Below, piece after piece: positions 1 to 64,000 of a DNA stretch of 64,000 nucleotides (within the stretch, counting starts at the first letter, position 1; each line of letters opens with the position of its first letter). The notes beneath the pieces were generated by a model that saw only the letters and a list, made by a program, of their open reading frames with translations, was not told where the DNA came from and did no database searches. The position numbers and the translations under genes are program-made. This DNA is from Roseovarius faecimaris (GTDB taxonomy: Bacteria > Pseudomonadota > Alphaproteobacteria > Rhodobacterales > Rhodobacteraceae): assembly GCF_009762325.1 (NCBI RefSeq), contig NZ_CP034348.1:564501-628500 (forward strand). Direction: 5' to 3'.

Positions 1-2
1 GC

Positions 3-959
3 AACCCGGCGGTGGATGCCAAGGTCGAGGCGTTGAAAGACGGCGCGCGCCATGAACTGGCCAACCTTGAAAGCATGGGCGGGGCCGTGGGCGCGATCGA
101 ATACATGAAGTCACGGCTGGTGGACAGCAATGCCGAACGTCTGGGCCGGATCGAGGCCAATGAAACCGTCGTGGTCGGCGTGAACAGATGGACCGAAGGA
201 GAGCCGTCGCCGCTACAGACCGAGGATGGCGGGATCATGGTGGTGGACCCGGCGGTGGAGCAGGAACAGATCGACCGCCTGAACGCCTGGAAGGCCGAGC
301 GCGATGATGCCGCGGTCAAGGCGGCGCTTGCGGCCTTGCGCGACGCGGCGGAGACCGGCGAAAACGTCATGCCCGCCTCGATTGCGGCGGCCAAGGCCGG
401 GGTCACCACCGGCGAATGGGCCGGGCAGATGCGCCAGGTTCATGGCGAATATCGCGGCCCCACCGGCGTGTCGGCGAACCCCTCGAACAAGACCGAGGGG
501 CTCGACGAGATCCGCGATGCGGTGGATGCGGTCAGTGACCGCCTGGGCAAGCGCCTGAAGTTCCTCGTCGGCAAACCCGGCCTTGACGGGCACTCAAACG
601 GGGCCGAGCAGATTGCCTTCCGCGCCCGCGACTGCGGGATGGATATCGCCTATGAAGGTATCCGCCTGACGCCTGAGCAGATCGTGAGCGCGGCCAGGGA
701 AGACGGCGCGCATGTGGTGGGCCTGTCGATCCTGTCGGGCTCGCACATTCCGCTGGTCGAGGACCTGATGGGCCGGATGCGCGAGGCGGGGCTGGGCGAT
801 GTGCCGGTGATCGTCGGCGGGATCATCCCCGACGATGACGCCGCCCGTCTGCGCGAAATGGGCGTGGCGCGGGTCTATACGCCGAAAGATTTCGAGCTGA
901 ACACGATCATGATGGATATCGTGACGCTGGCCGATCCGCAGGCTGTCGCCGCGGAGTAA
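3..959 (+). CDS. ecm: Ethylmalonyl-CoA mutase, C-terminal part (5' end outside window)
   Basis: Coenzyme B12-dependent mutase that converts ethylmalonyl-CoA to methylsuccinyl-CoA in the ethylmalonyl-CoA pathway of acetyl-CoA assimilation. The reading frame is open to the window edge (N-P-A-V-D before the first in-frame GTG at 12), so the gene is partial and about 318 C-terminal residues are present. The last ~135 residues form the B12-binding domain: GKPGLDGHSNGAEQIA carries the D-x-H cobalt-ligand motif in the ethylmalonyl-type context (LDGHSNG) rather than the methylmalonyl-type GQDGHDRG, followed by GLSILSGSH and VIVGGIIPDDD. The choice of Ecm over methylmalonyl-CoA mutase rests on that motif and on the organism type. 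It converges with the DUF4168 gene; three hairpins lie between them. Confidence 0.88.
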   Translation, partial: NPAVDAKVEALKDGARHELANLESMGGAVGAIEYMKSRLVDSNAERLGRIEANETVVVGVNRWTEGEPSPLQTEDGGIMVVDPAVEQEQIDRLNAWKAERDDAAVKAALAALRDAAETGENVMPASIAAAKAGVTTGEWAGQMRQVHGEYRGPTGVSANPSNKTEGLDEIRDAVDAVSDRLGKRLKFLVGKPGLDGHSNGAEQIAFRARDCGMDIAYEGIRLTPEQIVSAAREDGAHVVGLSILSGSHIPLVEDLMGRMREAGLGDVPVIVGGIIPDDDAARLREMGVARVYTPKDFELNTIMMDIVTLADPQAVAAE

Positions 960-965
960 GCTGTT

Positions 966-1047
966 TCGGCCCTGACGGGCCGATCCCGCAACAGGAAGCG
1001 GCCCCTTGCGGGGCCGCACGAAGAGGGGGGCAGCCCCTGCGGGGCTG
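966..1047. terminator. Three tandem GC hairpins between convergent genes
   Basis: Three perfect stem-loops follow one another: TCGGCCC-TGAC-GGGCCGA (966-983), GCGGCCCC-TTGC-GGGGCCGC (998-1017) and CAGCCCC-TGC-GGGGCTG (1031-1047). None has a long T tract. They fill the space between the ecm stop and the stop of the opposing DUF4168 gene, so a bidirectional terminator is the likely role. Confidence 0.6.
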
Positions 1048-1050
1048 GGA

Positions 1051-1536
1051 TCACTCGCTGGCTGTTTCCGCCTTCGTGGCCTCTGCCGCCGCCTGCGCTT
1101 CGGCGGCTTTCTGCGCCTCTCTGGCTCTGGCGGCCTCTGCCTGCTGCTTCTCGAAGGCCGCTTTCTGCGCGCGCATCACCTCGACTTGCGCGCTGATGCG
1201 TGTGGCCAGTTCCGGGCTGGTCTGCGCGAGCTTGGAAATCCCAAGATATTCCTGCGGCGTGATCCCGCGCACCTTGTCGACCAGCTGGATTGCCACACGA
1301 TCGGCCTCGGCACGCAGTTCATTCTGCGCCTCTTCGCTTTCGGCATTGCCGATCTTGGAGGTGTACTCCTGGCGCAGGGTTTCAAGCGCAATGGCCGCTT
1401 TCACAAAGGCTTCGATCTGATCGTCGGTTACGTTTTCGACGGTGATCGGGGCCGCCTCCTGCGCGCTCAGCACGATGGGAATGGTGGTCAACCCAAGGGC
1501 CACGAGGCTGGCGATGAGAAACTGCTTAAGGGTCAC
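1051..1536 (-). CDS. DUF4168-family exported protein
   Basis: Product of 161 residues with an N-terminal signal peptide (KQF, then a hydrophobic stretch, likely cut after LSA near residue 25) and a helical body matching DUF4168 (I-E-A-F-V-K-A-A-I, E-Y-T-S-K-I, D-K-V-R-G-I-T-P-Q-E-Y). The C-terminal ~50 residues are an Ala/Glu/Lys-rich charged helix, probably coiled coil. The GTG start at 1536 is chosen because GGAG lies 8 bases upstream and the signal peptide starts there; the frame runs open much further upstream but has no comparable start. The function of DUF4168 is unknown; a periplasmic location is inferred. Confidence 0.72.
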   Translation of the reverse strand: MTLKQFLIASLVALGLTTIPIVLSAQEAAPITVENVTDDQIEAFVKAAIALETLRQEYTSKIGNAESEEAQNELRAEADRVAIQLVDKVRGITPQEYLGISKLAQTSPELATRISAQVEVMRAQKAAFEKQQAEAARAREAQKAAEAQAAAEATKAETASE

Positions 1537-1719
1537 GCGATCTGCTCCAATGTCTTTATATCGGCGCCATGTTGCGCCTGTTCTCCTCCCCACATGGGGT
1601 GTTTTGACCCCAATATCAAACGCTTTGCCGCAATATGGCAGGCCTTGTGGCCATAATCCGCTGGCCATTACCCCGGATTCTTCGCAAACTCGCCTGGTCA
1701 ATTTCCCGGGAGGCATCCG

Positions 1720-2163
1720 ATGAGCATCACAATCCGCCCGATCCGCTCCGAGGACGAAGCCCAGTGGCGCGCGCTCTGGACGGCCTATCTGGAGTTTTAC
1801 GAGGCCACCGTGCCCGAAGAGGTTTATCAGACCACGTTTCAGCGGCTGCTGAGCGCGGATCATCCGGATCAGAACGGGTTTCTTGCGGTGCAGGGCGACA
1901 CGCCCGTGGGCCTCGTGCATTACATCTATCATGCGCATAACTGGCGGGTGGATCAGGTCTGTTATCTGCAGGATCTCTATGCCGATCCTGCGGTGCGCGG
2001 CACCGGTGTGGGCCGCAAACTGATCGAGGCGGTTTACGCCCAGGCCGATGCCGACGGCCGTCCCTCGGTCTATTGGATGACGCAGGATTTCAACCACACC
2101 GCGCGGCAGCTCTATGACCGGATCGCCACTCTGACGCCCTTCATCAAATACGCGCGGAGCTGA
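1720..2163 (+). CDS. GNAT-family N-acetyltransferase
   Basis: Protein of 147 residues with a complete small GNAT fold: an N-terminal M-S-I-T-I-R-P-I strand, a central strand ending Y-L-Q-D-L-Y, and the acetyl-CoA pyrophosphate loop as [13 protein letters not shown] (residues ~87-99), then [16 protein letters not shown] good ribosome site (GGGAGG) precedes the ATG. The substrate cannot be told from sequence. It lies 4 bases upstream of deoD on the same strand, so the two are probably co-transcribed. Confidence 0.85.
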
Positions 2164-2167
2164 GGCG

Positions 2168-2875
2168 ATGACCATCCATATCGGCGCCAAACCGGGCGAG
2201 ATCGCCGACACCGTTCTGATGCCCGGGGATCCGATGCGCGCGAAATGGGTGGCTGAAACATTTCTCGAGGACGCGCGGCAGGTCAACGAGGTGCGCGGCA
2301 TGCTGGGCTTTACCGGTACATGGCACGGCCACCGCGTGAGCGTGCAGGGCTCCGGCATGGGCATGGCGTCGCTCAGCATATACGCCAATGAGCTGATCCG
2401 GGATTATGACGCCACCACGCTGATCCGCATCGGGTCCTGCGGCGGCATGCAGCCGCATGTGGCGCTGCGCGACGTGGTGCTGGCGGCGACGGCATCCTCC
2501 ATATCCACCCCGTCCTCGACCATCCTGCGCGAGGTGAACTATGCCCCCTGCGCCGATTTCGGCCTGTTGCGCGACGCGGCGGCCAGAGCCGATGCGATGG
2601 ACGTGCCAACCCATGTCGGCGGGATCTATTCGTCTGACACCTTCTATGATGAGCGCCCGGACCTGAACGCCGAAATGGTCCGCCACGGTATCCTCGCGGT
2701 CGAGATGGAAGCCGCCGAGCTCTACACGGTTGCCGCCCGCCACGGCGCGCGGGCCTTGGCGGTCCTGACCGTGTCCGACCATCTCGAAACCGGCGAGGCG
2801 CTCAGCAGCGCGGACCGCGAACGCAGCTTCTCTGACATGATCGAAATTGCTCTCAGCGCCGCCTTTGGCTCTTAA
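2168..2875 (+). CDS. deoD: Purine-nucleoside phosphorylase, DeoD type
   Basis: Phosphorolysis of purine (deoxy)ribonucleosides to base and (deoxy)ribose-1-phosphate in nucleoside salvage. The 235-residue length and motifs fit the hexameric bacterial [13 protein letters not shown] near the N-terminus, [10 protein letters not shown] (phosphate binding), [26 protein letters not shown] (ribose/base binding) and the TVSDHL segment with the catalytic Asp. It follows the GNAT gene closely and converges with glnD. Confidence 0.95.
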
Positions 2876-2895
2876 GGATATCTGGCCTGCGGCGG

Positions 2896-2919
2896 GAGTG
2901 TTTTTGCCAGGAAGAAAAG
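2896..2919 (+). repeat. Dispersed intergenic motif GAGTRTTTTTGCC, copy 1
   Basis: Sequence begins GAGTGTTTTTGCCAGGAAG and is followed by AAAAG. Related stretches occur at 11797-11820 and 33249-33272. It sits just downstream of deoD, in the gap before the convergent glnD. Function unknown. Confidence 0.45.
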
Positions 2920-2957
2920 CATGCTGCTTCTCCCGGGCCGAACTCCTCCGGGGGTTT

Positions 2958-2972
2958 GGGGGCAGCGCCCCC
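2958..2972. terminator. GC hairpin between deoD and glnD
   Basis: GGGGG-CAGCG-CCCCC stem-loop in the gap between the convergent genes deoD and glnD. It has a 5-bp stem and no T tract, so termination activity is an inference from position. Confidence 0.4.
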
Positions 2973-3022
2973 ATGTACAACAAAAAAGAGCGTGGCGCAG
3001 CCACTCAATCGGATCACGCCGG

Positions 3023-5779
3023 TCACGCGGTGGCCCGCTCGGCCCCCTGCGTAATCGCATCGCGCAGCTTCTTCTCCAGTGATTTCTGCTTGGCCTCGGA
3101 ATAGAATTTCAGGCCGAACATATCCTTGACATAGAACGTGTCCACCACCTGCTCGCCATAGGTCGCGATCACCGCCGAGTTGATATAGACGTTGTTGTTG
3201 GCCAGCGTCCGCGTCAGGTCATAAAGCAGCCCCGGCCGGTCGCGGGTATCCACCTCGATGATGGTGTAAATCTCCGAGCCGTCATTGTCGAAGGTGATAT
3301 GCGTCGGCACGCGGAAAGCGCGCTCGCGTTTCTTGATCTTGTCGCGATCCTTGATCGCCTCGCCCGCCACCACCTCGCCCTTGAGCGTCTTGTGAATCAT
3401 CTGGCGCAGGCGCGGCAGGCGGGCCGCCTCATAGGGGCGGCCTTCGGCGTCCTGGATCCAGAAGGCGGCGGTGGCGAACCCGTCTTTGGACGTATAGGTG
3501 CGCGCGTCCACCACATTCGCCCCGACCAGCGCCAGCGCGCCGGCCAGCCGCGAAAAAATACCGGGGTGATCGGCAAGAGCGAAACAGGCGCGGGTCGCAT
3601 CCCGGTCCTCGTCAACCGCAAGATCGATCGCGATCTCATCCTCTTCAAGCTCCCTCAGGAGCCGGGCAAAGACCTCGTGCGCCGTCACATGCAGCCCCTG
3701 CCAATAGGGCGGGTAATGCCGTGCCGTCTCCACTTTGAGATCCCTGGAATCCCAGTCCGACAGCGCCTCGCGCAGGTTGCGCTTGGCCTCCGAGCCGCGC
3801 TGCTCGCGGTTGAGCGCCTCCAGACCGCCTTCCATGGCGCGCCGCGTCTGCCGGTACAGCGCCCGGATCAGCGAGGCTTTCCAGTTGTTCCAGGTGTCCG
3901 GCCCCACGCCGCGAATGTCACAGACCGTCAGCACGCACAGCAGATCGAGCCGCTCTTTCGTCTGCACCGCCTTCGCGAAATCACGCACCGTGCGAGGGTC
4001 GGCAATGTCACGCTTCTGGGCCATGTCCGACATGAGCAGATGATAGCGGATCAGCCATTCCACCGTGTCCACCTCGGCCGGTTTCAGCCCCAGCCGCGGC
4101 GCAACCTTGCGGGCGATCTGCGCGCCCAACATCGAATGATCTTCCTCTCGTCCCTTGCCGATATCGTGCAGCAAAAGGGCGACATAGAGCACCCGCCGGT
4201 TCACCCCTTCCTTGAGGATGGTCGAGGCCACGGGCAGCTCTTCCACCAGCTCCTCGCGCTCGATCTGCGCCAGCTGGCTGATACATTGAATGATATGCTC
4301 GTCGACGGTGTAGTGGTGATACATGTTGAACTGCATCATCGCCACGATCGGCTCGAACTCGGGGATAAAGGCCGACAACACCCCAAGCTCGTTCATCCGG
4401 CGCAAGGCGCGCTCGGGGTTGCCGTGCTTGAGCATCAGGTCCAGGAACAGCTTCTGCGCCTCGGGATCGTTGCGCATTTCATCGTCGATGAGGTGCAGGT
4501 TGGCCGTCACCAGTCGCATCGCGTCCGGATGGATCAGCATGCCCGTGCGCAACCCTTCCTCGTAGAGCCGCAGAAGGTTCAGCCGGTCCTTCAGAAAGCT
4601 CGTGGGCCGCTCGATGGCCAGCCGCCCATGCACTTCCTTGTAGCCCGGCTTGAGCTTTTTCTTGCGGCTGAACAGCCGCTCCAGCAGGGGGGCGGATTTG
4701 ACATGCTGCGCCTCCAGCTTGGTCAGGAAGATGCGCGTCAGGTCGCCCACCACCGTGGCATGGCGGAAATATTCCTGCATGAAATGTTCGACTGCCCGGC
4801 GTCCGGCGATGTCCACATAGCCCATGCGCTCGGCCACCTCGACCTGCATGTCGAAACTGAGCTGATCGTTGGGCCGCTTGGTGGCCAGGTGCAGATGACA
4901 GCGCACCGCCCAGAGGAAATTATGCGCCTTGGCAAAGGTGCTGTATTCCTCTTCCGTGAAGACCCCCAGCCGCACCAGTTCGGCGGTGTCATCCACCTGG
5001 TAGATATATTTCGCGATCCAGAACAGCGATTGCAGATCGCGCAGCCCGCCCTTGCCTTCCTTCACATTGGGCTCGACCATATAGCGCTGGTTGCCCTGCT
5101 TGATATGGCGCGCCTCGCGCTCGGAAAGCTTGGCCTCGATGAACTCGCGCTCGGTACCCTTGAACAGATCCTTGCGCAGCGTCTTGTTGAGCTTTTCCGA
5201 CAGGCTCGCCTCGCCCGCGAGAAACCGGTTTTCCAACAGAGCGGTGCGAATGGTGAAATCCTCGCGCGCAAGGCGGATGCAATCGGGGATCGTGCGGCTG
5301 GAATGGCCCACCTTCAGGCGCAGGTCCCACAGCATGTAGAGCATGCTTTCGATCACGCTCTCGGCCCAGGGGGTGATCTTGTAAGGCGTCAGGAACAGCA
5401 GATCGACATCCGATTCCGGCGCCATCTCGCCGCGCCCGTACCCGCCCACAGCCGTTACCGCGATGCGCTCGGCCTCGGTCGGGTTGGGCAACGGGTGCAA
5501 GACACGCGTCGCCAGATCGAGCACGGTCAGGATCAGACAGTCGGTCAGCCAGCTGTAAGACGCGGTCGCCGCGACCGCTTCAAGGGGATGCGTGCCCAGT
5601 GCCGCGGCAATCGCCTCGCGTCCGCGCGTCTGCGCCTCGCGCAGCACCTGCACCATCTCCCGGCGCAGGGCCACATGGTCGCCCTCATGCGCGGCTTCGG
5701 CCTGGGCCATGGCCTCGGCCATCGCCGCACGGTCAAAGATATCCTCCGCCGGGCAGATCAGATGTTCAGGATCAACCAT
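3023..5779 (-). CDS. glnD: [Protein-PII] uridylyltransferase / uridylyl-removing enzyme
   Basis: Bifunctional nitrogen sensor that adds UMP to PII when glutamine is low and removes it when glutamine is high. The protein has 918 residues with the expected order: nucleotidyltransferase domain (GGYGRGEMAPESDVD, residues 112-126, with the G-G and D-x-D metal ligands), a PII-uridylyltransferase region, an HD hydrolase domain (LLLHDIGKG, then H-S-M-L-G) and two C-terminal ACT domains (L-A-D-H-P-G-I-F and T-R-D-R-P-G-L-L) that sense glutamine. The ATG is followed by V-D-P-E-H. Transcribed toward deoD; the LpoA-like gene lies 21 bases upstream in the same direction. Confidence 0.96.
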   Translation of the reverse strand: MVDPEHLICPAEDIFDRAAMAEAMAQAEAAHEGDHVALRREMVQVLREAQTRGREAIAAALGTHPLEAVAATASYSWLTDCLILTVLDLATRVLHPLPNPTEAERIAVTAVGGYGRGEMAPESDVDLLFLTPYKITPWAESVIESMLYMLWDLRLKVGHSSRTIPDCIRLAREDFTIRTALLENRFLAGEASLSEKLNKTLRKDLFKGTEREFIEAKLSEREARHIKQGNQRYMVEPNVKEGKGGLRDLQSLFWIAKYIYQVDDTAELVRLGVFTEEEYSTFAKAHNFLWAVRCHLHLATKRPNDQLSFDMQVEVAERMGYVDIAGRRAVEHFMQEYFRHATVVGDLTRIFLTKLEAQHVKSAPLLERLFSRKKKLKPGYKEVHGRLAIERPTSFLKDRLNLLRLYEEGLRTGMLIHPDAMRLVTANLHLIDDEMRNDPEAQKLFLDLMLKHGNPERALRRMNELGVLSAFIPEFEPIVAMMQFNMYHHYTVDEHIIQCISQLAQIEREELVEELPVASTILKEGVNRRVLYVALLLHDIGKGREEDHSMLGAQIARKVAPRLGLKPAEVDTVEWLIRYHLLMSDMAQKRDIADPRTVRDFAKAVQTKERLDLLCVLTVCDIRGVGPDTWNNWKASLIRALYRQTRRAMEGGLEALNREQRGSEAKRNLREALSDWDSRDLKVETARHYPPYWQGLHVTAHEVFARLLRELEEDEIAIDLAVDEDRDATRACFALADHPGIFSRLAGALALVGANVVDARTYTSKDGFATAAFWIQDAEGRPYEAARLPRLRQMIHKTLKGEVVAGEAIKDRDKIKKRERAFRVPTHITFDNDGSEIYTIIEVDTRDRPGLLYDLTRTLANNNVYINSAVIATYGEQVVDTFYVKDMFGLKFYSEAKQKSLEKKLRDAITQGAERATA

Positions 5780-5800
5780 TGGCGTGGTGTCGCACCCCTA

Positions 5801-6979
5801 TCAGAACCCGGCCCCGCCAAAGCTCTTCGGGGCGTTCTCCAGAATGACAACCTGCTGATTGCGGATCGTGGCAATGGCCAGCCCGCGCTCGGTCGTGCCG
5901 TCGGGACGGAAGCGGAAAACCCCGTTCACCCCCTGGAAGCCCGCCGATTGCGTCAGTGAGGACTTGCTCAGCGCGTCGCGCTTCCCGGTCTTGACCAGGG
6001 CGCCGATCGCGGCAATCCCATCATAGGCCAGCCCGGCAATGTCATGTGGCTGCTCGCCATTGGCCGCGGCAAAACGATTGGCGAACTGGGCCGCGCGGGC
6101 CGGATCCGGCATGGCGAACCAGCCGTTCTGCAACCCCGGAAGATCGCGGGTCTGCGGCGGAACATCCCACCGCGCAAGGCCGATATACTGCATCGTTGCG
6201 GGGCCAAGCCCGGCCTCCGGCAGCATCTGGCTGAACAGAGGCAGCGCGCCCGCCGCATTGGCGGTCATGAAAATCGCATCCGCATTCCCGCTGGCGGCGG
6301 CCGATCTGATCCTCGGCACTGCATTCACCACGCCGTCTTGCGAGAATTCATAGCTCACCGCGCCGGTCACGGACCCGCCATGACGCGCAACCGCCTGTTC
6401 GATGGCCTGTTTGCCAAGCTGTCCGGCCAGGTTGCTGGAATAGACGGTGAGAATCCGGGACTTGCCCTGACGTGTGGCATAGGCAGCCAGCCGATCGGCG
6501 GTGTTATCGAAGGTTTGCCCCAGAACAAAGAGGTTGCCTCCCGCGATCGTCGGATTGTTGGAGAAGGCCAGCACGTTGACGTTCCTGTTGGCCACCGCGA
6601 CGGCCACGGCATTGGCCGATTCCGCATGCAGCGGGCCAATGATGATCTTGGCTCCGTCGGCGACCGCGTTTAGCGCGGCTTCCTGTGCGCGGGCGGCACT
6701 GCCCGCCGTGCCATAGACCCGCAGGTCGATCTGCACACCCTGCAGATCGGCCACCGCCAGACGCGCTGCGCGCTCCAGGTCGCGGGCCAGTTTCTGCTCC
6801 TGCGGGCTGGCGGCCCCGTGCGGCACCAGAAGCGCCACGGCAACTGCCGCGCCTGGCGCCGTGGCCCCGTTGCCGCCGCCAAGGCTGACCGGCTGACAGG
6901 CGGCCACAAGCCACATCGCGGTGAAGATCATGAAGAGGCGGCCAGCGGCCTTGCGGGCGCGTTGAAAAGCGGCAAACAT
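5801..6979 (-). CDS. LpoA-like penicillin-binding-protein activator lipoprotein
   Basis: Lipoprotein of 392 residues: basic N-terminus, hydrophobic core and lipobox L-V-A-A-C (Cys28), then a Gly/Ala linker and a periplasmic-binding-protein type I fold (VALLVPHGA, G-P-L-H-A-E-S-A-N-A-V, AFSNNPTIAGGN, D-G-I-A-A-I-G-A-L). This is the Leu/Ile/Val-binding-like domain that forms the C-terminal half of gamma-proteobacterial LpoA. The gene faces away from rsmI-yraN, the same neighbourhood as lpoA (yraM) in Escherichia coli, which supports the assignment. Whether it activates a PBP in alphaproteobacteria is not shown by sequence. Confidence 0.78.
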   Translation of the reverse strand: MFAAFQRARKAAGRLFMIFTAMWLVAACQPVSLGGGNGATAPGAAVAVALLVPHGAASPQEQKLARDLERAARLAVADLQGVQIDLRVYGTAGSAARAQEAALNAVADGAKIIIGPLHAESANAVAVAVANRNVNVLAFSNNPTIAGGNLFVLGQTFDNTADRLAAYATRQGKSRILTVYSSNLAGQLGKQAIEQAVARHGGSVTGAVSYEFSQDGVVNAVPRIRSAAASGNADAIFMTANAAGALPLFSQMLPEAGLGPATMQYIGLARWDVPPQTRDLPGLQNGWFAMPDPARAAQFANRFAAANGEQPHDIAGLAYDGIAAIGALVKTGKRDALSKSSLTQSAGFQGVNGVFRFRPDGTTERGLAIATIRNQQVVILENAPKSFGGAGF

Positions 6980-7066
6980 GGGTACGGTCTACTCCCTGAG
7001 CATGGCGGGATCGCCCCGCCGTTCATTGAGCCGCAATAATAAACGTCACACAGGGCGGGTCCAGAG

Positions 7067-7927
7067 GTGAATCCCAGAACCGAGAAACTCAAGCCGGGTT
7101 TGTACCTGATCGCGACGCCGCTTGGCACCGCGCGCGACATCACGCTGCGTGCGCTCGACCTGCTGGCCTCGGCGGATATGCTGGTGGCCGAAGACACGCG
7201 CAGCTTGCGCAAGCTGATGGATATTCATGGTATAGCTGTACGTGACCGCGCGATGCTGTCCTACCACGACCACAACGGCGATCGTGTGCGGCCCCGTATC
7301 CTGCAGGCATTGGCAGAGGGTCAGGCGGTTCTCTATGCCTCCGAAGCGGGCACGCCCATGGTCGCGGATCCGGGGTTTGACCTCGCGCGCGCGGCGGTGG
7401 CCGAGGGCTATGCTCTGGTCTCCGCTCCGGGCCCGTCCGCGGCAATCACGGCGCTCACGCTCTCGGGCCTGCCCACCGACCAGTTTCATTTTGCGGGGTT
7501 TCTGCCCAACAGCGCCTCCCGGCGGAAATCCGCGCTCACCGCGCTCGCTTCGGTGCCGGGGACGCTGATCTTTTACGAATCGCCCAAGCGTGTGGCGGCG
7601 ATGCTGAAGGATGCGGCCGCCGTGCTGGGACAGACGCGCCCGGCAGCGCTCTGCCGGGAACTGACCAAGAAATTCGAAGAGGTCTTGCGCGATGATCTGG
7701 GGGCGCTGGCGGGCGAAGCTGCCAGCCGAAGCTTCAAGGGCGAGATTGTTGTGCTGATTGGCGACGCCCCGAAACGGTCTGTTAATTCCGAGGAGATAGA
7801 CTCAGCCCTCAGGACGGCGCTTGCAGAACATTCCGTGCGCGATGCGGCTGATCTGATCGCGCAGCAACTGGGTGTGCCCCGCCGCAAGATCTATCAGCGG
7901 GCGCTGGCGATCGAAAAGGAGAGATAG
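7067..7927 (+). CDS. rsmI: 16S rRNA (cytidine1402-2'-O)-methyltransferase
   Basis: SAM-dependent tetrapyrrole-methylase-fold enzyme that 2'-O-methylates C1402 in the ribosomal decoding centre. The 286-residue protein shows G-L-Y-L-I-A-T-P-L-G, D-I-T-L-R-A-L, A-E-D-T-R, the Y-H-D-H-N segment, SEAGTPMVADPG, S-A-P-G-P-S-A and FYESPKR, all typical of RsmI. The GTG start at 7067 has a weak GGGCGGG site upstream and the protein aligns from it. Its stop overlaps the yraN start by one base, so they are translationally coupled. Confidence 0.95.
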   Translation: MNPRTEKLKPGLYLIATPLGTARDITLRALDLLASADMLVAEDTRSLRKLMDIHGIAVRDRAMLSYHDHNGDRVRPRILQALAEGQAVLYASEAGTPMVADPGFDLARAAVAEGYALVSAPGPSAAITALTLSGLPTDQFHFAGFLPNSASRRKSALTALASVPGTLIFYESPKRVAAMLKDAAAVLGQTRPAALCRELTKKFEEVLRDDLGALAGEAASRSFKGEIVVLIGDAPKRSVNSEEIDSALRTALAEHSVRDAADLIAQQLGVPRRKIYQRALAIEKER

Positions 7928-8337
7928 TGCAACATTTCAACCCGCATTCCGCATTTGCCTGCCCGGTTGAGCCTCGCCGCCTGCGCGGCAAGAGCAACTA
8001 TTTATCGGGCCTTGCTGCCGAGTCGGCCGTGCGGCGTCGGTACGAAACAACCGGCGCGGTGCTTGCCGCGGAACGTTGGCGCGGGCAGGGCGGTGAGATC
8101 GACCTGATCTTTCTTGAGGGCGACGTGATCGTTTTTGTCGAGGTCAAGAAGGGCCCGAGTTTCGAGTGGGCGCTGACGCGCTTGTCGGAGGCGCAGATGA
8201 TGCGCATTCACCGCAGCGCCGCGGAATTTCTTGGCACCACGCCCCGGGGACAGCTCAGCGAGGTCCGGTTCGACCTCGCGCTGGTGGACCAGAGCGGTGC
8301 GGTGCAGGTGATGGAAAACGCTTTCGGCCATTTCTGA
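7927..8337 (+). CDS. yraN: UPF0102 (YraN) nuclease-fold protein
   Basis: Small protein of 136 residues of the UPF0102 family, with an endonuclease-like fold. The core motif is present: A-E-R-W-R-G-Q-G-G-E-I-D-L-I-F then FVEVKKG, i.e. the D...E-x-K arrangement of PD-(D/E)xK nucleases. The GTG start overlaps the rsmI stop (TAGTG). Linkage to rsmI and gshB is typical of the group. The biological role of YraN is not established; a role in DNA or cell-division processing is only speculation. Confidence 0.9.
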   Translation: MQHFNPHSAFACPVEPRRLRGKSNYLSGLAAESAVRRRYETTGAVLAAERWRGQGGEIDLIFLEGDVIVFVEVKKGPSFEWALTRLSEAQMMRIHRSAAEFLGTTPRGQLSEVRFDLALVDQSGAVQVMENAFGHF

Positions 8338-8398
8338 ATTGCACCGCGCCCGTCCATGCCCCATGTAGGTGAACACCAAGACATGAGGAGGGACGCCC

Positions 8399-9334
8399 GT
8401 GAAAATCGCCTTTCAGATGGACCCGATCGGCCCGATCGACATCAACGCCGACAGCACGTTCCGCCTCATGGAGGAGGCGCAGGCGCGCGGGCACGAGCTA
8501 TTCTATTACACACCTGACAAGCTGGCCTATGATCAGGGCCGGGTAACGGCGCGGGGCTGGCCTGTGACCGTCCAGCGCGTCAAGGGCGATCACTACACCC
8601 TGGGCGAGGCGCAGGAGGTCGATCTGGCCGACTACGACGTGGTCTGGCTGCGCCAGGACCCGCCTTTCGACATGTTCTACATCACCACCACCCATATCCT
8701 GCAGCGGCTCTCGCCCGGCACGCTGGTGGTGAATGATCCGTTCTGGGTCCGCAACTACCCCGAGAAGCTGCTGATCCTCGATTTCCCCGACCTCATGCCG
8801 CCCACCGCCATCGCCCGCGACATCGAGACCATCCGTGCCTTCCGCGCCCGGCATGGCGACATCATTCTCAAGCCGCTCTATGGCAATGGCGGAGCGGGGG
8901 TCTTCCACCTGCCCGAATCCGACCGCAACCTGAATTCACTGCATGAGCTTTTTACCGGTTTCTCCCGTGAGCCGCTCATCGCACAGAAATTCCTGCCCGA
9001 TATCGCCAAGGGCGACAAACGTGTGATCCTGGTCGATGGCGACCCCGTGGGGGCGATCAACCGCGTGCCGGCCAAGGGCGAGACGCGTTCCAACATGCAT
9101 GTGGGCGGGCGGCCCGAAAAAATCGCGCTCAGCGACCGGGACCGCGAGATTTGCGCCCGCATCGGCCCGCTTCTGAAGGAAAAGGGCCAGGTCTTCGTCG
9201 GGATCGACGTGATCGGCGATTACCTGACCGAGATCAACGTGACCTCGCCCACCGGCATTCAGGAACTTGAGCGTTTCGACGGCACCAATGTCGCCGCGCG
9301 TATCTGGGAGGTGATCGAGGCCAAGCGGTCATGA
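8399..9334 (+). CDS. gshB: Glutathione synthetase
   Basis: ATP-grasp ligase joining gamma-glutamylcysteine and glycine in the last step of glutathione synthesis, in the cytoplasm. The 311-residue protein begins [15 protein letters not shown] and contains [17 protein letters not shown], the glycine-rich lid [22 protein letters not shown] and [14 protein letters not shown], all diagnostic. GTG start with a strong AGGAGG site 8 bases upstream. The stop overlaps the next ATG (ATGA), so the hydrolase downstream is coupled to it. Confidence 0.96.
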
Positions 9335-10239
9335 GCTGGATCAGACCGGGCCTCAACCTCTATCTGCGGCTCACCGAGAAGCCGCACCTCGCCCGCGCCA
9401 GGGACCCCGGGAAGCTGCGCCGCTCGTTCGAGCTGAAGTCGCGGATTTTTTTCCGAAGCCCGTGGGGCACCAGCACTGTCGCGCAAACCGTGGCCGGGGT
9501 CAGTTGCCTGCATGTCACCACGCCGGGCTCGGACACGACCGGGCCGCTGATACTTTACCTGCATGGCGGCGGCTATATTTTCGGCTCACCGAGCACCCAC
9601 AAGGCGATGCTGGCGCAGCTTTGCAAACGCACCGGCCTCGCCGCACTGCTGCCTGATTATCGCAAGGCGCCGGAGCACCCTTTCCCGGGGGCGGTCGAGG
9701 ATGCCGTGGCGGTCTATCGCGCCGTGGCCGACCACCCCGGCGGTGTGGTGATCGGCGGCGACAGCGCCGGCGGCGGCCTGACCCTGGCGCTCAATCTCGA
9801 AATTCTGCGCCTCGGCCTGCCGAAACCCCTGGGCAGTTTCTGCCTGTCGCCCCTGACCGACCTGAGCTTCACAAGCGCCTCGGTGCGCGACAATGACGCG
9901 TGTGATGTGGTTCTGCCCGCTTCGATGGCGCCGACGATGGCCGAAATGTACCTGCGCGAGGCTGATCCGTGTCAGCCGCTCGCCTCACCGCTCAACGGTG
10001 ATTTCACCGGCGCGCCGCCCGCCTGGATTTCTGTCGGGACGACCGAGATCCTGCTTGATGACAGCACGAGGATGGCCGAGCGCCTGCGCGCGCAAGGGGT
10101 GCCGACCGAGCTTGTTGTCGAACAGGATTTGCCCCATGTCTGGCCGCTGTTCCACACGCTTTTGCCCGAGGCGCGAGCCACGCTCGACCAGCTGGCGGGC
10201 TGGATCAGGTCTCTGCCGCCACGCTCAGCCGATAGCTGA
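9331..10239 (+). CDS. Alpha/beta hydrolase, hormone-sensitive-lipase family
   Basis: Carboxylesterase-type hydrolase of 302 residues. HGGG oxyanion-hole motif at residues 78-81, nucleophile elbow GDSAGGG with Ser145, and the remaining triad candidates Asp in ILLDD and His in DLPHVW. This motif order defines the HSL (family IV) esterases. The substrate is unknown. The start overlaps the gshB stop by four bases. Its last 35 bases overlap the 3' end of the opposing comM gene, so the pair converge without any terminator space. Confidence 0.85.
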
Positions 10240-11719
10240 TCGCCTCGGCCACATGGTGCCGCTCCACCCCGTCTGATCCATCCAGATCGGCGATGGTTCG
10301 TGCCACCCGCAACACCCGGTGATACCCCCGCGCCGAGAGGCCGAACCGTTCCGCCACCTTGGTGAGCAGCGCGCGGCCCTCCGCATCCGGGGTCGCCACC
10401 TCCTCCAGCGCCTCTCCTTCGGCGTCGGCATTCTGATACATGCCCGGTCGTGCCTCATACCTTGCCTCCTGCAGCGCGCGGGCGGCCAAGACCCGCCCCG
10501 CGACCTCGGCCGAGCTGTCGCCCGAAGCAGGCAGATCGAGGTCTGAGAAAGCCACGGGCGGAACATCGACACGCAGGTCGAACCGGTCCATAAGCGGGCC
10601 GGAAATCCGGCCCAGGTAATCCTCACCACAGAGCGGCGCGCGTGAACAGGCGCGGTTCGGATCGCTGAGATGTCCGCATTTGCAGGGGTTCGCCGCCGCC
10701 ATGAGCATAAACCGGCAGGGGTATTTCACATGCGCATTGGCGCGCGCAACCATCACCTCGCCGGTCTCAATGGGTTGGCGCAGCGTCTCCAGTACGGTGC
10801 GGGGAAACTCGGGAAACTCATCCATGAAAAGCACGCCATTATGCGCAAGGCTGATCTCACCGGGCTGGGCGCGCCGCCCGCCGCCGACAATTGCGGCCAT
10901 CGAGGCGGTGTGATGCGGCTCTCGAAAGGGGCGCGCGCGGTTGATCCCGCCTTCGTCCAGAAGACCGGCGAGCGAGTGGATCATCGAGGTCTCCAGCGCC
11001 TCCCGTGCGGTGAGCGGCGGCAGGATGCCAGGCAGCCGCGCGGCCAGCATGGATTTGCCCGAGCCGGGCGGGCCGATCATCATCATGTGATGCCGCCCGG
11101 CGGCTGCGATCTCCAGCGCCCGCTTGGCGCGTTCCTGTCCCTTGACGTCGCGCAGGTCGCGGCTTGTATCGGCGGCGATCACCTCGCCGGGCTCGGCGGG
11201 GGGCAGGGGGGACTGCCCGGTATAGTGCCGCACAACATCCGCCAGATTGGCCGCGCCCAGCACCCGCACCGCGCCGACCCAGGCCGCCTCGGCGCCCGAC
11301 GCCTTGGGGCAGAGCAGCGTGCGGTCCTCCTCGGCGGCGGCCATGGCGGCGGGGAGCGCGCCGACCACCGGCACCAGCGCACCATCGAGCGACAGCTCGC
11401 CCAGCGCGCAGGCTTCCTCCACGGCGTCCCTGGGGATGATCTCCAGCGCGGCCAGCAACGCCAGCGCGATCGGCAGGTCGAAATGACTGCCCTCTTTCGG
11501 CATGTCCGCCGGGCTGAGATTGATGGTGATCCGCTTGGAGGGAAGGGCGATCGCCATCGAACTCAGCGCCGTGCGCACCCGGTCGCGCGCCTCCGAAACG
11601 GCCTTGTCGGGTAGGCCCACGACCGAAAAGGCGGGCAGGCCCGGCGTGACGGCGCATTGCACCTCCACGGGCTTTGCCTCGACCCCCTCGAAGGCCACGG
11701 TGTAGGCTTTGGCGACCAT
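10205..11719 (-). CDS. comM: ComM/YifB Mg-chelatase-like AAA+ ATPase
   Basis: AAA+ helicase of the YifB/ComM family, needed in naturally competent bacteria for branch migration during integration of transforming DNA. The 504-residue protein has the N-terminal Lon-like fold (residues 1-~165, with INLSPAD), then the Mg-chelatase AAA+ domain: Walker A GPPGSGKS (216-223), FREPHHTAS, Walker B GVLFMDEFPEF, and the zinc-like NPCKCG...C...C insertion, ending in the Mg_chelatase C-terminal domain. Two CtrA-type 8-mers lie just upstream, which fits the CtrA control of competence genes known in Rhodobacterales. Confidence 0.93.
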   Translation of the reverse strand: MVAKAYTVAFEGVEAKPVEVQCAVTPGLPAFSVVGLPDKAVSEARDRVRTALSSMAIALPSKRITINLSPADMPKEGSHFDLPIALALLAALEIIPRDAVEEACALGELSLDGALVPVVGALPAAMAAAEEDRTLLCPKASGAEAAWVGAVRVLGAANLADVVRHYTGQSPLPPAEPGEVIAADTSRDLRDVKGQERAKRALEIAAAGRHHMMMIGPPGSGKSMLAARLPGILPPLTAREALETSMIHSLAGLLDEGGINRARPFREPHHTASMAAIVGGGRRAQPGEISLAHNGVLFMDEFPEFPRTVLETLRQPIETGEVMVARANAHVKYPCRFMLMAAANPCKCGHLSDPNRACSRAPLCGEDYLGRISGPLMDRFDLRVDVPPVAFSDLDLPASGDSSAEVAGRVLAARALQEARYEARPGMYQNADAEGEALEEVATPDAEGRALLTKVAERFGLSARGYHRVLRVARTIADLDGSDGVERHHVAEAISYRLSVAAET

Positions 11720-11739
11720 CCGCGCCCCTTTCGTTCAGA

Positions 11740-11779
11740 ATGGTTAACGCTACGGCCAAATCGGTTGATGAATGGTTAA
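11740..11779 (-). promoter_or_regulatory. Two CtrA-type half-sites (TTAACCAT) upstream of comM
   Basis: TTAACCAT, read on the minus strand, occurs at 11740-11747 and again at 11772-11779. The larger direct repeat is GAATGGTTAA on the plus strand, offset by 32 bases, about three helical turns. The 8-mer is the reported half-motif of the cell-cycle regulator CtrA. The sites are 20-60 bases from the comM start and point in its direction. Confidence 0.5.
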
Positions 11780-11796
11780 TCTCTTGTGTTGGATTT

Positions 11797-11820
11797 GAGT
11801 ATTTTTGCCACAAAGAAGGG
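11797..11820 (+). repeat. Dispersed intergenic motif GAGTATTTTTGCC, copy 2
   Basis: GAGTATTTTTGCCACAAAG followed by AAGGG, in the divergent space between comM and murJ. It matches the copy at 2896 in 12 of the first 13 bases. Function unknown. Confidence 0.45.
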
Positions 11821-11922
11821 AGAAGGCCGCGCCATACACGCCAGGCTGCGCAAAAAATGTGATTCACGTTTGCGGCGAAAGGCTTTAGGGATCAGGCATC
11901 TTTCCGGCGCAAAGGCCCGTTT

Positions 11923-13461
11923 ATGAAACCCGTGCGATTGCTCTCCAGTATCCTGACCGTGGGCGGCTGGACCCTCATGAGCCGCATCCTTGGCTTTGTG
12001 CGCGATGTGCTGATCGCGAGCTTTCTGGGCCCCGGCGCGGCGATGGATGCGTTTGTGGCCGCGTTCCGGCTCCCCAATATGTTCCGCCGGTTCTTTGCCG
12101 AGGGCGCGTTCAACGCCGCCTTCGTACCGATGTATTCCAAGCGGCTGGAAGGCGGGGAGGATCCGCATGGCTTTGCCTCGCTGGCCTTCAGCGGTCTGGC
12201 GCTGGTGTTGCTGGCTCTGACCGGGCTTGCCATGGTCTTCATGCCGGCGCTGGTCTGGGCCACCGCAGAAGGCTTCTCGGGCGATGTGCGGTTTGACATG
12301 ACCGTCGGGTTCGGGCGCATCGTCTTTCCCTATATCCTGTTCATTTCGCTGGCGGCGCTGCTTTCGGGCGCCCTGAACGCGGCCGGGCATTTCGCGGCGG
12401 CCGCAGCGGCACCGGTGCTGCTCAACGTGATGCTCGTCGCGGCGATGTCGGCGGCCTGGTATATGGGCGGTGCGGTGGTGACGGCCCTCGTCTGGACCAT
12501 CCCCTTTGCAGGGGTGGCGCAAATGGTGTTGGTCTGGGTGGCGGCCAAACGCGCGGGGCTGCATATCGGCCTCGTGCGCCCGCGCTGGACGCCCGAGATG
12601 GCACAGCTTGTGCGCATCGCGATCCCCGCGGCGCTGGCGGGCGGGGTGATGCAGATCAACCTGCTGGTGGGTCAGCAGGTGGCGTCGAATTACGACAAGG
12701 CGATCAGCTGGCTTTACTCCGCCGACCGGCTCTATCAGTTGCCGCTGGGTGTGGTGGGCATTGCTGTTGCGATCGTGCTGCTGCCCGACCTGTCGCGGCG
12801 GCTGAAGGCCGAGGATCACAAGGGCGCGCGCGAGGCGTTTTCCCGCGCGGGCGAGATTTCACTGGCCCTGACCATTCCCTCTGCCGTGGCACTGATGGTG
12901 ATCCCGATCCCGCTCGTCTCGGTACTGTTCGAGCGCGGCGCCTTCGGTGTGGATGACACGGCAGCAACCGCGCTGGCGGTGGCGATCTACGGTCTCGGCC
13001 TGCCGGCCTTCGTGCTGCAAAAGATCCTGCAACCGGTTTATTTCGCGCGTGAGGATACCAGAACGCCGTTTCACTATGCGGTCGTGGCCATGGTGATCAA
13101 CGCGGTGCTGGCGGTGGGACTGGCCTTTGTCATCGGCTGGGTCGCGGCGGCGATTGCCACCACGCTGGCCGGCTGGGCCATGGTCTGGCTTCTGGCGCGT
13201 GGCGCGCGCCGTTTCGGTGAGGACGCCCGCTTTGACGCGCGCTTCCGGTCGCGGCTCTGGCGGATCGTGCTGGCCTCGGCGCTGATGGGCGGGGTGCTGT
13301 GGATGGTGGGGCTGGCCCTCAACCCGTTTATCCTGGTGCCCGGGCTACGCTGGGTGGCGCTGCTGGTGCTGATCGCGATCGGCGCGGGCAGCTATTTCCT
13401 CGCCGGGCGGCTCTTTGGCGCGTTCCGCAAGGGCGAGCTGCGCGAGGCGTTCCGGCGCTGA
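11923..13461 (+). CDS. murJ: Lipid II flippase MurJ
   Basis: Inner-membrane flippase that moves the peptidoglycan precursor lipid II to the periplasmic face. The 512-residue protein has about 14 hydrophobic segments and the N-terminal signature T-L-M-S-R-I-L-G-F-V-R-D, then AFRLPNMFRRFFAEGAFNAAFVP, diagnostic for MurJ/MviN, and D-L-S-R-R-L in the middle. The ATG follows a GGCGC-rich region with only a weak Shine-Dalgarno (AAAGG). Transcribed away from comM; a hairpin element of the ACGYAAGR family follows the stop. Confidence 0.96.
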   Translation: MKPVRLLSSILTVGGWTLMSRILGFVRDVLIASFLGPGAAMDAFVAAFRLPNMFRRFFAEGAFNAAFVPMYSKRLEGGEDPHGFASLAFSGLALVLLALTGLAMVFMPALVWATAEGFSGDVRFDMTVGFGRIVFPYILFISLAALLSGALNAAGHFAAAAAAPVLLNVMLVAAMSAAWYMGGAVVTALVWTIPFAGVAQMVLVWVAAKRAGLHIGLVRPRWTPEMAQLVRIAIPAALAGGVMQINLLVGQQVASNYDKAISWLYSADRLYQLPLGVVGIAVAIVLLPDLSRRLKAEDHKGAREAFSRAGEISLALTIPSAVALMVIPIPLVSVLFERGAFGVDDTAATALAVAIYGLGLPAFVLQKILQPVYFAREDTRTPFHYAVVAMVINAVLAVGLAFVIGWVAAAIATTLAGWAMVWLLARGARRFGEDARFDARFRSRLWRIVLASALMGGVLWMVGLALNPFILVPGLRWVALLVLIAIGAGSYFLAGRLFGAFRKGELREAFRR

Positions 13462-13462
13462 G

Positions 13463-13526
13463 GCCGCTCTTCCGGCCCTGACGTGCCGGCCTCGCGAGGC
13501 GCCCACGCAAGGGGGCGACGAGCGGC
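13463..13526. repeat. ACGYAAGR stem-loop element, copy 1
   Basis: Between the convergent murJ and rhomboid genes. The outer arms GCCGCTC (13463-13469) and GAGCGGC (13520-13526) pair. Inside lie the palindrome GCCTCGCGAGGC (13489-13500) and the hairpin CGCCC-ACGCAAGG-GGGCG (13500-13517). The element abuts the rhomboid stop codon. Copies with the same loop but different stem sequence lie at 28110 and 31931. Confidence 0.65.
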
Positions 13527-14216
13527 TTACTGATGGCGCATCTTTTCGCGCAGCTTGGCGAAGCCGCCGGGGCTGAGCACGAAAGAGGCAAGGAACCCGG
13601 CCACAAACCCGCCAATATCGGCCAGCCAGTCGCCATTGCTGCCGAACAACAGTCCGAAGATAAGCTGGATCACCAGCAGAAACCCGATGAGCGTGAACGC
13701 GCGGTATTGCTGTGCGCCCATCTGCCCCAGCTTCAACCACATCAGATAGGTGAACCCGCCGATCAGCCCGTAAACCCCCGGAAACGCCCCGACCAACCAG
13801 GGCGTGCCCCCGGCGAGCAGACCATAGACCACGGCCCCCGCCGCAAGCGAAATCAGAAACAGCGCCAGCGTCGCAAACTGGTTGAACACATCGCCCACGA
13901 ACTTGCCCAGCGCCAGCAGCATCGCACCCGCGAAAAGCGCATGGGTAAACGTCCCATGCACGAATCCGTAGCTCACAAAGCGGATCAGATGCTCCCGCGG
14001 ATAGACCCCGTTGGCCAGCATCCAGTCCATAACATCGGTGTTGAACCCGTAGCTCTGGATCGCATTGTTGCGCCATCCGACCGCCTCCGGTCCGCCCAGC
14101 ATGCCGCGCGCGCCCAGGGAAAAGGCCGCCTCCACCACTATGATCACCAGAAACAGCGCCAGAACCACAGGCGGGATCGGATTGACGGGGGCGTGATACT
14201 CGGGATCGCTGCTCAT
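13527..14216 (-). CDS. Rhomboid-fold membrane protein lacking catalytic residues
   Basis: Membrane protein of 229 residues with six or seven hydrophobic segments in rhomboid order. The H-G-x-x-x-H motif (residues 87-92) and the glycine-rich Y-G-L-I-G-G and I-G-G-F-V-A-G-F helices are recognisable. The catalytic positions are not conserved: the GxSG motif reads GAFPG (Phe145 where Ser is expected), the motif that should carry the catalytic His reads LADIGG (Asp200), and the oxyanion Asn position reads Ala96. It therefore looks like a pseudoprotease, perhaps acting as a membrane binding partner as iRhoms do. Single gene; upstream gap of 75 bases to trpS. Confidence 0.8.
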   Translation of the reverse strand: MSSDPEYHAPVNPIPPVVLALFLVIIVVEAAFSLGARGMLGGPEAVGWRNNAIQSYGFNTDVMDWMLANGVYPREHLIRFVSYGFVHGTFTHALFAGAMLLALGKFVGDVFNQFATLALFLISLAAGAVVYGLLAGGTPWLVGAFPGVYGLIGGFTYLMWLKLGQMGAQQYRAFTLIGFLLVIQLIFGLLFGSNGDWLADIGGFVAGFLASFVLSPGGFAKLREKMRHQ

Positions 14217-14291
14217 GCACGTGCCTCTGCTTGACGGGGCCTTGCCCTACCGTTACGCGAGGCGCACGAAGAAATCCAGACGGAGAGAGCC

Positions 14292-15311
14292 ATGAGTGAG
14301 GTGGTCCACACACCCCGCGTCTTTTCAGGGATCCAGCCCTCGGGCGGGTTGACCCTGGGCAATTACCTGGGCGCGATGAAGCGCTTTGTCGACATGCAGG
14401 AGGACGTGGCCGAGACGATCTATTGCATGGTCGATATGCACGCGATCACCGTCTGGCAGGATCCCGACAAGCTGGCCCGTGCCACGCGCGAGCTCTGCGC
14501 CGGCTATATTGCCAGCGGGCTTGACCCCGACAAGTCCATCCTCTTCAACCAGTCCCAGGTGGCCGAGCACGCGCAACTGGCCTGGATCTTCAACTGTGTC
14601 GCCCGCATGGGCTGGATGCAGCGCATGACCCAGTTCAAGGACAAGGCGGGCAAGAACGCGCAGAACGCCTCGCTCGGCCTCTTCGCCTACCCGGCGCTGA
14701 TGGCGGCGGACATTCTGGTTTACCACACCACCCATGTGCCGGTGGGCGAGGACCAGAAACAGCATCTGGAGCTGACCCGCGACATCGCCATGAAGTTCAA
14801 CCACGACTATGGCGTCGATTTCTTCCCGCTGACCGAGCCGGTGATCGAAGGGGCGGCGACGCGCGTGATGAGCCTCCGCGACGGGTCCAAGAAGATGTCC
14901 AAGTCCGACCCCTCGGACATGTCGCGCATCAACCTCACCGACGATGCCGAAACGATCGCCAAGAAAATCCGCAAGGCCAAGACCGACCCCGAGCCGCTGC
15001 CCTCCGAGGCCGAGGGGCTTGAGGACCGGCCCGAGGCGCGCAACCTGGTGAATATCTACGCCGCCCTCAGTGACCAGAGCGTCGAGGCGGTGATGCGCGA
15101 GGTGGGCGGCAAGGCGTTTTCCGAGTTTAAGCCGATGCTGGCGGACCTGGCGGTTGCGAAGATGGCCCCGATTTCGGGCGAAATGGCAAAGCTGATGCAG
15201 GACCAGGCCGAGATTGACCGCATCCTCGCCGACGGCGCAGATCGCGCGCGGGCGATTGCCGCGCCGATCCTCAAGAAAACCTATGAGATTGTCGGCATGG
15301 TGGGTGCCTGA
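14292..15311 (+). CDS. trpS: Tryptophanyl-tRNA synthetase
   Basis: Class I aminoacyl-tRNA synthetase charging tRNA-Trp. The 339-residue protein carries the HIGH-equivalent in [12 protein letters not shown] near the N-terminus and KMSKS at about residues 200-204, with the usual [12 protein letters not shown] substrate segment. Length and architecture are standard for the bacterial enzyme. ATG preceded by GGAGAGAG. A strong GC hairpin follows the stop. Confidence 0.97.
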
Positions 15312-15319
15312 CCCACACC

Positions 15320-15344
15320 CGCGCGCCGGGGCCACCGGCGCGCG
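15320..15344 (+). terminator. Strong GC hairpin after trpS
   Basis: Perfect 10-bp stem CGCGCGCCGG / CCGGCGCGCG with a 5-nt loop (GGCCA), starting 8 bases after the trpS stop. No T tract follows, as is common in high-GC alphaproteobacteria. Confidence 0.6.
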
Positions 15345-15451
15345 GATCATCGCATCATCCTGCCGATCGTCCTGCGCGGACCGCCCGTCAAATATCTTGC
15401 GTGTCTCGTGGTCATCTGCTCTCGTTTCCTGGAACAGAACGGAGCGGAGCG

Positions 15452-16339
15452 ATGCAGGATCAGGGGCTTCAATGGGGCGTGACCGCGCAAACCGGCGTGC
15501 TGACCGATGTTCTGCTCGGCAAACCCGATCATTTCCGCTGGGTGCCGCTCAATTCCATCTCTGCCGTGACCTTCGCCAATATGGAGCAGATGGGGCACCG
15601 CTTCGATACGCAACGCGCGCAGGCGCAGCATGCCCGCATGGTCGAGGTTTACGAGCAAAACGGCGTCAACGTGCATTTCGTCGAGGCGGATGAGGGGCTG
15701 CCATCGTCGGTCTTCACCCGCGACAGCAGCTTCATGACCCCCTGGGGGGCCGTGATCACCTCGATCCAGACGCCGCCGCGCCGCCGTGACTATGCCGTGG
15801 CCAGCCAGTTCTATCATGATGCCGGTATCCCGATCTGGAAATGGGTGACCGCCGGACATTTCGAGGGCGGCGATTTCGTGATCCTCAAGCCGGGCGTGGC
15901 GCTGCTGGGCTGGTCCGGCGATCGCTCTACCAGCGACGGGGCCGAGCAGGTGGCCGGCTGGCTGCGCGACAAGGGCTGGGAGGTGCTGATCACGCCCATC
16001 CCGCCCCAATTCGTCCATATGGATGCGGTCGTCGTGATGCTGGAAAAGGGGCTCGCGCTGGTCTGCGAGGACGCATTACAGCCTTATGCCCTGGACTACA
16101 TCAAGGACCGCCACGGGATCGAGGTGATCCAGGTGGCCTATGCCGATTGCGTGAAACTCGGCGGCAATATCGTCTCGCTTGGCAATCGCCGTGTGCTGTC
16201 GATGAGCCATAACGTCAACGTCAACCGACAGCTCGAAGAGCGCGGGTTTACCGTCACGGCGATTGATTATGACATGTTCGCTCTGGGCGGCGGGGGGGTG
16301 CATTGCTCCTGCCATGAATTGCATCGCATACCCGAGTAA
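15452..16339 (+). CDS. Amidinotransferase-fold hydrolase (dimethylargininase / deiminase-like)
   Basis: Enzyme of the guanidino-group-modifying superfamily (five-bladed propeller), likely hydrolysing an arginine derivative. The 295-residue protein has FTRD (88-91), EGGD (138-141), the catalytic His in VHMD (His189), L-G-G-N-I-V-S-L-G and a C-terminal nucleophile in GGGGVHCSC (Cys285, with a second Cys at 287). The ATG at 15452 is chosen because of GGAGCGGAGC just upstream; the frame is open further upstream without a site. Dimethylarginine hydrolase, arginine deiminase and related activities cannot be separated by eye. Confidence 0.75.
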   Translation: MQDQGLQWGVTAQTGVLTDVLLGKPDHFRWVPLNSISAVTFANMEQMGHRFDTQRAQAQHARMVEVYEQNGVNVHFVEADEGLPSSVFTRDSSFMTPWGAVITSIQTPPRRRDYAVASQFYHDAGIPIWKWVTAGHFEGGDFVILKPGVALLGWSGDRSTSDGAEQVAGWLRDKGWEVLITPIPPQFVHMDAVVVMLEKGLALVCEDALQPYALDYIKDRHGIEVIQVAYADCVKLGGNIVSLGNRRVLSMSHNVNVNRQLEERGFTVTAIDYDMFALGGGGVHCSCHELHRIPE

Positions 16340-16432
16340 TGTGCGTTTTCGCACGATCCGGGGTCAATTAAGCGGAATTGCGCGCCTGCGCCGAGTGGTT
16401 AGATTGGGCGCAACAGATTATGGAGCCCCGAA

Positions 16433-16918
16433 ATGACCCAACCCGTTCATCCGGCCGCCAGCATCGGCCATGTGCATCTCAAAGTGTCCGACCTCGACCG
16501 CGCCATCGGCTTCTATTCCGGTGTGCTGGGCTTTGAGTTACAACAGAAATTCGGCAGCGGCGCCGCTTTCCTCTCGGCGGGCGGCTATCACCACCATATC
16601 GGCCTGAATACCTGGGAATCTCGGGGCGGCACCGCCCCGCCAAAGGGGCATACCGGGCTCTATCACACCGCCTTTCTCTATCCCGACCGCGCGCAGCTTG
16701 CCGATGCGGTGCGCCGCGTGGTCAATGCAGGCTACCCCATCGAAGGGGCTGCCGATCATGGCGTGAGCGAGGCCGTCTATCTCTCGGATCCCGACGGCAA
16801 CGGCGTCGAGCTCTACCGCGACCGTGCGCCCGACGAGTGGCCGCGCGATGCGGACGGCGCACTTGCCATGTTCAACGCTCCGCTCGACGTGGCCGCCTTG
16901 CTTGCCGAAGCCCCCTGA
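16433..16918 (+). CDS. VOC-superfamily (glyoxalase/extradiol dioxygenase-like) protein
   Basis: Single-module protein of 161 residues with paired beta-alpha-beta-beta-beta repeats: H-V-H-L-K-V-S-D-L-D-R-A-I-G-F-Y, H-H-H-I-G-L-N-T-W, a second half with L-Y-H-T-A-F-L and SDPDGNGVELY. His in the first strand, His in L-Y-H-T and Glu in V-E-L-Y form a plausible metal site. It resembles CatE-type catechol-2,3-dioxygenase-like proteins, but the substrate is not deducible. ATG with AGCCCC upstream, a poor ribosome site. Confidence 0.8.
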   Translation: MTQPVHPAASIGHVHLKVSDLDRAIGFYSGVLGFELQQKFGSGAAFLSAGGYHHHIGLNTWESRGGTAPPKGHTGLYHTAFLYPDRAQLADAVRRVVNAGYPIEGAADHGVSEAVYLSDPDGNGVELYRDRAPDEWPRDADGALAMFNAPLDVAALLAEAP

Positions 16919-16975
16919 CCGTCTGGACCTTACCGGTTCTTGCTCCTAGGGTGCGGGCAAGCAGGGAGAGCAAAG

Positions 16976-17842
16976 ATGGCAACCGGCACCAATATACGCA
17001 CCTATTTTAACGGGTCCTGGCATGATGGGGATGTGCCGCTGATGAAAGCGGCGGATCACGGCATGTGGCTCGGCAGCAACGTGTTTGATGGCGCGCGGTT
17101 CGCGAACGGGCTAACCCCCGATCTCGATAAACACTGCGCGCGGGTCAACGCCTCGGCCGAGGCGCTGATGGTCACACCGACCGTCAGCGCCGGCGACATG
17201 GTCGAGATCGTGCGCGAAGGGCTCAAATCCTATGCGCCCGATGCCGCTGTCTATATTCGCCCGATGTACTGGGCCGTCGAGGGCGGCATGTCGGCCATCG
17301 TGCCGAAAGAGGGAGGCGAGACCGGCTTTGCCATCTGCCTCGAAGAGATCCCGATGGCCGCACCCACCGCGTCGGCCACGCTGACACGTACCCGCTTTCG
17401 CCGCCCGGTGCTGGAGGATGCGGTGGTCAATGCCAAGGCCGCCTGCCTTTATCCCAACAATGCGCGCATGCTTGCCGAGGCGCGTGACAAGGGATTCACC
17501 AATGCGCTGGTCACGGACGCTCTGGGCAATGTGGCCGAGGCGGCCACCGCCAACGTCTTCGCGGTCAAGGATGGCGAGGTGTTCACACCGGTGCCCAACG
17601 GCACCTTCCTCGCCGGGATCACCCGGGCACGGCATATCGAAAACCTGCGTGCCGATGGGGTGAAAGTGCATGAAACCGTCATGGGCTTTGCCGATTTCGA
17701 AGAGGCTGACGAGGTCTTTTTGTCGGGCAACATGATGAAGGTGACGCCGGTGACGGCGTTCGATGACCGCTCCTACCAGATTGGTCCGATCACCAACCGC
17801 GTGCGTGAGATGTACTGGGATTGGGCCGCCTCCACAGGCTGA
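16976..17842 (+). CDS. Branched-chain amino-acid aminotransferase-like, class IV PLP enzyme
   Basis: Fold-type IV PLP aminotransferase of 288 residues, probably transferring the amino group in leucine/isoleucine/valine metabolism. The PLP lysine is in V-V-N-A-K-A-A (Lys154), followed by L-Y-P-N-N-A-R and the phosphate-binding E-A-A-T-A-N-V-F motif, then L-A-G-I-T-R. ATG at 16976 chosen for the GGGAGAG site 6 bases upstream; an in-frame upstream extension has no site. The wider class includes D-amino-acid transaminase and aminodeoxychorismate lyase, so substrate is inferred. Confidence 0.82.
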   Translation: MATGTNIRTYFNGSWHDGDVPLMKAADHGMWLGSNVFDGARFANGLTPDLDKHCARVNASAEALMVTPTVSAGDMVEIVREGLKSYAPDAAVYIRPMYWAVEGGMSAIVPKEGGETGFAICLEEIPMAAPTASATLTRTRFRRPVLEDAVVNAKAACLYPNNARMLAEARDKGFTNALVTDALGNVAEAATANVFAVKDGEVFTPVPNGTFLAGITRARHIENLRADGVKVHETVMGFADFEEADEVFLSGNMMKVTPVTAFDDRSYQIGPITNRVREMYWDWAASTG

Positions 17843-17888
17843 GATTTTTCGTCGAAAAATCTCACATAGAAAATTCGCAGAATTTTCT
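17841..17888. terminator. Two tandem A/T-armed hairpins
   Basis: GAGATTTTT-CGTCG-AAAAATCTC (17841-17863) starts inside the aminotransferase stop codon. AGAAAATTC-GCA-GAATTTTCT (17868-17888) follows. The arms are long and A/T-rich, unlike the surrounding DNA. Likely a terminator before the DUF1194 gene. A related triple array lies at 38032. Confidence 0.6.
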
Positions 17889-17913
17889 TCGCAACGCGTG
17901 CTAGGACAGGCTC

Positions 17914-18591
17914 ATGATCCGCGCGTTTGTCCTTGGCCTTCTGCTTGCCTCGCCCGCCCCGGCCTGCGAGGTGGCGCTCTTGCTGGCGGTGGATGTCTCG
18001 GGATCGGTGGATCGCGAGGAATACCGCACCCAGATGCAGGGCCTTGCCGACGGGCTGCGTGACAGCGCCGTCTCCGAAGCGCTCGTCGCGGGCGAGGCGA
18101 TGGTCAGTGTCGTGCAATGGACCGGCTCATCGCGCCAGGAGGTCACCGTGCCCTGGGCGCATATCACCAGTTTCGAGGCGCTCGACGCCTTCGCATCCCA
18201 GGTGGAAACCGCCCCGCGACGCTGGCGCAATTTTTCCACCGCCATCGGTGAGGCGCTGGATTTCTCGCTCAGCCAGTTCAGCGCGGCCCCCGCCTGCAAG
18301 AAACGGATCATCGACATCTCGGGCGATGGGTCGTCCAACGAAGGCCTGCTGCCGCGCGAGGTGCATCCGCGCCTGCGCGCCGCCGAGATCACGGTCAACG
18401 CGCTCGTCATCGAAGGCGCCGAGCCCCGCATGACCGAATATTTCTGGGAAAATGTGATCACCGGCCCCGGCGCCTTCGTGTTCACCGCCAACAGCTATGA
18501 CGAATACCCCGCCCGCATGCGCCAGAAACTGCTGCGCGAGGTCACAAAACAGCTCTCGCTGAACCACCATGACGCTGCAACACGGCCCTAG
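17914..18591 (+). CDS. DUF1194 protein, exported vWA-like
   Basis: Secreted or periplasmic protein of 225 residues with a signal peptide (residues 1-~17) and a von Willebrand A-like domain: the MIDAS motif appears as DVSGS (Asp27-x-Ser29-x-Ser31), with D-I-S-G-D-G-S-S-N-E-G in the middle, matching DUF1194. Such proteins bind a divalent metal and usually another protein; the ligand is unknown. Short spacing from the tandem hairpins upstream suggests its own promoter. Confidence 0.82.
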   Translation: MIRAFVLGLLLASPAPACEVALLLAVDVSGSVDREEYRTQMQGLADGLRDSAVSEALVAGEAMVSVVQWTGSSRQEVTVPWAHITSFEALDAFASQVETAPRRWRNFSTAIGEALDFSLSQFSAAPACKKRIIDISGDGSSNEGLLPREVHPRLRAAEITVNALVIEGAEPRMTEYFWENVITGPGAFVFTANSYDEYPARMRQKLLREVTKQLSLNHHDAATRP

Positions 18592-18641
18592 AACCTCGCA
18601 GAATCGACCCGCGCGGGTGCACCTCTCTTCCTCTGTCATTT

Positions 18642-18671
18642 TGTGATCACAGTGAAATTTATGTGATCACA
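18642..18671. promoter_or_regulatory. Two TGTGATCACA palindromes upstream of the sdh operon
   Basis: The perfect 10-bp palindrome TGTGATCACA occurs at 18642-18651 and 18662-18671, 20 bases apart (two helical turns), about 150 bases upstream of sdhC. This spacing is typical of an operator bound cooperatively by two dimers on one DNA face. The binding protein is unknown; TCA-cycle regulators such as AkgR of Rhodobacter are candidates by role only. Confidence 0.55.
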
Positions 18672-18820
18672 ACACCCGTATTTGCGACAATTTGCCTGTT
18701 CCCGGAAGCGTTTGAAGCTCAGTTTTTGGCTGTGAATCCCCAGCATGTGCGTTAAACAAAGAGAAACGGGCCCAACCGGGATTGCTGCTGATCGGGGCCT
18801 GAACGGGAAAGGGACATTTC

Positions 18821-19204
18821 ATGGCCGATGTGAACCGGGGCAATCGCCCGCTTTCACCGCATCTTACAATCTACCGCCCACAGCTGAACTCCGTCACGTC
18901 GATCCTCACCCGGATCACCGGCAACGCGCTTCTTCTGGGCGCTCTGCTGACCGTCTGGTGGTTTCTCGCCGCGGCGACTGGCTCGGCCTATTACGAGACG
19001 GTGGACGGGATCATCACCTCGTTCCTGGGGGATCTGATCATGTTCGGCTCGCTCTGGGCGCTGTGGTATCACACGCTCGCGGGGGTGCGGCACCTGATCT
19101 GGGACAACGCCATGATGCTTGACCTCGACAACGCGGAAAAGCTCGGCTGGGCGGTCGTCGGCGGCTCGGTGGTCCTGACCATCCTGACCGTGATCATCAT
19201 CTGA
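18821..19204 (+). CDS. sdhC: Succinate dehydrogenase cytochrome b556 subunit
   Basis: Membrane anchor of complex II. The 127-residue protein starts M-A-D-V-N-R-G-N-R-P-L-S-P-H-L-T-I-Y, has three hydrophobic helices and the signature SVTSILTRITGNALL. The haem ligand is the His of W-Y-H-T-L-A-G-V-R-H-L-I-W-D. ATG after a GGGAAAGGGA site. First gene of the operon sdhC-sdhD-sdhA-...-sdhB. Confidence 0.95.
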   Translation: MADVNRGNRPLSPHLTIYRPQLNSVTSILTRITGNALLLGALLTVWWFLAAATGSAYYETVDGIITSFLGDLIMFGSLWALWYHTLAGVRHLIWDNAMMLDLDNAEKLGWAVVGGSVVLTILTVIII

Positions 19205-19217
19205 GGAGGCCCGACAC

Positions 19218-19589
19218 ATGCGTTATCTGACCGACCGCAAACGCGCCGAGGGCATGGGCTCCGCCAAGGACGGGGTGCATCACTTCTGGGCGATGAAGAT
19301 GAGCTCCGTCGCGCTGCTGATCCTCGTGCCGCTTTTCGTCTTCACCTTCGGCCCCATGCTGGGCGAGCCGCATGCCGATGTGCTGGCCTATTTCGGGCGG
19401 CCCTTCCCGGCCATTGTCGCGGCGCTGACCATCGTCGTGGGTTTCAAGCATTTCCGCGATGGCGCGCAGGTGATGATCGAGGATTACGTGCACGGCACCC
19501 GGCAGAAACTGGCGATCATCCTTGTCGCCTGCCTCAGCTATGGCGCCATGGCCACGGGCCTTTTCGCCATCGCCAAGATTGCCCTTTAA
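19218..19589 (+). CDS. sdhD: Succinate dehydrogenase hydrophobic anchor subunit
   Basis: Second membrane anchor of complex II, 123 residues with three hydrophobic helices. Family marks are G-S-A-K-D-G-V-H-H-F-W-A-M-K near the N-terminus and H-F-R-D-G-A-Q-V-M-I-E-D-Y, which supplies the quinone-site Asp-Tyr pair typical of alphaproteobacterial SdhD. It starts 13 bases after sdhC with a GAGGAGG site and precedes sdhA by 17 bases. Confidence 0.94.
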   Translation: MRYLTDRKRAEGMGSAKDGVHHFWAMKMSSVALLILVPLFVFTFGPMLGEPHADVLAYFGRPFPAIVAALTIVVGFKHFRDGAQVMIEDYVHGTRQKLAIILVACLSYGAMATGLFAIAKIAL

Positions 19590-19606
19590 GACCGGAGTAA
19601 AGACAA

Positions 19607-21412
19607 ATGGCTGCTTACGAATACGAGACGCATGACTATGACGTCGTGGTCGTCGGGGCTGGCGGGGCTGGCCTCCGGGCAACGCTGGGCATGGCCGAGC
19701 AGGGCCTGCGCACCGCCTGCGTGACCAAGGTTTTCCCGACCCGCTCCCATACCGTCGCTGCGCAGGGCGGCATCGCCGCGTCGCTGGGCAATATGGGCCC
19801 CGACAGCTGGCAATGGCATATGTATGACACGGTCAAGGGCTCCGACTGGCTGGGCGATACCGACGCGATGGAATATCTCGCCCGCGAGGCCCCCAAGGCG
19901 GTCTATGAGCTGGAACATTACGGCGTGCCGTTTTCGCGCACCGAAGAAGGTAAGATCTATCAGCGCCCCTTCGGCGGCCATACCACCGAATTTGGCGAAG
20001 GCCCGCCGGTGCAGCGCACCTGTGCCGCTGCCGACCGCACCGGCCACGCCATCCTGCACACGCTGTATGGCCAGTCGCTCAAGAACAACGCCGAGTTCTA
20101 TATCGAATATTTCGCCATCGACCTGATCATGTCCGATGACGGCACCTGCACCGGCGTTGTCTGCTGGAAGCTGGATGATGGCACGATGCATGTCTTCAAC
20201 GCCAAGATGGTCGTGCTGGCCACCGGCGGCTATGGCCGTGCCTATTTCAGCGCCACCAGCGCCCATACCTGCACCGGCGATGGCGGCGGTATGGTGGCGC
20301 GCGCGGGCCTGCCGCTTCAGGATATGGAATTTGTGCAGTTCCACCCTACCGGCATCTATGGCTCGGGCTGCCTGATCACCGAAGGCGCGCGCGGCGAAGG
20401 CGGGTACCTGACCAACTCCGAAGGCGAACGGTTCATGGAGCGCTACGCGCCCAACTACAAGGACCTCGCCCCGCGTGACTATGTCAGCCGCTCGATGACC
20501 ATGGAAATCCGCGAAGGCCGGGGCGTGGGCGCGAATGGCGACCACATCCACCTGAACCTCAGCCACCTTCCGCCCGAGGCGCTGCAACTGCGCCTGCCGG
20601 GTATCTCCGAAAGCGCGCGCATCTTTGCGGGCGTCGATGTCACCAAGGAACCGATCCCGGTTCTGCCCACGGTGCATTACAACATGGGCGGCATTCCCAC
20701 GAATTACTGGGGCGAGGTGCTGAATCCCACCAAGAAAGACCCGACCGCCGTCGTGCCCGGTCTCATGGCCGTGGGCGAGGCGGGCTGTGCCTCGGTGCAC
20801 GGGGCGAACCGGCTGGGCTCGAACTCTCTGATCGACCTTGTCGTGTTTGGCCGCGCCGCGGCGATCCGCGCGGGTAAGGTGGTCGACCGCGACAGTGCGG
20901 TGCCTGCCACCAACACCGCCCAGGTCGACAAGGCGCTCGACCGGTTCGACGGGCTGCGCCATGCCGACGGCGCGACCCCCACCGCCGATCTGCGGCTGGA
21001 GATGCAACGCTGCATGCAGGAAGACGCCGCCGTGTTCCGCACCTCCAAGACGCTCGCTGAAGGGGTCAAGAAGATGGACGCCATCGCCGCCAAGATGGGC
21101 GATCTGAAGGTCACGGACCGGTCCCTTGTTTGGAACTCAGACCTGATGGAAACGCTGGAGCTGACCAACCTCATGCCCAACGCGCTCGCCACGATCTGCG
21201 GTGCCGAGGCCCGCAAGGAAAGCCGCGGCGCCCATGCGCATGAGGATTTCACTACCCGCGACGATGAAAACTGGCGCGTGCACACGGTCGCCCGCGTCGA
21301 TGGCAAAAAGGTCGATCTCAGCTATCGCCCGATCATCGAGGCCCCGCTGACCTCCGAGAAGGAAGGCGGCATCAGCCTCAAGAAAATCGCCCCGAAGGAG
21401 CGGACATTCTGA
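19607..21412 (+). CDS. sdhA: Succinate dehydrogenase flavoprotein subunit
   Basis: FAD-bearing catalytic subunit oxidising succinate to fumarate at the inner face of the membrane. The 601-residue protein has the GAGGAGLRA dinucleotide fold (17-25), the covalent-FAD histidine in [10 protein letters not shown] (His48), FHPTGIYG, and the active-site Arg region [11 protein letters not shown], ending with the C-terminal [10 protein letters not shown]. Its TGA overlaps the ATG of the small lipoprotein (ATGA). Confidence 0.97.
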
Positions 21413-21774
21413 TGACCAAGATACGCCCCGCCAAACAGACGGTCCTCACAGCCTGCGGGCTGTCCCTCGTGCTGACGCTTGGCGCGTGCGATATCCTGAT
21501 GAAGCCCAAACCGGCCGATATCGTGGCACAGTGCAAGGCCGAGGTCGCGCCTCCGGGCACCTACGAATACGAGGAAGGCCCGGGCCTGCCGGTGATCCGC
21601 GCTGTCGAAGACGGCACCGAAGCGGGCGCCGAAAGCTTCAATGCCTGTATCCGGCAGAAAGCCGTCGCTGCCGGCCTCATCTCCTCACCCAATTCCCGCG
21701 CGGGCAACGTGATCTGCCCGGATGGCGCGGCCACGATCTATGGCGGCGCAACCTATTGCATCGGAACGAATTAA
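21412..21774 (+). CDS. Small lipoprotein between sdhA and sdhB
   Basis: Predicted lipoprotein of 120 residues: signal peptide with lipobox L-G-A-C (Cys26), then a short soluble domain with three further cysteines (in A-Q-C-K, N-A-C-I and V-I-C-P) and a fourth in Y-C-I-G near the C-terminus, perhaps forming disulfides in the periplasm. Four-base overlap with sdhA shows translational coupling. I do not recognise the family; co-transcription with complex II suggests nothing definite about function. Confidence 0.75.
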   Translation: MTKIRPAKQTVLTACGLSLVLTLGACDILMKPKPADIVAQCKAEVAPPGTYEYEEGPGLPVIRAVEDGTEAGAESFNACIRQKAVAAGLISSPNSRAGNVICPDGAATIYGGATYCIGTN

Positions 21775-21837
21775 GGCCAATCCTGTCTGAAGAGCAGCCG
21801 AAGCAATGGTAAAACGATAAGAGGGTAGGGAACGAGC

Positions 21838-23547
21838 ATGATGTTAAAGCGCAAATTGAGGCGCGAAGTGGGGATCCAGTCCGACCCGGGTTACCCTCAG
21901 CTTGGCATGCATCATTACCTGCCCTACCTCGAAGGGATGCACGCCGAGCTAAAGCCGGACGTGTATTTCGAGATCGGAACGGAAAGCGGCGCCAGCCTGG
22001 GATTTGCCCATTGCACCTCCATCGCGGTCGACCCGGTGTTCCGTCTTGACACGGATGTGGCCAAGAACAAGCCCGAGCTGCACCTCTATCAGGGCACAAG
22101 CGATGACTTCTTCGCCTCGGGTATGCTTGACCGTCTCGGCTTGAAAATAGACTTCGCCTTTCTCGATGGCATGCACCTGTTCGAATTCCTTCTGCGGGAT
22201 TTCATGAACACGGAAAAATACATGAGCCCCGACGGCGTGATGACGATCCACGATTGTGTACCCTACAATGCCCTCGTGGCCGAACGGGAATGGGACAAAG
22301 ACAAGACATCAAGCTGGACAGGCGATGTATGGAAGTTGCTGCCCGTCCTGCGCGAGTATCGCCCGGACCTTTCGGTTGAGGTGCTGGACCTTGCGCCAAC
22401 CGGTCTGGTCAAGATCTCTGGCTTCGATCCGGACAATACGGTGCTCAGCGACAAATACGAAGAGCTTGTCCAGGACTACCAGAACCTGAGCATCGAACAG
22501 TTCGGATTGGACAGATTTTGCGAAGCCGTGGACCTGCAAAGACTGTCCGCACAGCTTCAGACACCCAGCATCGTTCCGGATCAGCGTATCTTCAGCACCT
22601 GGGAAGAGCCCGAGCGCGCGGCAAAGGCCTCTCGCAACATCGCACTTAAGACCGCCGTTCCCAACGCTCGTCAAAAGGAAGTCTGGGGCGACTACCATTT
22701 TGCCCGCGGTCTGGCCGACGCCTTCCTCAGGCTTGGGCATTGCGTGAAAATCGACTCGGTGCGCGAATGGTACAAGGACGCCGGTAAAAGCGATCTGGAC
22801 ATCGTTCTTTTCGGTACCGAAGTCTACACCCCGACCGGTGACACGCCGATGATCGGATGGGTTCTTTATCCCGGCCGGGAAGAAGAGGATCTGACCGGGG
22901 GGTTCGACCGTGCCGCGCATATGTATTTCGCCTCTCCCGCGGCAGCGTCCGAATTCAACGCCAGCAAGCAAAACTGCACCGGCGAGGTGCTTTGGCAATG
23001 CTTCGATCCCAAGCTGATGTACCCGCCGGATCGTCCTGCCGACGAGGGAATGGTCTTTGTCGGCAGCAATCACTATCACCAGTTCGGCCCCCGGCAGATC
23101 GTTGAATACGCGGTCCAGAATCCCTGGACATTCAAACTCTGGGGCAAGGCATGGAAGCGGCATCCCGCCAAAGCCTGGCTTCAAGATCAGTATCTGCCCA
23201 ACGCGCGCCTTGGTGATGTGTATCGTGACGCCCGCATCGTGCTATGCGATCACATGCCCTCCATGAGCAGGGATGGATACGTCTCTAACCGTATTTTCGA
23301 TGCGCTCGCCTGCGGTGCTGCGGTCATCAGCGATCCTGTCGAAAATATGCCAGCCGATTTCGATAAGTTTGTGCATTGCGTCAGCAGCCAGGATGAATTC
23401 GACGCCGCACTCAGCGAAATCCGCGCAGAAGGCGCCACCCGCAGAAAGGCGCGGATGAGCTTTGCCAAGGACATGCATCGCCGCCACAGTTTCGATGAGC
23501 GAGCCAAACAAATCCTCGAGAAGGGCGCCGCCCTTTCGCTGTTTTGA
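21838..23547 (+). CDS. Methyltransferase-glycosyltransferase fusion protein
   Basis: Two-domain protein of 569 residues. Residues ~15-200 look like a class I SAM methyltransferase of the Methyltransf_24 type (YFEIGTESGASLGFA, then F-A-F-L-D-G-M-H-L-F-E-F and DGVMTIHDC). Residues ~270-569 look like a CgeB/Glyco_trans_1_2-type glycosyltransferase (F-V-G-S-N-H-Y-H, then RIFDALACGAAVISD, the C-terminal nucleotide-sugar binding helix). ATG after GAGGGTAGGGAACG. The gene sits inside the sdh operon between two lipoprotein genes, reads with visibly lower GC and more A/T-ending codons than its neighbours, and may have been inserted. Target is unknown, perhaps a surface glycan. Confidence 0.72.
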   Translation: MMLKRKLRREVGIQSDPGYPQLGMHHYLPYLEGMHAELKPDVYFEIGTESGASLGFAHCTSIAVDPVFRLDTDVAKNKPELHLYQGTSDDFFASGMLDRLGLKIDFAFLDGMHLFEFLLRDFMNTEKYMSPDGVMTIHDCVPYNALVAEREWDKDKTSSWTGDVWKLLPVLREYRPDLSVEVLDLAPTGLVKISGFDPDNTVLSDKYEELVQDYQNLSIEQFGLDRFCEAVDLQRLSAQLQTPSIVPDQRIFSTWEEPERAAKASRNIALKTAVPNARQKEVWGDYHFARGLADAFLRLGHCVKIDSVREWYKDAGKSDLDIVLFGTEVYTPTGDTPMIGWVLYPGREEEDLTGGFDRAAHMYFASPAAASEFNASKQNCTGEVLWQCFDPKLMYPPDRPADEGMVFVGSNHYHQFGPRQIVEYAVQNPWTFKLWGKAWKRHPAKAWLQDQYLPNARLGDVYRDARIVLCDHMPSMSRDGYVSNRIFDALACGAAVISDPVENMPADFDKFVHCVSSQDEFDAALSEIRAEGATRRKARMSFAKDMHRRHSFDERAKQILEKGAALSLF

Positions 23548-23648
23548 AACGGACAACAAGGATATGACGAAGCTCACTCGACACGATTTTAGTTGGCCTC
23601 CCGGCGGTGCCACACGGTGCCCCGCCCGAGCCGATGGAGTATGAGCTG

Positions 23649-23984
23649 ATGCGCCGCTTTTGCCGTCTTGCCTTCATCCTGCTGCCCGTCGCCCTCTCGG
23701 CCTGCGGGGCTGCGAACAAGGCCGCCGATGCCATCGCCCGTGATCAGGCGAAATCGGTGGTGAATGGCGTGGTCGAGGCCAGATTGCCGGGGGTGAATAC
23801 CGCTCCCGTCACCGACTGCATCATCGATGCCGCGTCGGCGTCCGAAATCCTGTCCATCGCCGGGGCCTCCGTAACCGGCGTGAGCGACAACACGGTCAAT
23901 CTGGTGCTGGAAATTTCCCAGCGCCCGAAATCCGTGAAATGTATTGCAGAAAACAGCCTGACCCTGCTGGGCGGGCTGACGTGA
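23649..23984 (+). CDS. Small lipoprotein upstream of sdhB
   Basis: Predicted lipoprotein of 111 residues with a short basic N-terminus (MRRF), hydrophobic core and lipobox A-L-S-A-C (Cys18), followed by an Ala/Val-rich domain with paired cysteines in V-T-D-C-I-I-D-A and V-K-C-I-A. ATG at 23649 is preferred over 23634 because GGAG lies 9 bases upstream and the signal peptide begins there. It ends 10 bases before sdhB. Family not recognised. Confidence 0.7.
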
Positions 23985-23994
23985 GGAGAGAGAC

Positions 23995-24774
23995 ATGGTT
24001 GAACTGACACTCCCCAAGAATTCCCGCATGACGACGGGCAAGACCTGGCCCAAGCCCGAAGGGGCCTCCAACTTGCGCAAGTTCCAGATTTATCGCTGGA
24101 ACCCCGATGACGGACAAAACCCGCGCGTCGACACCTACTTCGTCGATCTGGACGATTGCGGCCCGATGATCCTGGACGCGCTCATCTACATCAAGACCAA
24201 GATCGACCCGACATTGACCTTCCGCCGCTCCTGCCGCGAAGGCATCTGCGGCTCTTGTGCCATGAATATCGACGGGATCAACACGCTGGCTTGCATCTAC
24301 GGCATGGATGAGGTGAAGGGCGATGTGAAAATCTATCCGCTGCCGCATATGCCGGTGGTCAAGGACCTCATTCCCGACCTGACCCATTTCTACGCCCAGC
24401 ACGCCAGTATCATGCCCTGGCTGGAAACCAAGACGAACCGCCCCGCGAAAGAGTGGAAACAGTCGATCGAGGACCGCTCCAAGCTCGACGGGCTTTATGA
24501 ATGCGTCATGTGCGCGTCCTGCTCCACCTCCTGCCCGAGCTATTGGTGGAACGGTGACCGCTACCTCGGCCCAGCCGCGCTTTTGCATGCCTATCGCTGG
24601 ATCATCGACAGCCGTGACGAGGCCACGGGCGAACGCCTGGACGACCTGAACGACCCGTTCAAGCTTTACCGCTGCCACACGATCATGAACTGCGCCAAGA
24701 CCTGTCCGAAGGGTCTGAACCCGGCCAAGGCCATTGCCGAGATCAAGAAGATGATGGTGGAACGCGCGGTCTGA
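23995..24774 (+). CDS. sdhB: Succinate dehydrogenase iron-sulfur subunit
   Basis: Carries the three Fe-S clusters that pass electrons from FAD to quinone. The 259-residue protein has the plant-type [2Fe-2S] motif [11 protein letters not shown], then [12 protein letters not shown] and [17 protein letters not shown] for the [4Fe-4S] and [3Fe-4S] clusters. Strong GAGGAGAGAG site before the ATG. No terminator is visible between sdhA and sdhB, so the whole run is probably one transcript. Confidence 0.97.
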
Positions 24775-24780
24775 TCCCGC

Positions 24781-25539
24781 GTGGCCGCCTTTCCGGTGAT
24801 CGCTGAGCAATCCGGCGGGGTCGCCCCGTCCGAGCTCATGGTGTTCGGAGAGCGCAATTCCGGCACCAACCTTGTGCATGCGCTGCTGACGCGCAACCTG
24901 CCCGCCCTGGCCGACAGCCCCGGTGACCGCATCGGTAAATATGGCTTCTGTTACGGCTGGAAACACGGCTTTCCGCAGATGCTCGCGGCCCCCGATACCT
25001 GCCTTGCCGTCGCTGTCTTTCGCCACCCCGAAACCTGGGTGCGCTCCATGCATGCGCGGCCCTGGCATGCTCTCCCCGGCTTGCGCGACCTGCCGTTCGA
25101 AGACTTCCTGCGCGCGGAATGGGTCTCGCGCGTGGATGAGGCGAATTTCGGCGTGACGCGTGACGACCCGCGCGCGCTGGCGGAACTGCACTATGACCGC
25201 CACCCCCTGACCGGCGCGCGCTTTGCCAATCTCGCGCAGTTGCGCAATGCCAAGACCCAGGGCTTTTTGTCTCTGCCCGCGCGCTTTGCCAATTGCCTGC
25301 TGGTCCGCACTGAGGATGTGCAGGCCGCCCCCGAGGCGCTGGTGGAGCATGTCGCCAAGGCTTATGGCCTCGCCCGCCTGCCCGCGTTCCAGCCGGTTAC
25401 CGAACGGCGGGGCAAACCCGCCGACGGGGCCTTCACGCCCGAACCCCGTGCGCCGCTGTCCGAGGCCGACCGCGCCTTCCTCTGGCAGGAACTCGACGGC
25501 GACCAAGAGGGCCGGCTCGGCTATCGCCCCAGCGCATAA
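24781..25539 (+). CDS. Sulfotransferase-like P-loop protein
   Basis: Protein of up to 252 residues beginning with a P-loop-like 5'-phosphosulfate motif, MVFGERNSGTNLV (residues 20-32), and a second motif A-V-F-R-H-P-E-T-W-V-R-S-M, which resembles the 3'-phosphate-binding R...S of sulfotransferases. The start is uncertain: GTG at 24781 lies 6 bases after sdhB and has no clear ribosome site; ATG at 24838 would give 233 residues and begin right at the P-loop. Acceptor unknown. Possibly the last gene of the sdh transcript. Confidence 0.62.
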   Translation: MAAFPVIAEQSGGVAPSELMVFGERNSGTNLVHALLTRNLPALADSPGDRIGKYGFCYGWKHGFPQMLAAPDTCLAVAVFRHPETWVRSMHARPWHALPGLRDLPFEDFLRAEWVSRVDEANFGVTRDDPRALAELHYDRHPLTGARFANLAQLRNAKTQGFLSLPARFANCLLVRTEDVQAAPEALVEHVAKAYGLARLPAFQPVTERRGKPADGAFTPEPRAPLSEADRAFLWQELDGDQEGRLGYRPSA

Positions 25540-25675
25540 GGCCCGCCCCGACGCGATCCGGAGCCTCTGCGCCCGCCTGCAACTTGCGCAAAATCTGCAC
25601 AATCACGCAGCCTTCCCCTGCACATCCCTCTGCGCAAATCGGTCCTGACATGGCTTAAGAGAAAGGACCTTTCCC

Positions 25676-27145
25676 ATGATCAGATCCCTTGGTTTGCGCT
25701 TTTTCATTGTCGGGCTGCTTATCCTGCTCATGTTCATCCCCGTGCTTTTCGTCGGCGACATCATCGACGCCCGCGCCGACTACAACCGTGAAACGCGCAG
25801 CTCTGTCGGTCAGGAATGGGGCGGGCGGCAGTTGCTCTCTGGCCCGGTCCTCATCATCCCGGTACAGGAAACCGTCGTGGTGCGCGAAAAGCGCGAGGTG
25901 CTCGACCCCGAAACCGGCATCCAGAAGCTCGACGCAGATGACAATCCGGTCTATCGCTTCGTCGATGTCGAGCGCACCCTGAACCGCGCGCCGGTCTATC
26001 TCTACCCGGACAGGTTCGAGGCCGAGATCGACACCACCACCCAGGAGCGACACCGCGGTATCTTCACCGTGCCGGTCTATTCGGCCGAGGCGGTGCTGGA
26101 GTTCGATTTCCCCACCGAAGCAGCGGTGGAGGCGCTGATCAATGACGAGCGGCTGATCTGGGATGCGGCCGAGCTGCACCTGTCCGTCACCTCCAACCGG
26201 GCCTTGCGCGGGGCCGCAACCCTTGAGGCAGGGCAGACCGAGCTTCAGATGGAACCGCGCGCCATCAATGACGAACGCATTGGCGGGGTCCGCGCGCCCA
26301 CAGGCGACCCGCGCCGCCATGACGGCTATCGGCTCAGCCTGGATTTCAACGGGGCCGAAACGCTTTCCATCGCCCCGGTGGGCCGTGACAGTACGGTCCG
26401 CTTCAGTTCGGACTGGGCGCATCCCAGCTTCTTCGGGGCCTTCCTGCCCGATGGGCATGACATCTCCGAAACGGGGTTCTCCGCCACCTGGTCGATCCCC
26501 CACCTCGCGCGCCCGCTGCCCCAGCTCAGCCGCGAAAGCCAGGACTGGAGCGCGCGCCAATCCACCAGCTTCGGCGTGGACCTTTATCAACCCAATGATT
26601 TCTATCAGAAAAGTTATCGCGCGGCGCGCTATGGCATCCTCTTCATCGGGCTCACCTTCCTCACGATCTTCCTGATCGAAGGTCAGACCAAGCGCCCGAC
26701 GCATCCGGTGCAATACATCCTTGTCGGTCTGGCGCAATCGGCCTTTTTCCTGCTGATGCTGGCCCTGGCCGAGCAGATGGGCTTTGCCATCGCCTATCTT
26801 GTCGCGGCATCGGCCACCGTGGGGCTGATCACCGCCTTCGGCGCGCTGGCCCTGCAATTGGGCAAGCGCACGCTGGTGCTCGGGCTTCTGCTCTCCGCGC
26901 TTTACGGGGTGCTCTACCTGATCCTGCGCTCGGCGGATTATGCGCTGCTGGCAGGGTCGGTGCTGACCTTCGCCGCCATCGCGGGCACCATGTTCGCCAC
27001 CCGCAACGAGAACTGGTACGGCGCTCCGAAAGACCCGGGCCAGCGCCGCGGCTGGTTCGTGCGCAAACCCGCCCCCGCCGCGCCTCAGCCGGACCCGTCC
27101 GCGTCAGCCGCCGCGCCCTCGCAGGGCACCCATCCCCAGGGCTGA
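25676..27145 (+). CDS. creD: CreD-like inner-membrane protein
   Basis: Membrane protein of 489 residues of the CreD family, implicated in envelope stress and beta-lactam tolerance elsewhere. N-terminal transmembrane helix (residues ~8-26), the signature G-Q-E-W-G-G-R-Q-L-L-S-G-P-V-L-I-I-P-V, a large periplasmic region, and about five C-terminal helices (from F-I-G-L-T-F-L-T). The C-terminal tail is Pro/Ala-rich and cytoplasmic. No creBC two-component genes are adjacent. ATG with an AAAGGA site; a strong terminator follows. Confidence 0.9.
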   Translation: MIRSLGLRFFIVGLLILLMFIPVLFVGDIIDARADYNRETRSSVGQEWGGRQLLSGPVLIIPVQETVVVREKREVLDPETGIQKLDADDNPVYRFVDVERTLNRAPVYLYPDRFEAEIDTTTQERHRGIFTVPVYSAEAVLEFDFPTEAAVEALINDERLIWDAAELHLSVTSNRALRGAATLEAGQTELQMEPRAINDERIGGVRAPTGDPRRHDGYRLSLDFNGAETLSIAPVGRDSTVRFSSDWAHPSFFGAFLPDGHDISETGFSATWSIPHLARPLPQLSRESQDWSARQSTSFGVDLYQPNDFYQKSYRAARYGILFIGLTFLTIFLIEGQTKRPTHPVQYILVGLAQSAFFLLMLALAEQMGFAIAYLVAASATVGLITAFGALALQLGKRTLVLGLLLSALYGVLYLILRSADYALLAGSVLTFAAIAGTMFATRNENWYGAPKDPGQRRGWFVRKPAPAAPQPDPSASAAAPSQGTHPQG

Positions 27146-27154
27146 CGCACCGCG

Positions 27155-27215
27155 CCCCCTCCGCCAGTCCATCCCGGCCTGACCTTGCAGCAGGCCCCTG
27201 GCGGAGGGGGTCTTT
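27155..27215 (+). terminator. Terminator after creD
   Basis: Perfect 13-bp inverted repeat CCCCCTCCGCCAG (27155-27167) / CTGGCGGAGGGGG (27198-27210) with a 30-base loop, followed by TCTTT. The strongest terminator-like structure in this part of the window. Confidence 0.75.
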
Positions 27216-27266
27216 ACAACCGGCCGTGACTTGTGCCCTCTGGTCCAAACCCACAGGAGCCCCGCC

Positions 27267-28109
27267 ATGCAAGAACCCGCCGATGCCGATGCCCGCCGCG
27301 CCATTGCGCCGGTGATCTGCTACCCGAATGACACGCTGCCCGTGCCCGACCTCGCTCTCTATCGCCGCGCGATGCAAAGCGCCGAAAAGGTCAGTGAGGT
27401 TCTGGTGCCTGCGCGTGAAGCGGCCTGCTTTCGCGTGGCCGCCGGGCAGATCTTCCGCATCTCCTCGGTCGAAGGCCCCCAGGTGGGCGACCTGAACCTG
27501 TGGAATGCCCATGACCTCTCGGAACGCTTCTATTCCGGCAAATCCCGCGCGCTGCATGGCACCCATCTGACCACCGGCGAACGGATGTGGTCCTCCTTTC
27601 CTCATCTGCGGCCAATGGCGACGATCATCGAGGACAGCCTTGGCTGGTATGGGATGGATGCCTATGGCGGCTCGGTGCATGACGTGATCGGCACCCGCTG
27701 CGATCCCTATACCGGCAATCTGCTGGCTGGTTCGCAGTATCATCATTGCTGCCATTCCAACCTGATCCGCGCCCTGGCCGATGAGACGGGGATGAGCCTT
27801 GCCGAGGCCGAGCCTCATGTGCACGACGTGCTCAACGTCTTCATGTGCACCGGTTTTACCCGCGACACCGGCCAGTATTTCATGAAGGCAAGCCCCGTGC
27901 GCCCCGGCGATCACCTTGATTTCTTTGCCGAGATCGACCTCCTCGGCGCGCTCAGCGCCTGCCCGGGCGGCGATTGCTCATCCGAACATTCCTCCGATAC
28001 CGCCGCCTGTCATCCGCTGCTGGTCGAGGTCTTCGCCCCGGCCGAGGGGGTGCTGGACGGCTGGAACAGCCCGCCCGTCAACGGCTACGACCGCAGCCAC
28101 GGGCGCTGA
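27267..28109 (+). CDS. DUF1989 (urea-carboxylase-associated type) protein
   Basis: Protein of 280 residues with a DUF1989 core: A-G-Q-I-F-R-I-S-S-V-E-G-P-Q-V-G-D-L-N-L-W-N, F-Y-S-G-K-S-R-A-L-H-G-T-H and a histidine- and cysteine-rich segment (Y-H-H-C-C-H-S-N) plus D-V-L-N-V-F-M-C-T-G-F. The family is best known beside urea carboxylase genes; no such gene is nearby here. ATG at 27267 has CAGGAG upstream and is preferred over an earlier in-frame start. It converges with the GST gene. Confidence 0.82.
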   Translation: MQEPADADARRAIAPVICYPNDTLPVPDLALYRRAMQSAEKVSEVLVPAREAACFRVAAGQIFRISSVEGPQVGDLNLWNAHDLSERFYSGKSRALHGTHLTTGERMWSSFPHLRPMATIIEDSLGWYGMDAYGGSVHDVIGTRCDPYTGNLLAGSQYHHCCHSNLIRALADETGMSLAEAEPHVHDVLNVFMCTGFTRDTGQYFMKASPVRPGDHLDFFAEIDLLGALSACPGGDCSSEHSSDTAACHPLLVEVFAPAEGVLDGWNSPPVNGYDRSHGR

Positions 28110-28155
28110 CCTCCTCGGCGAGACGCGCACGCAAGAGCGCGGCGAGCGGCCCGCC
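28110..28155. repeat. ACGYAAGR stem-loop element, copy 2
   Basis: Lies exactly between the stops of the convergent DUF1989 and GST genes. It contains CTCGGCGAG and the hairpin CGCGC-ACGCAAGA-GCGCG (28124-28141), then GCGAGCGGC. The loop and 3' tail match copy 1 while the stem sequence differs. Confidence 0.6.
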
Positions 28156-29028
28156 TCAGCCCCGCGCCAGCGCCATGAAGGCAGGCCAGGCTTCGGGGTC
28201 GGCCACGGTCTTGTCCCGGCAGAACGGGTTGCAGAAGCCGTAGATCACACCGTCCAAGTCCAGGAAATCCGTCACCGGATCGCCGGAATAGGGGCAGGCC
28301 TCGTTCACCGATGGCCCCGCCGTCACCGCTTTGGCTGCAAGCCGCGCAGGGCCAGGCCAGTCCACGGTCGCGTAGGGTTTCGCATATCGCTCCAGCGTCG
28401 CCCCATGCGCCAGCCCCATCGCCCGCCAGCGGCGAAACGCCCCGTCGTTCAGATGCGCCTCCACATAGGCCTGCGCGCTCTCCGATACAGCCAGCCCATA
28501 GCCCGCGATCCGCGCCGCAACCGGCGCATAGAACGCATCGGCCACCGAATACGCCCCGCAGAGCCACGGCCCCTCGGGCCGACACAGCTCTCGCGCGTAA
28601 TCCCACAGATATTCCAACCGCCGCAGGTCCGCCTCGACCTCGGCGCTCGGTGCGACACCGGTATAGGCCAGTCGCATGTTCATCGGGCAATCCCCGCGCA
28701 GCGCGCCAAAGCCCGAATGCATTTCCGCCGCCAGATACCGAGCCATCGCGCGCGCCTTCGGGTCCTCGGGCCACAACCCCGCCTCGGGGTGACGGCTGGC
28801 CAGTTCCTCGGCCATCGCCAGGCTGTCGCCCACCACCGTCCCGTCCGGCGTGCGCATCGCCGGCACCAGCCGGATCGGTGCCCAGCCCGGGGCCTGTTCG
28901 GTCACGCTGCCTTCGGCAAAGGCCACGCGCTCGACCCGCCGCGATATCCCGAAACGTTCAAACAAGAGCCAGCCGCGCAGGCTCCACGAAGAATAGGCGT
29001 AATCGCCAATCAGAAGGTCATAAGTCAT
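28156..29028 (-). CDS. Glutathione S-transferase with C-terminal YHS-like domain
   Basis: Protein of 290 residues. Residues 1-~220 are a GST (thioredoxin-like N-domain with S-S-W-S-L-R-G-W and the G-D-S-L-A-M-A-E-E-L glutathione-binding loop, then an all-helical domain with V-A-D-A-F-Y-A-P-V). The last 46 residues (from Cys245) follow the YHS pattern: CPYSGDPVT, Y-G-F-C-N-P-F-C, A-D-P-E-A-W, with Cys245, Cys266 and Cys270 as possible metal ligands. The fusion suggests a metal-linked redox function, but no substrate can be named. Confidence 0.8.
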   Translation of the reverse strand: MTYDLLIGDYAYSSWSLRGWLLFERFGISRRVERVAFAEGSVTEQAPGWAPIRLVPAMRTPDGTVVGDSLAMAEELASRHPEAGLWPEDPKARAMARYLAAEMHSGFGALRGDCPMNMRLAYTGVAPSAEVEADLRRLEYLWDYARELCRPEGPWLCGAYSVADAFYAPVAARIAGYGLAVSESAQAYVEAHLNDGAFRRWRAMGLAHGATLERYAKPYATVDWPGPARLAAKAVTAGPSVNEACPYSGDPVTDFLDLDGVIYGFCNPFCRDKTVADPEAWPAFMALARG

Positions 29029-29086
29029 GGCGCCACGCTAGCCGCGCCCGGCACATCCGCCTAACGCCAAATTGTGCGGATCTGCA

Positions 29087-29665
29087 TCACGGACAGTGAT
29101 TGATGCCGCGCACCTGCCACCCCTCCGGCCCGTGTGCGATCGTCGTCACCGATAGCGTGTCGATCTTGTGCGCCAGCACATCGTCGGCGGCCACGCCAAG
29201 CGCCCGCTGCACCTGTGTCAGGATCACCCCGAAATGTGCGACCGCCACGATATCCGCCCCGGCATGGGCCGCGGTGATTGCCTCGACCACCCGCGCCACA
29301 CGTGCCGCGGCCATGTTCCAGCTTTCCCCGCCTGGGGCCACCACGTCGCCCGGGGTCTCCCAAAAGGCGCGGCTCAGCTCCGGGTGGGTGGCGGCCACCT
29401 CGCTGTGATGCTTGCCGTCCCACTCGCCAAAGTGAAATTCCCTCAGATCGGCATGGTGGGGCAGGCGGGTGCGGCCTGCCTCCAGCACATCCGCCGTCGT
29501 CACCGCGCGGATCAGGTCCGACGAGATCAGCAGCGCCTCGCGCGGCAGATGCGCATCCAGCCGGGCAATCGCCGCCGCGTCCGACAGATCCGCAGGCACA
29601 TCGCGCCAGCCGGTGAAGTTTTTCTCATGGGTGGGGCCGTGACGCACCCAGTGCCATGTGGTCAT
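29087..29665 (-). CDS. Histidine-phosphatase family protein, CobC-like
   Basis: Phosphoglycerate-mutase-fold phosphatase of 192 residues. RHG motif at residues 8-10, the second Arg in I-S-S-D-L-I-R, Glu in F-G-E-W-D-G and the C-terminal catalytic His in V-A-H-F-G-V. The gene overlaps cobU by four bases, so an alpha-ribazole-phosphate phosphatase (CobC) role in cobalamin assembly is the best guess. Motifs alone do not exclude other substrates. Confidence 0.78.
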   Translation of the reverse strand: MTTWHWVRHGPTHEKNFTGWRDVPADLSDAAAIARLDAHLPREALLISSDLIRAVTTADVLEAGRTRLPHHADLREFHFGEWDGKHHSEVAATHPELSRAFWETPGDVVAPGGESWNMAAARVARVVEAITAAHAGADIVAVAHFGVILTQVQRALGVAADDVLAHKIDTLSVTTIAHGPEGWQVRGINHCP

Positions 29666-30183
29666 GGCAATTCGCCCTTGAGCACCTGAGGCAGCCCCGC
29701 GATCACATTGACAACCAGCCCGGCCTTGGCCGCGAGCTTCTGGTTCAGCTTGCCCTGCTCCTCGCGAAACCGGCGTGCCAGCGCGTTCTCGGGCACCACG
29801 CTCGCACCCACCTCATTGGACACGATCACCACCGGCGCAGGGCAGAGCGCCAGCCCCGCCATCAGTCCGGCCTCGGCCTCCGCCAGGTCCGCCTCGGCCA
29901 GAAGCTGATTGCTCAGCCACATCGTCGCGCAATCAAACAGGACGCAGGTGTCGCCGCTGATCGTCGCCAGAGCCCGGCCCACATCCATCGGCTCCTCGAT
30001 CGTGTGCCACCCCGGCCCGCGCGCCTCGCGATGGGCGGCCAGCTTCAGCCGCATTTCCTCATCATGCGCCTGCGCCGTGGCAAGATAGACCCGGTTGCGC
30101 CCCGTGCCACTCACCAAACCTTCGGCAAAGGCTGATTTTCCCGATGCTGCTCCTCCTAAAACAAGCGTCAATCCTGGCAACAT
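29662..30183 (-). CDS. cobU: Adenosylcobinamide kinase / guanylyltransferase
   Basis: Bifunctional enzyme that phosphorylates adenosylcobinamide and transfers GMP to it in nucleotide-loop assembly of vitamin B12. The 173-residue protein has the P-loop GGAASGKS (10-17), Y-L-A-T-A-Q, the guanylylation-site histidine region R-E-A-R-G-P-G-W-H-T, and V-S-N-E-V-G-A-S-V-V-P. ATG at 30183 is chosen over a longer in-frame start at 30258 because CobU proteins begin just before the P-loop. Divergent from rpoH2. Confidence 0.92.
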   Translation of the reverse strand: MLPGLTLVLGGAASGKSAFAEGLVSGTGRNRVYLATAQAHDEEMRLKLAAHREARGPGWHTIEEPMDVGRALATISGDTCVLFDCATMWLSNQLLAEADLAEAEAGLMAGLALCPAPVVIVSNEVGASVVPENALARRFREEQGKLNQKLAAKAGLVVNVIAGLPQVLKGELP

Positions 30184-30204
30184 CGCAATAATTGCACCTC
30201 TTTT

Positions 30205-30234
30205 TGATCCGGTTTGATTGGGCCTGCGTATCAC
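30205..30234 (+). promoter_or_regulatory. RpoE-type (ECF) promoter of rpoH2
   Basis: TGATCC (30205-30210), exactly 18 bases, then TATCAC (30229-30234), about 57 bases before the rpoH2 ATG. TGATCC as -35 with a TA-initial -10 fits the ChrR-controlled RpoE promoters of Rhodobacter, where rpoH2 is a known RpoE target in the singlet-oxygen response. Confidence 0.65.
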
Positions 30235-30290
30235 TGCGTGAGAGACTGAAAAAGACATAAAAAATTCTGCTCAATGCCTGGGAGGGCCAT

Positions 30291-31169
30291 ATGCCACTGG
30301 ACGCACCACAGGAATTTTCACTGTCACGCACCGCCATGAAGGCGGAGCTTCTCGATGCCGAGACTGAGCTGAAACTGGCCTATGCCTGGCGCGATCACCG
30401 TGATGAAGAAGCGCTGCACCGGCTGATCAAGGCCTATATGCGCCTGGCGATTTCCATGGCCGCCAAATTCAAGCGCTACGGCGCCCCGATGAACGATCTC
30501 ATCCAGGAGGCGGGCCTTGGCCTGATGAAGGCCGCCGACAAGTTCGACCCCGACCGCGGCGTGCGCTTCTCGACCTATGCTGTGTGGTGGATCAAGGCCA
30601 GCGTGCAGGACTATGTGATGCGCAACTGGTCGATGGTGCGCACCGGCTCGACTTCGGCGCAGAAATCGTTGTTCTTCAACATGCGCCGCGTGCAGGCCCA
30701 GCTTGAGCGCGAGGCCTTCGCCCAGGGCGAAGAACTGGACCGGCATCAGCTGCGCGAGATGATCGCCCAGGAAGTGGGTGTGCCCCTGCGGGATGTCGAG
30801 ATGATGGAAGGCCGCCTCTCCGGTTCCGACTTCTCGCTCAACGCCACTCAATCGAGCGAGGACGAGGGCCGCGAATGGCTCGACACGCTCGAAGACGAAG
30901 GCCCGCGCGGCGATCAGATGGTCGAGGAAGATCACGATCTCGGCACCCTTCGCGGCTGGCTCGGCGAAGCCATGGGCAAGCTCAACGACCGCGAACGCTT
31001 CATCATTCGTGAGCGCAAGCTGCGCGACGAGCCGCGCACGCTTGAAAGCCTCGGCGAAGAGCTGAAGCTGAGCAAGGAGCGCGTGCGTCAGCTCGAAGCG
31101 GCGGCCTATGTGAAAATGCGCAAGCATCTTGAACGCCACGGCTCCGAGGTGCACAACCTGTTGGCATGA
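30291..31169 (+). CDS. rpoHII: RNA polymerase sigma factor RpoH, RpoH2 type
   Basis: Alternative sigma-32-family factor of 292 residues that directs the heat/oxidative-stress regulon. Region 2 reads LIKAYMRLAISMAAKF, D-L-I-Q-E-A-G-L-G-L-M-K-A-A-D-K-F-D-P and Y-A-V-W-W-I-K-A-S-V-Q-D-Y; the RpoH box appears as Q-K-S-L-F-F-N-M-R-R; region 4 as L-S-K-E-R-V-R-Q-L-E. The sequence differs from the housekeeping RpoH1 pattern and matches RpoH2. ATG with GGGAGG upstream. Its stop overlaps chaN (ATGA), so chaN is probably in the same regulon. Confidence 0.9.
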   Translation: MPLDAPQEFSLSRTAMKAELLDAETELKLAYAWRDHRDEEALHRLIKAYMRLAISMAAKFKRYGAPMNDLIQEAGLGLMKAADKFDPDRGVRFSTYAVWWIKASVQDYVMRNWSMVRTGSTSAQKSLFFNMRRVQAQLEREAFAQGEELDRHQLREMIAQEVGVPLRDVEMMEGRLSGSDFSLNATQSSEDEGREWLDTLEDEGPRGDQMVEEDHDLGTLRGWLGEAMGKLNDRERFIIRERKLRDEPRTLESLGEELKLSKERVRQLEAAAYVKMRKHLERHGSEVHNLLA

Positions 31170-31930
31170 TCGCCCGTCTTGCCGCCGCCCTTGTTGCAAT
31201 CGCCCCTCTCGCCCAGGCGCAGGATGTCCTGATCCTGGGCGAGGTGCATGATAACCCCGCTCATCATCTCGCGCAGGCCGCCGAAGTGGAAGCACTGTCC
31301 CCGTCGGCGATTGTCTTTGAAATGCTGACCGCCGCGCAGGCGGATGGCGCGGTGATGCCACAGGTCGCAGATGCCGATGCCTTGTCGGCGCATCTGAACT
31401 GGGGCGACAGCGGCTGGCCTGACTTCTCCATGTATCACCCGATCTTCACCGCCGCCCCCGGTGCACGGATTTTTGGCGCAGGCGTGAGCCGTGAGGCCGC
31501 CTTTGCCGCGATTGGCTCCGGGATCGCCGAGGCCTTTGCCGGGGATGCCTCGGCCTACGGGCTGGATCAGCCCTTGCCCGAAGATCAGCAAGAGGCTCGC
31601 GAAGAGCTGCAATTCCAGGCCCATTGCGAAGCCCTGCCGCGCGATATCCTGCCCGGCATGGTCGCCGTGCAACGCCTGCGCGACGCCGAGCTGGCGCGGG
31701 TGACCCTGACAGCCCTTGAGGCGACAGGCGGACCGGTGGCGGTGATCACCGGCAACGGCCATGCGCGGCGCGACTGGGGCATGCCGGTTTACCTCGAACG
31801 CGTGGCGCCCGGGCTTGAGGTGGTCGTGATCGGCCAGACCGAGGATAACGACCCGCTGCGCGGCACGTTCGACAAGGTGCTTACGGCCCCCTCCATCGAT
31901 CGGCCCGATCCCTGCGAGGCGTTCAGGTAG
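31166..31930 (+). CDS. ChaN-family haem/iron-binding protein
   Basis: Exported protein of 254 residues with a short signal peptide ending A-Q-A-Q and the ChaN motifs G-E-V-H-D-N-P-A-H-H, F-E-M-L-T and I-T-G-N-G-H-A-R-R-D-W-G-M-P. Campylobacter ChaN binds haem and affects iron uptake; the local role is inferred. It starts inside the end of rpoH2, so it is translationally coupled and likely driven by the RpoE-type promoter. Confidence 0.85.
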   Translation: MIARLAAALVAIAPLAQAQDVLILGEVHDNPAHHLAQAAEVEALSPSAIVFEMLTAAQADGAVMPQVADADALSAHLNWGDSGWPDFSMYHPIFTAAPGARIFGAGVSREAAFAAIGSGIAEAFAGDASAYGLDQPLPEDQQEAREELQFQAHCEALPRDILPGMVAVQRLRDAELARVTLTALEATGGPVAVITGNGHARRDWGMPVYLERVAPGLEVVVIGQTEDNDPLRGTFDKVLTAPSIDRPDPCEAFR

Positions 31931-31990
31931 CTCGTCGGCCCTTTCAGGCCGCCTCGCGAGGCCGGCACGTAAGAGCCGGAAGAGCAGCCC
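31931..31990. repeat. ACGYAAGR stem-loop element, copy 3
   Basis: Directly after the chaN stop. It contains GGCC-CTTTCA-GGCC, the palindrome GCCTCGCGAGGC (31951-31962, identical to copy 1) and the hairpin CCGGC-ACGTAAGA-GCCGG (31962-31979), then AAGAGCAGCC. The stem differs from copies 1 and 2 while the loop is kept. Confidence 0.62.
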
Positions 31991-32047
31991 CTTGTCACCG
32001 CCTCAGCCAGATCATACTCTCCCAGCGTTTACTCAGGGACAGGTGTC

Positions 32048-33250
32048 ATGCTCGCCTCCAAACGTATCCTTCTGATCATCGGCGGCGGCATCGCGGCGTT
32101 CAAATCGCTCGATCTGATCCGCCGCCTGCGCGAACGTGGCGCCGCTGTGACGCCCGTTCTGACCCGTGCCGGAGAAGAGTTCGTCAAGCCGCTCTCGGTC
32201 TCGGCCCTGGCCGGGCTCAAGGTGTTTCGCGACCTCTTCGATCTCACCGACGAGGCCGAGATGGGCCATATCGAACTCAGCCGTTCGGCCGACCTGATCG
32301 TGGTTGCCCCCGCCACCGCCGATTTGATGGCCAAGATGGCCCAGGGCCATGCCGATGATCTCGCCTCGACGCTGCTGCTGGCCACCGACACACCCGTGCT
32401 GGTCGCCCCCGCCATGAACGTGCGCATGTGGGCGCATCCTGCCACCCAGCGCAACATCGCCACCTTGCGCGGCGACGGCGTGCGCTTCGTCGGCCCAAAC
32501 GAAGGCGACATGGCCTGTGGCGAATACGGCCCCGGTCGCATGTCCGAGCCTTTGGAAATTGTCGCCGCCGTCGAGGCCGCTCTGGCCGATGGGCCGCTCC
32601 GGGGCAAGCGCATCCTCGTCACTTCCGGCCCCACGCATGAACCGATCGACCCCGTGCGCTATATCGCCAACCGCTCCTCGGGGGCGCAGGGCACCGCGAT
32701 TGCCCGGGCACTTGCCGCGCTCGGGGCCGAGGTGATCTTTGTCACCGGACCCGCGGATATCCCTCCTCCGGACGGGGTGGAGGTGGTCCGCGTGGAGACC
32801 GCGCGCGAGATGCTGGAGGCGGTGCAGGGCGGCTTGCCCGCCGATGCCGCCATCTTTGCCGCTGCGGTGGCCGACTGGCGCGTGGCCTCGGCCTCGGCCT
32901 CGAAGATGAAGAAGACCAAGGGCGGTTTGCCGCAGCTGGATTTCGCGGAGAACCCTGACATTCTGGCCACCGTGTCACAGATGACGAAAGGCCGGCCCGG
33001 TCTGGTGGTGGGTTTTGCCGCCGAGACCGACGACGTGGTGGAAAACGCCACCGCCAAGCGCCAGCGCAAGGGCTGCGACTGGATCCTCGCCAACGATGTG
33101 AGTGCCGGGACGGGGATCATGGGCGGGTCGGAAAACGCGGTGACGCTGATCTCGGCGGATGGGGCCGAGGATTGGCCGCGCATGTCGAAGGACGAGGTGG
33201 CCGCCCGGCTGGCCGAGCGGATCGCGCAGGCGCTGGGCGGGGGATTTTGA
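32048..33250 (+). CDS. coaBC: Phosphopantothenoylcysteine synthetase/decarboxylase
   Basis: Bifunctional enzyme of coenzyme A synthesis. The 400-residue protein joins an N-terminal flavin decarboxylase (Coa[10 protein letters not shown], the active-site His in [15 protein letters not shown], then G-D-M-A-C-G-E-Y-G with the catalytic Cys) to the CTP-dependent ligase (Coa[19 protein letters not shown]). Followed closely by dut, as is common in the group. Confidence 0.96.
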
Positions 33251-33272
33251 GTATTTTGGGAACAATGAAAGG
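33249..33272 (+). repeat. Dispersed intergenic motif GAGTATTTT, copy 3
   Basis: GAGTATTTTGGGAACAATG followed by AAAGG, overlapping the coaBC stop. More diverged than the copies at 2896 and 11797. Here it also supplies the purine-rich stretch that precedes the dut start. Confidence 0.35.
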
Positions 33273-33278
33273 GCAGGG

Positions 33279-33740
33279 GTGGTCAGGATAGACTGCGTTT
33301 GGGACCAGGGGGCCGATTGCTCGCTGGGGCTGCCCTGCTATGAGAGCGCAGGGGCGGCGGGGGCCGATCTGCGGGCGAATTTCCCCGAGGCAGAGCGCGA
33401 TGGTGTTGAGCTCAGACCGGGGGAGCGCGCGCTGGTGCCCACGGGGCTTCGGCTGGCTATTCCGGCAGGGTATGAGGTGCAGCTGAGGCCACGTTCGGGG
33501 CTGGCGCTCAAACACGGGATCACGCTGCCCAACAGCCCCGGCACGATCGATGCCGATTATCGCGGGCCGCTGGGCGTGATCGTGATGAACGCAGGCGATC
33601 AGCCATTTCACATCGCGCATGGGATGCGCATCGCGCAGATGGTTGTTGCCCCCGTTGTGCAGGCGCGCCTGCAGCTTGTCGAGGTGCTGGACGACACCGC
33701 GCGCGGCGCGGGCGGCTTTGGCTCGACCGGGGTTGGCTGA
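33279..33740 (+). CDS. dut: dUTP diphosphatase
   Basis: Trimeric dUTPase that removes dUTP and supplies dUMP. The 153-residue protein shows the five motifs: [35 protein letters not shown] and the C-terminal [13 protein letters not shown] at 33279 is selected because it gives the usual length and has GAAAGGG upstream; the frame stays open into coaBC but that part is not homologous. Confidence 0.93.
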
Positions 33741-33742
33741 GC

Positions 33743-34786
33743 ATGGCGCTGGTTCTGATCCTGATGGCCGCACTTTGGGGCCTTGGCGCGCTGCTGGGCA
33801 CGCCCCGGCGGATGCGCTGGATCATGATCGGCGTGCTCTGGGCGGCGGTGGTGGCGCTGCATCTGGCGCTGCCCGAGGGCCACGCCCTGCGCATGGCCAC
33901 GGGCGAAAGTGCGGCGCGCTGGCTGATCCTCGGCGGCTTTGCCTCGCTCTTCCTGGCCTATCGCGCCGGGCTCAGGCGGGTGCGCCAGACCGCCGAAGCA
34001 CGCCAGGCCCCGCCCGAACCGGACGGCCCGTTCGCCAATGCCGAGCTGGAGCGCTATGCCCGCCATATCATCCTGCGTGAGATCGGCGGACCAGGGCAGA
34101 AGGCCCTGAAAGAAGCGCGCGTGCTGGTGATCGGGGCCGGGGGGCTGGGTTCGCCCGCCTGCCTCTATCTGGCGGCGGCGGGTGTGGGCACCATTGGCGT
34201 GATCGACGACGATGTGGTCGATGCGTCGAACCTGCAACGTCAGATCATCCACACCGATGCCCGCGTGAACCAGCCCAAGGTCCACTCGGCCGCCAAGGCC
34301 ATGCAGGCGCTCAACCCCTTCGTGGCGGTCAAGACCTATCAGCGGCGCCTCTCCCCCGAGATCGCGACCGAGCTTTTTGCGGAGTATGATCTGATCCTAG
34401 ACGGCACGGATAATTTCACCACCCGCTACCTTGCCAATGCCGCCGCGGTCCAGGCGGGCAAGCCTCTGATTTCCGGCGCTTTGTCGCAATGGGAGGGCCA
34501 GATCAGCGTGTTCGACCCTGCGCGCGGCACCCCTTGTTATCAATGCATCTTTCCCGAAGCGCCCGCACCCGGCCTTGCGCCGTCCTGTGCCGAGGCCGGT
34601 GTGATCGGCCCCTTGCCGGGCGTCATCGGCTCGATGATGGCGGTGGAGGCGGTCAAGGTGATCGCAGGGGCCGGCGCGCCGCTTTATGGCGAGATGCTGA
34701 TTTACGACGCACTTTATGGCGAGACGCGCAAACTGACGCTCAAGCCCCGCGCCGATTGCCCCATTTGCGCGACAACCTCTGATTGA
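33743..34786 (+). CDS. MoeB/ThiF-family adenylyltransferase with N-terminal membrane helices
   Basis: E1-like enzyme that adenylates the C-terminus of a ubiquitin-like sulfur carrier (MoaD or ThiS). Residues ~100-347 are a complete ThiF domain: RYARHIILREIGGPGQ, the ATP-binding G-A-G-G-L-G-S, the R-Q-I-I-H motif, T-D-N-F-T-T-R and the zinc-site Cys pairs CYQC and CPIC. Residues ~1-80 add two or three hydrophobic helices, which cytoplasmic MoeB lacks, so the enzyme is probably membrane-tethered. It begins 2 bases after dut. Confidence 0.85.
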   Translation: MALVLILMAALWGLGALLGTPRRMRWIMIGVLWAAVVALHLALPEGHALRMATGESAARWLILGGFASLFLAYRAGLRRVRQTAEARQAPPEPDGPFANAELERYARHIILREIGGPGQKALKEARVLVIGAGGLGSPACLYLAAAGVGTIGVIDDDVVDASNLQRQIIHTDARVNQPKVHSAAKAMQALNPFVAVKTYQRRLSPEIATELFAEYDLILDGTDNFTTRYLANAAAVQAGKPLISGALSQWEGQISVFDPARGTPCYQCIFPEAPAPGLAPSCAEAGVIGPLPGVIGSMMAVEAVKVIAGAGAPLYGEMLIYDALYGETRKLTLKPRADCPICATTSD

Positions 34787-34829
34787 ACCCCTGCCATATA
34801 CGCCTATCTCTTAGGCAAAGGAGAGCCAC

Positions 34830-36842
34830 ATGACCAACCCCTTGTTGCAGGACTGGGATACCCCCTTTGATCTTGCCCCGTTCGATGCGGTCGAAGACGC
34901 GCATTTTGCCCCCGCATTTAAGACCGCGCTGGAGCAGGCCCGCGCCGAGATCACGGCGATTGCCGACACTCCCGAACCGCCCAGCTTTGCCAACACGATC
35001 GAGGCGCTCGAAGCCTCCGGCAAGGCGCTCGACAAGGTGCTCGCGGTGTTCTTCTCGGTTGCCGGGGCCGACAGCAACCCGGCGCGGCAGGCGCTCCAGC
35101 GCGAGTTTGGCCCCGAACTGGCGCGGTTTTCCTCGGATATGACCTCTAACGCTGCCCTCTTTGCCCGGATCGAAACCCTTTGGGAGGCGCGCGACAGCCT
35201 CGATCTGACGCCAGAGCAACAGCGCCTGCTGATGCTGACCCACCGCCGCTTTCGCAGGGCCGGCGCCGCGCTGACCGGCGCCCAAGAGGCCCGCATGCGC
35301 GAGATCATGGCGCGCCTCGCTGAACTGGGCACGGCGTTCACGCAAAATCTGCTGGCCGATGAGGCGGGCTGGCACATGGCGCTCTCGGAGGCGGATCTTG
35401 AGGGCCTGCCCGAGTTCGTGGTGTCGGCCGCCCGTGCGGCGGGCGAGGAACTGGGCCAGCCGGGCCCTGTCATCACCCTTTCGCGTTCGCTCATCGTGCC
35501 GTTTCTGCAATTCTCCCCGCGCCGCGACCTGCGCGAAAAAGCGTTCCGCGCGTGGGAGGCCCGTGGGGCCGGCGGCGGGGAGACCGATAACCGCGCCATC
35601 GCCGCCGAAACGCTGGCCTTGCGGCAGGAACGCGCCGCCCTTCTGGGCTACAAGAGCTTTGCCGATTTCAAGCTCGAAACCGAAATGGCCAGAACGCCAG
35701 CGGCGGTGCGCGATCTGCTCATGGCGGTCTGGACGCCCGCCCGCGCCCGCGCCGAGGCCGATGCGCGTATCCTCACCGAGATGATGCATGCCGACGGCAT
35801 CAATGAGGATCTCGCCCCGTGGGACTGGCGCTATTACGCCGAAAAACGCCGCCGCGCGGAGTTCGACCTCGATGAGGCCGAGCTGAAGCCCTATCTGCAG
35901 CTTGATCGCATGATCGAAGCCGCCTTCGCCTGCGCCAACCGGCTCTTTGGGCTGGAGTTCAGGCGCATTGACGTGCCGCTCTACCACCCCGATTGCCGCG
36001 CCTGGGAGGTGACCCGTGAAGGCCGACATGTGGCCGTGTTCATCGGCGATTATTTCGCGCGCGCCTCCAAACGGTCGGGGGCCTGGTGCTCCTCCATGCG
36101 CGGGCAGGCCAGGACACCCCAAGTGCAGGGCCCGGTGGTGATCAATGTCTGCAACTTCGCCAAGGGCAGTCCGGCCCTGCTCAGCTATGACGACGCGCGC
36201 ACGTTGTTTCACGAGTTTGGCCATGCGCTGCATCACCTTCTGTCGAATGTGACCTATGAGAGCCTGTCGGGCACATCGGTGGCGCGCGACTTTGTCGAGC
36301 TGCCCAGCCAGCTTTACGAGCATTGGCTCGAAGTCCCCGAAGTGCTGGCCGAATTTGCCACCCATGCCGAAACCGGCGAGGCGATGCCGCAGGCGATGCT
36401 CGACAAGGTGCTCAAGGCCGCCACGTTCGACATGGGGTTCCAGACGGTCGAATATGTCGCCTCCGCTCTGGTGGATCTGGCGTTTCACGACGGTGCCGCC
36501 CCCGCGGACCCGATGGCGAAACAGGCCGAGGTGCTAGAGGCGATCGGCATGCCCGCCGCCATCCGCATGCGCCACGCCACGCCGCAATTCGCCCATGTCT
36601 TCTCGGGCGATGGCTATTCCTCGGGCTATTACAGCTATATGTGGTCTGAGGTGATGGATGCCGACGCCTTCGCCGCCTTCGAAGAAGCGGGCGATGCGTT
36701 TGACCCGGCCACCGCGCAACGGCTGGAGGAACATATCCTCTCGACCGGCGGCTCGGTCGAGGCCGATGCGCTCTACACCGCGTTCCGGGGCCGGTTGCCG
36801 GGGGTCGAGGCGTTGCTCAGGGGGCGCGGTCTGGCGGCTTGA
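34830..36842 (+). CDS. M3-family oligopeptidase (PrlC/Dcp-like)
   Basis: Cytoplasmic zinc metallopeptidase of 670 residues that degrades short peptides. The zinc motif HEFGH starts at residue 461 (H-E-F-G-H-A-L-H), with the third ligand Glu expected in R-D-F-V-E-L-P-S-Q further on. Length and the N-terminal L-L-Q-D-W-D-T-P-F motif fit oligopeptidase A/dipeptidyl carboxypeptidase; the two cannot be separated by eye. ATG with AAAGGAGAG upstream. Its last 26 bases overlap the end of the opposing MFS gene. Confidence 0.9.
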   Translation: MTNPLLQDWDTPFDLAPFDAVEDAHFAPAFKTALEQARAEITAIADTPEPPSFANTIEALEASGKALDKVLAVFFSVAGADSNPARQALQREFGPELARFSSDMTSNAALFARIETLWEARDSLDLTPEQQRLLMLTHRRFRRAGAALTGAQEARMREIMARLAELGTAFTQNLLADEAGWHMALSEADLEGLPEFVVSAARAAGEELGQPGPVITLSRSLIVPFLQFSPRRDLREKAFRAWEARGAGGGETDNRAIAAETLALRQERAALLGYKSFADFKLETEMARTPAAVRDLLMAVWTPARARAEADARILTEMMHADGINEDLAPWDWRYYAEKRRRAEFDLDEAELKPYLQLDRMIEAAFACANRLFGLEFRRIDVPLYHPDCRAWEVTREGRHVAVFIGDYFARASKRSGAWCSSMRGQARTPQVQGPVVINVCNFAKGSPALLSYDDARTLFHEFGHALHHLLSNVTYESLSGTSVARDFVELPSQLYEHWLEVPEVLAEFATHAETGEAMPQAMLDKVLKAATFDMGFQTVEYVASALVDLAFHDGAAPADPMAKQAEVLEAIGMPAAIRMRHATPQFAHVFSGDGYSSGYYSYMWSEVMDADAFAAFEEAGDAFDPATAQRLEEHILSTGGSVEADALYTAFRGRLPGVEALLRGRGLAA

Positions 36843-37971
36843 AGGCCGCAAGGCTGAGAGCGGCGACAAGGGCAAAGCCGCTCGCCAGCATCAGCGCCAG
36901 CCCATAGCCCCCGCGCCAGTCATACAGCGCACCGGCCAGCCACGGCCCGGCCAGCCCGGCCGCACCCCAGGCGGTAAAGACCCGGCCGTAAATCGCGGCG
37001 CTCTGGCCCATGCCATAAAGCTTGGCAATGACGGCAGGGGTGGCCGCGATTGTGCCGCCATAGGCAAAGCCGACAAGGCCGAGGGCAAGAAAGACGCCGC
37101 CACCGCGCGGCCCAAGGGCCAGCGCCGCAAGCGTCACGCCGGTCAGCAGCACCAGCCCGACAAGGACACGTCTCGGGCCGGTCCCGTCAGCCAGACGCCC
37201 GCCCGCAAGGCTGCCCGCCAGATTGCACAGGGCAATGATCGCCGGAGCCATCCAGCCTGCCTGCCCGGGATGCATGGCCTCGGCAATACCGGCCGCATGG
37301 CCGATCACCATCAGCCCGGCCAGCACCCCGCCGAAATAACCCAGCCAAAGCAGCGGCAGCCCCGTGTTACGGGTCCCGGCGGCAGGGGCCGCGCCGGTCT
37401 GAAACCGGATGCCGCTGCGCCGAAGCAACAGCACGCTCACCCCGCCCGCGCCAATCAGCGCCAGCGCCAGCACCGTCATTGCCCCGCCGAACCCCGTGCG
37501 TACCAATGCGGCCTCGAATACCCCCGGCGCCAGCACGGCACCCAGAGCATAGGCCGCCGTGACCACCCCCATGGCCAGCCCCTCGCGCCCCGGATTGGCC
37601 TGTGCGGCCAGTTGCAGGCCAAAGCCATAGCCCAGCCCGTTGGCGGCCCCGAAGATCACGCCGTAACCCAGGTAGAGCAGCGCCAGCGACCCGCCCCACC
37701 CGGCCAGCAGCGCACCCGTCGCCGCCCCGCCACAGGCCAGTATCATAAGCGTTGCGGGGGCTGCCCGGGCATAGAGCCGCGGCCCCGCCAGAACGACAAG
37801 GGTCAGGCAGACCAGCGCCAGCGAATAGCCCAGCGACAGGGCGGAACGGCCCGTGCCGAACTGCACTTCCAGCGGCACCAGAAAGACCGAATAGGCATGC
37901 ACCGTGCCCAGAACCATCGCCACCAGCGCGGTGGCAACAAGAACGGGCAGGCCAGAGAAGGATGGGGTCAT
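36817..37971 (-). CDS. MFS transporter, oxalate/formate-antiporter-like
   Basis: Twelve-helix carrier of about 384 residues with internal repeat symmetry. Helix 1 reads V-L-G-T-V-H-A-Y-S-V-F-L-V-P-L-E, typical of the OFA/monocarboxylate branch, and R-L-A-D-G-T-G-P-R-R-V follows helix 8. The substrate is unknown. The start is chosen at ATG 37971; an upstream TTG at 37989 sits next to a strong AAGGAGGGG and could add six residues. It converges with the M3 peptidase gene with a short overlap. Confidence 0.82.
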   Translation of the reverse strand: MTPSFSGLPVLVATALVAMVLGTVHAYSVFLVPLEVQFGTGRSALSLGYSLALVCLTLVVLAGPRLYARAAPATLMILACGGAATGALLAGWGGSLALLYLGYGVIFGAANGLGYGFGLQLAAQANPGREGLAMGVVTAAYALGAVLAPGVFEAALVRTGFGGAMTVLALALIGAGGVSVLLLRRSGIRFQTGAAPAAGTRNTGLPLLWLGYFGGVLAGLMVIGHAAGIAEAMHPGQAGWMAPAIIALCNLAGSLAGGRLADGTGPRRVLVGLVLLTGVTLAALALGPRGGGVFLALGLVGFAYGGTIAATPAVIAKLYGMGQSAAIYGRVFTAWGAAGLAGPWLAGALYDWRGGYGLALMLASGFALVAALSLAAFKPPDRAP

Positions 37972-38031
37972 CGGGTATACTTTCCGCAAACCCCTCCTTC
38001 ATAGCAGGTTGATCCGCCACGCGAAGCCCCC

Positions 38032-38096
38032 GTTTTCTGACCAGAAAACGAGCTCGAAAATGATCATTTTCGATCCCGGAATTTGTGCAAATTCCG
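38032..38096. repeat. Three tandem A/T-armed hairpins
   Basis: GTTTTCTG-AC-CAGAAAAC (38032-38049), the perfect 20-bp palindrome TCGAAAATGATCATTTTCGA (38054-38073) and CGGAATTT-GTGC-AAATTCCG (38077-38096). They lie between the pgm stop and the MFS start, both on the minus strand. Probably a terminator for the polysaccharide operon; similar to 17841-17888. Confidence 0.6.
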
Positions 38097-38103
38097 AACC
38101 CGC

Positions 38104-39600
38104 TCAGATCGTCTGGTCGTACTCGCCCACCAAAGGCTCGGTGCGGATCACCGCGTCGATATCGGCGAAAATCGCCCGCATTTCCGACTCGCTTTCCGAA
38201 CTTTCACAGACCACCACGAGGTTCGGCGTATTGGACGAGGCCCGTACCAGCCCCCAGCTGCCATTGTCGAGGATCACCCGCGCGCCGTTCACCGTCACCA
38301 CCTCCTTGATGGCCCGCCCCGCGACCGGCTCACCGGCCTCATGCTTGGTGACCAGCTTCTCCACCAGCCGCTCCAGCACCTGGTATTTCTCCTCGTCGGC
38401 GCAATAGGGGCTCATCGTCGGCGTCGCCCAGGTCTGCGGCAAGGCGCGGCGCAGGTCGCTCATCGACATCTCGGGGTTGCGGTCCATCAGCTTGCAGATC
38501 TCCACCGCCACCCGCATCCCGCAATCGTAGCCGCGCCCCACCGGCTCGGCCAGAAAGTAATGCCCTGACTTCTCAAACCCCGCCAGCGCGCCGATCTCCT
38601 TCACGCGCCGCTTCATATGGCTGTGGCCCGTCTTCCAGTAATCCGCCTTGGCCCCCTGCGCCTGCAACTCCGGGTCCGAGGCAAACAAGCCGGTCGATTT
38701 CACATCCGCCACGAAGGTGCTGCCGGGATAGAGCTTCGACAGATCGCGGGCCATGATGACGCCCACCTTGTCGGCAAAGATCTCCTCGCCCTCGTCATCG
38801 ACAACGCCGCAACGGTCGCCATCGCCGTCGAACCCCAGCGCGAAATCGGCACCTGACGCCGTCACCGAAGCGGCCATGTCATGCAGCATTTCCATCGCCT
38901 CGGGGTTGGGGTTGTAGTGCGGAAACGTGTAATCCAGCTCGTTATGCGAGGGCACCACCTCCACCCCCAGCCGCTCAAACAGCTCGGGCGCAAAGGCGCT
39001 GGCCGTGCCATTGCCCGTGGCGCAGACAACCTTGAGCTTGCGGGTCATTCTGAAATCCCCCACGAGGTCGTCAAGATACGCCTCGCGCACCCCGTCGACA
39101 AACTCATACCCGCCGCCCTCGCGCGCCACGCCTGCGCCGGTCAGAACAATGTCGCGCAGCTCGGCCATCTCGTCGGGGCCGTGGGTCAGGGGGCGGTCAA
39201 AGCCCATCTTCACCCCGGTCCAGCCATTGGGGTTATGCGAGGCCGTGACCATCGCCACCGCAGGCACATCAAGATGAAACTGGCTGAAATAGGCCATGGG
39301 CGACAGCGCCGGGCCAATATCCTTGACCCGGATACCCGCCTGCATCAGCCCGATGATCAGCGCGTGTTTGATCGACTGCGAATAGTCGCGATAATCGTTG
39401 CCTACGGCAATCACCGGAGCAATGCCCCGCTTGTGCATCTGCGTGCCAAGGCCCAGCCCCAGCGCCGTCATCCCCGCCAGGTTGATGTCATCGGGGTATT
39501 TCCACCGCGCGTCATATTCGCGGAATCCTGTGGGGGCGATCATCGCATCGCGCAGGAATTCCCAGGTATTCGGCGTCGATTGGGGCAGGGGCTTTTTCAC
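38104..39600 (-). CDS. Phosphomannomutase/phosphoglucomutase
   Basis: Alpha-D-phosphohexomutase of 498 residues making mannose-1-P or glucose-1-P for polysaccharide synthesis. Active-site serine loop M-V-T-A-S-H-N-P, metal loop D-G-D-G-D-R, sugar loop G-F-E-K-S-G-H-Y and the C-terminal phosphate loop R-A-S-S-N-T-P. GTG at 39600 is taken as start; upstream site is weak, so an internal ATG (M-I-A-P-T-G) cannot be excluded. Last gene of the run kpsT-kpsE-kdsA-pgm, which fits supply of capsule or LPS sugars. Confidence 0.9.
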   Translation of the reverse strand: MKKPLPQSTPNTWEFLRDAMIAPTGFREYDARWKYPDDINLAGMTALGLGLGTQMHKRGIAPVIAVGNDYRDYSQSIKHALIIGLMQAGIRVKDIGPALSPMAYFSQFHLDVPAVAMVTASHNPNGWTGVKMGFDRPLTHGPDEMAELRDIVLTGAGVAREGGGYEFVDGVREAYLDDLVGDFRMTRKLKVVCATGNGTASAFAPELFERLGVEVVPSHNELDYTFPHYNPNPEAMEMLHDMAASVTASGADFALGFDGDGDRCGVVDDEGEEIFADKVGVIMARDLSKLYPGSTFVADVKSTGLFASDPELQAQGAKADYWKTGHSHMKRRVKEIGALAGFEKSGHYFLAEPVGRGYDCGMRVAVEICKLMDRNPEMSMSDLRRALPQTWATPTMSPYCADEEKYQVLERLVEKLVTKHEAGEPVAGRAIKEVVTVNGARVILDNGSWGLVRASSNTPNLVVVCESSESESEMRAIFADIDAVIRTEPLVGEYDQTI

Positions 39601-39624
39601 TGTCAGGGTCTTTCTTATCGTTGT

Positions 39625-40458
39625 TTACACACGCACCGGGTTGGCCTTGGCCAGCCGGTCAAACTGCATCAGAAGGTCAATCAGGCCGGGCATGTCCTCC
39701 AGCCGGATCATGTTGGGGCCATCGCATGGCGCATGGTCGGGGTCCTGATGGGTTTCGGCGAAAACGGCGGCCACGCCCGTGGCCACTGCCGCACGCGCCA
39801 GCACCGGGGCAAATTCGCGTTGCCCACCGGACGCACCGCCAAGCCCGCCGGGCTGGGCCACCGCATGTGTGGCATCCATCACGACAGGGTAACCGGTGCG
39901 CGCCATTTCGGGCAGCGATTGCATATCGACGACGAGACGGTTGTAGCCAAAGCTCACCCCGCGCTCGGTCAGCAATATCTTCTCATTCCCGGTGCTTTCG
40001 ATCTTGGCCACGACATTGGGCATGTCCCACGGCGCCAGGAATTGTCCCTTTTTCACGTTGATCACGGCCCCTGTTTCTCCGGCGGCCAGCAACAGCGCTG
40101 TCTGACGGCAGAGAAAGGCCGGGATCTGCAACACATCGCAGACCTCCGCCACGGGCGCGCATTGCTCTTTTTCGTGGATATCGGTGAGCACCGGCACGCC
40201 GATGGCCTCCTTCACCGATTGCAGAACCTTCAACCCTGCCTCCAGCCCCAGCGGCGGCGCCGCGTTCAGCGACGTTCGGTTCGCCTTGTCAAACGAACCC
40301 TTGAAGACATATTGCGCCCCCGCCGCATCGCAGGCTTCTTTCATGCGCCCGGCAATCATCTGCGCATGATCCGCACTTTCCAACTGGCACGGGCCGGCAA
40401 TCAGGGTCAGGGGCTGGTCATTGCCAACCGTCAGCCCTGCAAACTCCACCTGTTTCAT
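39625..40458 (-). CDS. kdsA: 3-deoxy-8-phosphooctulonate (KDO-8-P) synthase
   Basis: Condenses phosphoenolpyruvate with arabinose-5-phosphate to KDO-8-P for LPS core or KDO-linked capsule. The 277-residue protein has the G-P-C-Q-L-E-S segment, S-F-D-K-A-N-R-T-S, T-D-I-H-E, P-A-F-L-C-R-Q-T, K-K-G-Q-F-L-A-P and D-A-T-H-A-V-A-Q-P, all diagnostic. One base separates its ATG from the kpsE stop, so it is coupled to the export genes. Confidence 0.96.
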   Translation of the reverse strand: MKQVEFAGLTVGNDQPLTLIAGPCQLESADHAQMIAGRMKEACDAAGAQYVFKGSFDKANRTSLNAAPPLGLEAGLKVLQSVKEAIGVPVLTDIHEKEQCAPVAEVCDVLQIPAFLCRQTALLLAAGETGAVINVKKGQFLAPWDMPNVVAKIESTGNEKILLTERGVSFGYNRLVVDMQSLPEMARTGYPVVMDATHAVAQPGGLGGASGGQREFAPVLARAAVATGVAAVFAETHQDPDHAPCDGPNMIRLEDMPGLIDLLMQFDRLAKANPVRV

Positions 40459-40459
40459 C

Positions 40460-42073
40460 TTAGCTTGAGACCTGTTCTCTGAGGATCGACGCTGTGAGTG
40501 ACAGCATCAGGTAGATACCGGCAAAGATCAGGAAGGCAAGGATCGTGTTCTCGAACGCCCTGGGATAGGACGAATCCTGACTGGGCAGGGGCTTCACGCT
40601 GACGGTCAGATAGCGCACCTGCTTGTTCGCCTCGATCTCGCTCTGCCGCTTGGTCTCAAGGGCGGCCTGCAGCACCAGGTCGGCGGTGGCAAGGTCGGCC
40701 TGCGCGATCTGGATATCCGCCGCCTGGCTGGCCAGCGACGTGTTGCCCTCGGTGGCCTCGGTCAGCCGGGCATTCTGTTTTTCATACTCCGCGCGCAGAA
40801 CGGCGATCTCGCTGCGCAGCGCGTCCAGCTTCGACTGGTTCGGGCGAGAGTTGTTGAGCTGGATGTTGAGCGCCAGCTCCTTTTCCTGCATTTGCAGCTC
40901 GACCGAGCTGATCAACTGCCGGATGGCCGCGATTTCGCCGCCGGGGTCCAGAATGGTCCCCTCCTGCAAACGTACCAGCCGCTCCTGCGCCGCGCGCCGC
41001 TCGGCCTTGGCCTCTTCCAGGCTTTCGATGGCGGTCTTCACCGCGTCCTGGCGCTTTTCCTGGCTCAGCTCATCCACCCGCTCCTCGGCATAGGCGATCA
41101 GGCGCTCCGAGAAGAGCGCCGAGATCTCCGGGTCCGCCGTGGCCACCTCCATCCGGATCACGCCTTCGGTCGGGTCATAACCCAGGGTCACGTATTTCTT
41201 GTAAAGCTTGTGCGCCGCCTCGTTGGAGGCATCCGGCGACAGCCTCTGGATCGGGTCGATGAAGCTCTGGCTGAAATGCTGGCGAAAGCCCAGATCGGAA
41301 TCGAGCCTGAGCATGGCATCCTTGCTTTCCAGATAGCTCTGCGTCGCAATCGCGTCCTGCCCGGTGGCGAACTGGCTGGGCAAGAGCCCACCAAGCCCGC
41401 CGGCCCCCCCGCCCGAACCGTCAGCGGTCAGGATCAGGAACTCCGAATGGGTCGAATACATCGGCGTCGCGATCTTGTAATAGTAAAAGCCCACGATCAT
41501 GGTCGGCAGCAGCACGAAGGCCGCAAGCCGCGACAGGAGCAGCATCAGCTTGCGGCGACGGCGGCGGCCGATATCGCGCTGGATCTCCATGATCTCCGCC
41601 GCGCGCCGGTCGGCGGGGCTCACCTCGGTCGAGGGCAGGCCCGCCTTGCCCACCGGCACGGTCTGCGGCAACTGCACCTTGCCCTGCTTGGCGCTCTCGG
41701 CCTCGGCCATCGGCGCTTCCAGCCCGTCATCGCCGTCATCGGCGACCAGTTCCAGAATATTGGCACGCTGGAACGGGTCGATCCCCTTGGCGCGCAGCAG
41801 GCGCACCGCATCGAAATCCGAGGTCGGCGCCAGCCCCTGTTTCTGCGCCATCCGCCGTGCCATGCGCAACTGTCGGCCTGTCAGCCCCTCCTTGCGGATG
41901 GCGTCGATGCTCTGGCTGGCCGAGGCCATCTCCGCCGGGCTGCTCACCTGTCCCTCATGCGGGGCATCCGGGGCGGCGTCCTCATGCGCAGGCGCGGCAC
42001 CGGACGGTGCGGCACCGGCACTTGGCGTCGTGCGCCGGATGCGAAACTTCTTAGCCTTGGGTTTCGTAGTCAT
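40460..42073 (-). CDS. kpsE: KpsE-like capsule polysaccharide export protein
   Basis: Inner-membrane polysaccharide co-polymerase/export protein of 537 residues. A long charged cytoplasmic N-terminus (1-~170) ending in an Arg run (R-R-R-R-R-K) precedes transmembrane helix 1 (~176-199); then a periplasmic coiled-coil region rich in Glu/Arg/Gln, and a second helix in the last 30 residues. This two-helix layout fits KpsE/Wzz-type proteins. The extended N-terminus is longer than in Escherichia coli KpsE. Start overlaps the end of kpsT by 23 bases. Confidence 0.82.
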   Translation of the reverse strand: MTTKPKAKKFRIRRTTPSAGAAPSGAAPAHEDAAPDAPHEGQVSSPAEMASASQSIDAIRKEGLTGRQLRMARRMAQKQGLAPTSDFDAVRLLRAKGIDPFQRANILELVADDGDDGLEAPMAEAESAKQGKVQLPQTVPVGKAGLPSTEVSPADRRAAEIMEIQRDIGRRRRRKLMLLLSRLAAFVLLPTMIVGFYYYKIATPMYSTHSEFLILTADGSGGGAGGLGGLLPSQFATGQDAIATQSYLESKDAMLRLDSDLGFRQHFSQSFIDPIQRLSPDASNEAAHKLYKKYVTLGYDPTEGVIRMEVATADPEISALFSERLIAYAEERVDELSQEKRQDAVKTAIESLEEAKAERRAAQERLVRLQEGTILDPGGEIAAIRQLISSVELQMQEKELALNIQLNNSRPNQSKLDALRSEIAVLRAEYEKQNARLTEATEGNTSLASQAADIQIAQADLATADLVLQAALETKRQSEIEANKQVRYLTVSVKPLPSQDSSYPRAFENTILAFLIFAGIYLMLSLTASILREQVSS

Positions 42074-42710
42074 AGAGCTGCTTTGCCTCTTCCAAGGTAT
42101 CAAACATATACAATTTGCCGCCCATCAGAACGGCCGCCTCGCGCGCGAACTTCTCCAGCGTCGCAGGCTGGTGCGACACGATGATCACCGTGGTGGTGCG
42201 CAGCCGCTCGCGCAGGATCTCTCCGGCCTTGCGGTTGAACTCCACATCGGTGGATCCCGGCATGCCTTCGTCGATCAGGTAGATATCAAACTCCAGCGCC
42301 AGCATCAGCGCAAAGGTGAAGCGCGCCCGCATCCCCGAGGAATAGGTGCCCAGCGGCTGGTCGAAATATTCGCCCAGGTTGCACATCCAGCGGCAATAGG
42401 CCTCCACATAATCCGGATCGAGCCCATAGAGCCGGGCGATGTAGCGCGAGTTTTCCATCGCCGAGATCTTGTTGACCACCCCGCCCATGAAGCCCAGAGG
42501 AAACGAGATGCGGCAGCCGCGGCGGATCTCGCCCTCATCGGGTTTTTCCAGCCCCGCCATCATGTTGATCAATGTGGTCTTGCCGGTGCCATTGGGGGCC
42601 AGAATGCCAAGCGACCGCCCCAGCTCGACCCGGAATGACACTTTTTCAAGGATCACCTTGCGCTGGGTGCCTGTCCAGAAGGACTTGCTCACATTGTCGA
42701 ACTCGAGCAT
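42051..42710 (-). CDS. kpsT: Capsule polysaccharide ABC transporter ATPase, KpsT type
   Basis: ATP-binding subunit of 219 residues of a group 2 capsule exporter. Walker A APNGTGKTT (38-46), an ABC-signature equivalent Y-S-S-G-M-R-A-R, Walker B with Y-L-I-D-E-G and the switch His in S-H-Q-P. The short length and M-L-E-F-D-N-V-S-K-S start are typical of KpsT. The cognate permease KpsM is not next to it: the upstream neighbour is the arsR-permease pair. The permease may be elsewhere in the genome. Confidence 0.85.
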   Translation of the reverse strand: MLEFDNVSKSFWTGTQRKVILEKVSFRVELGRSLGILAPNGTGKTTLINMMAGLEKPDEGEIRRGCRISFPLGFMGGVVNKISAMENSRYIARLYGLDPDYVEAYCRWMCNLGEYFDQPLGTYSSGMRARFTFALMLALEFDIYLIDEGMPGSTDVEFNRKAGEILRERLRTTTVIIVSHQPATLEKFAREAAVLMGGKLYMFDTLEEAKQLYDYETQG

Positions 42711-42873
42711 TCAAACGCTCCGAAACTGCTCTTCACCCTCTTTAGCGGGGCTTTCTTAAGGCCAGATTAGCCATGCTTGTCCGTATTATGTCGGATCGCA
42801 GCGCGATTTACCAACAAATCAGGGCAATATTATGCCCATTCCTCAAAATTTTAAGAGAACGTGCCGCTTCTGC

Positions 42874-42899
42874 CGTAGGGTGCGTGATCTCACGCACCT
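42874..42899. repeat. 26-bp palindromic repeat, copy 1
   Basis: Contains the palindrome GGTGCGTGA-TC-TCACGCACC flanked by GTAG and TT, 14 bases from the permease stop codon. An identical copy in the opposite orientation lies at 63014-63039. Likely a terminator for the permease gene. Confidence 0.65.
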
Positions 42900-42912
42900 T
42901 CCGCCGCGCCCG

Positions 42913-43935
42913 TCACGCCACCGTCTGCCATACAAGCCCGGCCAGAACCGCGCCCAGCATCGCATAGCCGATATAGGCCGCAAAGACCCGCGGCTTCACC
43001 AGCGCCCAGACCGCGATGGCCGCCGGAATGCAGCTCACCCCGCCCGCGATGACAAAGCTCATGGCGGCCCCTTGCGTCATCCCTTGCGTCAGCAGCGCAT
43101 CCACCAGCGGCACGGCGGCATAGCCATTGAGGTAAGCCGGTGCGCCCACCAGCGCGCCCAGGATGATCGGGCCCACGCCCTCGCCCCCCAGCACCTGCGC
43201 GACCCATTCGGCGGGGACATACTGCAGCATCAGCGCCTCGATTACATAGGCCAGCGCCAGCCATTTCAGCAGGAACGCCCCGTTGTCCAGCGCGCTGGCC
43301 TTGAACGCCTCCCGGCGCGGGGCCTCGCCCCAGAACCGCCAGACCGGCGTGCCTTCAAACGGCTTTTTCACCCCGCAGCAGCCGCCCACCTGTGGCTTTT
43401 CCCTGAGCGGATCGGCAAAGACGGGCGAGGTCGCGGTCAGCATCGTCGCAAAGCCGCCCATCAGCCCGATCCCGATCGCCGCTGCCGTCTTGGCGATGGC
43501 AAACTCCCAGCCCAGCGTGCCGGAGGTGATCAGAAACATCGCCGGGTCCATCAGCGGCGAGGCCAGCCAGAACGCCATGACCGCGCCCAGGGGCGCACCA
43601 AGCGCCAGCATCGCGGCGATGAACGGGATCACCTCGCAACTGCAAAAGGGCGACAAACCCCCCAGTAGCGCCGCCAGCACGATCATCCGCGCCTGCCGTC
43701 CCTCAAACGCCCTGGCCAGCAGCGTCTCGGCCCCCGTCGCCTTGAGATAGGCCACCGCCAGAACCGCGAACACGATGAAGGGGGCGGTGTGCAAAAGCGC
43801 AGCGGTCCCGAACGTGATCGTCGGCCAGAGTTGCGGCGTGTCGAACACGGCCACGGCAAGCAGGATCAGCACCAGCACCGCCCAGGCCTTGTCGATCTTC
43901 CAGTTGCGCGGGGACGGGTGGTGGATGTCAGCCAT
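42913..43935 (-). CDS. DUF318/ArsP-type permease
   Basis: Membrane protein of 340 residues with about eight to ten hydrophobic segments. The S-P-F-C-S-C-E-V-I-P motif is the cysteine-bearing signature of UPF0718/ArsP permeases, which export trivalent organoarsenicals in some bacteria; a second GGCCG cysteine pair lies in the central loop. ATG at 43935 overlaps the end of arsR by 8 bases. Pairing with an ArsR-family regulator supports a metal(loid) substrate. Confidence 0.82.
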   Translation of the reverse strand: MADIHHPSPRNWKIDKAWAVLVLILLAVAVFDTPQLWPTITFGTAALLHTAPFIVFAVLAVAYLKATGAETLLARAFEGRQARMIVLAALLGGLSPFCSCEVIPFIAAMLALGAPLGAVMAFWLASPLMDPAMFLITSGTLGWEFAIAKTAAAIGIGLMGGFATMLTATSPVFADPLREKPQVGGCCGVKKPFEGTPVWRFWGEAPRREAFKASALDNGAFLLKWLALAYVIEALMLQYVPAEWVAQVLGGEGVGPIILGALVGAPAYLNGYAAVPLVDALLTQGMTQGAAMSFVIAGGVSCIPAAIAVWALVKPRVFAAYIGYAMLGAVLAGLVWQTVA

Positions 43936-44266
43936 GGGTATGCTCCGTATCAGGGCAGTCCGCGCAGCATTCGCGCAGCAGGAATTCCGACAGCTGGCGC
44001 AGCTCGTCATAGGCCACCGCCGCGCAGATGATCGACCGGCCCTTGCGCTCCTGCCGGACCAGCCCGGCCTGTGTCAGGATCTTCATGTGATGGGTCAGGG
44101 TCGAGCCGCTCACACCGCAGCGTTCGCCCAGCGTTCCGATCCGCAGCCCCTCGGGCCCGGCGCGCACAAGGGTGCGCAGCACGCTCAGGCGCTGTTCCGA
44201 GCCGAGCGCGGCAAAGGTCGAGGCCGCAAGGGCCAGGTCGAGATCGGGACTCACTGTCTGTTTCAT
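43928..44266 (-). CDS. ArsR-family transcriptional regulator
   Basis: Winged-helix repressor of 112 residues. The helix-turn-helix reads L-G-E-R-C-G-V-S-G-S-T-L-T-H-H-M-K-I-L, followed by a wing (R-Q-E-R-K-G-R-S-I). The C-terminus is Cys/His-rich (E-C-C-A-D-C-P and H-T-H), a likely metal(loid) sensor. ATG at 44266 is chosen because an upstream in-frame start would lie inside the operators. It overlaps the permease it presumably controls. Confidence 0.88.
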   Translation of the reverse strand: MKQTVSPDLDLALAASTFAALGSEQRLSVLRTLVRAGPEGLRIGTLGERCGVSGSTLTHHMKILTQAGLVRQERKGRSIICAAVAYDELRQLSEFLLRECCADCPDTEHTHG

Positions 44267-44326
44267 ATTTCTAGAATTATCGAAATGAATGGCTGACGCA
44301 AGCTTTATTTCGAGAAACATCGAAAT
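44267..44326. promoter_or_regulatory. Two ArsR-type operators
   Basis: ATTTCGA-N6-TCGAAAT at 44307-44326 is perfect. ATTTCTA-N6-TCGAAAT at 44267-44286 has one mismatch and abuts the arsR start codon. They are 40 bases apart, about four helical turns. Autoregulation of the arsR-permease pair is inferred. Confidence 0.7.
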
Positions 44327-44356
44327 GACAACGGGGAAGGGTTAACAACTCGTTGA

Positions 44357-44390
44357 TTTTGTACAAAACAGGGGGGTATTTTGTACAAAA
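44357..44390. promoter_or_regulatory. Two TTTTGTACAAAA palindromes plus a half-site before the UDG-like gene
   Basis: TTTTGTACAAAA occurs at 44357-44368 and 44379-44390, 22 bases apart, followed by GTACAAAA at 44392-44399, right up to the start of the UDG-fold gene. The spacing of about two helical turns suggests an operator. The binding protein is unknown. Confidence 0.55.
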
Positions 44391-44404
44391 CGTACAAAAT
44401 TCTC

Positions 44405-44992
44405 ATGCCTCAGATTGCCGATCAGATCCGCGCCTGCCGCCTTTGTGCGGACCGCTTCGCCGCGACCCACACGGCCCATGAGCCGCGCCCCGTTGCGTGG
44501 TTTCGCTCCTCCGCGCGGGTGCTGATCGCCGGGCAGGCGCCGGGGATGCGGGTGCATCAATCCGGTGTGCCTTTCGATGACCCGTCCGGCGACCGTCTGC
44601 GCGACTGGATGGGCGTGAAACCTGCTGATTTCTATGACAAATCCCGCGTGGCCATCGTGCCTATGGCGTTTTGTTTCCCCGGTTATGACGCCAAGGGCTC
44701 GGATCTGCCCCCGCCGCCGATCTGTCGCAGGACATGGCAGGCGGATGTCATGCAACACCTTGAAAAGGTTGAGCTAACCCTGCTTGTCGGTGGATATGCG
44801 CACAAACATCACCTGCGCGTCAAAACCTCCGTCACCGCCACTGTCGCGGCCTGGCGCGACCATGCGCCACGGGTCTTTGTCTTGCCGCACCCCTCCTGGC
44901 GCAATACCGCTTGGCTCAGGAAAAACCCGTGGTTCGAGACCGAGCTTTTGCCGGTCCTCCGTGATCAGGTGCGAAAGGTGCTAAATGGTTGA
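44405..44992 (+). CDS. Uracil-DNA glycosylase-fold protein
   Basis: Protein of 195 residues with the UDG superfamily fold: an N-terminal Cys pair (C-R-L-C), the first motif I-A-G-Q-A-P-G (equivalent to GEAPG) and the C-terminal L-P-H-P-S-W-R-N (equivalent to H-P-S). The catalytic nucleophile typical of family 1 is not evident, so DNA glycosylase activity is only inferred. ATG at 44405 is chosen; an in-frame TTG at 44381 lies inside the operator palindrome. No clear ribosome site. It overlaps sseB by 8 bases. Confidence 0.72.
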   Translation: MPQIADQIRACRLCADRFAATHTAHEPRPVAWFRSSARVLIAGQAPGMRVHQSGVPFDDPSGDRLRDWMGVKPADFYDKSRVAIVPMAFCFPGYDAKGSDLPPPPICRRTWQADVMQHLEKVELTLLVGGYAHKHHLRVKTSVTATVAAWRDHAPRVFVLPHPSWRNTAWLRKNPWFETELLPVLRDQVRKVLNG

Positions 44993-45770
44993 AAAGACAC
45001 GACTTGACGCCGCTTTCCTGGCTTCGGAATCTGCGCCCGAAGACGATGCCGCGCGGCTGGCCTTCTTCGAGCAACTGGCCGCATCCGAACTCTTTCTTCT
45101 GCTGGAAGGCGAGGCCGAGGGCGACAAGGTGACGCCGCAAACCTTTGAAATGCAGAATGAAACTTTTGTCCTCGTGTTCGACCTCGAGACCCGCCTGACC
45201 GCGCTGGCCCAAGGCCCCGCCCCCTATGCCGCCCTCTCCGGGCGCGCGCTCGCTGCCATGCTCGCCCCGCAACGCCTTGGCATCGCGCTGAATATCGACG
45301 TCGCCCCATCCTCGAGTTTCATTCTCGCCGAAGAGGTCGCATGGCTCAACGACATGCTCTCCCACGCCCCTCAGGAACTTCGGCAATCGGTTGAAAAAAT
45401 GTTTTCTCCCAAGGGCTTGCCCGAGGCATTGCTGACCGCGCTCGACGCACGACTGGCGTCTGCGACGGGGCTGGCGCATTCTGCCTATCTGGTGGGTGTG
45501 GCGTATGACAGCGGCGCGCAGGGTCATCTGATCGGGTTCATCGACGCGCTGCCCGGGGCCGAGCCCGCACTGGCGCAGGCCATATCCGAGGTGCTGACCT
45601 TTTCGGGCCTTGAAGCCGCCGCGCTCGATGTGGCGTTCTTTGCGGCAAGCGATGGCGTCACGCCGCGATTGGCCCGGCACGGGCTACGCTTCGACCTGCC
45701 TCAACCGGCCCCGGCGCATATGCCGGAAACCCCGGGCATGAACCCGGACAAACCGCCAAAGCTGAGATAA
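44985..45770 (+). CDS. SseB-family protein
   Basis: Protein of 261 residues with the SseB N-terminal domain (L-F-L-L-L-E-G-E-A, V-F-D-L-E-T-R-L, P-Q-R-L-G-I-A-L-N) and a second domain with D-A-L-P-G-A-E. Family function is poorly defined (serine-sensitivity enhancing in Escherichia coli). It overlaps the UDG-fold gene at its start, and its stop is separated from the convergent ghrA stop by one base. Confidence 0.78.
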   Translation: MVEKTRLDAAFLASESAPEDDAARLAFFEQLAASELFLLLEGEAEGDKVTPQTFEMQNETFVLVFDLETRLTALAQGPAPYAALSGRALAAMLAPQRLGIALNIDVAPSSSFILAEEVAWLNDMLSHAPQELRQSVEKMFSPKGLPEALLTALDARLASATGLAHSAYLVGVAYDSGAQGHLIGFIDALPGAEPALAQAISEVLTFSGLEAAALDVAFFAASDGVTPRLARHGLRFDLPQPAPAHMPETPGMNPDKPPKLR

Positions 45771-45771
45771 T

Positions 45772-46704
45772 TCAATAGCCTGCGTCGCGGTCGACCAGGA
45801 AAAGCATCGGCTCTCCGGCCTCGTTCCGCCGCACGTTCTCGGCAATCACTTCAGAGGAGGTCCGGGCCCGGGTCTCGGCGGCGATATGGGGGGTGACGGT
45901 CACGCGCGGATGCGCCCAATAGGGATGATCCTGCGGGAGCGGCTCCACACGGAACACATCCAGCGTGGCATGGCTGATCTGGCCGCTGTCGAGGGCGGAA
46001 AGAAGCGCCTCATCGTCAATCAACGGACCGCGGCCCGGATTGATGATCACAGCACCTTTCGCCATGAGATCAAGGGTTTGTGCGTTGATCACATTCTCCG
46101 TTTCGGATGTGAAGGGCAATAGCAGCACCACGATCTCGGCCCCCGTCAGGGCCTCTTGCAGCCCGTCCTCACCCGCCAGGCACCTGATCCCGTCGATCTG
46201 TTTCTGCGCCCGGCTCCAGCCGGTCACGTCAAAGCCGAGGCTCGCCAGAGTCTCGGCACAGATACGGCCCAATGCCCCGAGGCCCAGCACGGTCACCTTC
46301 CGCTCCTCTGCCAGCGGCGGGACGACAGGCTCCCATCGTGCCTCACGGTTGAGGATGTCGCGGTCCATGCCCAGATGATGACGCAGCACATGGCCCGTCA
46401 CCCATTCGCGCATCCCTTGCGCCAGACCGTGATCGACCATGCGCGTCAGCGGCATTGTAAGTGTCTTGTTACCAACGACTTTCTCCACCCCGGCCCAGAG
46501 GCTCAGCACTGCCTTGGCGCGGGTGTAGGGCGTGAAATCCTGCACCGGGCCGTTGGGCGCATAAACGATGTAATCGACCTCTGCGGGGGGCAGATCATCG
46601 CGGATGACCGCGTCAAGCCCCGCCTCCTGGAAGGCACGGCTCAATGTCGGGCGGTATTCGTCCCAACGGTCGGGGCGACCGGCGAAAAGGATATTGAGCG
46701 CCAT
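45772..46704 (-). CDS. ghrA: Glyoxylate/hydroxypyruvate reductase A, GhrA-like
   Basis: D-2-hydroxyacid dehydrogenase of 310 residues reducing glyoxylate and hydroxypyruvate with NAD(P)H. Nucleotide fold V-L-G-L-G-A-L-G-R-I-C and the R/E/H triad in G-R-G (N-P-G-R-G-P), F-R-V-E-P-L and T-P-H-I-A-A. The first helix motif A-G-V-E-K-V is of the GhrA type. ATG at 46704 is preferred over the adjacent GTG; it is preceded by GAGG from the end of rodA. Lies zero to three bases after rodA, so it is part of the rod-shape transcript. Confidence 0.9.
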   Translation of the reverse strand: MALNILFAGRPDRWDEYRPTLSRAFQEAGLDAVIRDDLPPAEVDYIVYAPNGPVQDFTPYTRAKAVLSLWAGVEKVVGNKTLTMPLTRMVDHGLAQGMREWVTGHVLRHHLGMDRDILNREARWEPVVPPLAEERKVTVLGLGALGRICAETLASLGFDVTGWSRAQKQIDGIRCLAGEDGLQEALTGAEIVVLLLPFTSETENVINAQTLDLMAKGAVIINPGRGPLIDDEALLSALDSGQISHATLDVFRVEPLPQDHPYWAHPRVTVTPHIAAETRARTSSEVIAENVRRNEAGEPMLFLVDRDAGY

Positions 46705-46707
46705 CAC

Positions 46708-47847
46708 TTACCTCGGTTTGTGAACATGGGCGGATTGGACAAGGCCGAACCCGATCATCAGCACGAGCATGGCCGAACCGCCATAGCTGACCAGCGGCAG
46801 GGGTACGCCCACCACCGGCGCAAGGCCCATGACCATCGACATATTGACCGCGAAAAACAGGAAGAAGGTCGCCGCCATGCCAAGCGTCATCAGCGACGAA
46901 AAACGATCCTTGTTGGCCAGCGCCGTCGAGATGCAGAAGACCAGGATCAGCACATAAAGCCCCAGAAGGGACACGCCGCCGATGAAGCCAAACTCTTCGG
47001 CCAGTGTGGTAAAGATGAAATCGGTGTGCTTTTCCGGCAGAAAGTTCAGCCGTGACTGGGTGCCCTGCATGAAGCCCCGCCCGGTCCAGCCGCCGGAACC
47101 CAGGGCAATCTTGGACTGGGTGATGTGATAGCCCGCGCCAAGCGGGTCGCTGGACGGATCGAGAAACGTGTCAATACGCCGGAACTGATAATCGGCCAGC
47201 ATCTGCCAGTCGGTGCCGCGGCTTTGGAACACGGCTGTGATCAGGGCCACGACAGCGGCAATGACCACGGCGAAATAGGCCCAGTGCACCCCTGCGATGA
47301 ACATCATCACGCCGCCTGCCGCCAGAAGAAGGATCGACGTGCCAAGGTCGGGCTGACGCAGCACCATCGCCACGGGAAGCAGGATCATCAGGACCGGAGC
47401 CAGCACCCAGAGCGGACGTGACACCTTGGACATGGGCAACCAGTCGTAATAGGCGGCCAGCAGCATGACGAGGGTGATCTTGGTCAGCTCCGAGGGTTGC
47501 AGACGCATGAAACCAAGGTCGATCCAGCGCTGCGCACCCATCCCGACAGAGCCGATAAGCTCTACCAGCAGCAAAAGCGCGAGCGAGCCCAGATAGGCCA
47601 CCACCGCCATGTTGCGCCAGAACCAGATCGGCACCATGGCGACGAACAGCATCAGCGCCAGCCCCATGCCAAACCGTTTCATCTGGGGCTCGGCCCAGGG
47701 CGAGAAGGAGCCGCCCGCCACCGAATAGAGCATCAGGAAGCCCACCGACGCCACGGCGCAGAGCAGGATGGTCAGCGGCCAGTTGAGATAAAGCACCTTG
47801 CGCAGCCCGGTGGGCGTGTGCTGAACGGTATATTCAAGATAGCTCAT
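46708..47847 (-). CDS. rodA: Rod-shape peptidoglycan glycosyltransferase RodA
   Basis: SEDS-family polymerase of 379 residues in the inner membrane that makes glycan strands for cell elongation with PBP2. About ten hydrophobic segments; family marks include Q-P-D-L-G-T-S-I-L-L, Q-S-K-I-A-L-G-S-G-G, the L-P-E-K-H-T-D-F-I-F motif and G-V-P-L-P-L-V-S-Y-G-G-S. Its start overlaps the mrdA stop by four bases. Confidence 0.96.
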   Translation of the reverse strand: MSYLEYTVQHTPTGLRKVLYLNWPLTILLCAVASVGFLMLYSVAGGSFSPWAEPQMKRFGMGLALMLFVAMVPIWFWRNMAVVAYLGSLALLLLVELIGSVGMGAQRWIDLGFMRLQPSELTKITLVMLLAAYYDWLPMSKVSRPLWVLAPVLMILLPVAMVLRQPDLGTSILLLAAGGVMMFIAGVHWAYFAVVIAAVVALITAVFQSRGTDWQMLADYQFRRIDTFLDPSSDPLGAGYHITQSKIALGSGGWTGRGFMQGTQSRLNFLPEKHTDFIFTTLAEEFGFIGGVSLLGLYVLILVFCISTALANKDRFSSLMTLGMAATFFLFFAVNMSMVMGLAPVVGVPLPLVSYGGSAMLVLMIGFGLVQSAHVHKPR

Positions 47848-49763
47848 GCGCGGTCGCTTCCGTCGCCCTCGCGTTCCACCATCTCCCGGCGCAGACGTTC
47901 CTGCTGGGCCCGGATACGGCCCCGGTCCTTGGACGGGTAGGCGGAGAGCGGCGGGTCTTCGCCATAGAGCGCCTGAAGCGTGATGTCGCGGGCGATGGGC
48001 GCGGCTGCGGTGGAGCCGCCGCCGCCATGTTCAACCACCACCGCCACGGCGATTTTCGGGTTGTCGTAGGGCGCGAAATTGACAAACAGAGCATGATCTC
48101 GCTGCTCCCACGGCACTTCGGCATTGTTGACCACTGCCGAGCGCACCTGCGAGGTGCCGGTCTTGCCCGCCATCTGCATCGTCTCGACCGCGATCCGGCT
48201 GCCGTAAGCCGTGCCCCGGCGCGAATTGGACACGGCAAACATCGCCTTGCGGATGGCGCGCAGGTTGTTTTCGTTCAGGCCCATATCGGTGCCATAGCCA
48301 GTGGGTTGCTCCACCCCGTCGATGCTCTTGATCAGCCGCGGGCTGACCGAGCGCCCGGTGGCCAGCCGCGCCGTCATCACCGCCAGTTGCAGCGGCGAGG
48401 CCAGCACATAGCCTTGCCCGATCGAGGCGTTCACGCTGTCGCCAATGCGCCATTCGGCATCGCGCACTTCGCGTTTCCACGCCTTGGTAGGGGCCAGCCC
48501 CTTGGCCACCGAGGTCATCGGCAGGTCGTGGCTGACACCGATGCCCAGCCTCTTGGCCATTTCGGAGATGTTTTCGATGCCGGTTTTCAGCGCCAGCTCG
48601 TAATAATACACATCGCAGCTTTCGCGCAGGGAGGTGTGCAGGTTCATGTTGCCATGACCCGCCCGTTTCCAGCAGTGAAAGCGCCGGTCGCTCACCTCAA
48701 GGTGACCGGGACAGCGCACCGTATCATCGGGGTGAATATCGCCATTTTCCAGCGCGGCCAGCGCGGTGATCATCTTGTAGGTGGAACCGGGCGGATAGAC
48801 GCCTTGCACCGCTTTGTTGGGCAGCGGGCGATACTTGTTGTCCAGAAGCGCCTTGTAATCGGCGACCGAGATGCCGCGCACAAAGAGGTTGGGATCGAAA
48901 CTGGGGGCCGAGACGCAAGCCAGCAGATCGCCATTCTCGCAATCCATCACCACGGCAGCGGCGCTTTCTTCCTTGAGCCGGGCGTGGGCATAGGCCTGAA
49001 GATCGCTGTCGATGCTGATCTGAAAGTCCGATCCGGCATGGCCCTCGACGCGGTCAAGTTCCCGCATGACGCGGCCCGCGGCGTTGACCTCGACCCGCTT
49101 GGTGCCTTCCTTGCCGCGCAACACGTCCTCGCGCTGCGCCTCCAGCCCGATCTTGCCCACCTGAAACCGCGGGATACGCAAAAGCTGCTCGGGCGCGTTG
49201 ATCCGCTCAAGGTCCTTGTCGCTGACCGGGCCGACATAGCCGACGATATGCGCGAAGTGATCCCGCTGCGGATAGCGCCGTGACAGCCCCACCTCGGGCG
49301 TGACGCCGGGCAGGGCAGGGGCATTGACCGCCACCCGGCTCAGGTCGTCCCAGCTGATCCGGTCGGCGATGGTCACCGGCGTGTCGCCGCGCAGTTTCTT
49401 GAGATCGGCCAGCGCCTCTTCGAGCTCTTCGGGGTCAAGCTCCACAAGCTTTGCCAGCCGTTCGATCACGGCCTCCACATCGCCTGCCTGCTCGCGCACC
49501 ATGGTGATGCGATAGCTTGGCGTGTTCTCGGCCACCACCCGGCCATTGCGGTCAAAGATACGGCCCCGGGCGGGCGGGATCAGCCGGATATTGATCCGGT
49601 TCTCATCGGCCAGCAGGCGAAATTCATCGGCCTGTTCCACCTGCATATAGCGCATGCGAAAGGCCAGCAGCGTGGCAAACCCCGCCATGCCCCCGCCCAG
49701 GATCAGACCCCGGCGGGTGATCCGGCGCTGGCTTTCGGCGTTATCGCGGGTCGGGCGTCTCAT
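47844..49763 (-). CDS. mrdA: Penicillin-binding protein 2 (transpeptidase)
   Basis: Elongasome transpeptidase of 639 residues. N-terminal transmembrane helix (~residues 18-38), PBP dimer domain (P-A-R-G-R-I-F-D-R-N-G) and penicillin-binding domain with active-site Ser in G-S-T-Y-K, S-C-D as the second motif and K-T-G-T-S. ATG at 49763 is chosen as it overlaps the mreD stop by four bases; the frame is open upstream but not homologous. Ends four bases into rodA. Confidence 0.95.
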   Translation of the reverse strand: MRRPTRDNAESQRRITRRGLILGGGMAGFATLLAFRMRYMQVEQADEFRLLADENRINIRLIPPARGRIFDRNGRVVAENTPSYRITMVREQAGDVEAVIERLAKLVELDPEELEEALADLKKLRGDTPVTIADRISWDDLSRVAVNAPALPGVTPEVGLSRRYPQRDHFAHIVGYVGPVSDKDLERINAPEQLLRIPRFQVGKIGLEAQREDVLRGKEGTKRVEVNAAGRVMRELDRVEGHAGSDFQISIDSDLQAYAHARLKEESAAAVVMDCENGDLLACVSAPSFDPNLFVRGISVADYKALLDNKYRPLPNKAVQGVYPPGSTYKMITALAALENGDIHPDDTVRCPGHLEVSDRRFHCWKRAGHGNMNLHTSLRESCDVYYYELALKTGIENISEMAKRLGIGVSHDLPMTSVAKGLAPTKAWKREVRDAEWRIGDSVNASIGQGYVLASPLQLAVMTARLATGRSVSPRLIKSIDGVEQPTGYGTDMGLNENNLRAIRKAMFAVSNSRRGTAYGSRIAVETMQMAGKTGTSQVRSAVVNNAEVPWEQRDHALFVNFAPYDNPKIAVAVVVEHGGGGSTAAAPIARDITLQALYGEDPPLSAYPSKDRGRIRAQQERLRREMVEREGDGSDRA

Positions 49764-50299
49764 GAGCGGCTCATCAGGGCATCCACATCGCCCGGCGTCT
49801 GCTTGCGCACGCCAAAGACGATTTGCGAGATATAGACCACAATCGGATAGGTGGCGAGGGTCATGACCAGCTGCATCAGGCTCAGACCAAGCGCGGGGCG
49901 GTCCACCATCAGGATGCCGAGAGTGATCTGATTGGCCAGCGTCATCATCGTCAGAGTGGCCGATACCGTGGCCCATTCGGCGGCAAAGGTCAGGTCGCGC
50001 AGGCCCGGCGCGCGGGAGCGCAGCGTTTCGGTGCCGATCACCACCAGCGCCGCCCAGAGCCCGGGCGGAAGCTGAAACAGAAGCCCGGTGAGAAAGAACA
50101 CCAGCGCGATCAGCGAAACCGGCACGAATTCGGGCCGCCGCAGCACCCAGGCGCAGGTCAGCACGAGAATGAGGTCAGGCCCCGCCCAGCTGCTCGGCGC
50201 GGTGTTGAGCGGCAGCAACGCAAAAAAGGCCAGCAGCGTGCAAAGTGCCAGATAAAGCGCGCGCATCATCCAGGCGCGGGTTTGCGGGCTGTCAACCAT
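49760..50299 (-). CDS. mreD: Rod-shape-determining protein MreD
   Basis: Inner-membrane protein of 179 residues with about five hydrophobic segments, part of the MreBCD elongation complex. Sequence is weakly conserved as usual for MreD; position between mreC and mrdA fixes the assignment. ATG at 50299 (M-V-D-S-P-Q) is preferred over 50314 because GGAGG lies just upstream. Start overlaps mreC by 8 bases and the stop overlaps mrdA by 4. Confidence 0.88.
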   Translation of the reverse strand: MVDSPQTRAWMMRALYLALCTLLAFFALLPLNTAPSSWAGPDLILVLTCAWVLRRPEFVPVSLIALVFFLTGLLFQLPPGLWAALVVIGTETLRSRAPGLRDLTFAAEWATVSATLTMMTLANQITLGILMVDRPALGLSLMQLVMTLATYPIVVYISQIVFGVRKQTPGDVDALMSRS

Positions 50300-51194
50300 C
50301 GGCCGCCTCCGCATCGGTGCTGACCTCGGCGGGCGTGTCGGGCGCGATCAGCCCGCCCTGATCGGTGATCGCCGGACGGCCGTAATTGCGCAGCACACGC
50401 AGGAATTCCAGCCGTTCATAATCGGCGGCCAGCCGCACGCGGATGCGTCCGTTCGGATCCTTGGCAATCTGCCCGATGGCGAGGCCGGGCGGAAACACTC
50501 CGCCGTCTCCGCTGGTCAGCACGCGGTCGCCTGCCCGCACCTGGTCGAGATCCTCGATGAAATCCACCGGCGGCGCGGCGGTGTTGTCGCCCACCACAAG
50601 CGCGGTTTGCCCCGATGGCTGGATCGTCACGGGCACGCGGCTGGATGTGTCGGTCAGAAGCACCACGCGGGCAGTTCTTTCGCCCACGCCCGAGGTGCGC
50701 CCGACCAGGCCGAGCCCGTCCATCGCCGCCCAGCCATCGACGATCCCGTCGCGCGCGCCCACATTGATCAGCACCGATTGCCGGAAGGGCGAGCCGCTAT
50801 CGGCCATCACGACGCCGGTGATGAAGGTCAGGCGCGGGTCAAGCTGCACGTTGTTCAGGTCGAGAAGGCGCGCGTTTTCCTGCTCCAGCTGAAGAGCGGC
50901 TTCCTTCCAGGCTTTCATCTGCTGCAACTCGCGGCGAAGCTCCTGGTTTTGCTGGTAAATCCTCTGGTAGCTCTGGAAATCGCGCAGGATGTTGATCGCC
51001 CCCGTGACCGGCGCCATGGCCCATTCGAAATTGGGCACCACCGCGTCCACCACCTGCGCGCGGAACCGCTCGACACGCGGGCTGTCGATCCGCCAGACAA
51101 GGAACAGGCCCAGCAGGCACAGCAAAAGAACCCCCGTCAGCAAGCGCTTCAGCGGGCCGGAATAGTCGCTACCCTGGTTACGGTCCTTGGCCAA
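50292..51194 (-). CDS. mreC: Rod-shape-determining protein MreC
   Basis: Bitopic membrane protein of 300 residues linking MreB to PBP2. One helix at residues ~18-34 (L-L-L-C-L-L-G-L-F-L-V), a coiled coil (Y-Q-Q-N-Q-E-L-R-R-E-L-Q), and the periplasmic beta domain with G-A-R-D-G-I-V-D-G-W and the loop V-L-T-S-G-D-G-G-V-F-P-P-G. The start codon is TTG at 51194 with AAGGGG six bases upstream; no ATG or GTG fits. Confidence 0.93.
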   Translation of the reverse strand: MAKDRNQGSDYSGPLKRLLTGVLLLCLLGLFLVWRIDSPRVERFRAQVVDAVVPNFEWAMAPVTGAINILRDFQSYQRIYQQNQELRRELQQMKAWKEAALQLEQENARLLDLNNVQLDPRLTFITGVVMADSGSPFRQSVLINVGARDGIVDGWAAMDGLGLVGRTSGVGERTARVVLLTDTSSRVPVTIQPSGQTALVVGDNTAAPPVDFIEDLDQVRAGDRVLTSGDGGVFPPGLAIGQIAKDPNGRIRVRLAADYERLEFLRVLRNYGRPAITDQGGLIAPDTPAEVSTDAEAADG

Positions 51195-51225
51195 TCGTTC
51201 CCCTTTGCGTGCAAGGGTTCACGCT

Positions 51226-52377
<1,152 letters not shown>

Positions 52378-52522
52378 TCACGCAGATAAGCATCAAACTG
52401 CCACTTGGCTGGTCGGTCGGGGGCGGCGGTCGCGATGTTAACGATGTCTTTACCTTTGCATGGATCGGCGCGGTCCGGCGGCGTATTTTTGACCGGCGGA
52501 ACGTGAAGGAGGGACAGGCGGG

Positions 52523-52834
52523 ATGGACCCGGTGCGATTTTTGCTGAGCACAACAGTGGCCCTCATGGCCGGGTGCAGCACGGTACCCAATGGCCCGGTA
52601 GCGCGCAGCTATGACCTGAGCTTTGTGCATCCTGCGCCTCATGCCAGTTACATCCAGGTCACGCCCGGATCCCCGGGCGCAGCTCTGCCCGCCCCGCAAG
52701 AGATCACCAGCCGCGACTTTGCCCTCTATCTGCGTGCAAACACAGGCTGCACGGTGGATGCGGCCCGCCGCGCCTCGGTGATTGGCAGTCACACCGTACC
52801 GGCAGGCTACATGGTGCCCATCGCCTGCCCCTGA
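52523..52834 (+). CDS. Small hypothetical lipoprotein
   Basis: Protein of 103 residues: short signal peptide with lipobox L-M-A-G-C (Cys18), then a Pro/Ala-rich domain with Y-I-Q-V-T-P-G and a Cys pair (N-T-G-C-T and I-A-C-P). Strong ribosome site (AAGGAGGGA) 8 bases before the ATG. I do not recognise the family. Divergent from mreB, upstream of the radical SAM operon, which has its own promoter. Confidence 0.68.
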   Translation: MDPVRFLLSTTVALMAGCSTVPNGPVARSYDLSFVHPAPHASYIQVTPGSPGAALPAPQEITSRDFALYLRANTGCTVDAARRASVIGSHTVPAGYMVPIACP

Positions 52835-52867
52835 TTCACCCCTGATCCAAAGGCGTCACGACGCCCC

Positions 52868-52903
52868 TTGTCAGCCGAACGGGTTGGAACATATAGTGAA
52901 CAA
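52868..52903 (+). promoter_or_regulatory. Sigma-70 promoter with embedded LexA box; likely leaderless start
   Basis: TTGTCA (52868-52873), 18-base spacer, TATAGT (52892-52897). The -10 lies inside GAAC-ATATAGT-GAAC (52887-52901), a perfect alphaproteobacterial LexA box (GAAC-N7-GAAC). The ATG of the radical SAM gene begins at 52904, 7 bases after the -10, where transcription should start. No ribosome site is present. Confidence 0.72.
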
Positions 52904-54139
52904 ATGGTTCAGATGTCCCTCGATAAGAAGCTGGCAATCCTGTCGGATGCGGCCAAGTATGACGCCTCCTGTGCGTCCTCAGGCTCCACGCGGCGCGACT
53001 CGCGGGGTGGCAAAAGCCTTGGGTCGAACGAGGGCAGCGGCATTTGCCATGCCTATGCCCCCGACGGGCGCTGCATCAGCCTGCTCAAGATCCTGATGAC
53101 CAATTTCTGCATCTATGACTGCGCCTATTGCATCAACCGCGTGTCTTCGAATGTGAAACGCGCCCGCTTCACCGTCGATGAGGTGGTGCGGCTCACCATC
53201 GAGTTCTATCGGCGCAACTATATCGAGGGGCTGTTCTTGTCATCCGGCATCATCCGGTCGCCCGACGCCACGATGGCCGACATGGTCGAGATTGCCCGTA
53301 AACTGCGCGAAGAGGAAAATTTTCGCGGCTATATCCACCTCAAGACGATCCCCGACGCGGCGCCTGAACTGATCGAACAGGCCGGCCGCCATGCCGACCG
53401 TCTGTCGATCAATGTGGAACTGCCGACCGATGCTGCGATCAGGCGGCATGCGCCCGAGAAAAACCCCGAGCAGATCCGCCGCGCCATGGCCGATATGCGT
53501 CTGCGCAAAGAGGCGGCGAAGGACCGCACCCATACCGGCCGCCGACCGCCGCGCTTTGCCCCTGCGGGACAATCCACGCAGATGATCATCGGGGCAGATG
53601 GCTCGACCGACGCGACCATTCTGGGTCAGTCCACCCGGCTTTACTCCAGTTACAAGCTCAAGCGGGTCTATTACTCGGCCTTTTCTCCGATCCCCGACAG
53701 CTCTGCCAAGCTGCCGCTGATCCGCCCGCCCTTGCAGCGCGAACACCGGCTGTATCAGGCCGATTGGCTGCTCAGGTTCTACGGGTTCGATGTGACCGAA
53801 ATCACCGCCGTCACACCGGACGGCAACCTTGACCTTGAGATCGACCCGAAACTCGCCTGGGCCTTGCAGCATCGCGGTCTGTTTCCGCTCGACGTGAACC
53901 GCGCCAGCCGGGAGATGCTCCTGCGGGTGCCGGGTTTCGGGGTCAAGACGGTCAACCGTATCCTGACGACCCGCCGCCACCGCGCGCTACGGTATGAGGA
54001 CCTTCTGCGCATGGGAGCGGGGATGAAGAAGGCCAGGGCATTTGTGACCGCACAGGGCTGGACGCCGGGGGCGCTGACCGACACCGCCGATCTGCGCGCG
54101 CGATTTGTCCCGCCGCCCGAGCAACTCACGCTGTTCTGA
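52904..54139 (+). CDS. Putative DNA modification/repair radical SAM protein
   Basis: Radical SAM enzyme of 411 residues of the type linked to UdgX (TIGR03916-like). The [4Fe-4S] motif is C-x3-C-x2-C (Cys69, 73, 76: C-I-Y-D-C-A-Y-C); a C-terminal helix-hairpin-helix (R-V-P-G-F-G-V-K-T-V-N-R) suggests DNA binding. The reaction is unknown. ATG at 52904 is chosen from the promoter position; an ATG at 52913 is the alternative. It overlaps the UdgX start by one base (TGATG), so the pair are translationally coupled and probably SOS-controlled. Confidence 0.85.
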   Translation: MVQMSLDKKLAILSDAAKYDASCASSGSTRRDSRGGKSLGSNEGSGICHAYAPDGRCISLLKILMTNFCIYDCAYCINRVSSNVKRARFTVDEVVRLTIEFYRRNYIEGLFLSSGIIRSPDATMADMVEIARKLREEENFRGYIHLKTIPDAAPELIEQAGRHADRLSINVELPTDAAIRRHAPEKNPEQIRRAMADMRLRKEAAKDRTHTGRRPPRFAPAGQSTQMIIGADGSTDATILGQSTRLYSSYKLKRVYYSAFSPIPDSSAKLPLIRPPLQREHRLYQADWLLRFYGFDVTEITAVTPDGNLDLEIDPKLAWALQHRGLFPLDVNRASREMLLRVPGFGVKTVNRILTTRRHRALRYEDLLRMGAGMKKARAFVTAQGWTPGALTDTADLRARFVPPPEQLTLF

Positions 54140-55566
54140 TGCAGCGCGTCTCGGTCCCCAAGATCGGCGCCTGGGAGGCATGGCGTGACGCGGCGCGGGA
54201 GATGCTCGGGGCCGGTGTGCCGCCTGAAGAGGCGGACTGGGGCGATGAGGACCGTCCGCGCGGGTTGTTCGATGCGCCCGCCACGCAGAGGCCAGCCACC
54301 GCCATGACCGTGCCGCGTGGGTTTCTGAGCCTTGCCCGGTCCGTCGTGTGGCATTCGGACCCGAGCCGTTTCGCCCGGCTCTATGCCTTTCTGTGGCGGC
54401 TGCGAGACGCCCCGCAACTCATGCAGGACAGGGGTGATGCGGACCTGGCGAAGCTCAGGCAGATGGAAAAGAACGTGCATCGCTGCCAGCACAAGATGAA
54501 GGCTTTTGTCCGCTTTCGCGAGATCGGGGACCCGGCCGCAGCGCGCCGGTCCTTTGCGGCCTGGTTCGAGCCCACGCATCACACGGTCGAGCCAACTGCC
54601 GCGTTTTTCGTGCGGCGTTTCGGCGATATGGATTGGCGGATCCTCACGCCAGATGTCTGCGCGATATTCGAGGACGGGACGCTGCGCCTTGAGGAGGGAC
54701 GAGCGCGCCCCGATCTGCCGCCCGATGCCAGCGAGGCGCTCTGGGTCACCTATTTCCGCAACATCTTCAATCCGGCCCGGCTCAAGGTGCAGGCGATGCA
54801 ATCGGAAATGCCGCGCAAATACTGGCGCAACATGCCCGAGGCGGCCGCGATTCCGGAGCTGATCGCCACCGCCCCGGCGCGGGCCCGCGCGATGCAGGCG
54901 GCTGCACCGTCCCTGCCGTCCATGCGCGCCGGAAAGGTACAGGCGCAACTGGCTGAACACGCCTCGGCCTGGACGGGGCGCGCCGACGGTCTGCCCGCGG
55001 CGATCCACGCCTGCACCCGCTGCGCCCTGGACAGATGCGCGACCCAGGCCGTACCGGGCGAGGGGCCATTGGATGCGCGCCTGATGATCGTGGGCGAACA
55101 ACCCGGCGATATGGAAGACCTTCAGGGTCGGCCGTTCGTGGGTCCGGCGGGGCAGGTGTTTGACCGGGTGGCGGAGGAGGTTGGGCTGGAGCGGCGCATG
55201 ATCTATGTGACCAATGCCGTGAAACACTTCAAATTCACCGCGCGAGGCAAGCGCCGCCTGCATCAGCGGCCCAATATGAGCGAGGTCAGGCACTGCAAAT
55301 GGTGGCTCGACGCCGAGCGGCGCCTGATCCGGCCAAAACTGATTCTCGCCATGGGGGCGACGGCGGCGCTGGCGCTGACCGGAACGGGCGGGGACATGCT
55401 CTCGCGTCGCGGCCGTTTGGAATGCACCCCCGACGGGATGCCGGTCCTGCTCACCCTGCATCCGTCTTACCTTCTGCGCGTGCCGGACGCCGCGCACCGG
55501 ACCGCAGCAATGGCACATTTCCGCGCCGACCTGGCCCAGGCGCGCGACCTTGTGCGTTCGCCTTGA
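54139..55566 (+). CDS. udgX: UdgX-type uracil-DNA binding protein fused to DUF4130
   Basis: Protein of 475 residues. Residues 1-~260 are a DUF4130 domain (F-R-N-I-F-N-P-A-R-L-K-V-Q-A-M, E-M-P-R-K-Y-W). Residues ~285-475 are a UDG-fold domain: I-V-G-E-Q-P-G-D (318-324), H-P-S-Y (441-444), cysteines for an Fe-S cluster, and the UdgX-specific loop GKRRLHQRP with His375, the residue that forms a covalent bond to uracil in the mycobacterial protein (KRRIH). It should therefore trap uracil lesions rather than release them. Confidence 0.88.
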   Translation: MQRVSVPKIGAWEAWRDAAREMLGAGVPPEEADWGDEDRPRGLFDAPATQRPATAMTVPRGFLSLARSVVWHSDPSRFARLYAFLWRLRDAPQLMQDRGDADLAKLRQMEKNVHRCQHKMKAFVRFREIGDPAAARRSFAAWFEPTHHTVEPTAAFFVRRFGDMDWRILTPDVCAIFEDGTLRLEEGRARPDLPPDASEALWVTYFRNIFNPARLKVQAMQSEMPRKYWRNMPEAAAIPELIATAPARARAMQAAAPSLPSMRAGKVQAQLAEHASAWTGRADGLPAAIHACTRCALDRCATQAVPGEGPLDARLMIVGEQPGDMEDLQGRPFVGPAGQVFDRVAEEVGLERRMIYVTNAVKHFKFTARGKRRLHQRPNMSEVRHCKWWLDAERRLIRPKLILAMGATAALALTGTGGDMLSRRGRLECTPDGMPVLLTLHPSYLLRVPDAAHRTAAMAHFRADLAQARDLVRSP

Positions 55567-55582
55567 TTTCGCTGAAAGGGGA

Positions 55583-55657
55583 TGGTGCTGCTGGGGAGGA
55601 TTGAACTCCCGACCTCACCCTTACCAAGGGTGCGCTCTACCACTGAGCTACAGCAGC
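55583..55657 (-). tRNA. tRNA-Thr (GGT)
   Basis: Complete cloverleaf on the minus strand. Acceptor stem GCTGCTG/CAGCAGC, D arm with AGCTCAGTGGTAGAGC, anticodon arm CACCC-TTGGTAA-GGGTG (anticodon GGT), T arm GGGAG-TTCAATT-CTCCC, discriminator A and encoded CCA. 75 bases including CCA. Its 3' end faces the end of udgX. Confidence 0.93.
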
Positions 55658-55744
55658 AGCGTTGTGGCGGGGTGATTAGACGCAAAACACCGCTGGTGCA
55701 AGGGCTAACTGGACCCTTTTTGCGACCTCCTGTAGAGAGAGGGC

Positions 55745-55900
55745 ATGACAAAAACCACCACGCCCAAACCAAAGCCGAAACAGGCAGCGAGCCGCGAAGA
55801 CCGCCTGAAGGCGGCGCTCAAGGCGAACATGGCGCGGCGCAAGGCGCAGGCGCGGGCGAGAGCGGGTGCCGATAAAGCCCCGGACGAGGAAAAAAGGTAG
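55745..55900 (+). CDS. Small basic protein upstream of murA
   Basis: Short gene for 51 residues, too small for many gene callers. The product is lysine/arginine/alanine-rich: a Lys/Pro N-terminus (K-P-K-P-K-Q), then an amphipathic helix [28 protein letters not shown] lies 4-11 bases upstream of the ATG, and the stop is 5 bases before murA. A protein of this kind before murA appears typical of the group. It may bind RNA or DNA; function unknown. Confidence 0.75.
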
Positions 55901-55905
55901 AGCAG

Positions 55906-57174
55906 ATGGACAGTATTATCGTAACCGGCAACGGGCCGCTCAATGGGCAGATCCCCATTGCCGGGGCCAAGAATGCCTGCCTGACCCTGATGCCGGCCAC
56001 GCTTCTGAGCGAAGAGCCGCTGACGCTCACCAACGCGCCGCGCCTGTCGGATATCAAGACGATGACCGAGCTTCTGCAGTCTCTGGGCGCGGAAGTGACC
56101 TCGATGCAGGACGGGCAGGTGCTGGCCATGTCCTCGCATGACCTCAGCAACCACGTCGCCGATTATGACATCGTTCGCAAGATGCGCGCCTCCAACCTGG
56201 TGCTGGGGCCGATGCTGGCGCGGCTGGGTCATGCGGTCGTGTCGCTGCCGGGGGGCTGTGCGATTGGGGCACGGCCGATGGACCTGCATATCGAGGCGCT
56301 GACCGCACTGGGGGCCGAGATCGAATTGAAAGACGGCTATCTTCATGCCAACGCCCCCGGGGGCCTGAAGGGGGCCGTGCACGAGATGCGCTTTGCCTCC
56401 GTCGGCGCGACCGAGAATGTGCTGATGGCGGCGACTCTGGCCAAGGGCACCACGGTGCTTAAGAACGCCGCGCGCGAGCCCGAGATCGTGGATCTTGCGG
56501 ATTGCCTGCGCAAGATGGGCGCCCAGATCGAGGGCGACGGCACCTCCGAGATCACCATTCAGGGTGTGGACCGGCTGCACGGGGCGACGCATCCTGTCGT
56601 CACCGACCGGATCGAGCTGGGCACCTATATGCTGGCCCCGGCCATTTGCGGCGGCGAGGTCGAATGCCTGGGCGGACGGATCGAGCTGGTGGGCGCCTTC
56701 TGTGAGAAGCTGGATGAGGCAGGCATCAAGGTTGAAGAGACAGAGAAGGGCCTGAAAGTTTCGCGCCATAACGGCCGGGTAAAGGCCGTGAATGTGACGA
56801 CAGAACCGTTTCCCGGCTTTCCCACCGATCTGCAGGCGCAGATGATGGCGCTGATGTGCACCGCTGAGGGGACAAGCGTTCTGGAGGAAAAGATCTTTGA
56901 GAATCGGTTCATGCATGCGCCCGAACTGATGCGCATGGGCGCCCAGATCGAGGTACATGGCGGAACGGCGACGGTGACAGGTGTGGAACAGCTCAAAGGC
57001 GCGCCTGTGATGGCCACCGATCTGCGCGCATCGGTGTCGCTGATCCTTGCGGGGCTTGCTGCCGAGGGTGAGACGATCGTGAACCGTGTCTATCACCTTG
57101 ATCGCGGCTATGAGCGGGTCGAGGAAAAGCTGAGCAATCTCGGCGCCAGGATCGAACGGGTATCGGGCTCATGA
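55906..57174 (+). CDS. murA: UDP-N-acetylglucosamine 1-carboxyvinyltransferase
   Basis: First committed step of peptidoglycan synthesis, transferring enolpyruvate to UDP-GlcNAc. The 422-residue protein has the catalytic Cys118 in [11 protein letters not shown], the fosfomycin target, with N-G-P-L-N-G near the N-terminus, F-P-T-D-L-Q-A-Q and the [12 protein letters not shown] loop. Its stop overlaps the DUF2948 start by four bases. Confidence 0.97.
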
Positions 57175-57641
57175 ACGAAGACGCACGGTTTGAGGACGGG
57201 CAGGAGAAGCCCCTGAACCTTGGCGCGATGGATGCCGAGGATCTCGCGGTGATCTCTTCGCTGGCGCAGGATGCCGTCTTTCCGATCACCGAGATGACGT
57301 GGCGCACCGGCCAAAGGCGGTTTGCGGTGCTGCTCAATCGCTTCCGCTGGGAAGACGAGGCGCGTGGACGGCACGGGCCTGAACGGGCACAGGCAGTGCT
57401 GGTGATCGACAATGTCCTGCGCGTGGCCAGCCAGGGGGTGGACCGCTCTGATGCGGATCTGATCCTGTCGTTGCTGAGCGTGACGTTTGAGCCCGGCGAA
57501 GACGCTAGCGGCCATGTGCTCCTGACGCTTGCGGGCGACGGGGCTATCCGGCTGGATGTCGAGGCGCTGGAGGTGACACTGAAAGATGTCACGCGCCCCT
57601 ACAAGGCGACCTCGGGCAAGGTGCCTGCACACAAACCCTGA
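57171..57641 (+). CDS. DUF2948 protein
   Basis: Cytoplasmic protein of 156 residues matching DUF2948: [45 protein letters not shown]. It nearly always follows murA and precedes hisD in this group, but its function is unknown. Here the expected murA-DUF2948-hisD order is broken by the cytochrome c gene downstream on the other strand. Confidence 0.88.
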
Positions 57642-57683
57642 TCCTTGCAGAACACTTAAGGCGGCGCATCCGGCCGCAAAGAT

Positions 57684-57766
57684 GCAGGGCTGCGATGCAA
57701 AGCACCTTCAGCCCTGCGCAGAAACGGCGTCTTGCGCCACGATCATGGTGCAAACGGGGCGCAAGA
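57684..57766. terminator. Two hairpins between DUF2948 and the cytochrome c gene
   Basis: GCAGGGCTG (57684-57692) pairs with CAGCCCTGC (57709-57717), 9 bp. GTCTTGCGCC (57729-57738) pairs with GGCGCAAGAC (57758-57767), 10 bp, the last base lying just past the given end. Position between two convergent genes makes bidirectional termination likely. Confidence 0.55.
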
Positions 57767-57785
57767 CAGGGTCACGCCCTTGTTG

Positions 57786-58184
57786 TCATTCCTGAATGGA
57801 CTCCAGGTAATAGGCGATTGACAGGATGCGGCCGCGGACGATGGCTTCGGCCCCGTACTCTCCGGCTGCGTCCACCGACTTGGAGAAACGATCCCCCCAT
57901 ACAGGCATCGGATACCCGTGCCCGCGTGTCCCCTGACGCCCGTCAATCGTGTGAATGACCTCAAGCATCGGGAACTTTCCCTCATTGTTGGCTGCAAGCT
58001 TTGTCAATGCCGGTACGTCGACCGTCATCAACTCTGCCAGTGGCCCCTGACCCATTCCGGACTCGCCATGACAACTTGCACAGTTGTTCATGTACTCCAT
58101 TTTGCCGAAATCATCTGCAATGGCGGGGGTAAAGGTCAGAACGCCAAGGCAGATACTCGTAACCATCGTTTTCATATCAGTCAT
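57786..58184 (-). CDS. Periplasmic c-type cytochrome
   Basis: Exported monohaem cytochrome c of 132 residues: signal peptide to about residue 23 (T-P-A-I-A), haem site C-A-S-C-H (Cys35, Cys38, His39) and probable axial Met93 in Y-P-M-P-V-W-G. ATG at 58184 has GGGAGG six bases upstream. It lies on the opposite strand in the murA-hisD cluster, as if inserted, with A/T-richer upstream DNA. Its promoter has an FNR-type box, so it is probably induced when oxygen falls. Electron partners are unknown. Confidence 0.85.
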   Translation of the reverse strand: MTDMKTMVTSICLGVLTFTPAIADDFGKMEYMNNCASCHGESGMGQGPLAELMTVDVPALTKLAANNEGKFPMLEVIHTIDGRQGTRGHGYPMPVWGDRFSKSVDAAGEYGAEAIVRGRILSIAYYLESIQE

Positions 58185-58239
58185 AATATCCTCCCAGACT
58201 GACGATCGCGCGTTGCATCGGGACTTGCCCGATACCTGT

Positions 58240-58281
58240 ATTATATTCAGAAACCTCGATATATGTATTGATGGAGATCAA
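58240..58281 (-). promoter_or_regulatory. FnrL-type promoter of the cytochrome c gene
   Basis: TTGAT-GGAG-ATCAA (58268-58281) is a perfect FNR box centred at 58274.5. On the minus strand TATAAT occupies 58245-58240. With transcription starting 7 bases beyond (about 58233), the box is centred at -41.5, the classic class II activator position. Confidence 0.75.
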
Positions 58282-58369
58282 TATCTTCCGGGTGCACGAA
58301 CCGGTCACAGCTCCCTGCTTGTGGCTACCCCGTGAACGATTTATGCGGTGGTCGTGAAGGAGAGCCGTC

Positions 58370-59671
58370 ATGCCTGTCTATCTCGACGCCACAGATGCCG
58401 ATTTCGAAGCGCAGTTCACCGCCCTTCTGAGCGCCAAGCGCGAGGATGCCCCGGATGTGGACGAGGCCGTGGCCGCCATCATCGCCGATGTGCAGGCGCG
58501 GGGCGATGCCGCGGTGATCGAACTGACCGAGCGGTTTGACCGGCTGCGCCTCACGCCCCAGACCCTGCGTTATACCGAGGCCGAGGTGGACACGCTGATC
58601 GCGCTGGTCCCGGATGAGGAACGCGCGGCGCTGGAACTGGCCGCCGAACGCATCCGCGCCTATCACGCCCGCCAGATGCCCGCCGATGAAAGCTGGACCG
58701 ATGAGGCCGGCGCCACTCTGGGCTGGCGCTGGACCCCGGTATCGGCCGCGGGACTTTATGTGCCGGGCGGGCTGGCGTCTTACCCGTCCTCGGTTCTGAT
58801 GAACGCCATTCCGGCCAAGGTGGCGGGCGTGCCGCGCCTTGCCATTACCGTGCCCACACCGGACGGGCAGGCCAACCCGCTGGTGTTGCTGGCGGCGCGC
58901 CTTTCCGGCGTGGATGAGATTTACCGGATCGGCGGCGCACAGGCGATTGCCGCCCTTGCCTATGGCACGGAAAGCATCGCGCCCGTGGACAAGATCACCG
59001 GACCGGGCAATGCCTTTGTCGCCGCCGCCAAACGCCGGGTGTTCGGCAAGGTGGGGATCGACATGATCGCGGGGCCCTCAGAGATCCTGGTGATTGCCGA
59101 CGCCGACAACAACCCGGACTGGATCGCTCTCGACCTGCTCAGCCAGGCCGAACATGACGAAAGTGCGCAATCGATCCTGATCACCGACAGCCCCGAGTTT
59201 GCCCGGGCTGTGGATGCCTCCGTGTCCAGATATCTCGAAACGCTGGAGCGGCGGCAGATTGCCGGGGCGTCCTGGCGTGACAATGGCGCGATCATCACCG
59301 TGCCGGACCTGAGCACCGCCGCCGCCTTGTCGAACCGCGTCGCGCCCGAGCATCTGGAGCTCTGCTTGGCCGATGCGGACGGGTTGAGCCAAAAGATCAC
59401 CCATGCCGGGGCGATCTTTCTCGGGGCGTGGACGCCCGAAGCCATTGGCGATTATGTCGGCGGGCCCAACCACGTGTTGCCTACCGCGCGTTCGGCCCGG
59501 TTCAGCTCGGGCCTGAACGTGATGGAATTCCTCAAGCGCACGACGCTCGCCCGCATGACGCCGGCCGCGCTGCGCGCCATCGGCCCCGCGGCCGAGGTGC
59601 TGGCGCGCTCGGAAAGCCTGGAGGCGCACGGTCTGAGCGTGACGGCACGGCTGAAGCATCTGAACGAGTAG
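58370..59671 (+). CDS. hisD: Histidinol dehydrogenase
   Basis: Zinc enzyme catalysing the last two oxidations of histidine synthesis. The 433-residue protein has G-L-Y-V-P-G-G, G-G-A-Q-A-I-A-A-L-A-Y-G-T, the NAD site K-I-T-G-P-G-N-A-F-V-A-A-A-K-R, D-M-I-A-G-P-S-E, S-Q-A-E-H-D-E and N-H-V-L-P-T, with the metal ligands in the last three. ATG with GGAGAG upstream. Confidence 0.97.
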   Translation: MPVYLDATDADFEAQFTALLSAKREDAPDVDEAVAAIIADVQARGDAAVIELTERFDRLRLTPQTLRYTEAEVDTLIALVPDEERAALELAAERIRAYHARQMPADESWTDEAGATLGWRWTPVSAAGLYVPGGLASYPSSVLMNAIPAKVAGVPRLAITVPTPDGQANPLVLLAARLSGVDEIYRIGGAQAIAALAYGTESIAPVDKITGPGNAFVAAAKRRVFGKVGIDMIAGPSEILVIADADNNPDWIALDLLSQAEHDESAQSILITDSPEFARAVDASVSRYLETLERRQIAGASWRDNGAIITVPDLSTAAALSNRVAPEHLELCLADADGLSQKITHAGAIFLGAWTPEAIGDYVGGPNHVLPTARSARFSSGLNVMEFLKRTTLARMTPAALRAIGPAAEVLARSESLEAHGLSVTARLKHLNE

Positions 59672-59705
59672 GGGCGGCTCGTGGCCCGCGCGCCACGTAC
59701 GCCCC
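59671..59705 (+). other. Stem-loop after hisD
   Basis: GGGGC (59671-59675) pairs with GCCCC (59701-59705), enclosing CGTGGC-CCGCGC-GCCACG (59680-59697). It could be an attenuating terminator between hisD and UPF0262 or a processing site. Confidence 0.4.
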
Positions 59706-59778
59706 CTGAGCATTCAAGCCGCATTGCCCAGACCCGCGCCCTGCGCTAGGCAGGTCTCACTTTGCGAAAGAGACTGCC

Positions 59779-60258
59779 ATGACCCGCATTTGCCATATCG
59801 AGCTTGACGACGCCAACCTGCCGCCTCCCACGCCGGAGATCGAACAGGAGCGCAAGGTCGCCATGTATGACCTGATGGAGGAGAACAGCTTCTCCCTGCC
59901 CAAGCGCGACGACCGTGTTGTGCCAGATGGCCCCTATCGGGTCGGCCTGTCGATCCGTGACAAACGGCTGGTCTTCGACATCCGCACCGAGAACGATGAT
60001 CCTGCGGCGGAGTTTCACCTCTCGCTCAGCCCGTTCCGGCAGGTGGTCAAGGATTACTGGGCGATCTGCGAAAGCTATTTCGATGCGGTCAAGAACATGC
60101 CACCCAGCCAGATCGAAACGATCGACATGGCCCGGCGCGGCATCCACAACGAGGGCGCGCGCATTCTCGAAGAGCGTCTTGAAGGCAAGGCCGAGATTGA
60201 CAACGATACCGCGCGCCGCCTCTTTACGCTGATCTGTGTGCTGCATTTCGGCGGATGA
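59779..60258 (+). CDS. UPF0262 protein
   Basis: Protein of 159 residues of the UPF0262 family, common in alphaproteobacteria downstream of hisD. Family marks are R-I-C-H-I-E-L-D-D, E-I-E-Q-E-R-K-V-A-M-Y-D-L-M-E-E-N, F-H-L-S-L-S-P-F-R-Q-V-V-K-D-Y and I-D-M-A-R-R-G-I-H-N-E-G. Function unknown. Its stop overlaps the phosphatase start by four bases. Confidence 0.9.
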   Translation: MTRICHIELDDANLPPPTPEIEQERKVAMYDLMEENSFSLPKRDDRVVPDGPYRVGLSIRDKRLVFDIRTENDDPAAEFHLSLSPFRQVVKDYWAICESYFDAVKNMPPSQIETIDMARRGIHNEGARILEERLEGKAEIDNDTARRLFTLICVLHFGG

Positions 60259-60722
60259 GCATGGCGGACGACCTTCCTCAGTCTATCCTCTTCTGCTGCG
60301 ATCATAACGCCGTGCGGTCGCCCATGGCCGAGGGGATCATGAAGAAGTTCTATGGCACCGGCACCTATGTGCAATCCGCCGGGGTCAAGTCGGACATGGA
60401 TATCGACGGGTTTTCCGTCACGGTCTGCCGGGAAATCGGGGTCGAGCTGGAGCGTCACCGGACGCGGTCCTTCGACGAAATGGAACAATGGGGCGATGAT
60501 CTCAGCTCGTTCGACCTTGTGGTGGCGCTCAGCCCCGCCAGCCAGCGCCGGGCGCTGGAGCTGACCCGGATTTTCCACCTCGACGTGATTTACTGGCCAA
60601 TCATGGACCCGACGGGTCTCGGTGAAACGCGTGAGGCGAAACTTTCGGCCTATCGCCAGACGCGGGACCAGATTATTGGTCATCTCGTGGCCAAGTGGGG
60701 CGAGCCGAGGGAGGCTGAATAA
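60255..60722 (+). CDS. Low-molecular-weight protein-tyrosine-phosphatase / ArsC-like
   Basis: LMW-PTP-fold protein of 155 residues. The P-loop is C-D-H-N-A-V-R (C-x5-R, Cys15 to Arg21), then S-P-M-A-E-G; the general-acid Asp is probably in I-M-D-P-T-G near residue 115. Tyrosine phosphatase and arsenate reductase share this fold; the missing extra cysteines of the arsenate reductases favour phosphatase. Overlaps UPF0262 at the start and the NTF2-like gene by one base at the end. Confidence 0.8.
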   Translation: MSMADDLPQSILFCCDHNAVRSPMAEGIMKKFYGTGTYVQSAGVKSDMDIDGFSVTVCREIGVELERHRTRSFDEMEQWGDDLSSFDLVVALSPASQRRALELTRIFHLDVIYWPIMDPTGLGETREAKLSAYRQTRDQIIGHLVAKWGEPREAE

Positions 60723-61111
60723 TGGACGTGATCAACCGCTATTACGCTGCATTCAACGCAGGCGATATCAACGGAATGCTGGACTGTCTGGCCGAGGATG
60801 TGGTGCACCATGTCAATGAGGGCCAGACGCGCGAGGGCAAAGAGAAGTTTCGTGCCTTTTGCGAGCATATGAACCGGTGCTATCGTGAAAACCTCACCGA
60901 TATCGTTGTGTTTTCGGCCGAAGGCGGAACACGCGCGGCGGCGGAGTTCACCGTCAACGGCACCTATTTGCAGACCGATGACGGCTTGCCCGAGGCGCGC
61001 GGGCAAACCTACAAATTGCCGGGCGGCTCGTTCTTCTCGCTGCGTGACGGACAGATCACCCGCGTTGTCACCTATTACAACCTCGCGGACTGGACCGCAC
61101 AGGTCTCGTGA
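60722..61111 (+). CDS. NTF2/SnoaL-like protein
   Basis: Cone-shaped alpha+beta-barrel protein of 129 residues: I-N-R-Y-Y-A-A-F-N-A-G-D-I-N-G-M-L-D-C-L helix, then V-V-H-H-V-N-E-G-Q strand and a C-terminal sheet ending I-T-R-V-V-T-Y-Y-N-L-A-D-W. This is the ketosteroid-isomerase/SnoaL-like fold; the ligand is unknown. Its start and stop overlap both neighbours, giving one tightly packed operon. Confidence 0.78.
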   Translation: MDVINRYYAAFNAGDINGMLDCLAEDVVHHVNEGQTREGKEKFRAFCEHMNRCYRENLTDIVVFSAEGGTRAAAEFTVNGTYLQTDDGLPEARGQTYKLPGGSFFSLRDGQITRVVTYYNLADWTAQVS

Positions 61112-61692
61112 TTCGAACCGAGCGGCTGACCGGCACGGCGCTTCTGGATGCGCTTGACGATCTGGCCGCGCTTCGGATCGAGGTGTTCCGGGTCTTTCCT
61201 TACCTCTACGACGGCGATCTCGATTATGAACGCCGCTATCTCGAAACCTACCGGCAATCGGATGATGCGATCCTTGTCGCGGCCTTTGACGGTGCGCGGC
61301 TGGTGGGCGCCTCGACCGGTACGCCGATGGTGCAGCATGCCGAGGATTTCGCCGTCGCGCTCTCGCATCAGCCGGTGCCGCTCGATCGGATTTTCTATTG
61401 CGCCGAAAGCGTGCTTCTTCCCGAATATCGCGGTCAGGGCGTTGGCCATGCCTTTTTCGATGCGCGCGAGGCGCATGCCCGCGCCTTGGGCCTGACCCAT
61501 TCGGCCTTTTGCGGCGTGGTCCGTCCGGCGGATCACCCGCTTCGTCCGGTGGGATATGCCCCGCTCGATGCGTTCTGGCGCAAGCGCGGCTACGCGCCGG
61601 TGCCGGGGGCGGTGGCCAGCTATCGCTGGAAGGATATCGACCAGCCCGGCGAAACCGACCACCCTCTGCAATTCTGGATGCGGGCGCTCTGA
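61108..61692 (+). CDS. GNAT-family N-acetyltransferase
   Basis: Protein of 194 residues with a GNAT fold: E-V-F-R-V-F-P near the N-terminus, A-E-S-V-L-L-P-E-Y-R-G-Q-G-V-G-H-A-F-F as the acetyl-CoA loop (R-G-Q-G-V-G) and F-W-R-K-R-G-Y near the end. Substrate unknown. GTG start coupled to the NTF2-like gene by a four-base overlap. Last gene of the run hisD to GNAT. Confidence 0.82.
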   Translation: MIRTERLTGTALLDALDDLAALRIEVFRVFPYLYDGDLDYERRYLETYRQSDDAILVAAFDGARLVGASTGTPMVQHAEDFAVALSHQPVPLDRIFYCAESVLLPEYRGQGVGHAFFDAREAHARALGLTHSAFCGVVRPADHPLRPVGYAPLDAFWRKRGYAPVPGAVASYRWKDIDQPGETDHPLQFWMRAL

Positions 61693-61780
61693 TCCGGGCT
61701 GCTGCGTCCGTTCGGGACCGCCTGTCAGCATCCACCGGACCGGCGCGGGGGGGGGGCGAGCCTCCATGCCTTTCCCGGGG

Positions 61781-61804
61781 ATTGATCCTAAATGTGGGAT
61801 CAAT
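61781..61804. other. 8-bp palindrome in the gap before the Hint gene
   Basis: ATTGATCC-N8-GGATCAAT in the 221-base gap between GNAT and Hint genes. Either a weak terminator or an operator. The rest of the gap holds a run of G (61747-61756) and TTAACCTTTCGGTAA at about 61870-61884. Confidence 0.35.
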
Positions 61805-61913
61805 GTGACGGTACATACGCTTTCGGGAAAATTTGTTTACCAGGGGGTTCCCAGGGTGATTCGGGTTTGTTAACCTTTCGGTAATAAAAAAAATAAAGGC
61901 AGGCATACAGGCA

Positions 61914-62978
61914 ATGAAAACGGGCTTTCGTGGCACGTTTGTCATCTCCTGGTCGCAGACGGAAGTGGACGGTTTCGAGGCCGCCCCGGTCCAATCTCTG
62001 GATGTGGGTGCGGCGTGGTCCTGGCGCGGTGAGTTGGTGCGCGTCGACGGGCCGCGTGAGTTTCTGCGACTTGAGAATGCAGACGGAGAAGAAAACAGCC
62101 GCAAACGGGCGGCGCGCATCGTGCGGCGACTGGTCGGCGCGGCGCGGACGAATTCGACAGATATCCAGAACATTCAGGTCGAGGATCCGCTGATGGATAG
62201 CGGCTTTGTCGTGACCGACGGAGCACAGAGCTATACGGTCACGCTGATCGAGGTGGGCGGCAACGCTCCGCCGCTTCTGATGTTCATGGACGATATCCCC
62301 CCGCGGAATACGGAAATGTGGGTGGTGCACCACAGCCTTCAGGCGCAGCAGAAGAACTCGACCGGGCCGGAAACCGGCGGGGTGATCTGTTTTACCCCCG
62401 GCACCCGGATCGAGACACCGGACGGGCCGCGCCTCGTCGAGGAACTGCGCGAAGGGGATTATGTGCAGTCCAAGGACAATGGCGCGCAGGAAATCCAGTG
62501 GATCGGCAGTCGGCGGATGACTGGCGCGCGCCTCTTTGCCATGCCCAAGCTGCGCCCTATTCGCATCCGCGCGGGCGCATTGGGCGTCGAGCGGCCGGAT
62601 GAGGAACTGCTGGTCAGCCCCGAACACCGGATGCTGATCAAGGGCGAGGTGGCGCAGGCGCTGTTCAACACGCCCGAGGTGCTGGTCTCGGCCAAGGATC
62701 TGATCAACTCCGGCACCATCACGGTGGATATGGCGGTGCGCGAGATCACCTATATTCACATCCTTTTGCCGCAACATCAGATTCTCTGGGCCAATGGCGT
62801 GGAGACCGAAAGCTTCCACCCTGCAAGCACGGCACTCAGCACGCTGGACGAGCAGGACCGCAAGCGCCTGATCGGGCTCTATCCGCAGCTCGAATATGAG
62901 CCGCATATCTATGGCGGTTTTGCCCGGCGGAACCTGAGCGCGTCGGAGGCGGCGATCCTGACCCACGAGGCCGCCTGA
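61914..62978 (+). CDS. Hint-domain protein
   Basis: Protein of 354 residues with a Hedgehog/intein (Hint_2 type) domain. The splice-like N-terminal cysteine is Cys159 in I-C-F-T-P-G-T-R-I, followed by R-L-V-E-E-L-R-E-G-D-Y-V and the His in V-S-P-E-H-R-M (His238). Residues 1-~157 are an unidentified domain and 300-354 an appended tail. Such proteins are numerous in Rhodobacterales, where self-cleavage is suspected but little studied. The start follows an A-rich stretch with only a weak AAAGG site. Confidence 0.8.
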   Translation: MKTGFRGTFVISWSQTEVDGFEAAPVQSLDVGAAWSWRGELVRVDGPREFLRLENADGEENSRKRAARIVRRLVGAARTNSTDIQNIQVEDPLMDSGFVVTDGAQSYTVTLIEVGGNAPPLLMFMDDIPPRNTEMWVVHHSLQAQQKNSTGPETGGVICFTPGTRIETPDGPRLVEELREGDYVQSKDNGAQEIQWIGSRRMTGARLFAMPKLRPIRIRAGALGVERPDEELLVSPEHRMLIKGEVAQALFNTPEVLVSAKDLINSGTITVDMAVREITYIHILLPQHQILWANGVETESFHPASTALSTLDEQDRKRLIGLYPQLEYEPHIYGGFARRNLSASEAAILTHEAA

Positions 62979-63013
62979 GCCCAAAGCAGGCGCGACGGCA
63001 ACATTGTGACGGA

Positions 63014-63039
63014 AAGGTGCGTGAGATCACGCACCCTAC
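63014..63039. repeat. 26-bp palindromic repeat, copy 2
   Basis: Palindrome GGTGCGTGA-GA-TCACGCACC flanked by AA and CTAC, the exact reverse complement of the copy at 42874-42899. It is 36 bases after the Hint stop and just before the rpsD promoter, so a terminator role is likely. Confidence 0.65.
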
Positions 63040-63052
63040 CACTGTGTTCTGG

Positions 63053-63080
63053 TTGACACGCTCCAAAACCCCTGTATAAG
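63053..63080 (+). promoter_or_regulatory. Sigma-70 promoter of rpsD
   Basis: TTGACA (63053-63058), 16-base spacer, TATAAG (63075-63080) with TG just upstream of the -10. Transcription should start near 63087, giving a leader of about 119 bases with CCCC-GCAA-GGGG and a purine-rich end. Confidence 0.75.
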
Positions 63081-63205
63081 CGCGGCTTCATTGGTGTTGG
63101 TGGCCCCCGCAAGGGGATGCCTGTCAGGCCTTGTTTGCCAAAGGACAACGCCCTTCAAACCCGCTGCAACCCTGACGATGCAGCATCATACGAAGGAGAT
63201 CAGCC

Positions 63206-63826
63206 GTGACCAAACGCACGTCTGCCAAGTACAAAATCGACCGCCGGATGGGTGAAAACATCTGGGGCCGTCCCAAATCCCCGGTCAATCGCCGCGAAAG
63301 CGCCCCCGGTCAGCACGGTGCCCGCCGCAAGGGCAAGATGTCGGACTTCGGTCTGCAGCTGCGCGCCAAGCAGAAGCTGAAAGGCTACTACGGCGACCTG
63401 ACCGAAAAGCAATTCAAGCGCATCTATGCCGAAGCCGCCCGTGTGAAAGGTGACACCGGCGAGAACCTGATCGGTCTGCTGGAGCGCCGTCTGGACGCCG
63501 TCGTCTACCGCGCCAAATTCGTGCCGACCATGTTCGCCGCACGCCAGTTCGTGAACCACGGCCATGTCCGTGTGAACGGCCAGAAGGTCAACATCCCCTC
63601 CTACCGTGTGAAAGAGGGTGACGTGATCGAAGTGCGCAACCGGTCCAAGCAACTGGCCGTGCTGCTGGAAGCCGTGCAACTGGCCGAGCGCGACGTGCCC
63701 GATTACATCGAAGCCGACCATTCCAAGATGACCGCCACCTTCGTCCGCACACCGGGCCTGGGCGACGTGCCCTATCCGGTGATGATGGAACCGAACCTCG
63801 TCATCGAATTCTACGCGCAGAACTAA
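63206..63826 (+). CDS. rpsD: 30S ribosomal protein S4
   Basis: Primary 16S rRNA-binding protein of 206 residues that nucleates 30S assembly. Motifs Y-K-I-D-R-R-M-G, the S4 RNA-binding domain [14 protein letters not shown], and [10 protein letters not shown]. The start codon is GTG with AAGGAGA 8 bases upstream. Single gene with its own promoter and terminator, so not within a large ribosomal operon. Confidence 0.97.
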
Positions 63827-63846
63827 GTCTTCTGCATCACGCAAAG

Positions 63847-63878
63847 AGGCCGCGACGGGACACCGCCGCGGCCTTTTT
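63847..63878 (+). terminator. Rho-independent terminator of rpsD
   Basis: GGCCGCG (63848-63854) pairs with CGCGGCC (63867-63873), followed by TTTTT (63874-63878). The loop is 12 bases. A textbook intrinsic terminator. Confidence 0.88.
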
Positions 63879-63937
63879 CGTTTCCCTATGGCCAAGGCGA
63901 AACCCCACCGCTAAAACCCGACCGGGGGAGAGAACCT

Positions 63938-64000
63938 ATGACCAAGATCACACCGCAACCGGGCATTCTCGACATCGCGCTCTATCAGGGGGGCGCCTCC
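63938..64000 (+). CDS. hisC: Histidinol-phosphate aminotransferase, N-terminus (runs off window)
   Basis: Only the first 21 residues are present: M-T-K-I-T-P-Q-P-G-I-L-D-I-A-L-Y-Q-G-G-A-S, which matches the start of HisC in this group. PLP-dependent, makes histidinol phosphate. GGGGGAGAG lies 7 bases before the ATG. The gene is unlinked from hisD here. Confidence 0.75.
   Translation, partial: MTKITPQPGILDIALYQGGAS

Follow-up and report, generated by a model that had tools for sequence, protein, structure and literature searches.

A candidate leaderless SOS operon in Roseovarius faecimaris combines a radical SAM protein with a DUF4130-UdgX fusion

Within a stretch of 64,000 nucleotides of Roseovarius faecimaris DNA (the window), two forward-strand genes encoding a radical SAM protein and a DUF4130-UdgX fusion appear to form an operon that is repressed by LexA, induced by DNA damage and expressed from a leaderless mRNA, with the radical SAM protein and DUF4130 as its core and UdgX as an add-on. 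We assign this whole reading a probability of roughly 0.72. That the operon is under SOS control has been published before; the novelty lies in its conserved leaderless geometry. The predicted operator doubles as the -10 region, transcript and protein would start at one and the same base, and this arrangement is kept despite a change in promoter layout, which makes leaderless SOS expression testable.

Operator, promoter and start codon

The predicted LexA operator GAACATATAGTGAAC (GAAC-N7-GAAC; 52887-52901), conserved in motif and position, holds within its spacer the -10 element TATAGT (52892-52897), and a -35 element, TTGTCA, is located at 52868-52873, leaving a spacer of 18 nt. A sequence-only reading of this DNA had proposed a perfect box containing the -10 together with a matching -35, and both were recovered at these positions. 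The TTGTCA/TATAGT pair is the only sigma-70-like site found in 52300-55900 (0.5 expected). GAAC-N7-GAAC also occurs upstream of lexA- and recA-like genes of the same genome, which were recognized by eye, and the operator is situated in the core promoter and conserved in orthologues, as in the alphaproteobacterial LexA regulon. The box taken alone was discarded as evidence, as its counts in the window (two perfect copies; 1.28 expected) and in the genome (83, compared to 67 for the reversed control pattern) are near chance level. The window's other perfect copy (44122-44136) falls inside the coding sequence of a regulator that looks ArsR-like by eye and is likely a chance occurrence.

For comparison, 182 stretches including the window were used, of which 177 had a match and 171 were unique; the tree comprises 167 of these 171 loci, and alignment A4 uses 48 of the 51 rows planned. 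Of 151 related loci, 135 carry a perfect box between -65 and +12 relative to the start, compared to 11 of 25,107 control tiles, and the box is perfect in 77 of 80 named relatives; these loci, as in all conservation counts given here, are not mutually independent. The forward box is missing at the start in the other 16 of the 151. A search of 100 family genomes for the same box/start arrangement gave 27 matches, 13 of them at the radical SAM gene, versus none for the reversed control. In other bacterial classes, for which 20 loci were hand-picked from 29 such genomes over the cut-off (L220 being one more), an E. coli-type SOS box was found in 16 of the 20 loci versus 2 of 758 tiles. On this comparative evidence, the box at the operon start is not due to chance, because position and conservation, not the box alone, set it apart. 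The opposite view, that the box arose by chance and the operon lies outside the SOS regulon, can point to the frequency of GAAC-N7-GAAC in the genome; given its conservation, its replacement by the E. coli-type box in other classes and the SOS assignment published elsewhere, we consider it very improbable indeed. The SOS/LexA control put forward in the sequence-only reading is thus strongly supported by comparison, and it had already been published for the operon in other bacteria.

The radical SAM gene begins with ATG at 52904, 6 nt behind the -10, and none of the Shine-Dalgarno motifs AGGA, GGAG, GAGG or AAGG occurs at -16 to -4, in agreement with the earlier proposal of an ATG right after the -10 without a ribosome site. 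In leaderless mRNAs the -10 precedes the AUG by about 6-7 nt and a Shine-Dalgarno sequence is lacking, and the same arrangement is found in the window. The predicted transcription start is therefore the A of the AUG (52904), although the mRNA 5' end may lie 1-3 nt further upstream. The spacing of 6 nt recurs in 71 of the 83 loci of class A, in which the box ends 2 nt (71 loci), 3 nt (11) or 1 nt (1) before the ATG; wherever an in-frame ATG follows the box, the first one was taken as the start, a rule that favours ATG and short gaps. In this class, the first T of the -10 is present in 83/83 and the A in 79/83, while the element is incomplete in part (final T at offset 10 in 51/83; full TAnnnT in 48/83); its letters may additionally contribute to LexA affinity. 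In 71/83 loci a TTG has its first base 17-20 nt ahead of the box, and this triplet, conserved at -18 relative to the box, stands out against near-random flanks. The only SD-like matches in class A, eight in number, stem from the box letters themselves.

The same spacing seems to survive where the box has moved. In 29 loci a gap of 9-20 nt separates the end of the box from the start, and only 18 of them have the -10 T inside the box. Twenty of the 29 (class B) carry the box upstream of a separate downstream -10, and with this -10 chosen as the best hexamer its distance to the ATG is 6 nt in 11, 7 nt in 2, 8 nt in 5 and 9 nt in 2 loci, with SD-like sites in 0/20. The nine remaining loci have SD-like sites in four cases and a GTG start in two. 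In class C (n = 18), 8-11 nt separate the -10 from the ATG, corresponding to a leader of about 2-5 nt, and in four loci the gap between box and start exceeds 20 nt. Classing left out 37 of the 171 loci, namely 36 in which no forward box occurs within 80 nt, plus L057, in which an in-frame start is missing at the expected place despite the box. Locus L058 belongs to class C under the first-ATG rule and appears class B-like by eye. Taken across the two promoter layouts, the leaderless geometry, with the -10 about 6 nt from the ATG, thus appears to be kept.

A conventional leader would arise if a promoter further upstream were used or if the second ATG were the start, LexA then acting on a leadered mRNA. 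The window does contain a second in-frame ATG (52913), whose use would result in a 9-nt leader, and there are loci of other classes that leave room for a leader, some with an SD-like GGAG (L253, L256). The second ATG is nevertheless unlikely to be the true start, because 33/83 class A relatives have no in-frame start other than the first ATG in the checked stretch; another possible start lies upstream in 39/83 and downstream in 23/83. An upstream in-frame TTG (52868) was rejected as start, as it is the -35 itself; in 37/83 class A loci the open frame reaches no further upstream than the box or the gap, so that a start ahead of the box is impossible there. With 52904 as the most likely start codon, with the near-constant spacing of about 6 nt lacking a Shine-Dalgarno sequence in both layouts, and with upstream conservation largely limited to the TTG at the -35 position, a leadered mRNA appears quite improbable. 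The evidence is best explained by a LexA-repressed mRNA without a leader, whose leaderless state is strongly supported by the comparative geometry, as the sequence-only reading had anticipated.

A radical SAM/DUF4130 core with optional UdgX

The first gene (52904-54139) codes for a radical SAM protein of 411 aa that belongs to TIGR03916 (rSAM_link_UDG), scoring 583.2 bits against a cut-off of 343.5. Six cysteines, H49, H145 and E172 are invariant in all 167 aligned rows. Three of the cysteines (C69, C73 and C76; 53108-53131) form the CX3CX2C motif of the SAM cluster, and the other three (C23, C48 and C57, together with H49; 52970-53074) suggest a possible site for an auxiliary Fe-S cluster. 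This remains a guess, because the radical SAM model is poor at those cysteines (pLDDT < 50). For the helix-hairpin-helix predicted earlier (53840-54016), the window copy gives only a sub-threshold match to Pfam HHH_3 (E 0.0066) and weak ComEA/RuvA profile matches. The motif is borne out by the relatives, since all 48 aligned members match HHH_3 at E <= 1, the best of them at 6e-6. In fold comparisons with the model, which is of moderate quality, lipoyl synthase, AprD4, HydE and biotin synthase came first among the 50 matches listed of 1217.

The two frames meet in a TGATG stop/start overlap (54137-54141) that points to translational coupling; a 1-nt overlap is predicted in 99 of 168 loci. The second gene (54139-55566; 475 aa) had been taken for UdgX. 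UdgX is indeed present, and the protein is a fusion whose DUF4130 half had gone unnamed. DUF4130 (54364-54840) scores 197.2 bits with TIGR03915 (cut-off 112.25) and 122.4 with PF13566 (cut-off 27). Sequence and profile searches of solved structures returned nothing useful for its fold, and among the 50 viral fold matches listed none was assignable, those with names being mostly UDG or polymerase proteins. The UdgX domain (54847-55539) scores 320.5 bits with TIGR03914 (cut-off 189.95), matches solved UdgX structures at E 4e-46 and contains GEQPG (motif A) from residue 319, KRRLH at 371-375 and HPSYLLR (HPS motif B) at 441. The covalent-trapping loop KRRLH (55249-55263), which the sequence-only reading had singled out, is thus supported by sequence, with His375 as its last residue and a histidine aligned there in 136/138 loci. 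In L058 and L071 a proline is aligned at this position.

UdgX is fused to DUF4130 in 136 of the 138 loci that have it. About 30 operons, however, contain the radical SAM protein and DUF4130 without UdgX, and in 19 of the 21 such genomes searched as a whole no UdgX exceeds the family cut-off; 13 of these 19 give weaker matches, which may be other UDG families. DUF4130 exceeded its cut-off in 22 of 22 genomes searched. By this comparison, UdgX is an optional C-terminal addition, because these operons and genomes lack it while DUF4130 is constant. The idea of an SOS module for uracil is therefore supported only in part. In the search for the reaction, the optional nature of UdgX directs attention away from uracil and towards the radical SAM/DUF4130 pair, a constant and uncharacterized core within an SOS operon, in which the six invariant cysteines are targets for tests.

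Possible functions of the operon

These observations suggest the following sequence of events. LexA bound to GAAC-N7-GAAC would cover the -10 and bar RNA polymerase as long as LexA is intact, and RecA-driven cleavage of LexA would free the promoter. The first transcribed base would then be the A of the AUG, leaving the radical SAM frame to be translated without leader or Shine-Dalgarno sequence, and the DUF4130-UdgX frame would follow through TGATG coupling. As judged by co-occurrence, the pair being constant in the proteobacterial loci examined, the working core would consist of the radical SAM enzyme with its DNA-binding helix-hairpin-helix and of DUF4130, the latter presumably its DNA-engaging partner. 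This core most likely uses radical chemistry to act on a damaged DNA base or sugar, possibly aided by an auxiliary Fe-S cluster held by C23, C48 and C57. Where present, the tethered UdgX would, by analogy to its solved family, excise uracil at the same site and cap the abasic site covalently via His375.

A bolder and tentative extension is that the core represents a new kind of DNA-acting enzyme, in which a second Fe-S cluster, held near the N-terminus by C23, C48 and C57 and comparable to those of lipoyl synthase or methylthiotransferases, serves an undescribed reaction on a DNA lesion together with DUF4130. UdgX would then be a bolt-on cap for a uracil or abasic product, and an obligate leaderless mRNA would allow the pair to be made even when damaged cells disfavour messages with a leader.

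Two other functions have to be weighed against a core centred on the radical SAM protein and DUF4130. UdgX-centred uracil repair, in which SOS induces UdgX against uracil or ribonucleotides that error-prone polymerases have misincorporated, with the radical SAM protein either assisting or resolving the UdgX-DNA adduct, fits the intact motifs and the nearly constant fusion, and a misincorporation role for the operon is proposed in the available excerpts of PMC8565304. Given the operons and genomes without UdgX and the proline in place of the trapping histidine in L058 and L071, we regard it as rather unlikely. The literature label 'SplB-like radical SAM photolyase' would instead imply direct reversal of UV thymine photoproducts. 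UV damage is compatible with SOS induction, and SplB is likewise a radical SAM enzyme that acts on DNA. No spore photoproduct lyase was found, however, among the 50 fold matches listed of 1217 (moderate model) or the 23 weak profile matches, and the three additional N-terminal cysteines presumably have no counterpart in SplB. Excerpts of PMC3765255 and PMC3323433 link SplB-like proteins to SOS in some bacteria, the former also to DUF4130, while SplB (COG1533) and COG4277 are listed apart in those of PMC8565304; altogether, we consider an SplB-like activity unlikely.

Related systems and genomic neighbourhood

The closest precedent is an SOS-regulated COG1573-COG4277 operon in Bacteroidetes, cited also for Verrucomicrobia and Alphaproteobacteria (PMC8565304, as excerpted). 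Matching the COG numbers from that text, it is very likely the same gene pair under a LexA-type repressor. The excerpts treat it as two-gene base excision repair and do not describe leaderless geometry, an operator-embedded -10 or an optional UdgX; RecA-dependent induction and LexA binding are reported there, and in the work cited, for related operons only. Likewise, the leaderless-operator geometry is not described in the accessible parts of the open-licence PMC literature on leaderless SOS, UdgX/radical SAM and the family names. Another close known system, judging from the excerpt of PMC3828012, is CAC3343-CAC3344 of the Firmicute C. acetobutylicum. UdgX of Mycobacterium smegmatis (PDB 6ajo, 8iie) shares the GEQPG, KRR(I/L)H and HPS motifs, whereas the domain studied here is fused behind DUF4130 and stands in an operon with TIGR03916. 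In M. tuberculosis, lexA is, according to the excerpted PMC2897130, likewise an SOS gene whose start codon is the transcription start, in another phylum and for another gene.

An anti-phage defence system was rejected, as the PADLOC models gave no family for either protein at E <= 0.01. Six genes neighbouring the operon in the window were looked for across the 177 loci (flanks of up to 4 kb, which left the farthest, hisD, mostly out of reach), and all occurred only in the window or its own-genome copy (L094). A gene that looks YchF-like by eye lies downstream in 15 named loci, which is probably plain synteny.

Operator, promoter and probable SOS control

The radical SAM gene is preceded by the LexA-type operator GAACATATAGTGAAC (52887-52901, forward strand), which contains the -10 TATAGT (52892-52897); the -35 TTGTCA (52868-52873) sits 18 nt upstream of the latter. 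This promoter, as claimed by the sequence-only reading, is real, and a search of 52300-55900 gave no sigma-70-like site besides it (0.5 expected). Taken alone, the box is weak evidence, as GAAC-N7-GAAC occurred at near-control frequency both in the window (2 versus 1.28 expected) and in the 3.93-Mb genome (83 versus 67 for the reversed pattern).

We therefore rely on conservation at the gene start, which, as far as sequence comparison goes, settles that the box is no chance matter. Among the best 80 named loci retained from a scan of relatives, 77 carried a perfect box at the start, and the remaining three had one, two and three mismatches. The set was enlarged to 182 stretches including the window, of which 177 had a match and 171 were unique. 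Outside 20 loci from other classes, 135 of 151 loci (alphaproteobacterial, except L220 from a genome of another class) had a perfect box between -65 and +12 relative to the radical SAM start, compared with 11 of 25,107 equal-length tiles from the same loci. The reverse motif was found in that interval in eight of the 151. The loci share ancestry and so do not count as independent, and none of the statistics given here corrects fully for kinship. The 20 other-class loci, hand-picked out of 29 such genomes over cut-off within the same phylum and presumably beta- and gammaproteobacterial, instead carried CTGT-N8-ACAG at the start (perfect in 16, one mismatch in two, two and three mismatches in one each; perfect in 2 of 758 control tiles). 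As the box type switches but stays at the start, SOS control of the operon appears to outlast a change of LexA specificity. LexA control, proposed before from the window only, is thus well supported by comparison. In six loci of one other alphaproteobacterial family (L195, L234, L235, L236, L239 and L240), GTTCATGATATGTTC precedes the aligned start by about 87-90 nt and is a putative reverse-facing, more distant operator.

Start-site geometry and its specificity

The layout could be compared in 134 of the 171 loci, namely those with both a usable start and a forward box no more than 80 nt away. Where an in-frame ATG followed the box, the first one was assigned as the start, a rule biased toward ATG and short gaps. 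In 83 loci including the window (class A), the box ends 1-3 nt before the ATG (2 nt in 71) and the -10 precedes it by 6 nt in 71, 7 nt in 11 and 5 nt in one. Their flanks are approximately random. The exceptions are a TTG occupying positions -18 to -16 relative to the box (81-86% per letter; the whole TTG at -18 in 59), the operator, and the -10 letters within the operator (offset 5 is T in 83, offset 6 is A in 79 and offset 10 is T in 51). In 37 of the 83 the open frame begins only in the box or the gap, which precludes translation from any codon ahead of the box there. The ATG is the sole in-frame start in the stretch checked in 33; an alternative is possible upstream in 39 and downstream in 23. 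In the window, the upstream in-frame TTG is the -35 itself, and a second ATG lies at 52913. Shine-Dalgarno-like sites in class A (8/83) were all read from the operator letters themselves.

In a further 29 loci the box lies 9-20 nt before the start; pooled, the counts drop to 18 for the T of offset 5 and to 19 for the A of offset 6. Twenty of them were assigned by eye to class B, which includes Paracoccus, Acetobacter, Pseudorhodobacter and others; in these a distinct -10 follows the box, and TTG immediately precedes the box in 19. Their best -10 hexamer is 6 nt from the ATG in 11 loci, 7 in two, 8 in five and 9 in two. The remaining nine include four with Shine-Dalgarno-like sites and two with a GTG start. 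Class C (18 loci; Rhizobiaceae in 8 of 11 named) again has its -10 covered by the box, but with 8-11 nt between -10 and ATG, which would give a leader of about 2-5 nt. Gaps above 20 nt occurred in four loci. Shine-Dalgarno-like sites were found in none of the 20 class B, 18 class C and four far-gap loci. When class B membership is mapped onto a quick tree of 167 proteins, it changes five times, at least three of them forced by well-supported branches; the layout has thus switched more than once, with the -10-to-ATG gap still near 6 nt. As reported elsewhere, mapped leaderless transcripts of S. meliloti begin with AUG in every case (PMC3616915) and the M. tuberculosis lexA mRNA is leaderless (PMC2897130). 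Within the portions of open-licence literature searched, we found no description of the leaderless operator geometry seen here.

In 100 family genomes, GAACATA-N4-GAAC with an ATG 1-3 nt behind it occurred 27 times (23 genomes), and its reversed control not once. Thirteen of the 27 belong to the radical SAM gene, which is present in 20 of these genomes. By eye, the other 14 comprise an ImuA-like start, 11 frames of at most 84 codons, and frames of 305 (L274) and 148 codons (L278) that are seemingly parts of other genes. The pattern is hence a mark of this operon and not a general feature of SOS genes. The ImuA-like gene (L267, G035:C1:2982405), with its ATG 1 nt after a GAACATAAGGTGAAC box, is possibly a second leaderless SOS gene.

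Within the window's own genome, 82 of the 83 boxes were inspected (80 fetched stretches and two in the window). Only the radical SAM box has a forward ATG 0-3 nt downstream with a long frame; three further boxes with such an ATG open frames of just 19, 30 and 83 codons. An AT-rich spacer occurs in 30 boxes; the genes beside these include some recognised by eye, without a family search, as lexA, recA, uvrA, a UvrD-like helicase, ImuB-like and MmcB-like. The lexA ATG lies 33 nt downstream of its own box, with a GGAGGA site. Three other boxes adjoin genes named by recognition: a perfect GAAC-N7-GAAC overlaps an ATG, maybe the start of a PdeM-like phosphoesterase (L133, G000:C2:799400-801000) and possibly another SOS gene with fused start and operator; GAACAAAAAAAGAAC precedes a DNA cytosine methyltransferase-like gene (L129, G000:C2:692804); and a box lies 12 nt before an integrase-like gene (L190).

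Proteins of the operon and the optional UdgX

The radical SAM frame (ATG 52904 to 54139, forward strand) matches TIGR03916 with 583.2 bits (NCBIfam cut-off 343.5). Its stop overlaps, in a TGATG, the start of a DUF4130-UdgX fusion (54139-55566, forward strand; NCBIfam TIGR03915 and TIGR03914, with Pfam PF13566 for DUF4130); a 1-nt overlap was inferred in 99 of 168 loci. The homologue scan and tree place the operon's closest named relatives among Roseobacter-type bacteria. C23, C48, H49, C57, C69, C73, C76, H145 and E172 of the radical SAM protein are invariant (167/167 rows). Three of these cysteines lie outside and N-terminal to the SAM cluster, an arrangement reminiscent of auxiliary-cluster enzymes. 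Its structural model is moderate (pLDDT 73.8; below 50 for residues 18-83, the region of the extra cysteine site). The leading fold matches listed were lipoyl synthase, AprD4, HydE and biotin synthase (best E 2.3e-4), and spore photoproduct lyase was not among the 50 listed of 1217. The fusion was modelled at mean pLDDT 91.8 with DUF4130 folding confidently; in the fold search, DUF4130 was not separable from UdgX. The UdgX half matches solved UdgX structures at E 4.4e-46 and bears GEQPG, KRRLH (His375) and HPSYLLR, so the trapping loop suggested earlier is indeed present. Two loci (L058, L071) align proline with the trapping histidine (KNRVP, GRRIP), possibly non-crosslinking forms.

The suggested pairing of radical SAM protein and UdgX around uracil holds in part: UdgX is encoded downstream in 138 of the 171 loci, in 136 of them as a DUF4130 fusion, but is optional. 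Of the 33 loci where it was not found, L062 and L214 end at or near a contig edge, and L199 (genome G306) is truncated, with a fused UdgX adjoining it in the whole-genome search. This leaves about 30 operons, all with DUF4130. Searching 22 whole genomes from these and L199 gave DUF4130 over cut-off in all, and UdgX in three: G306 plus G326 and G551, where it is encoded elsewhere. UdgX over cut-off was thus absent genome-wide in 19 of 21 real cases; weaker matches in 13 of the 19 may be other UDG families. Radical SAM protein and DUF4130 are the core, and UdgX is an addition.

We propose that LexA on the operator would hide the -10 until DNA damage, and that the freed promoter would initiate at the AUG. 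Ribosomes would take up the leaderless message and translate DUF4130-UdgX by TGATG coupling. The helix-hairpin-helix may direct the radical SAM enzyme to DNA that is damaged, and the enzyme would process the lesion there jointly with DUF4130. In fused forms, UdgX may cap the uracil or abasic product. The regulatory part is well supported by the comparisons; the chemistry is what we infer. In earlier reports, the COG1573-COG4277 operon belongs to the Bacteroidetes SOS response, with base excision repair suggested and Verrucomicrobia and Alphaproteobacteria (Caulobacter) cited (PMC8565304); LexA control was predicted for CAC3343-3344 (PMC3828012) and SOS control for splB in alpha- and betaproteobacteria (PMC3323433); DUF4130 was described as a predicted mutagenesis-related enzyme, with links to both SplB-like proteins and uracil glycosylases (PMC3765255); and UdgX chemistry is described, its physiological role being called largely unknown (PMC10359453).

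The radical SAM gene is patchy: of 295 family genomes, 60 have a match at E 0.001, with 58 scoring over the cut-off. It is absent from G278, the only same-genus genome marked in that scan. Synteny of G278 with the window stops at the 3' end of the tRNA-Thr gene (55583-55657, reverse strand) adjoining the operon. The window neighbours mreB, mreC, a small frame, and murA with its neighbour were near the operon in none of the other loci (flanks up to 4 kb). Together, these observations suggest that the operon is mobile or lost along with its promoter. Eight kb away lies a uracil-DNA-glycosylase-superfamily gene (44381-44992, forward strand; PF03167, 80.9 bits), and PF03167 was matched three times across the genome, once by UdgX.
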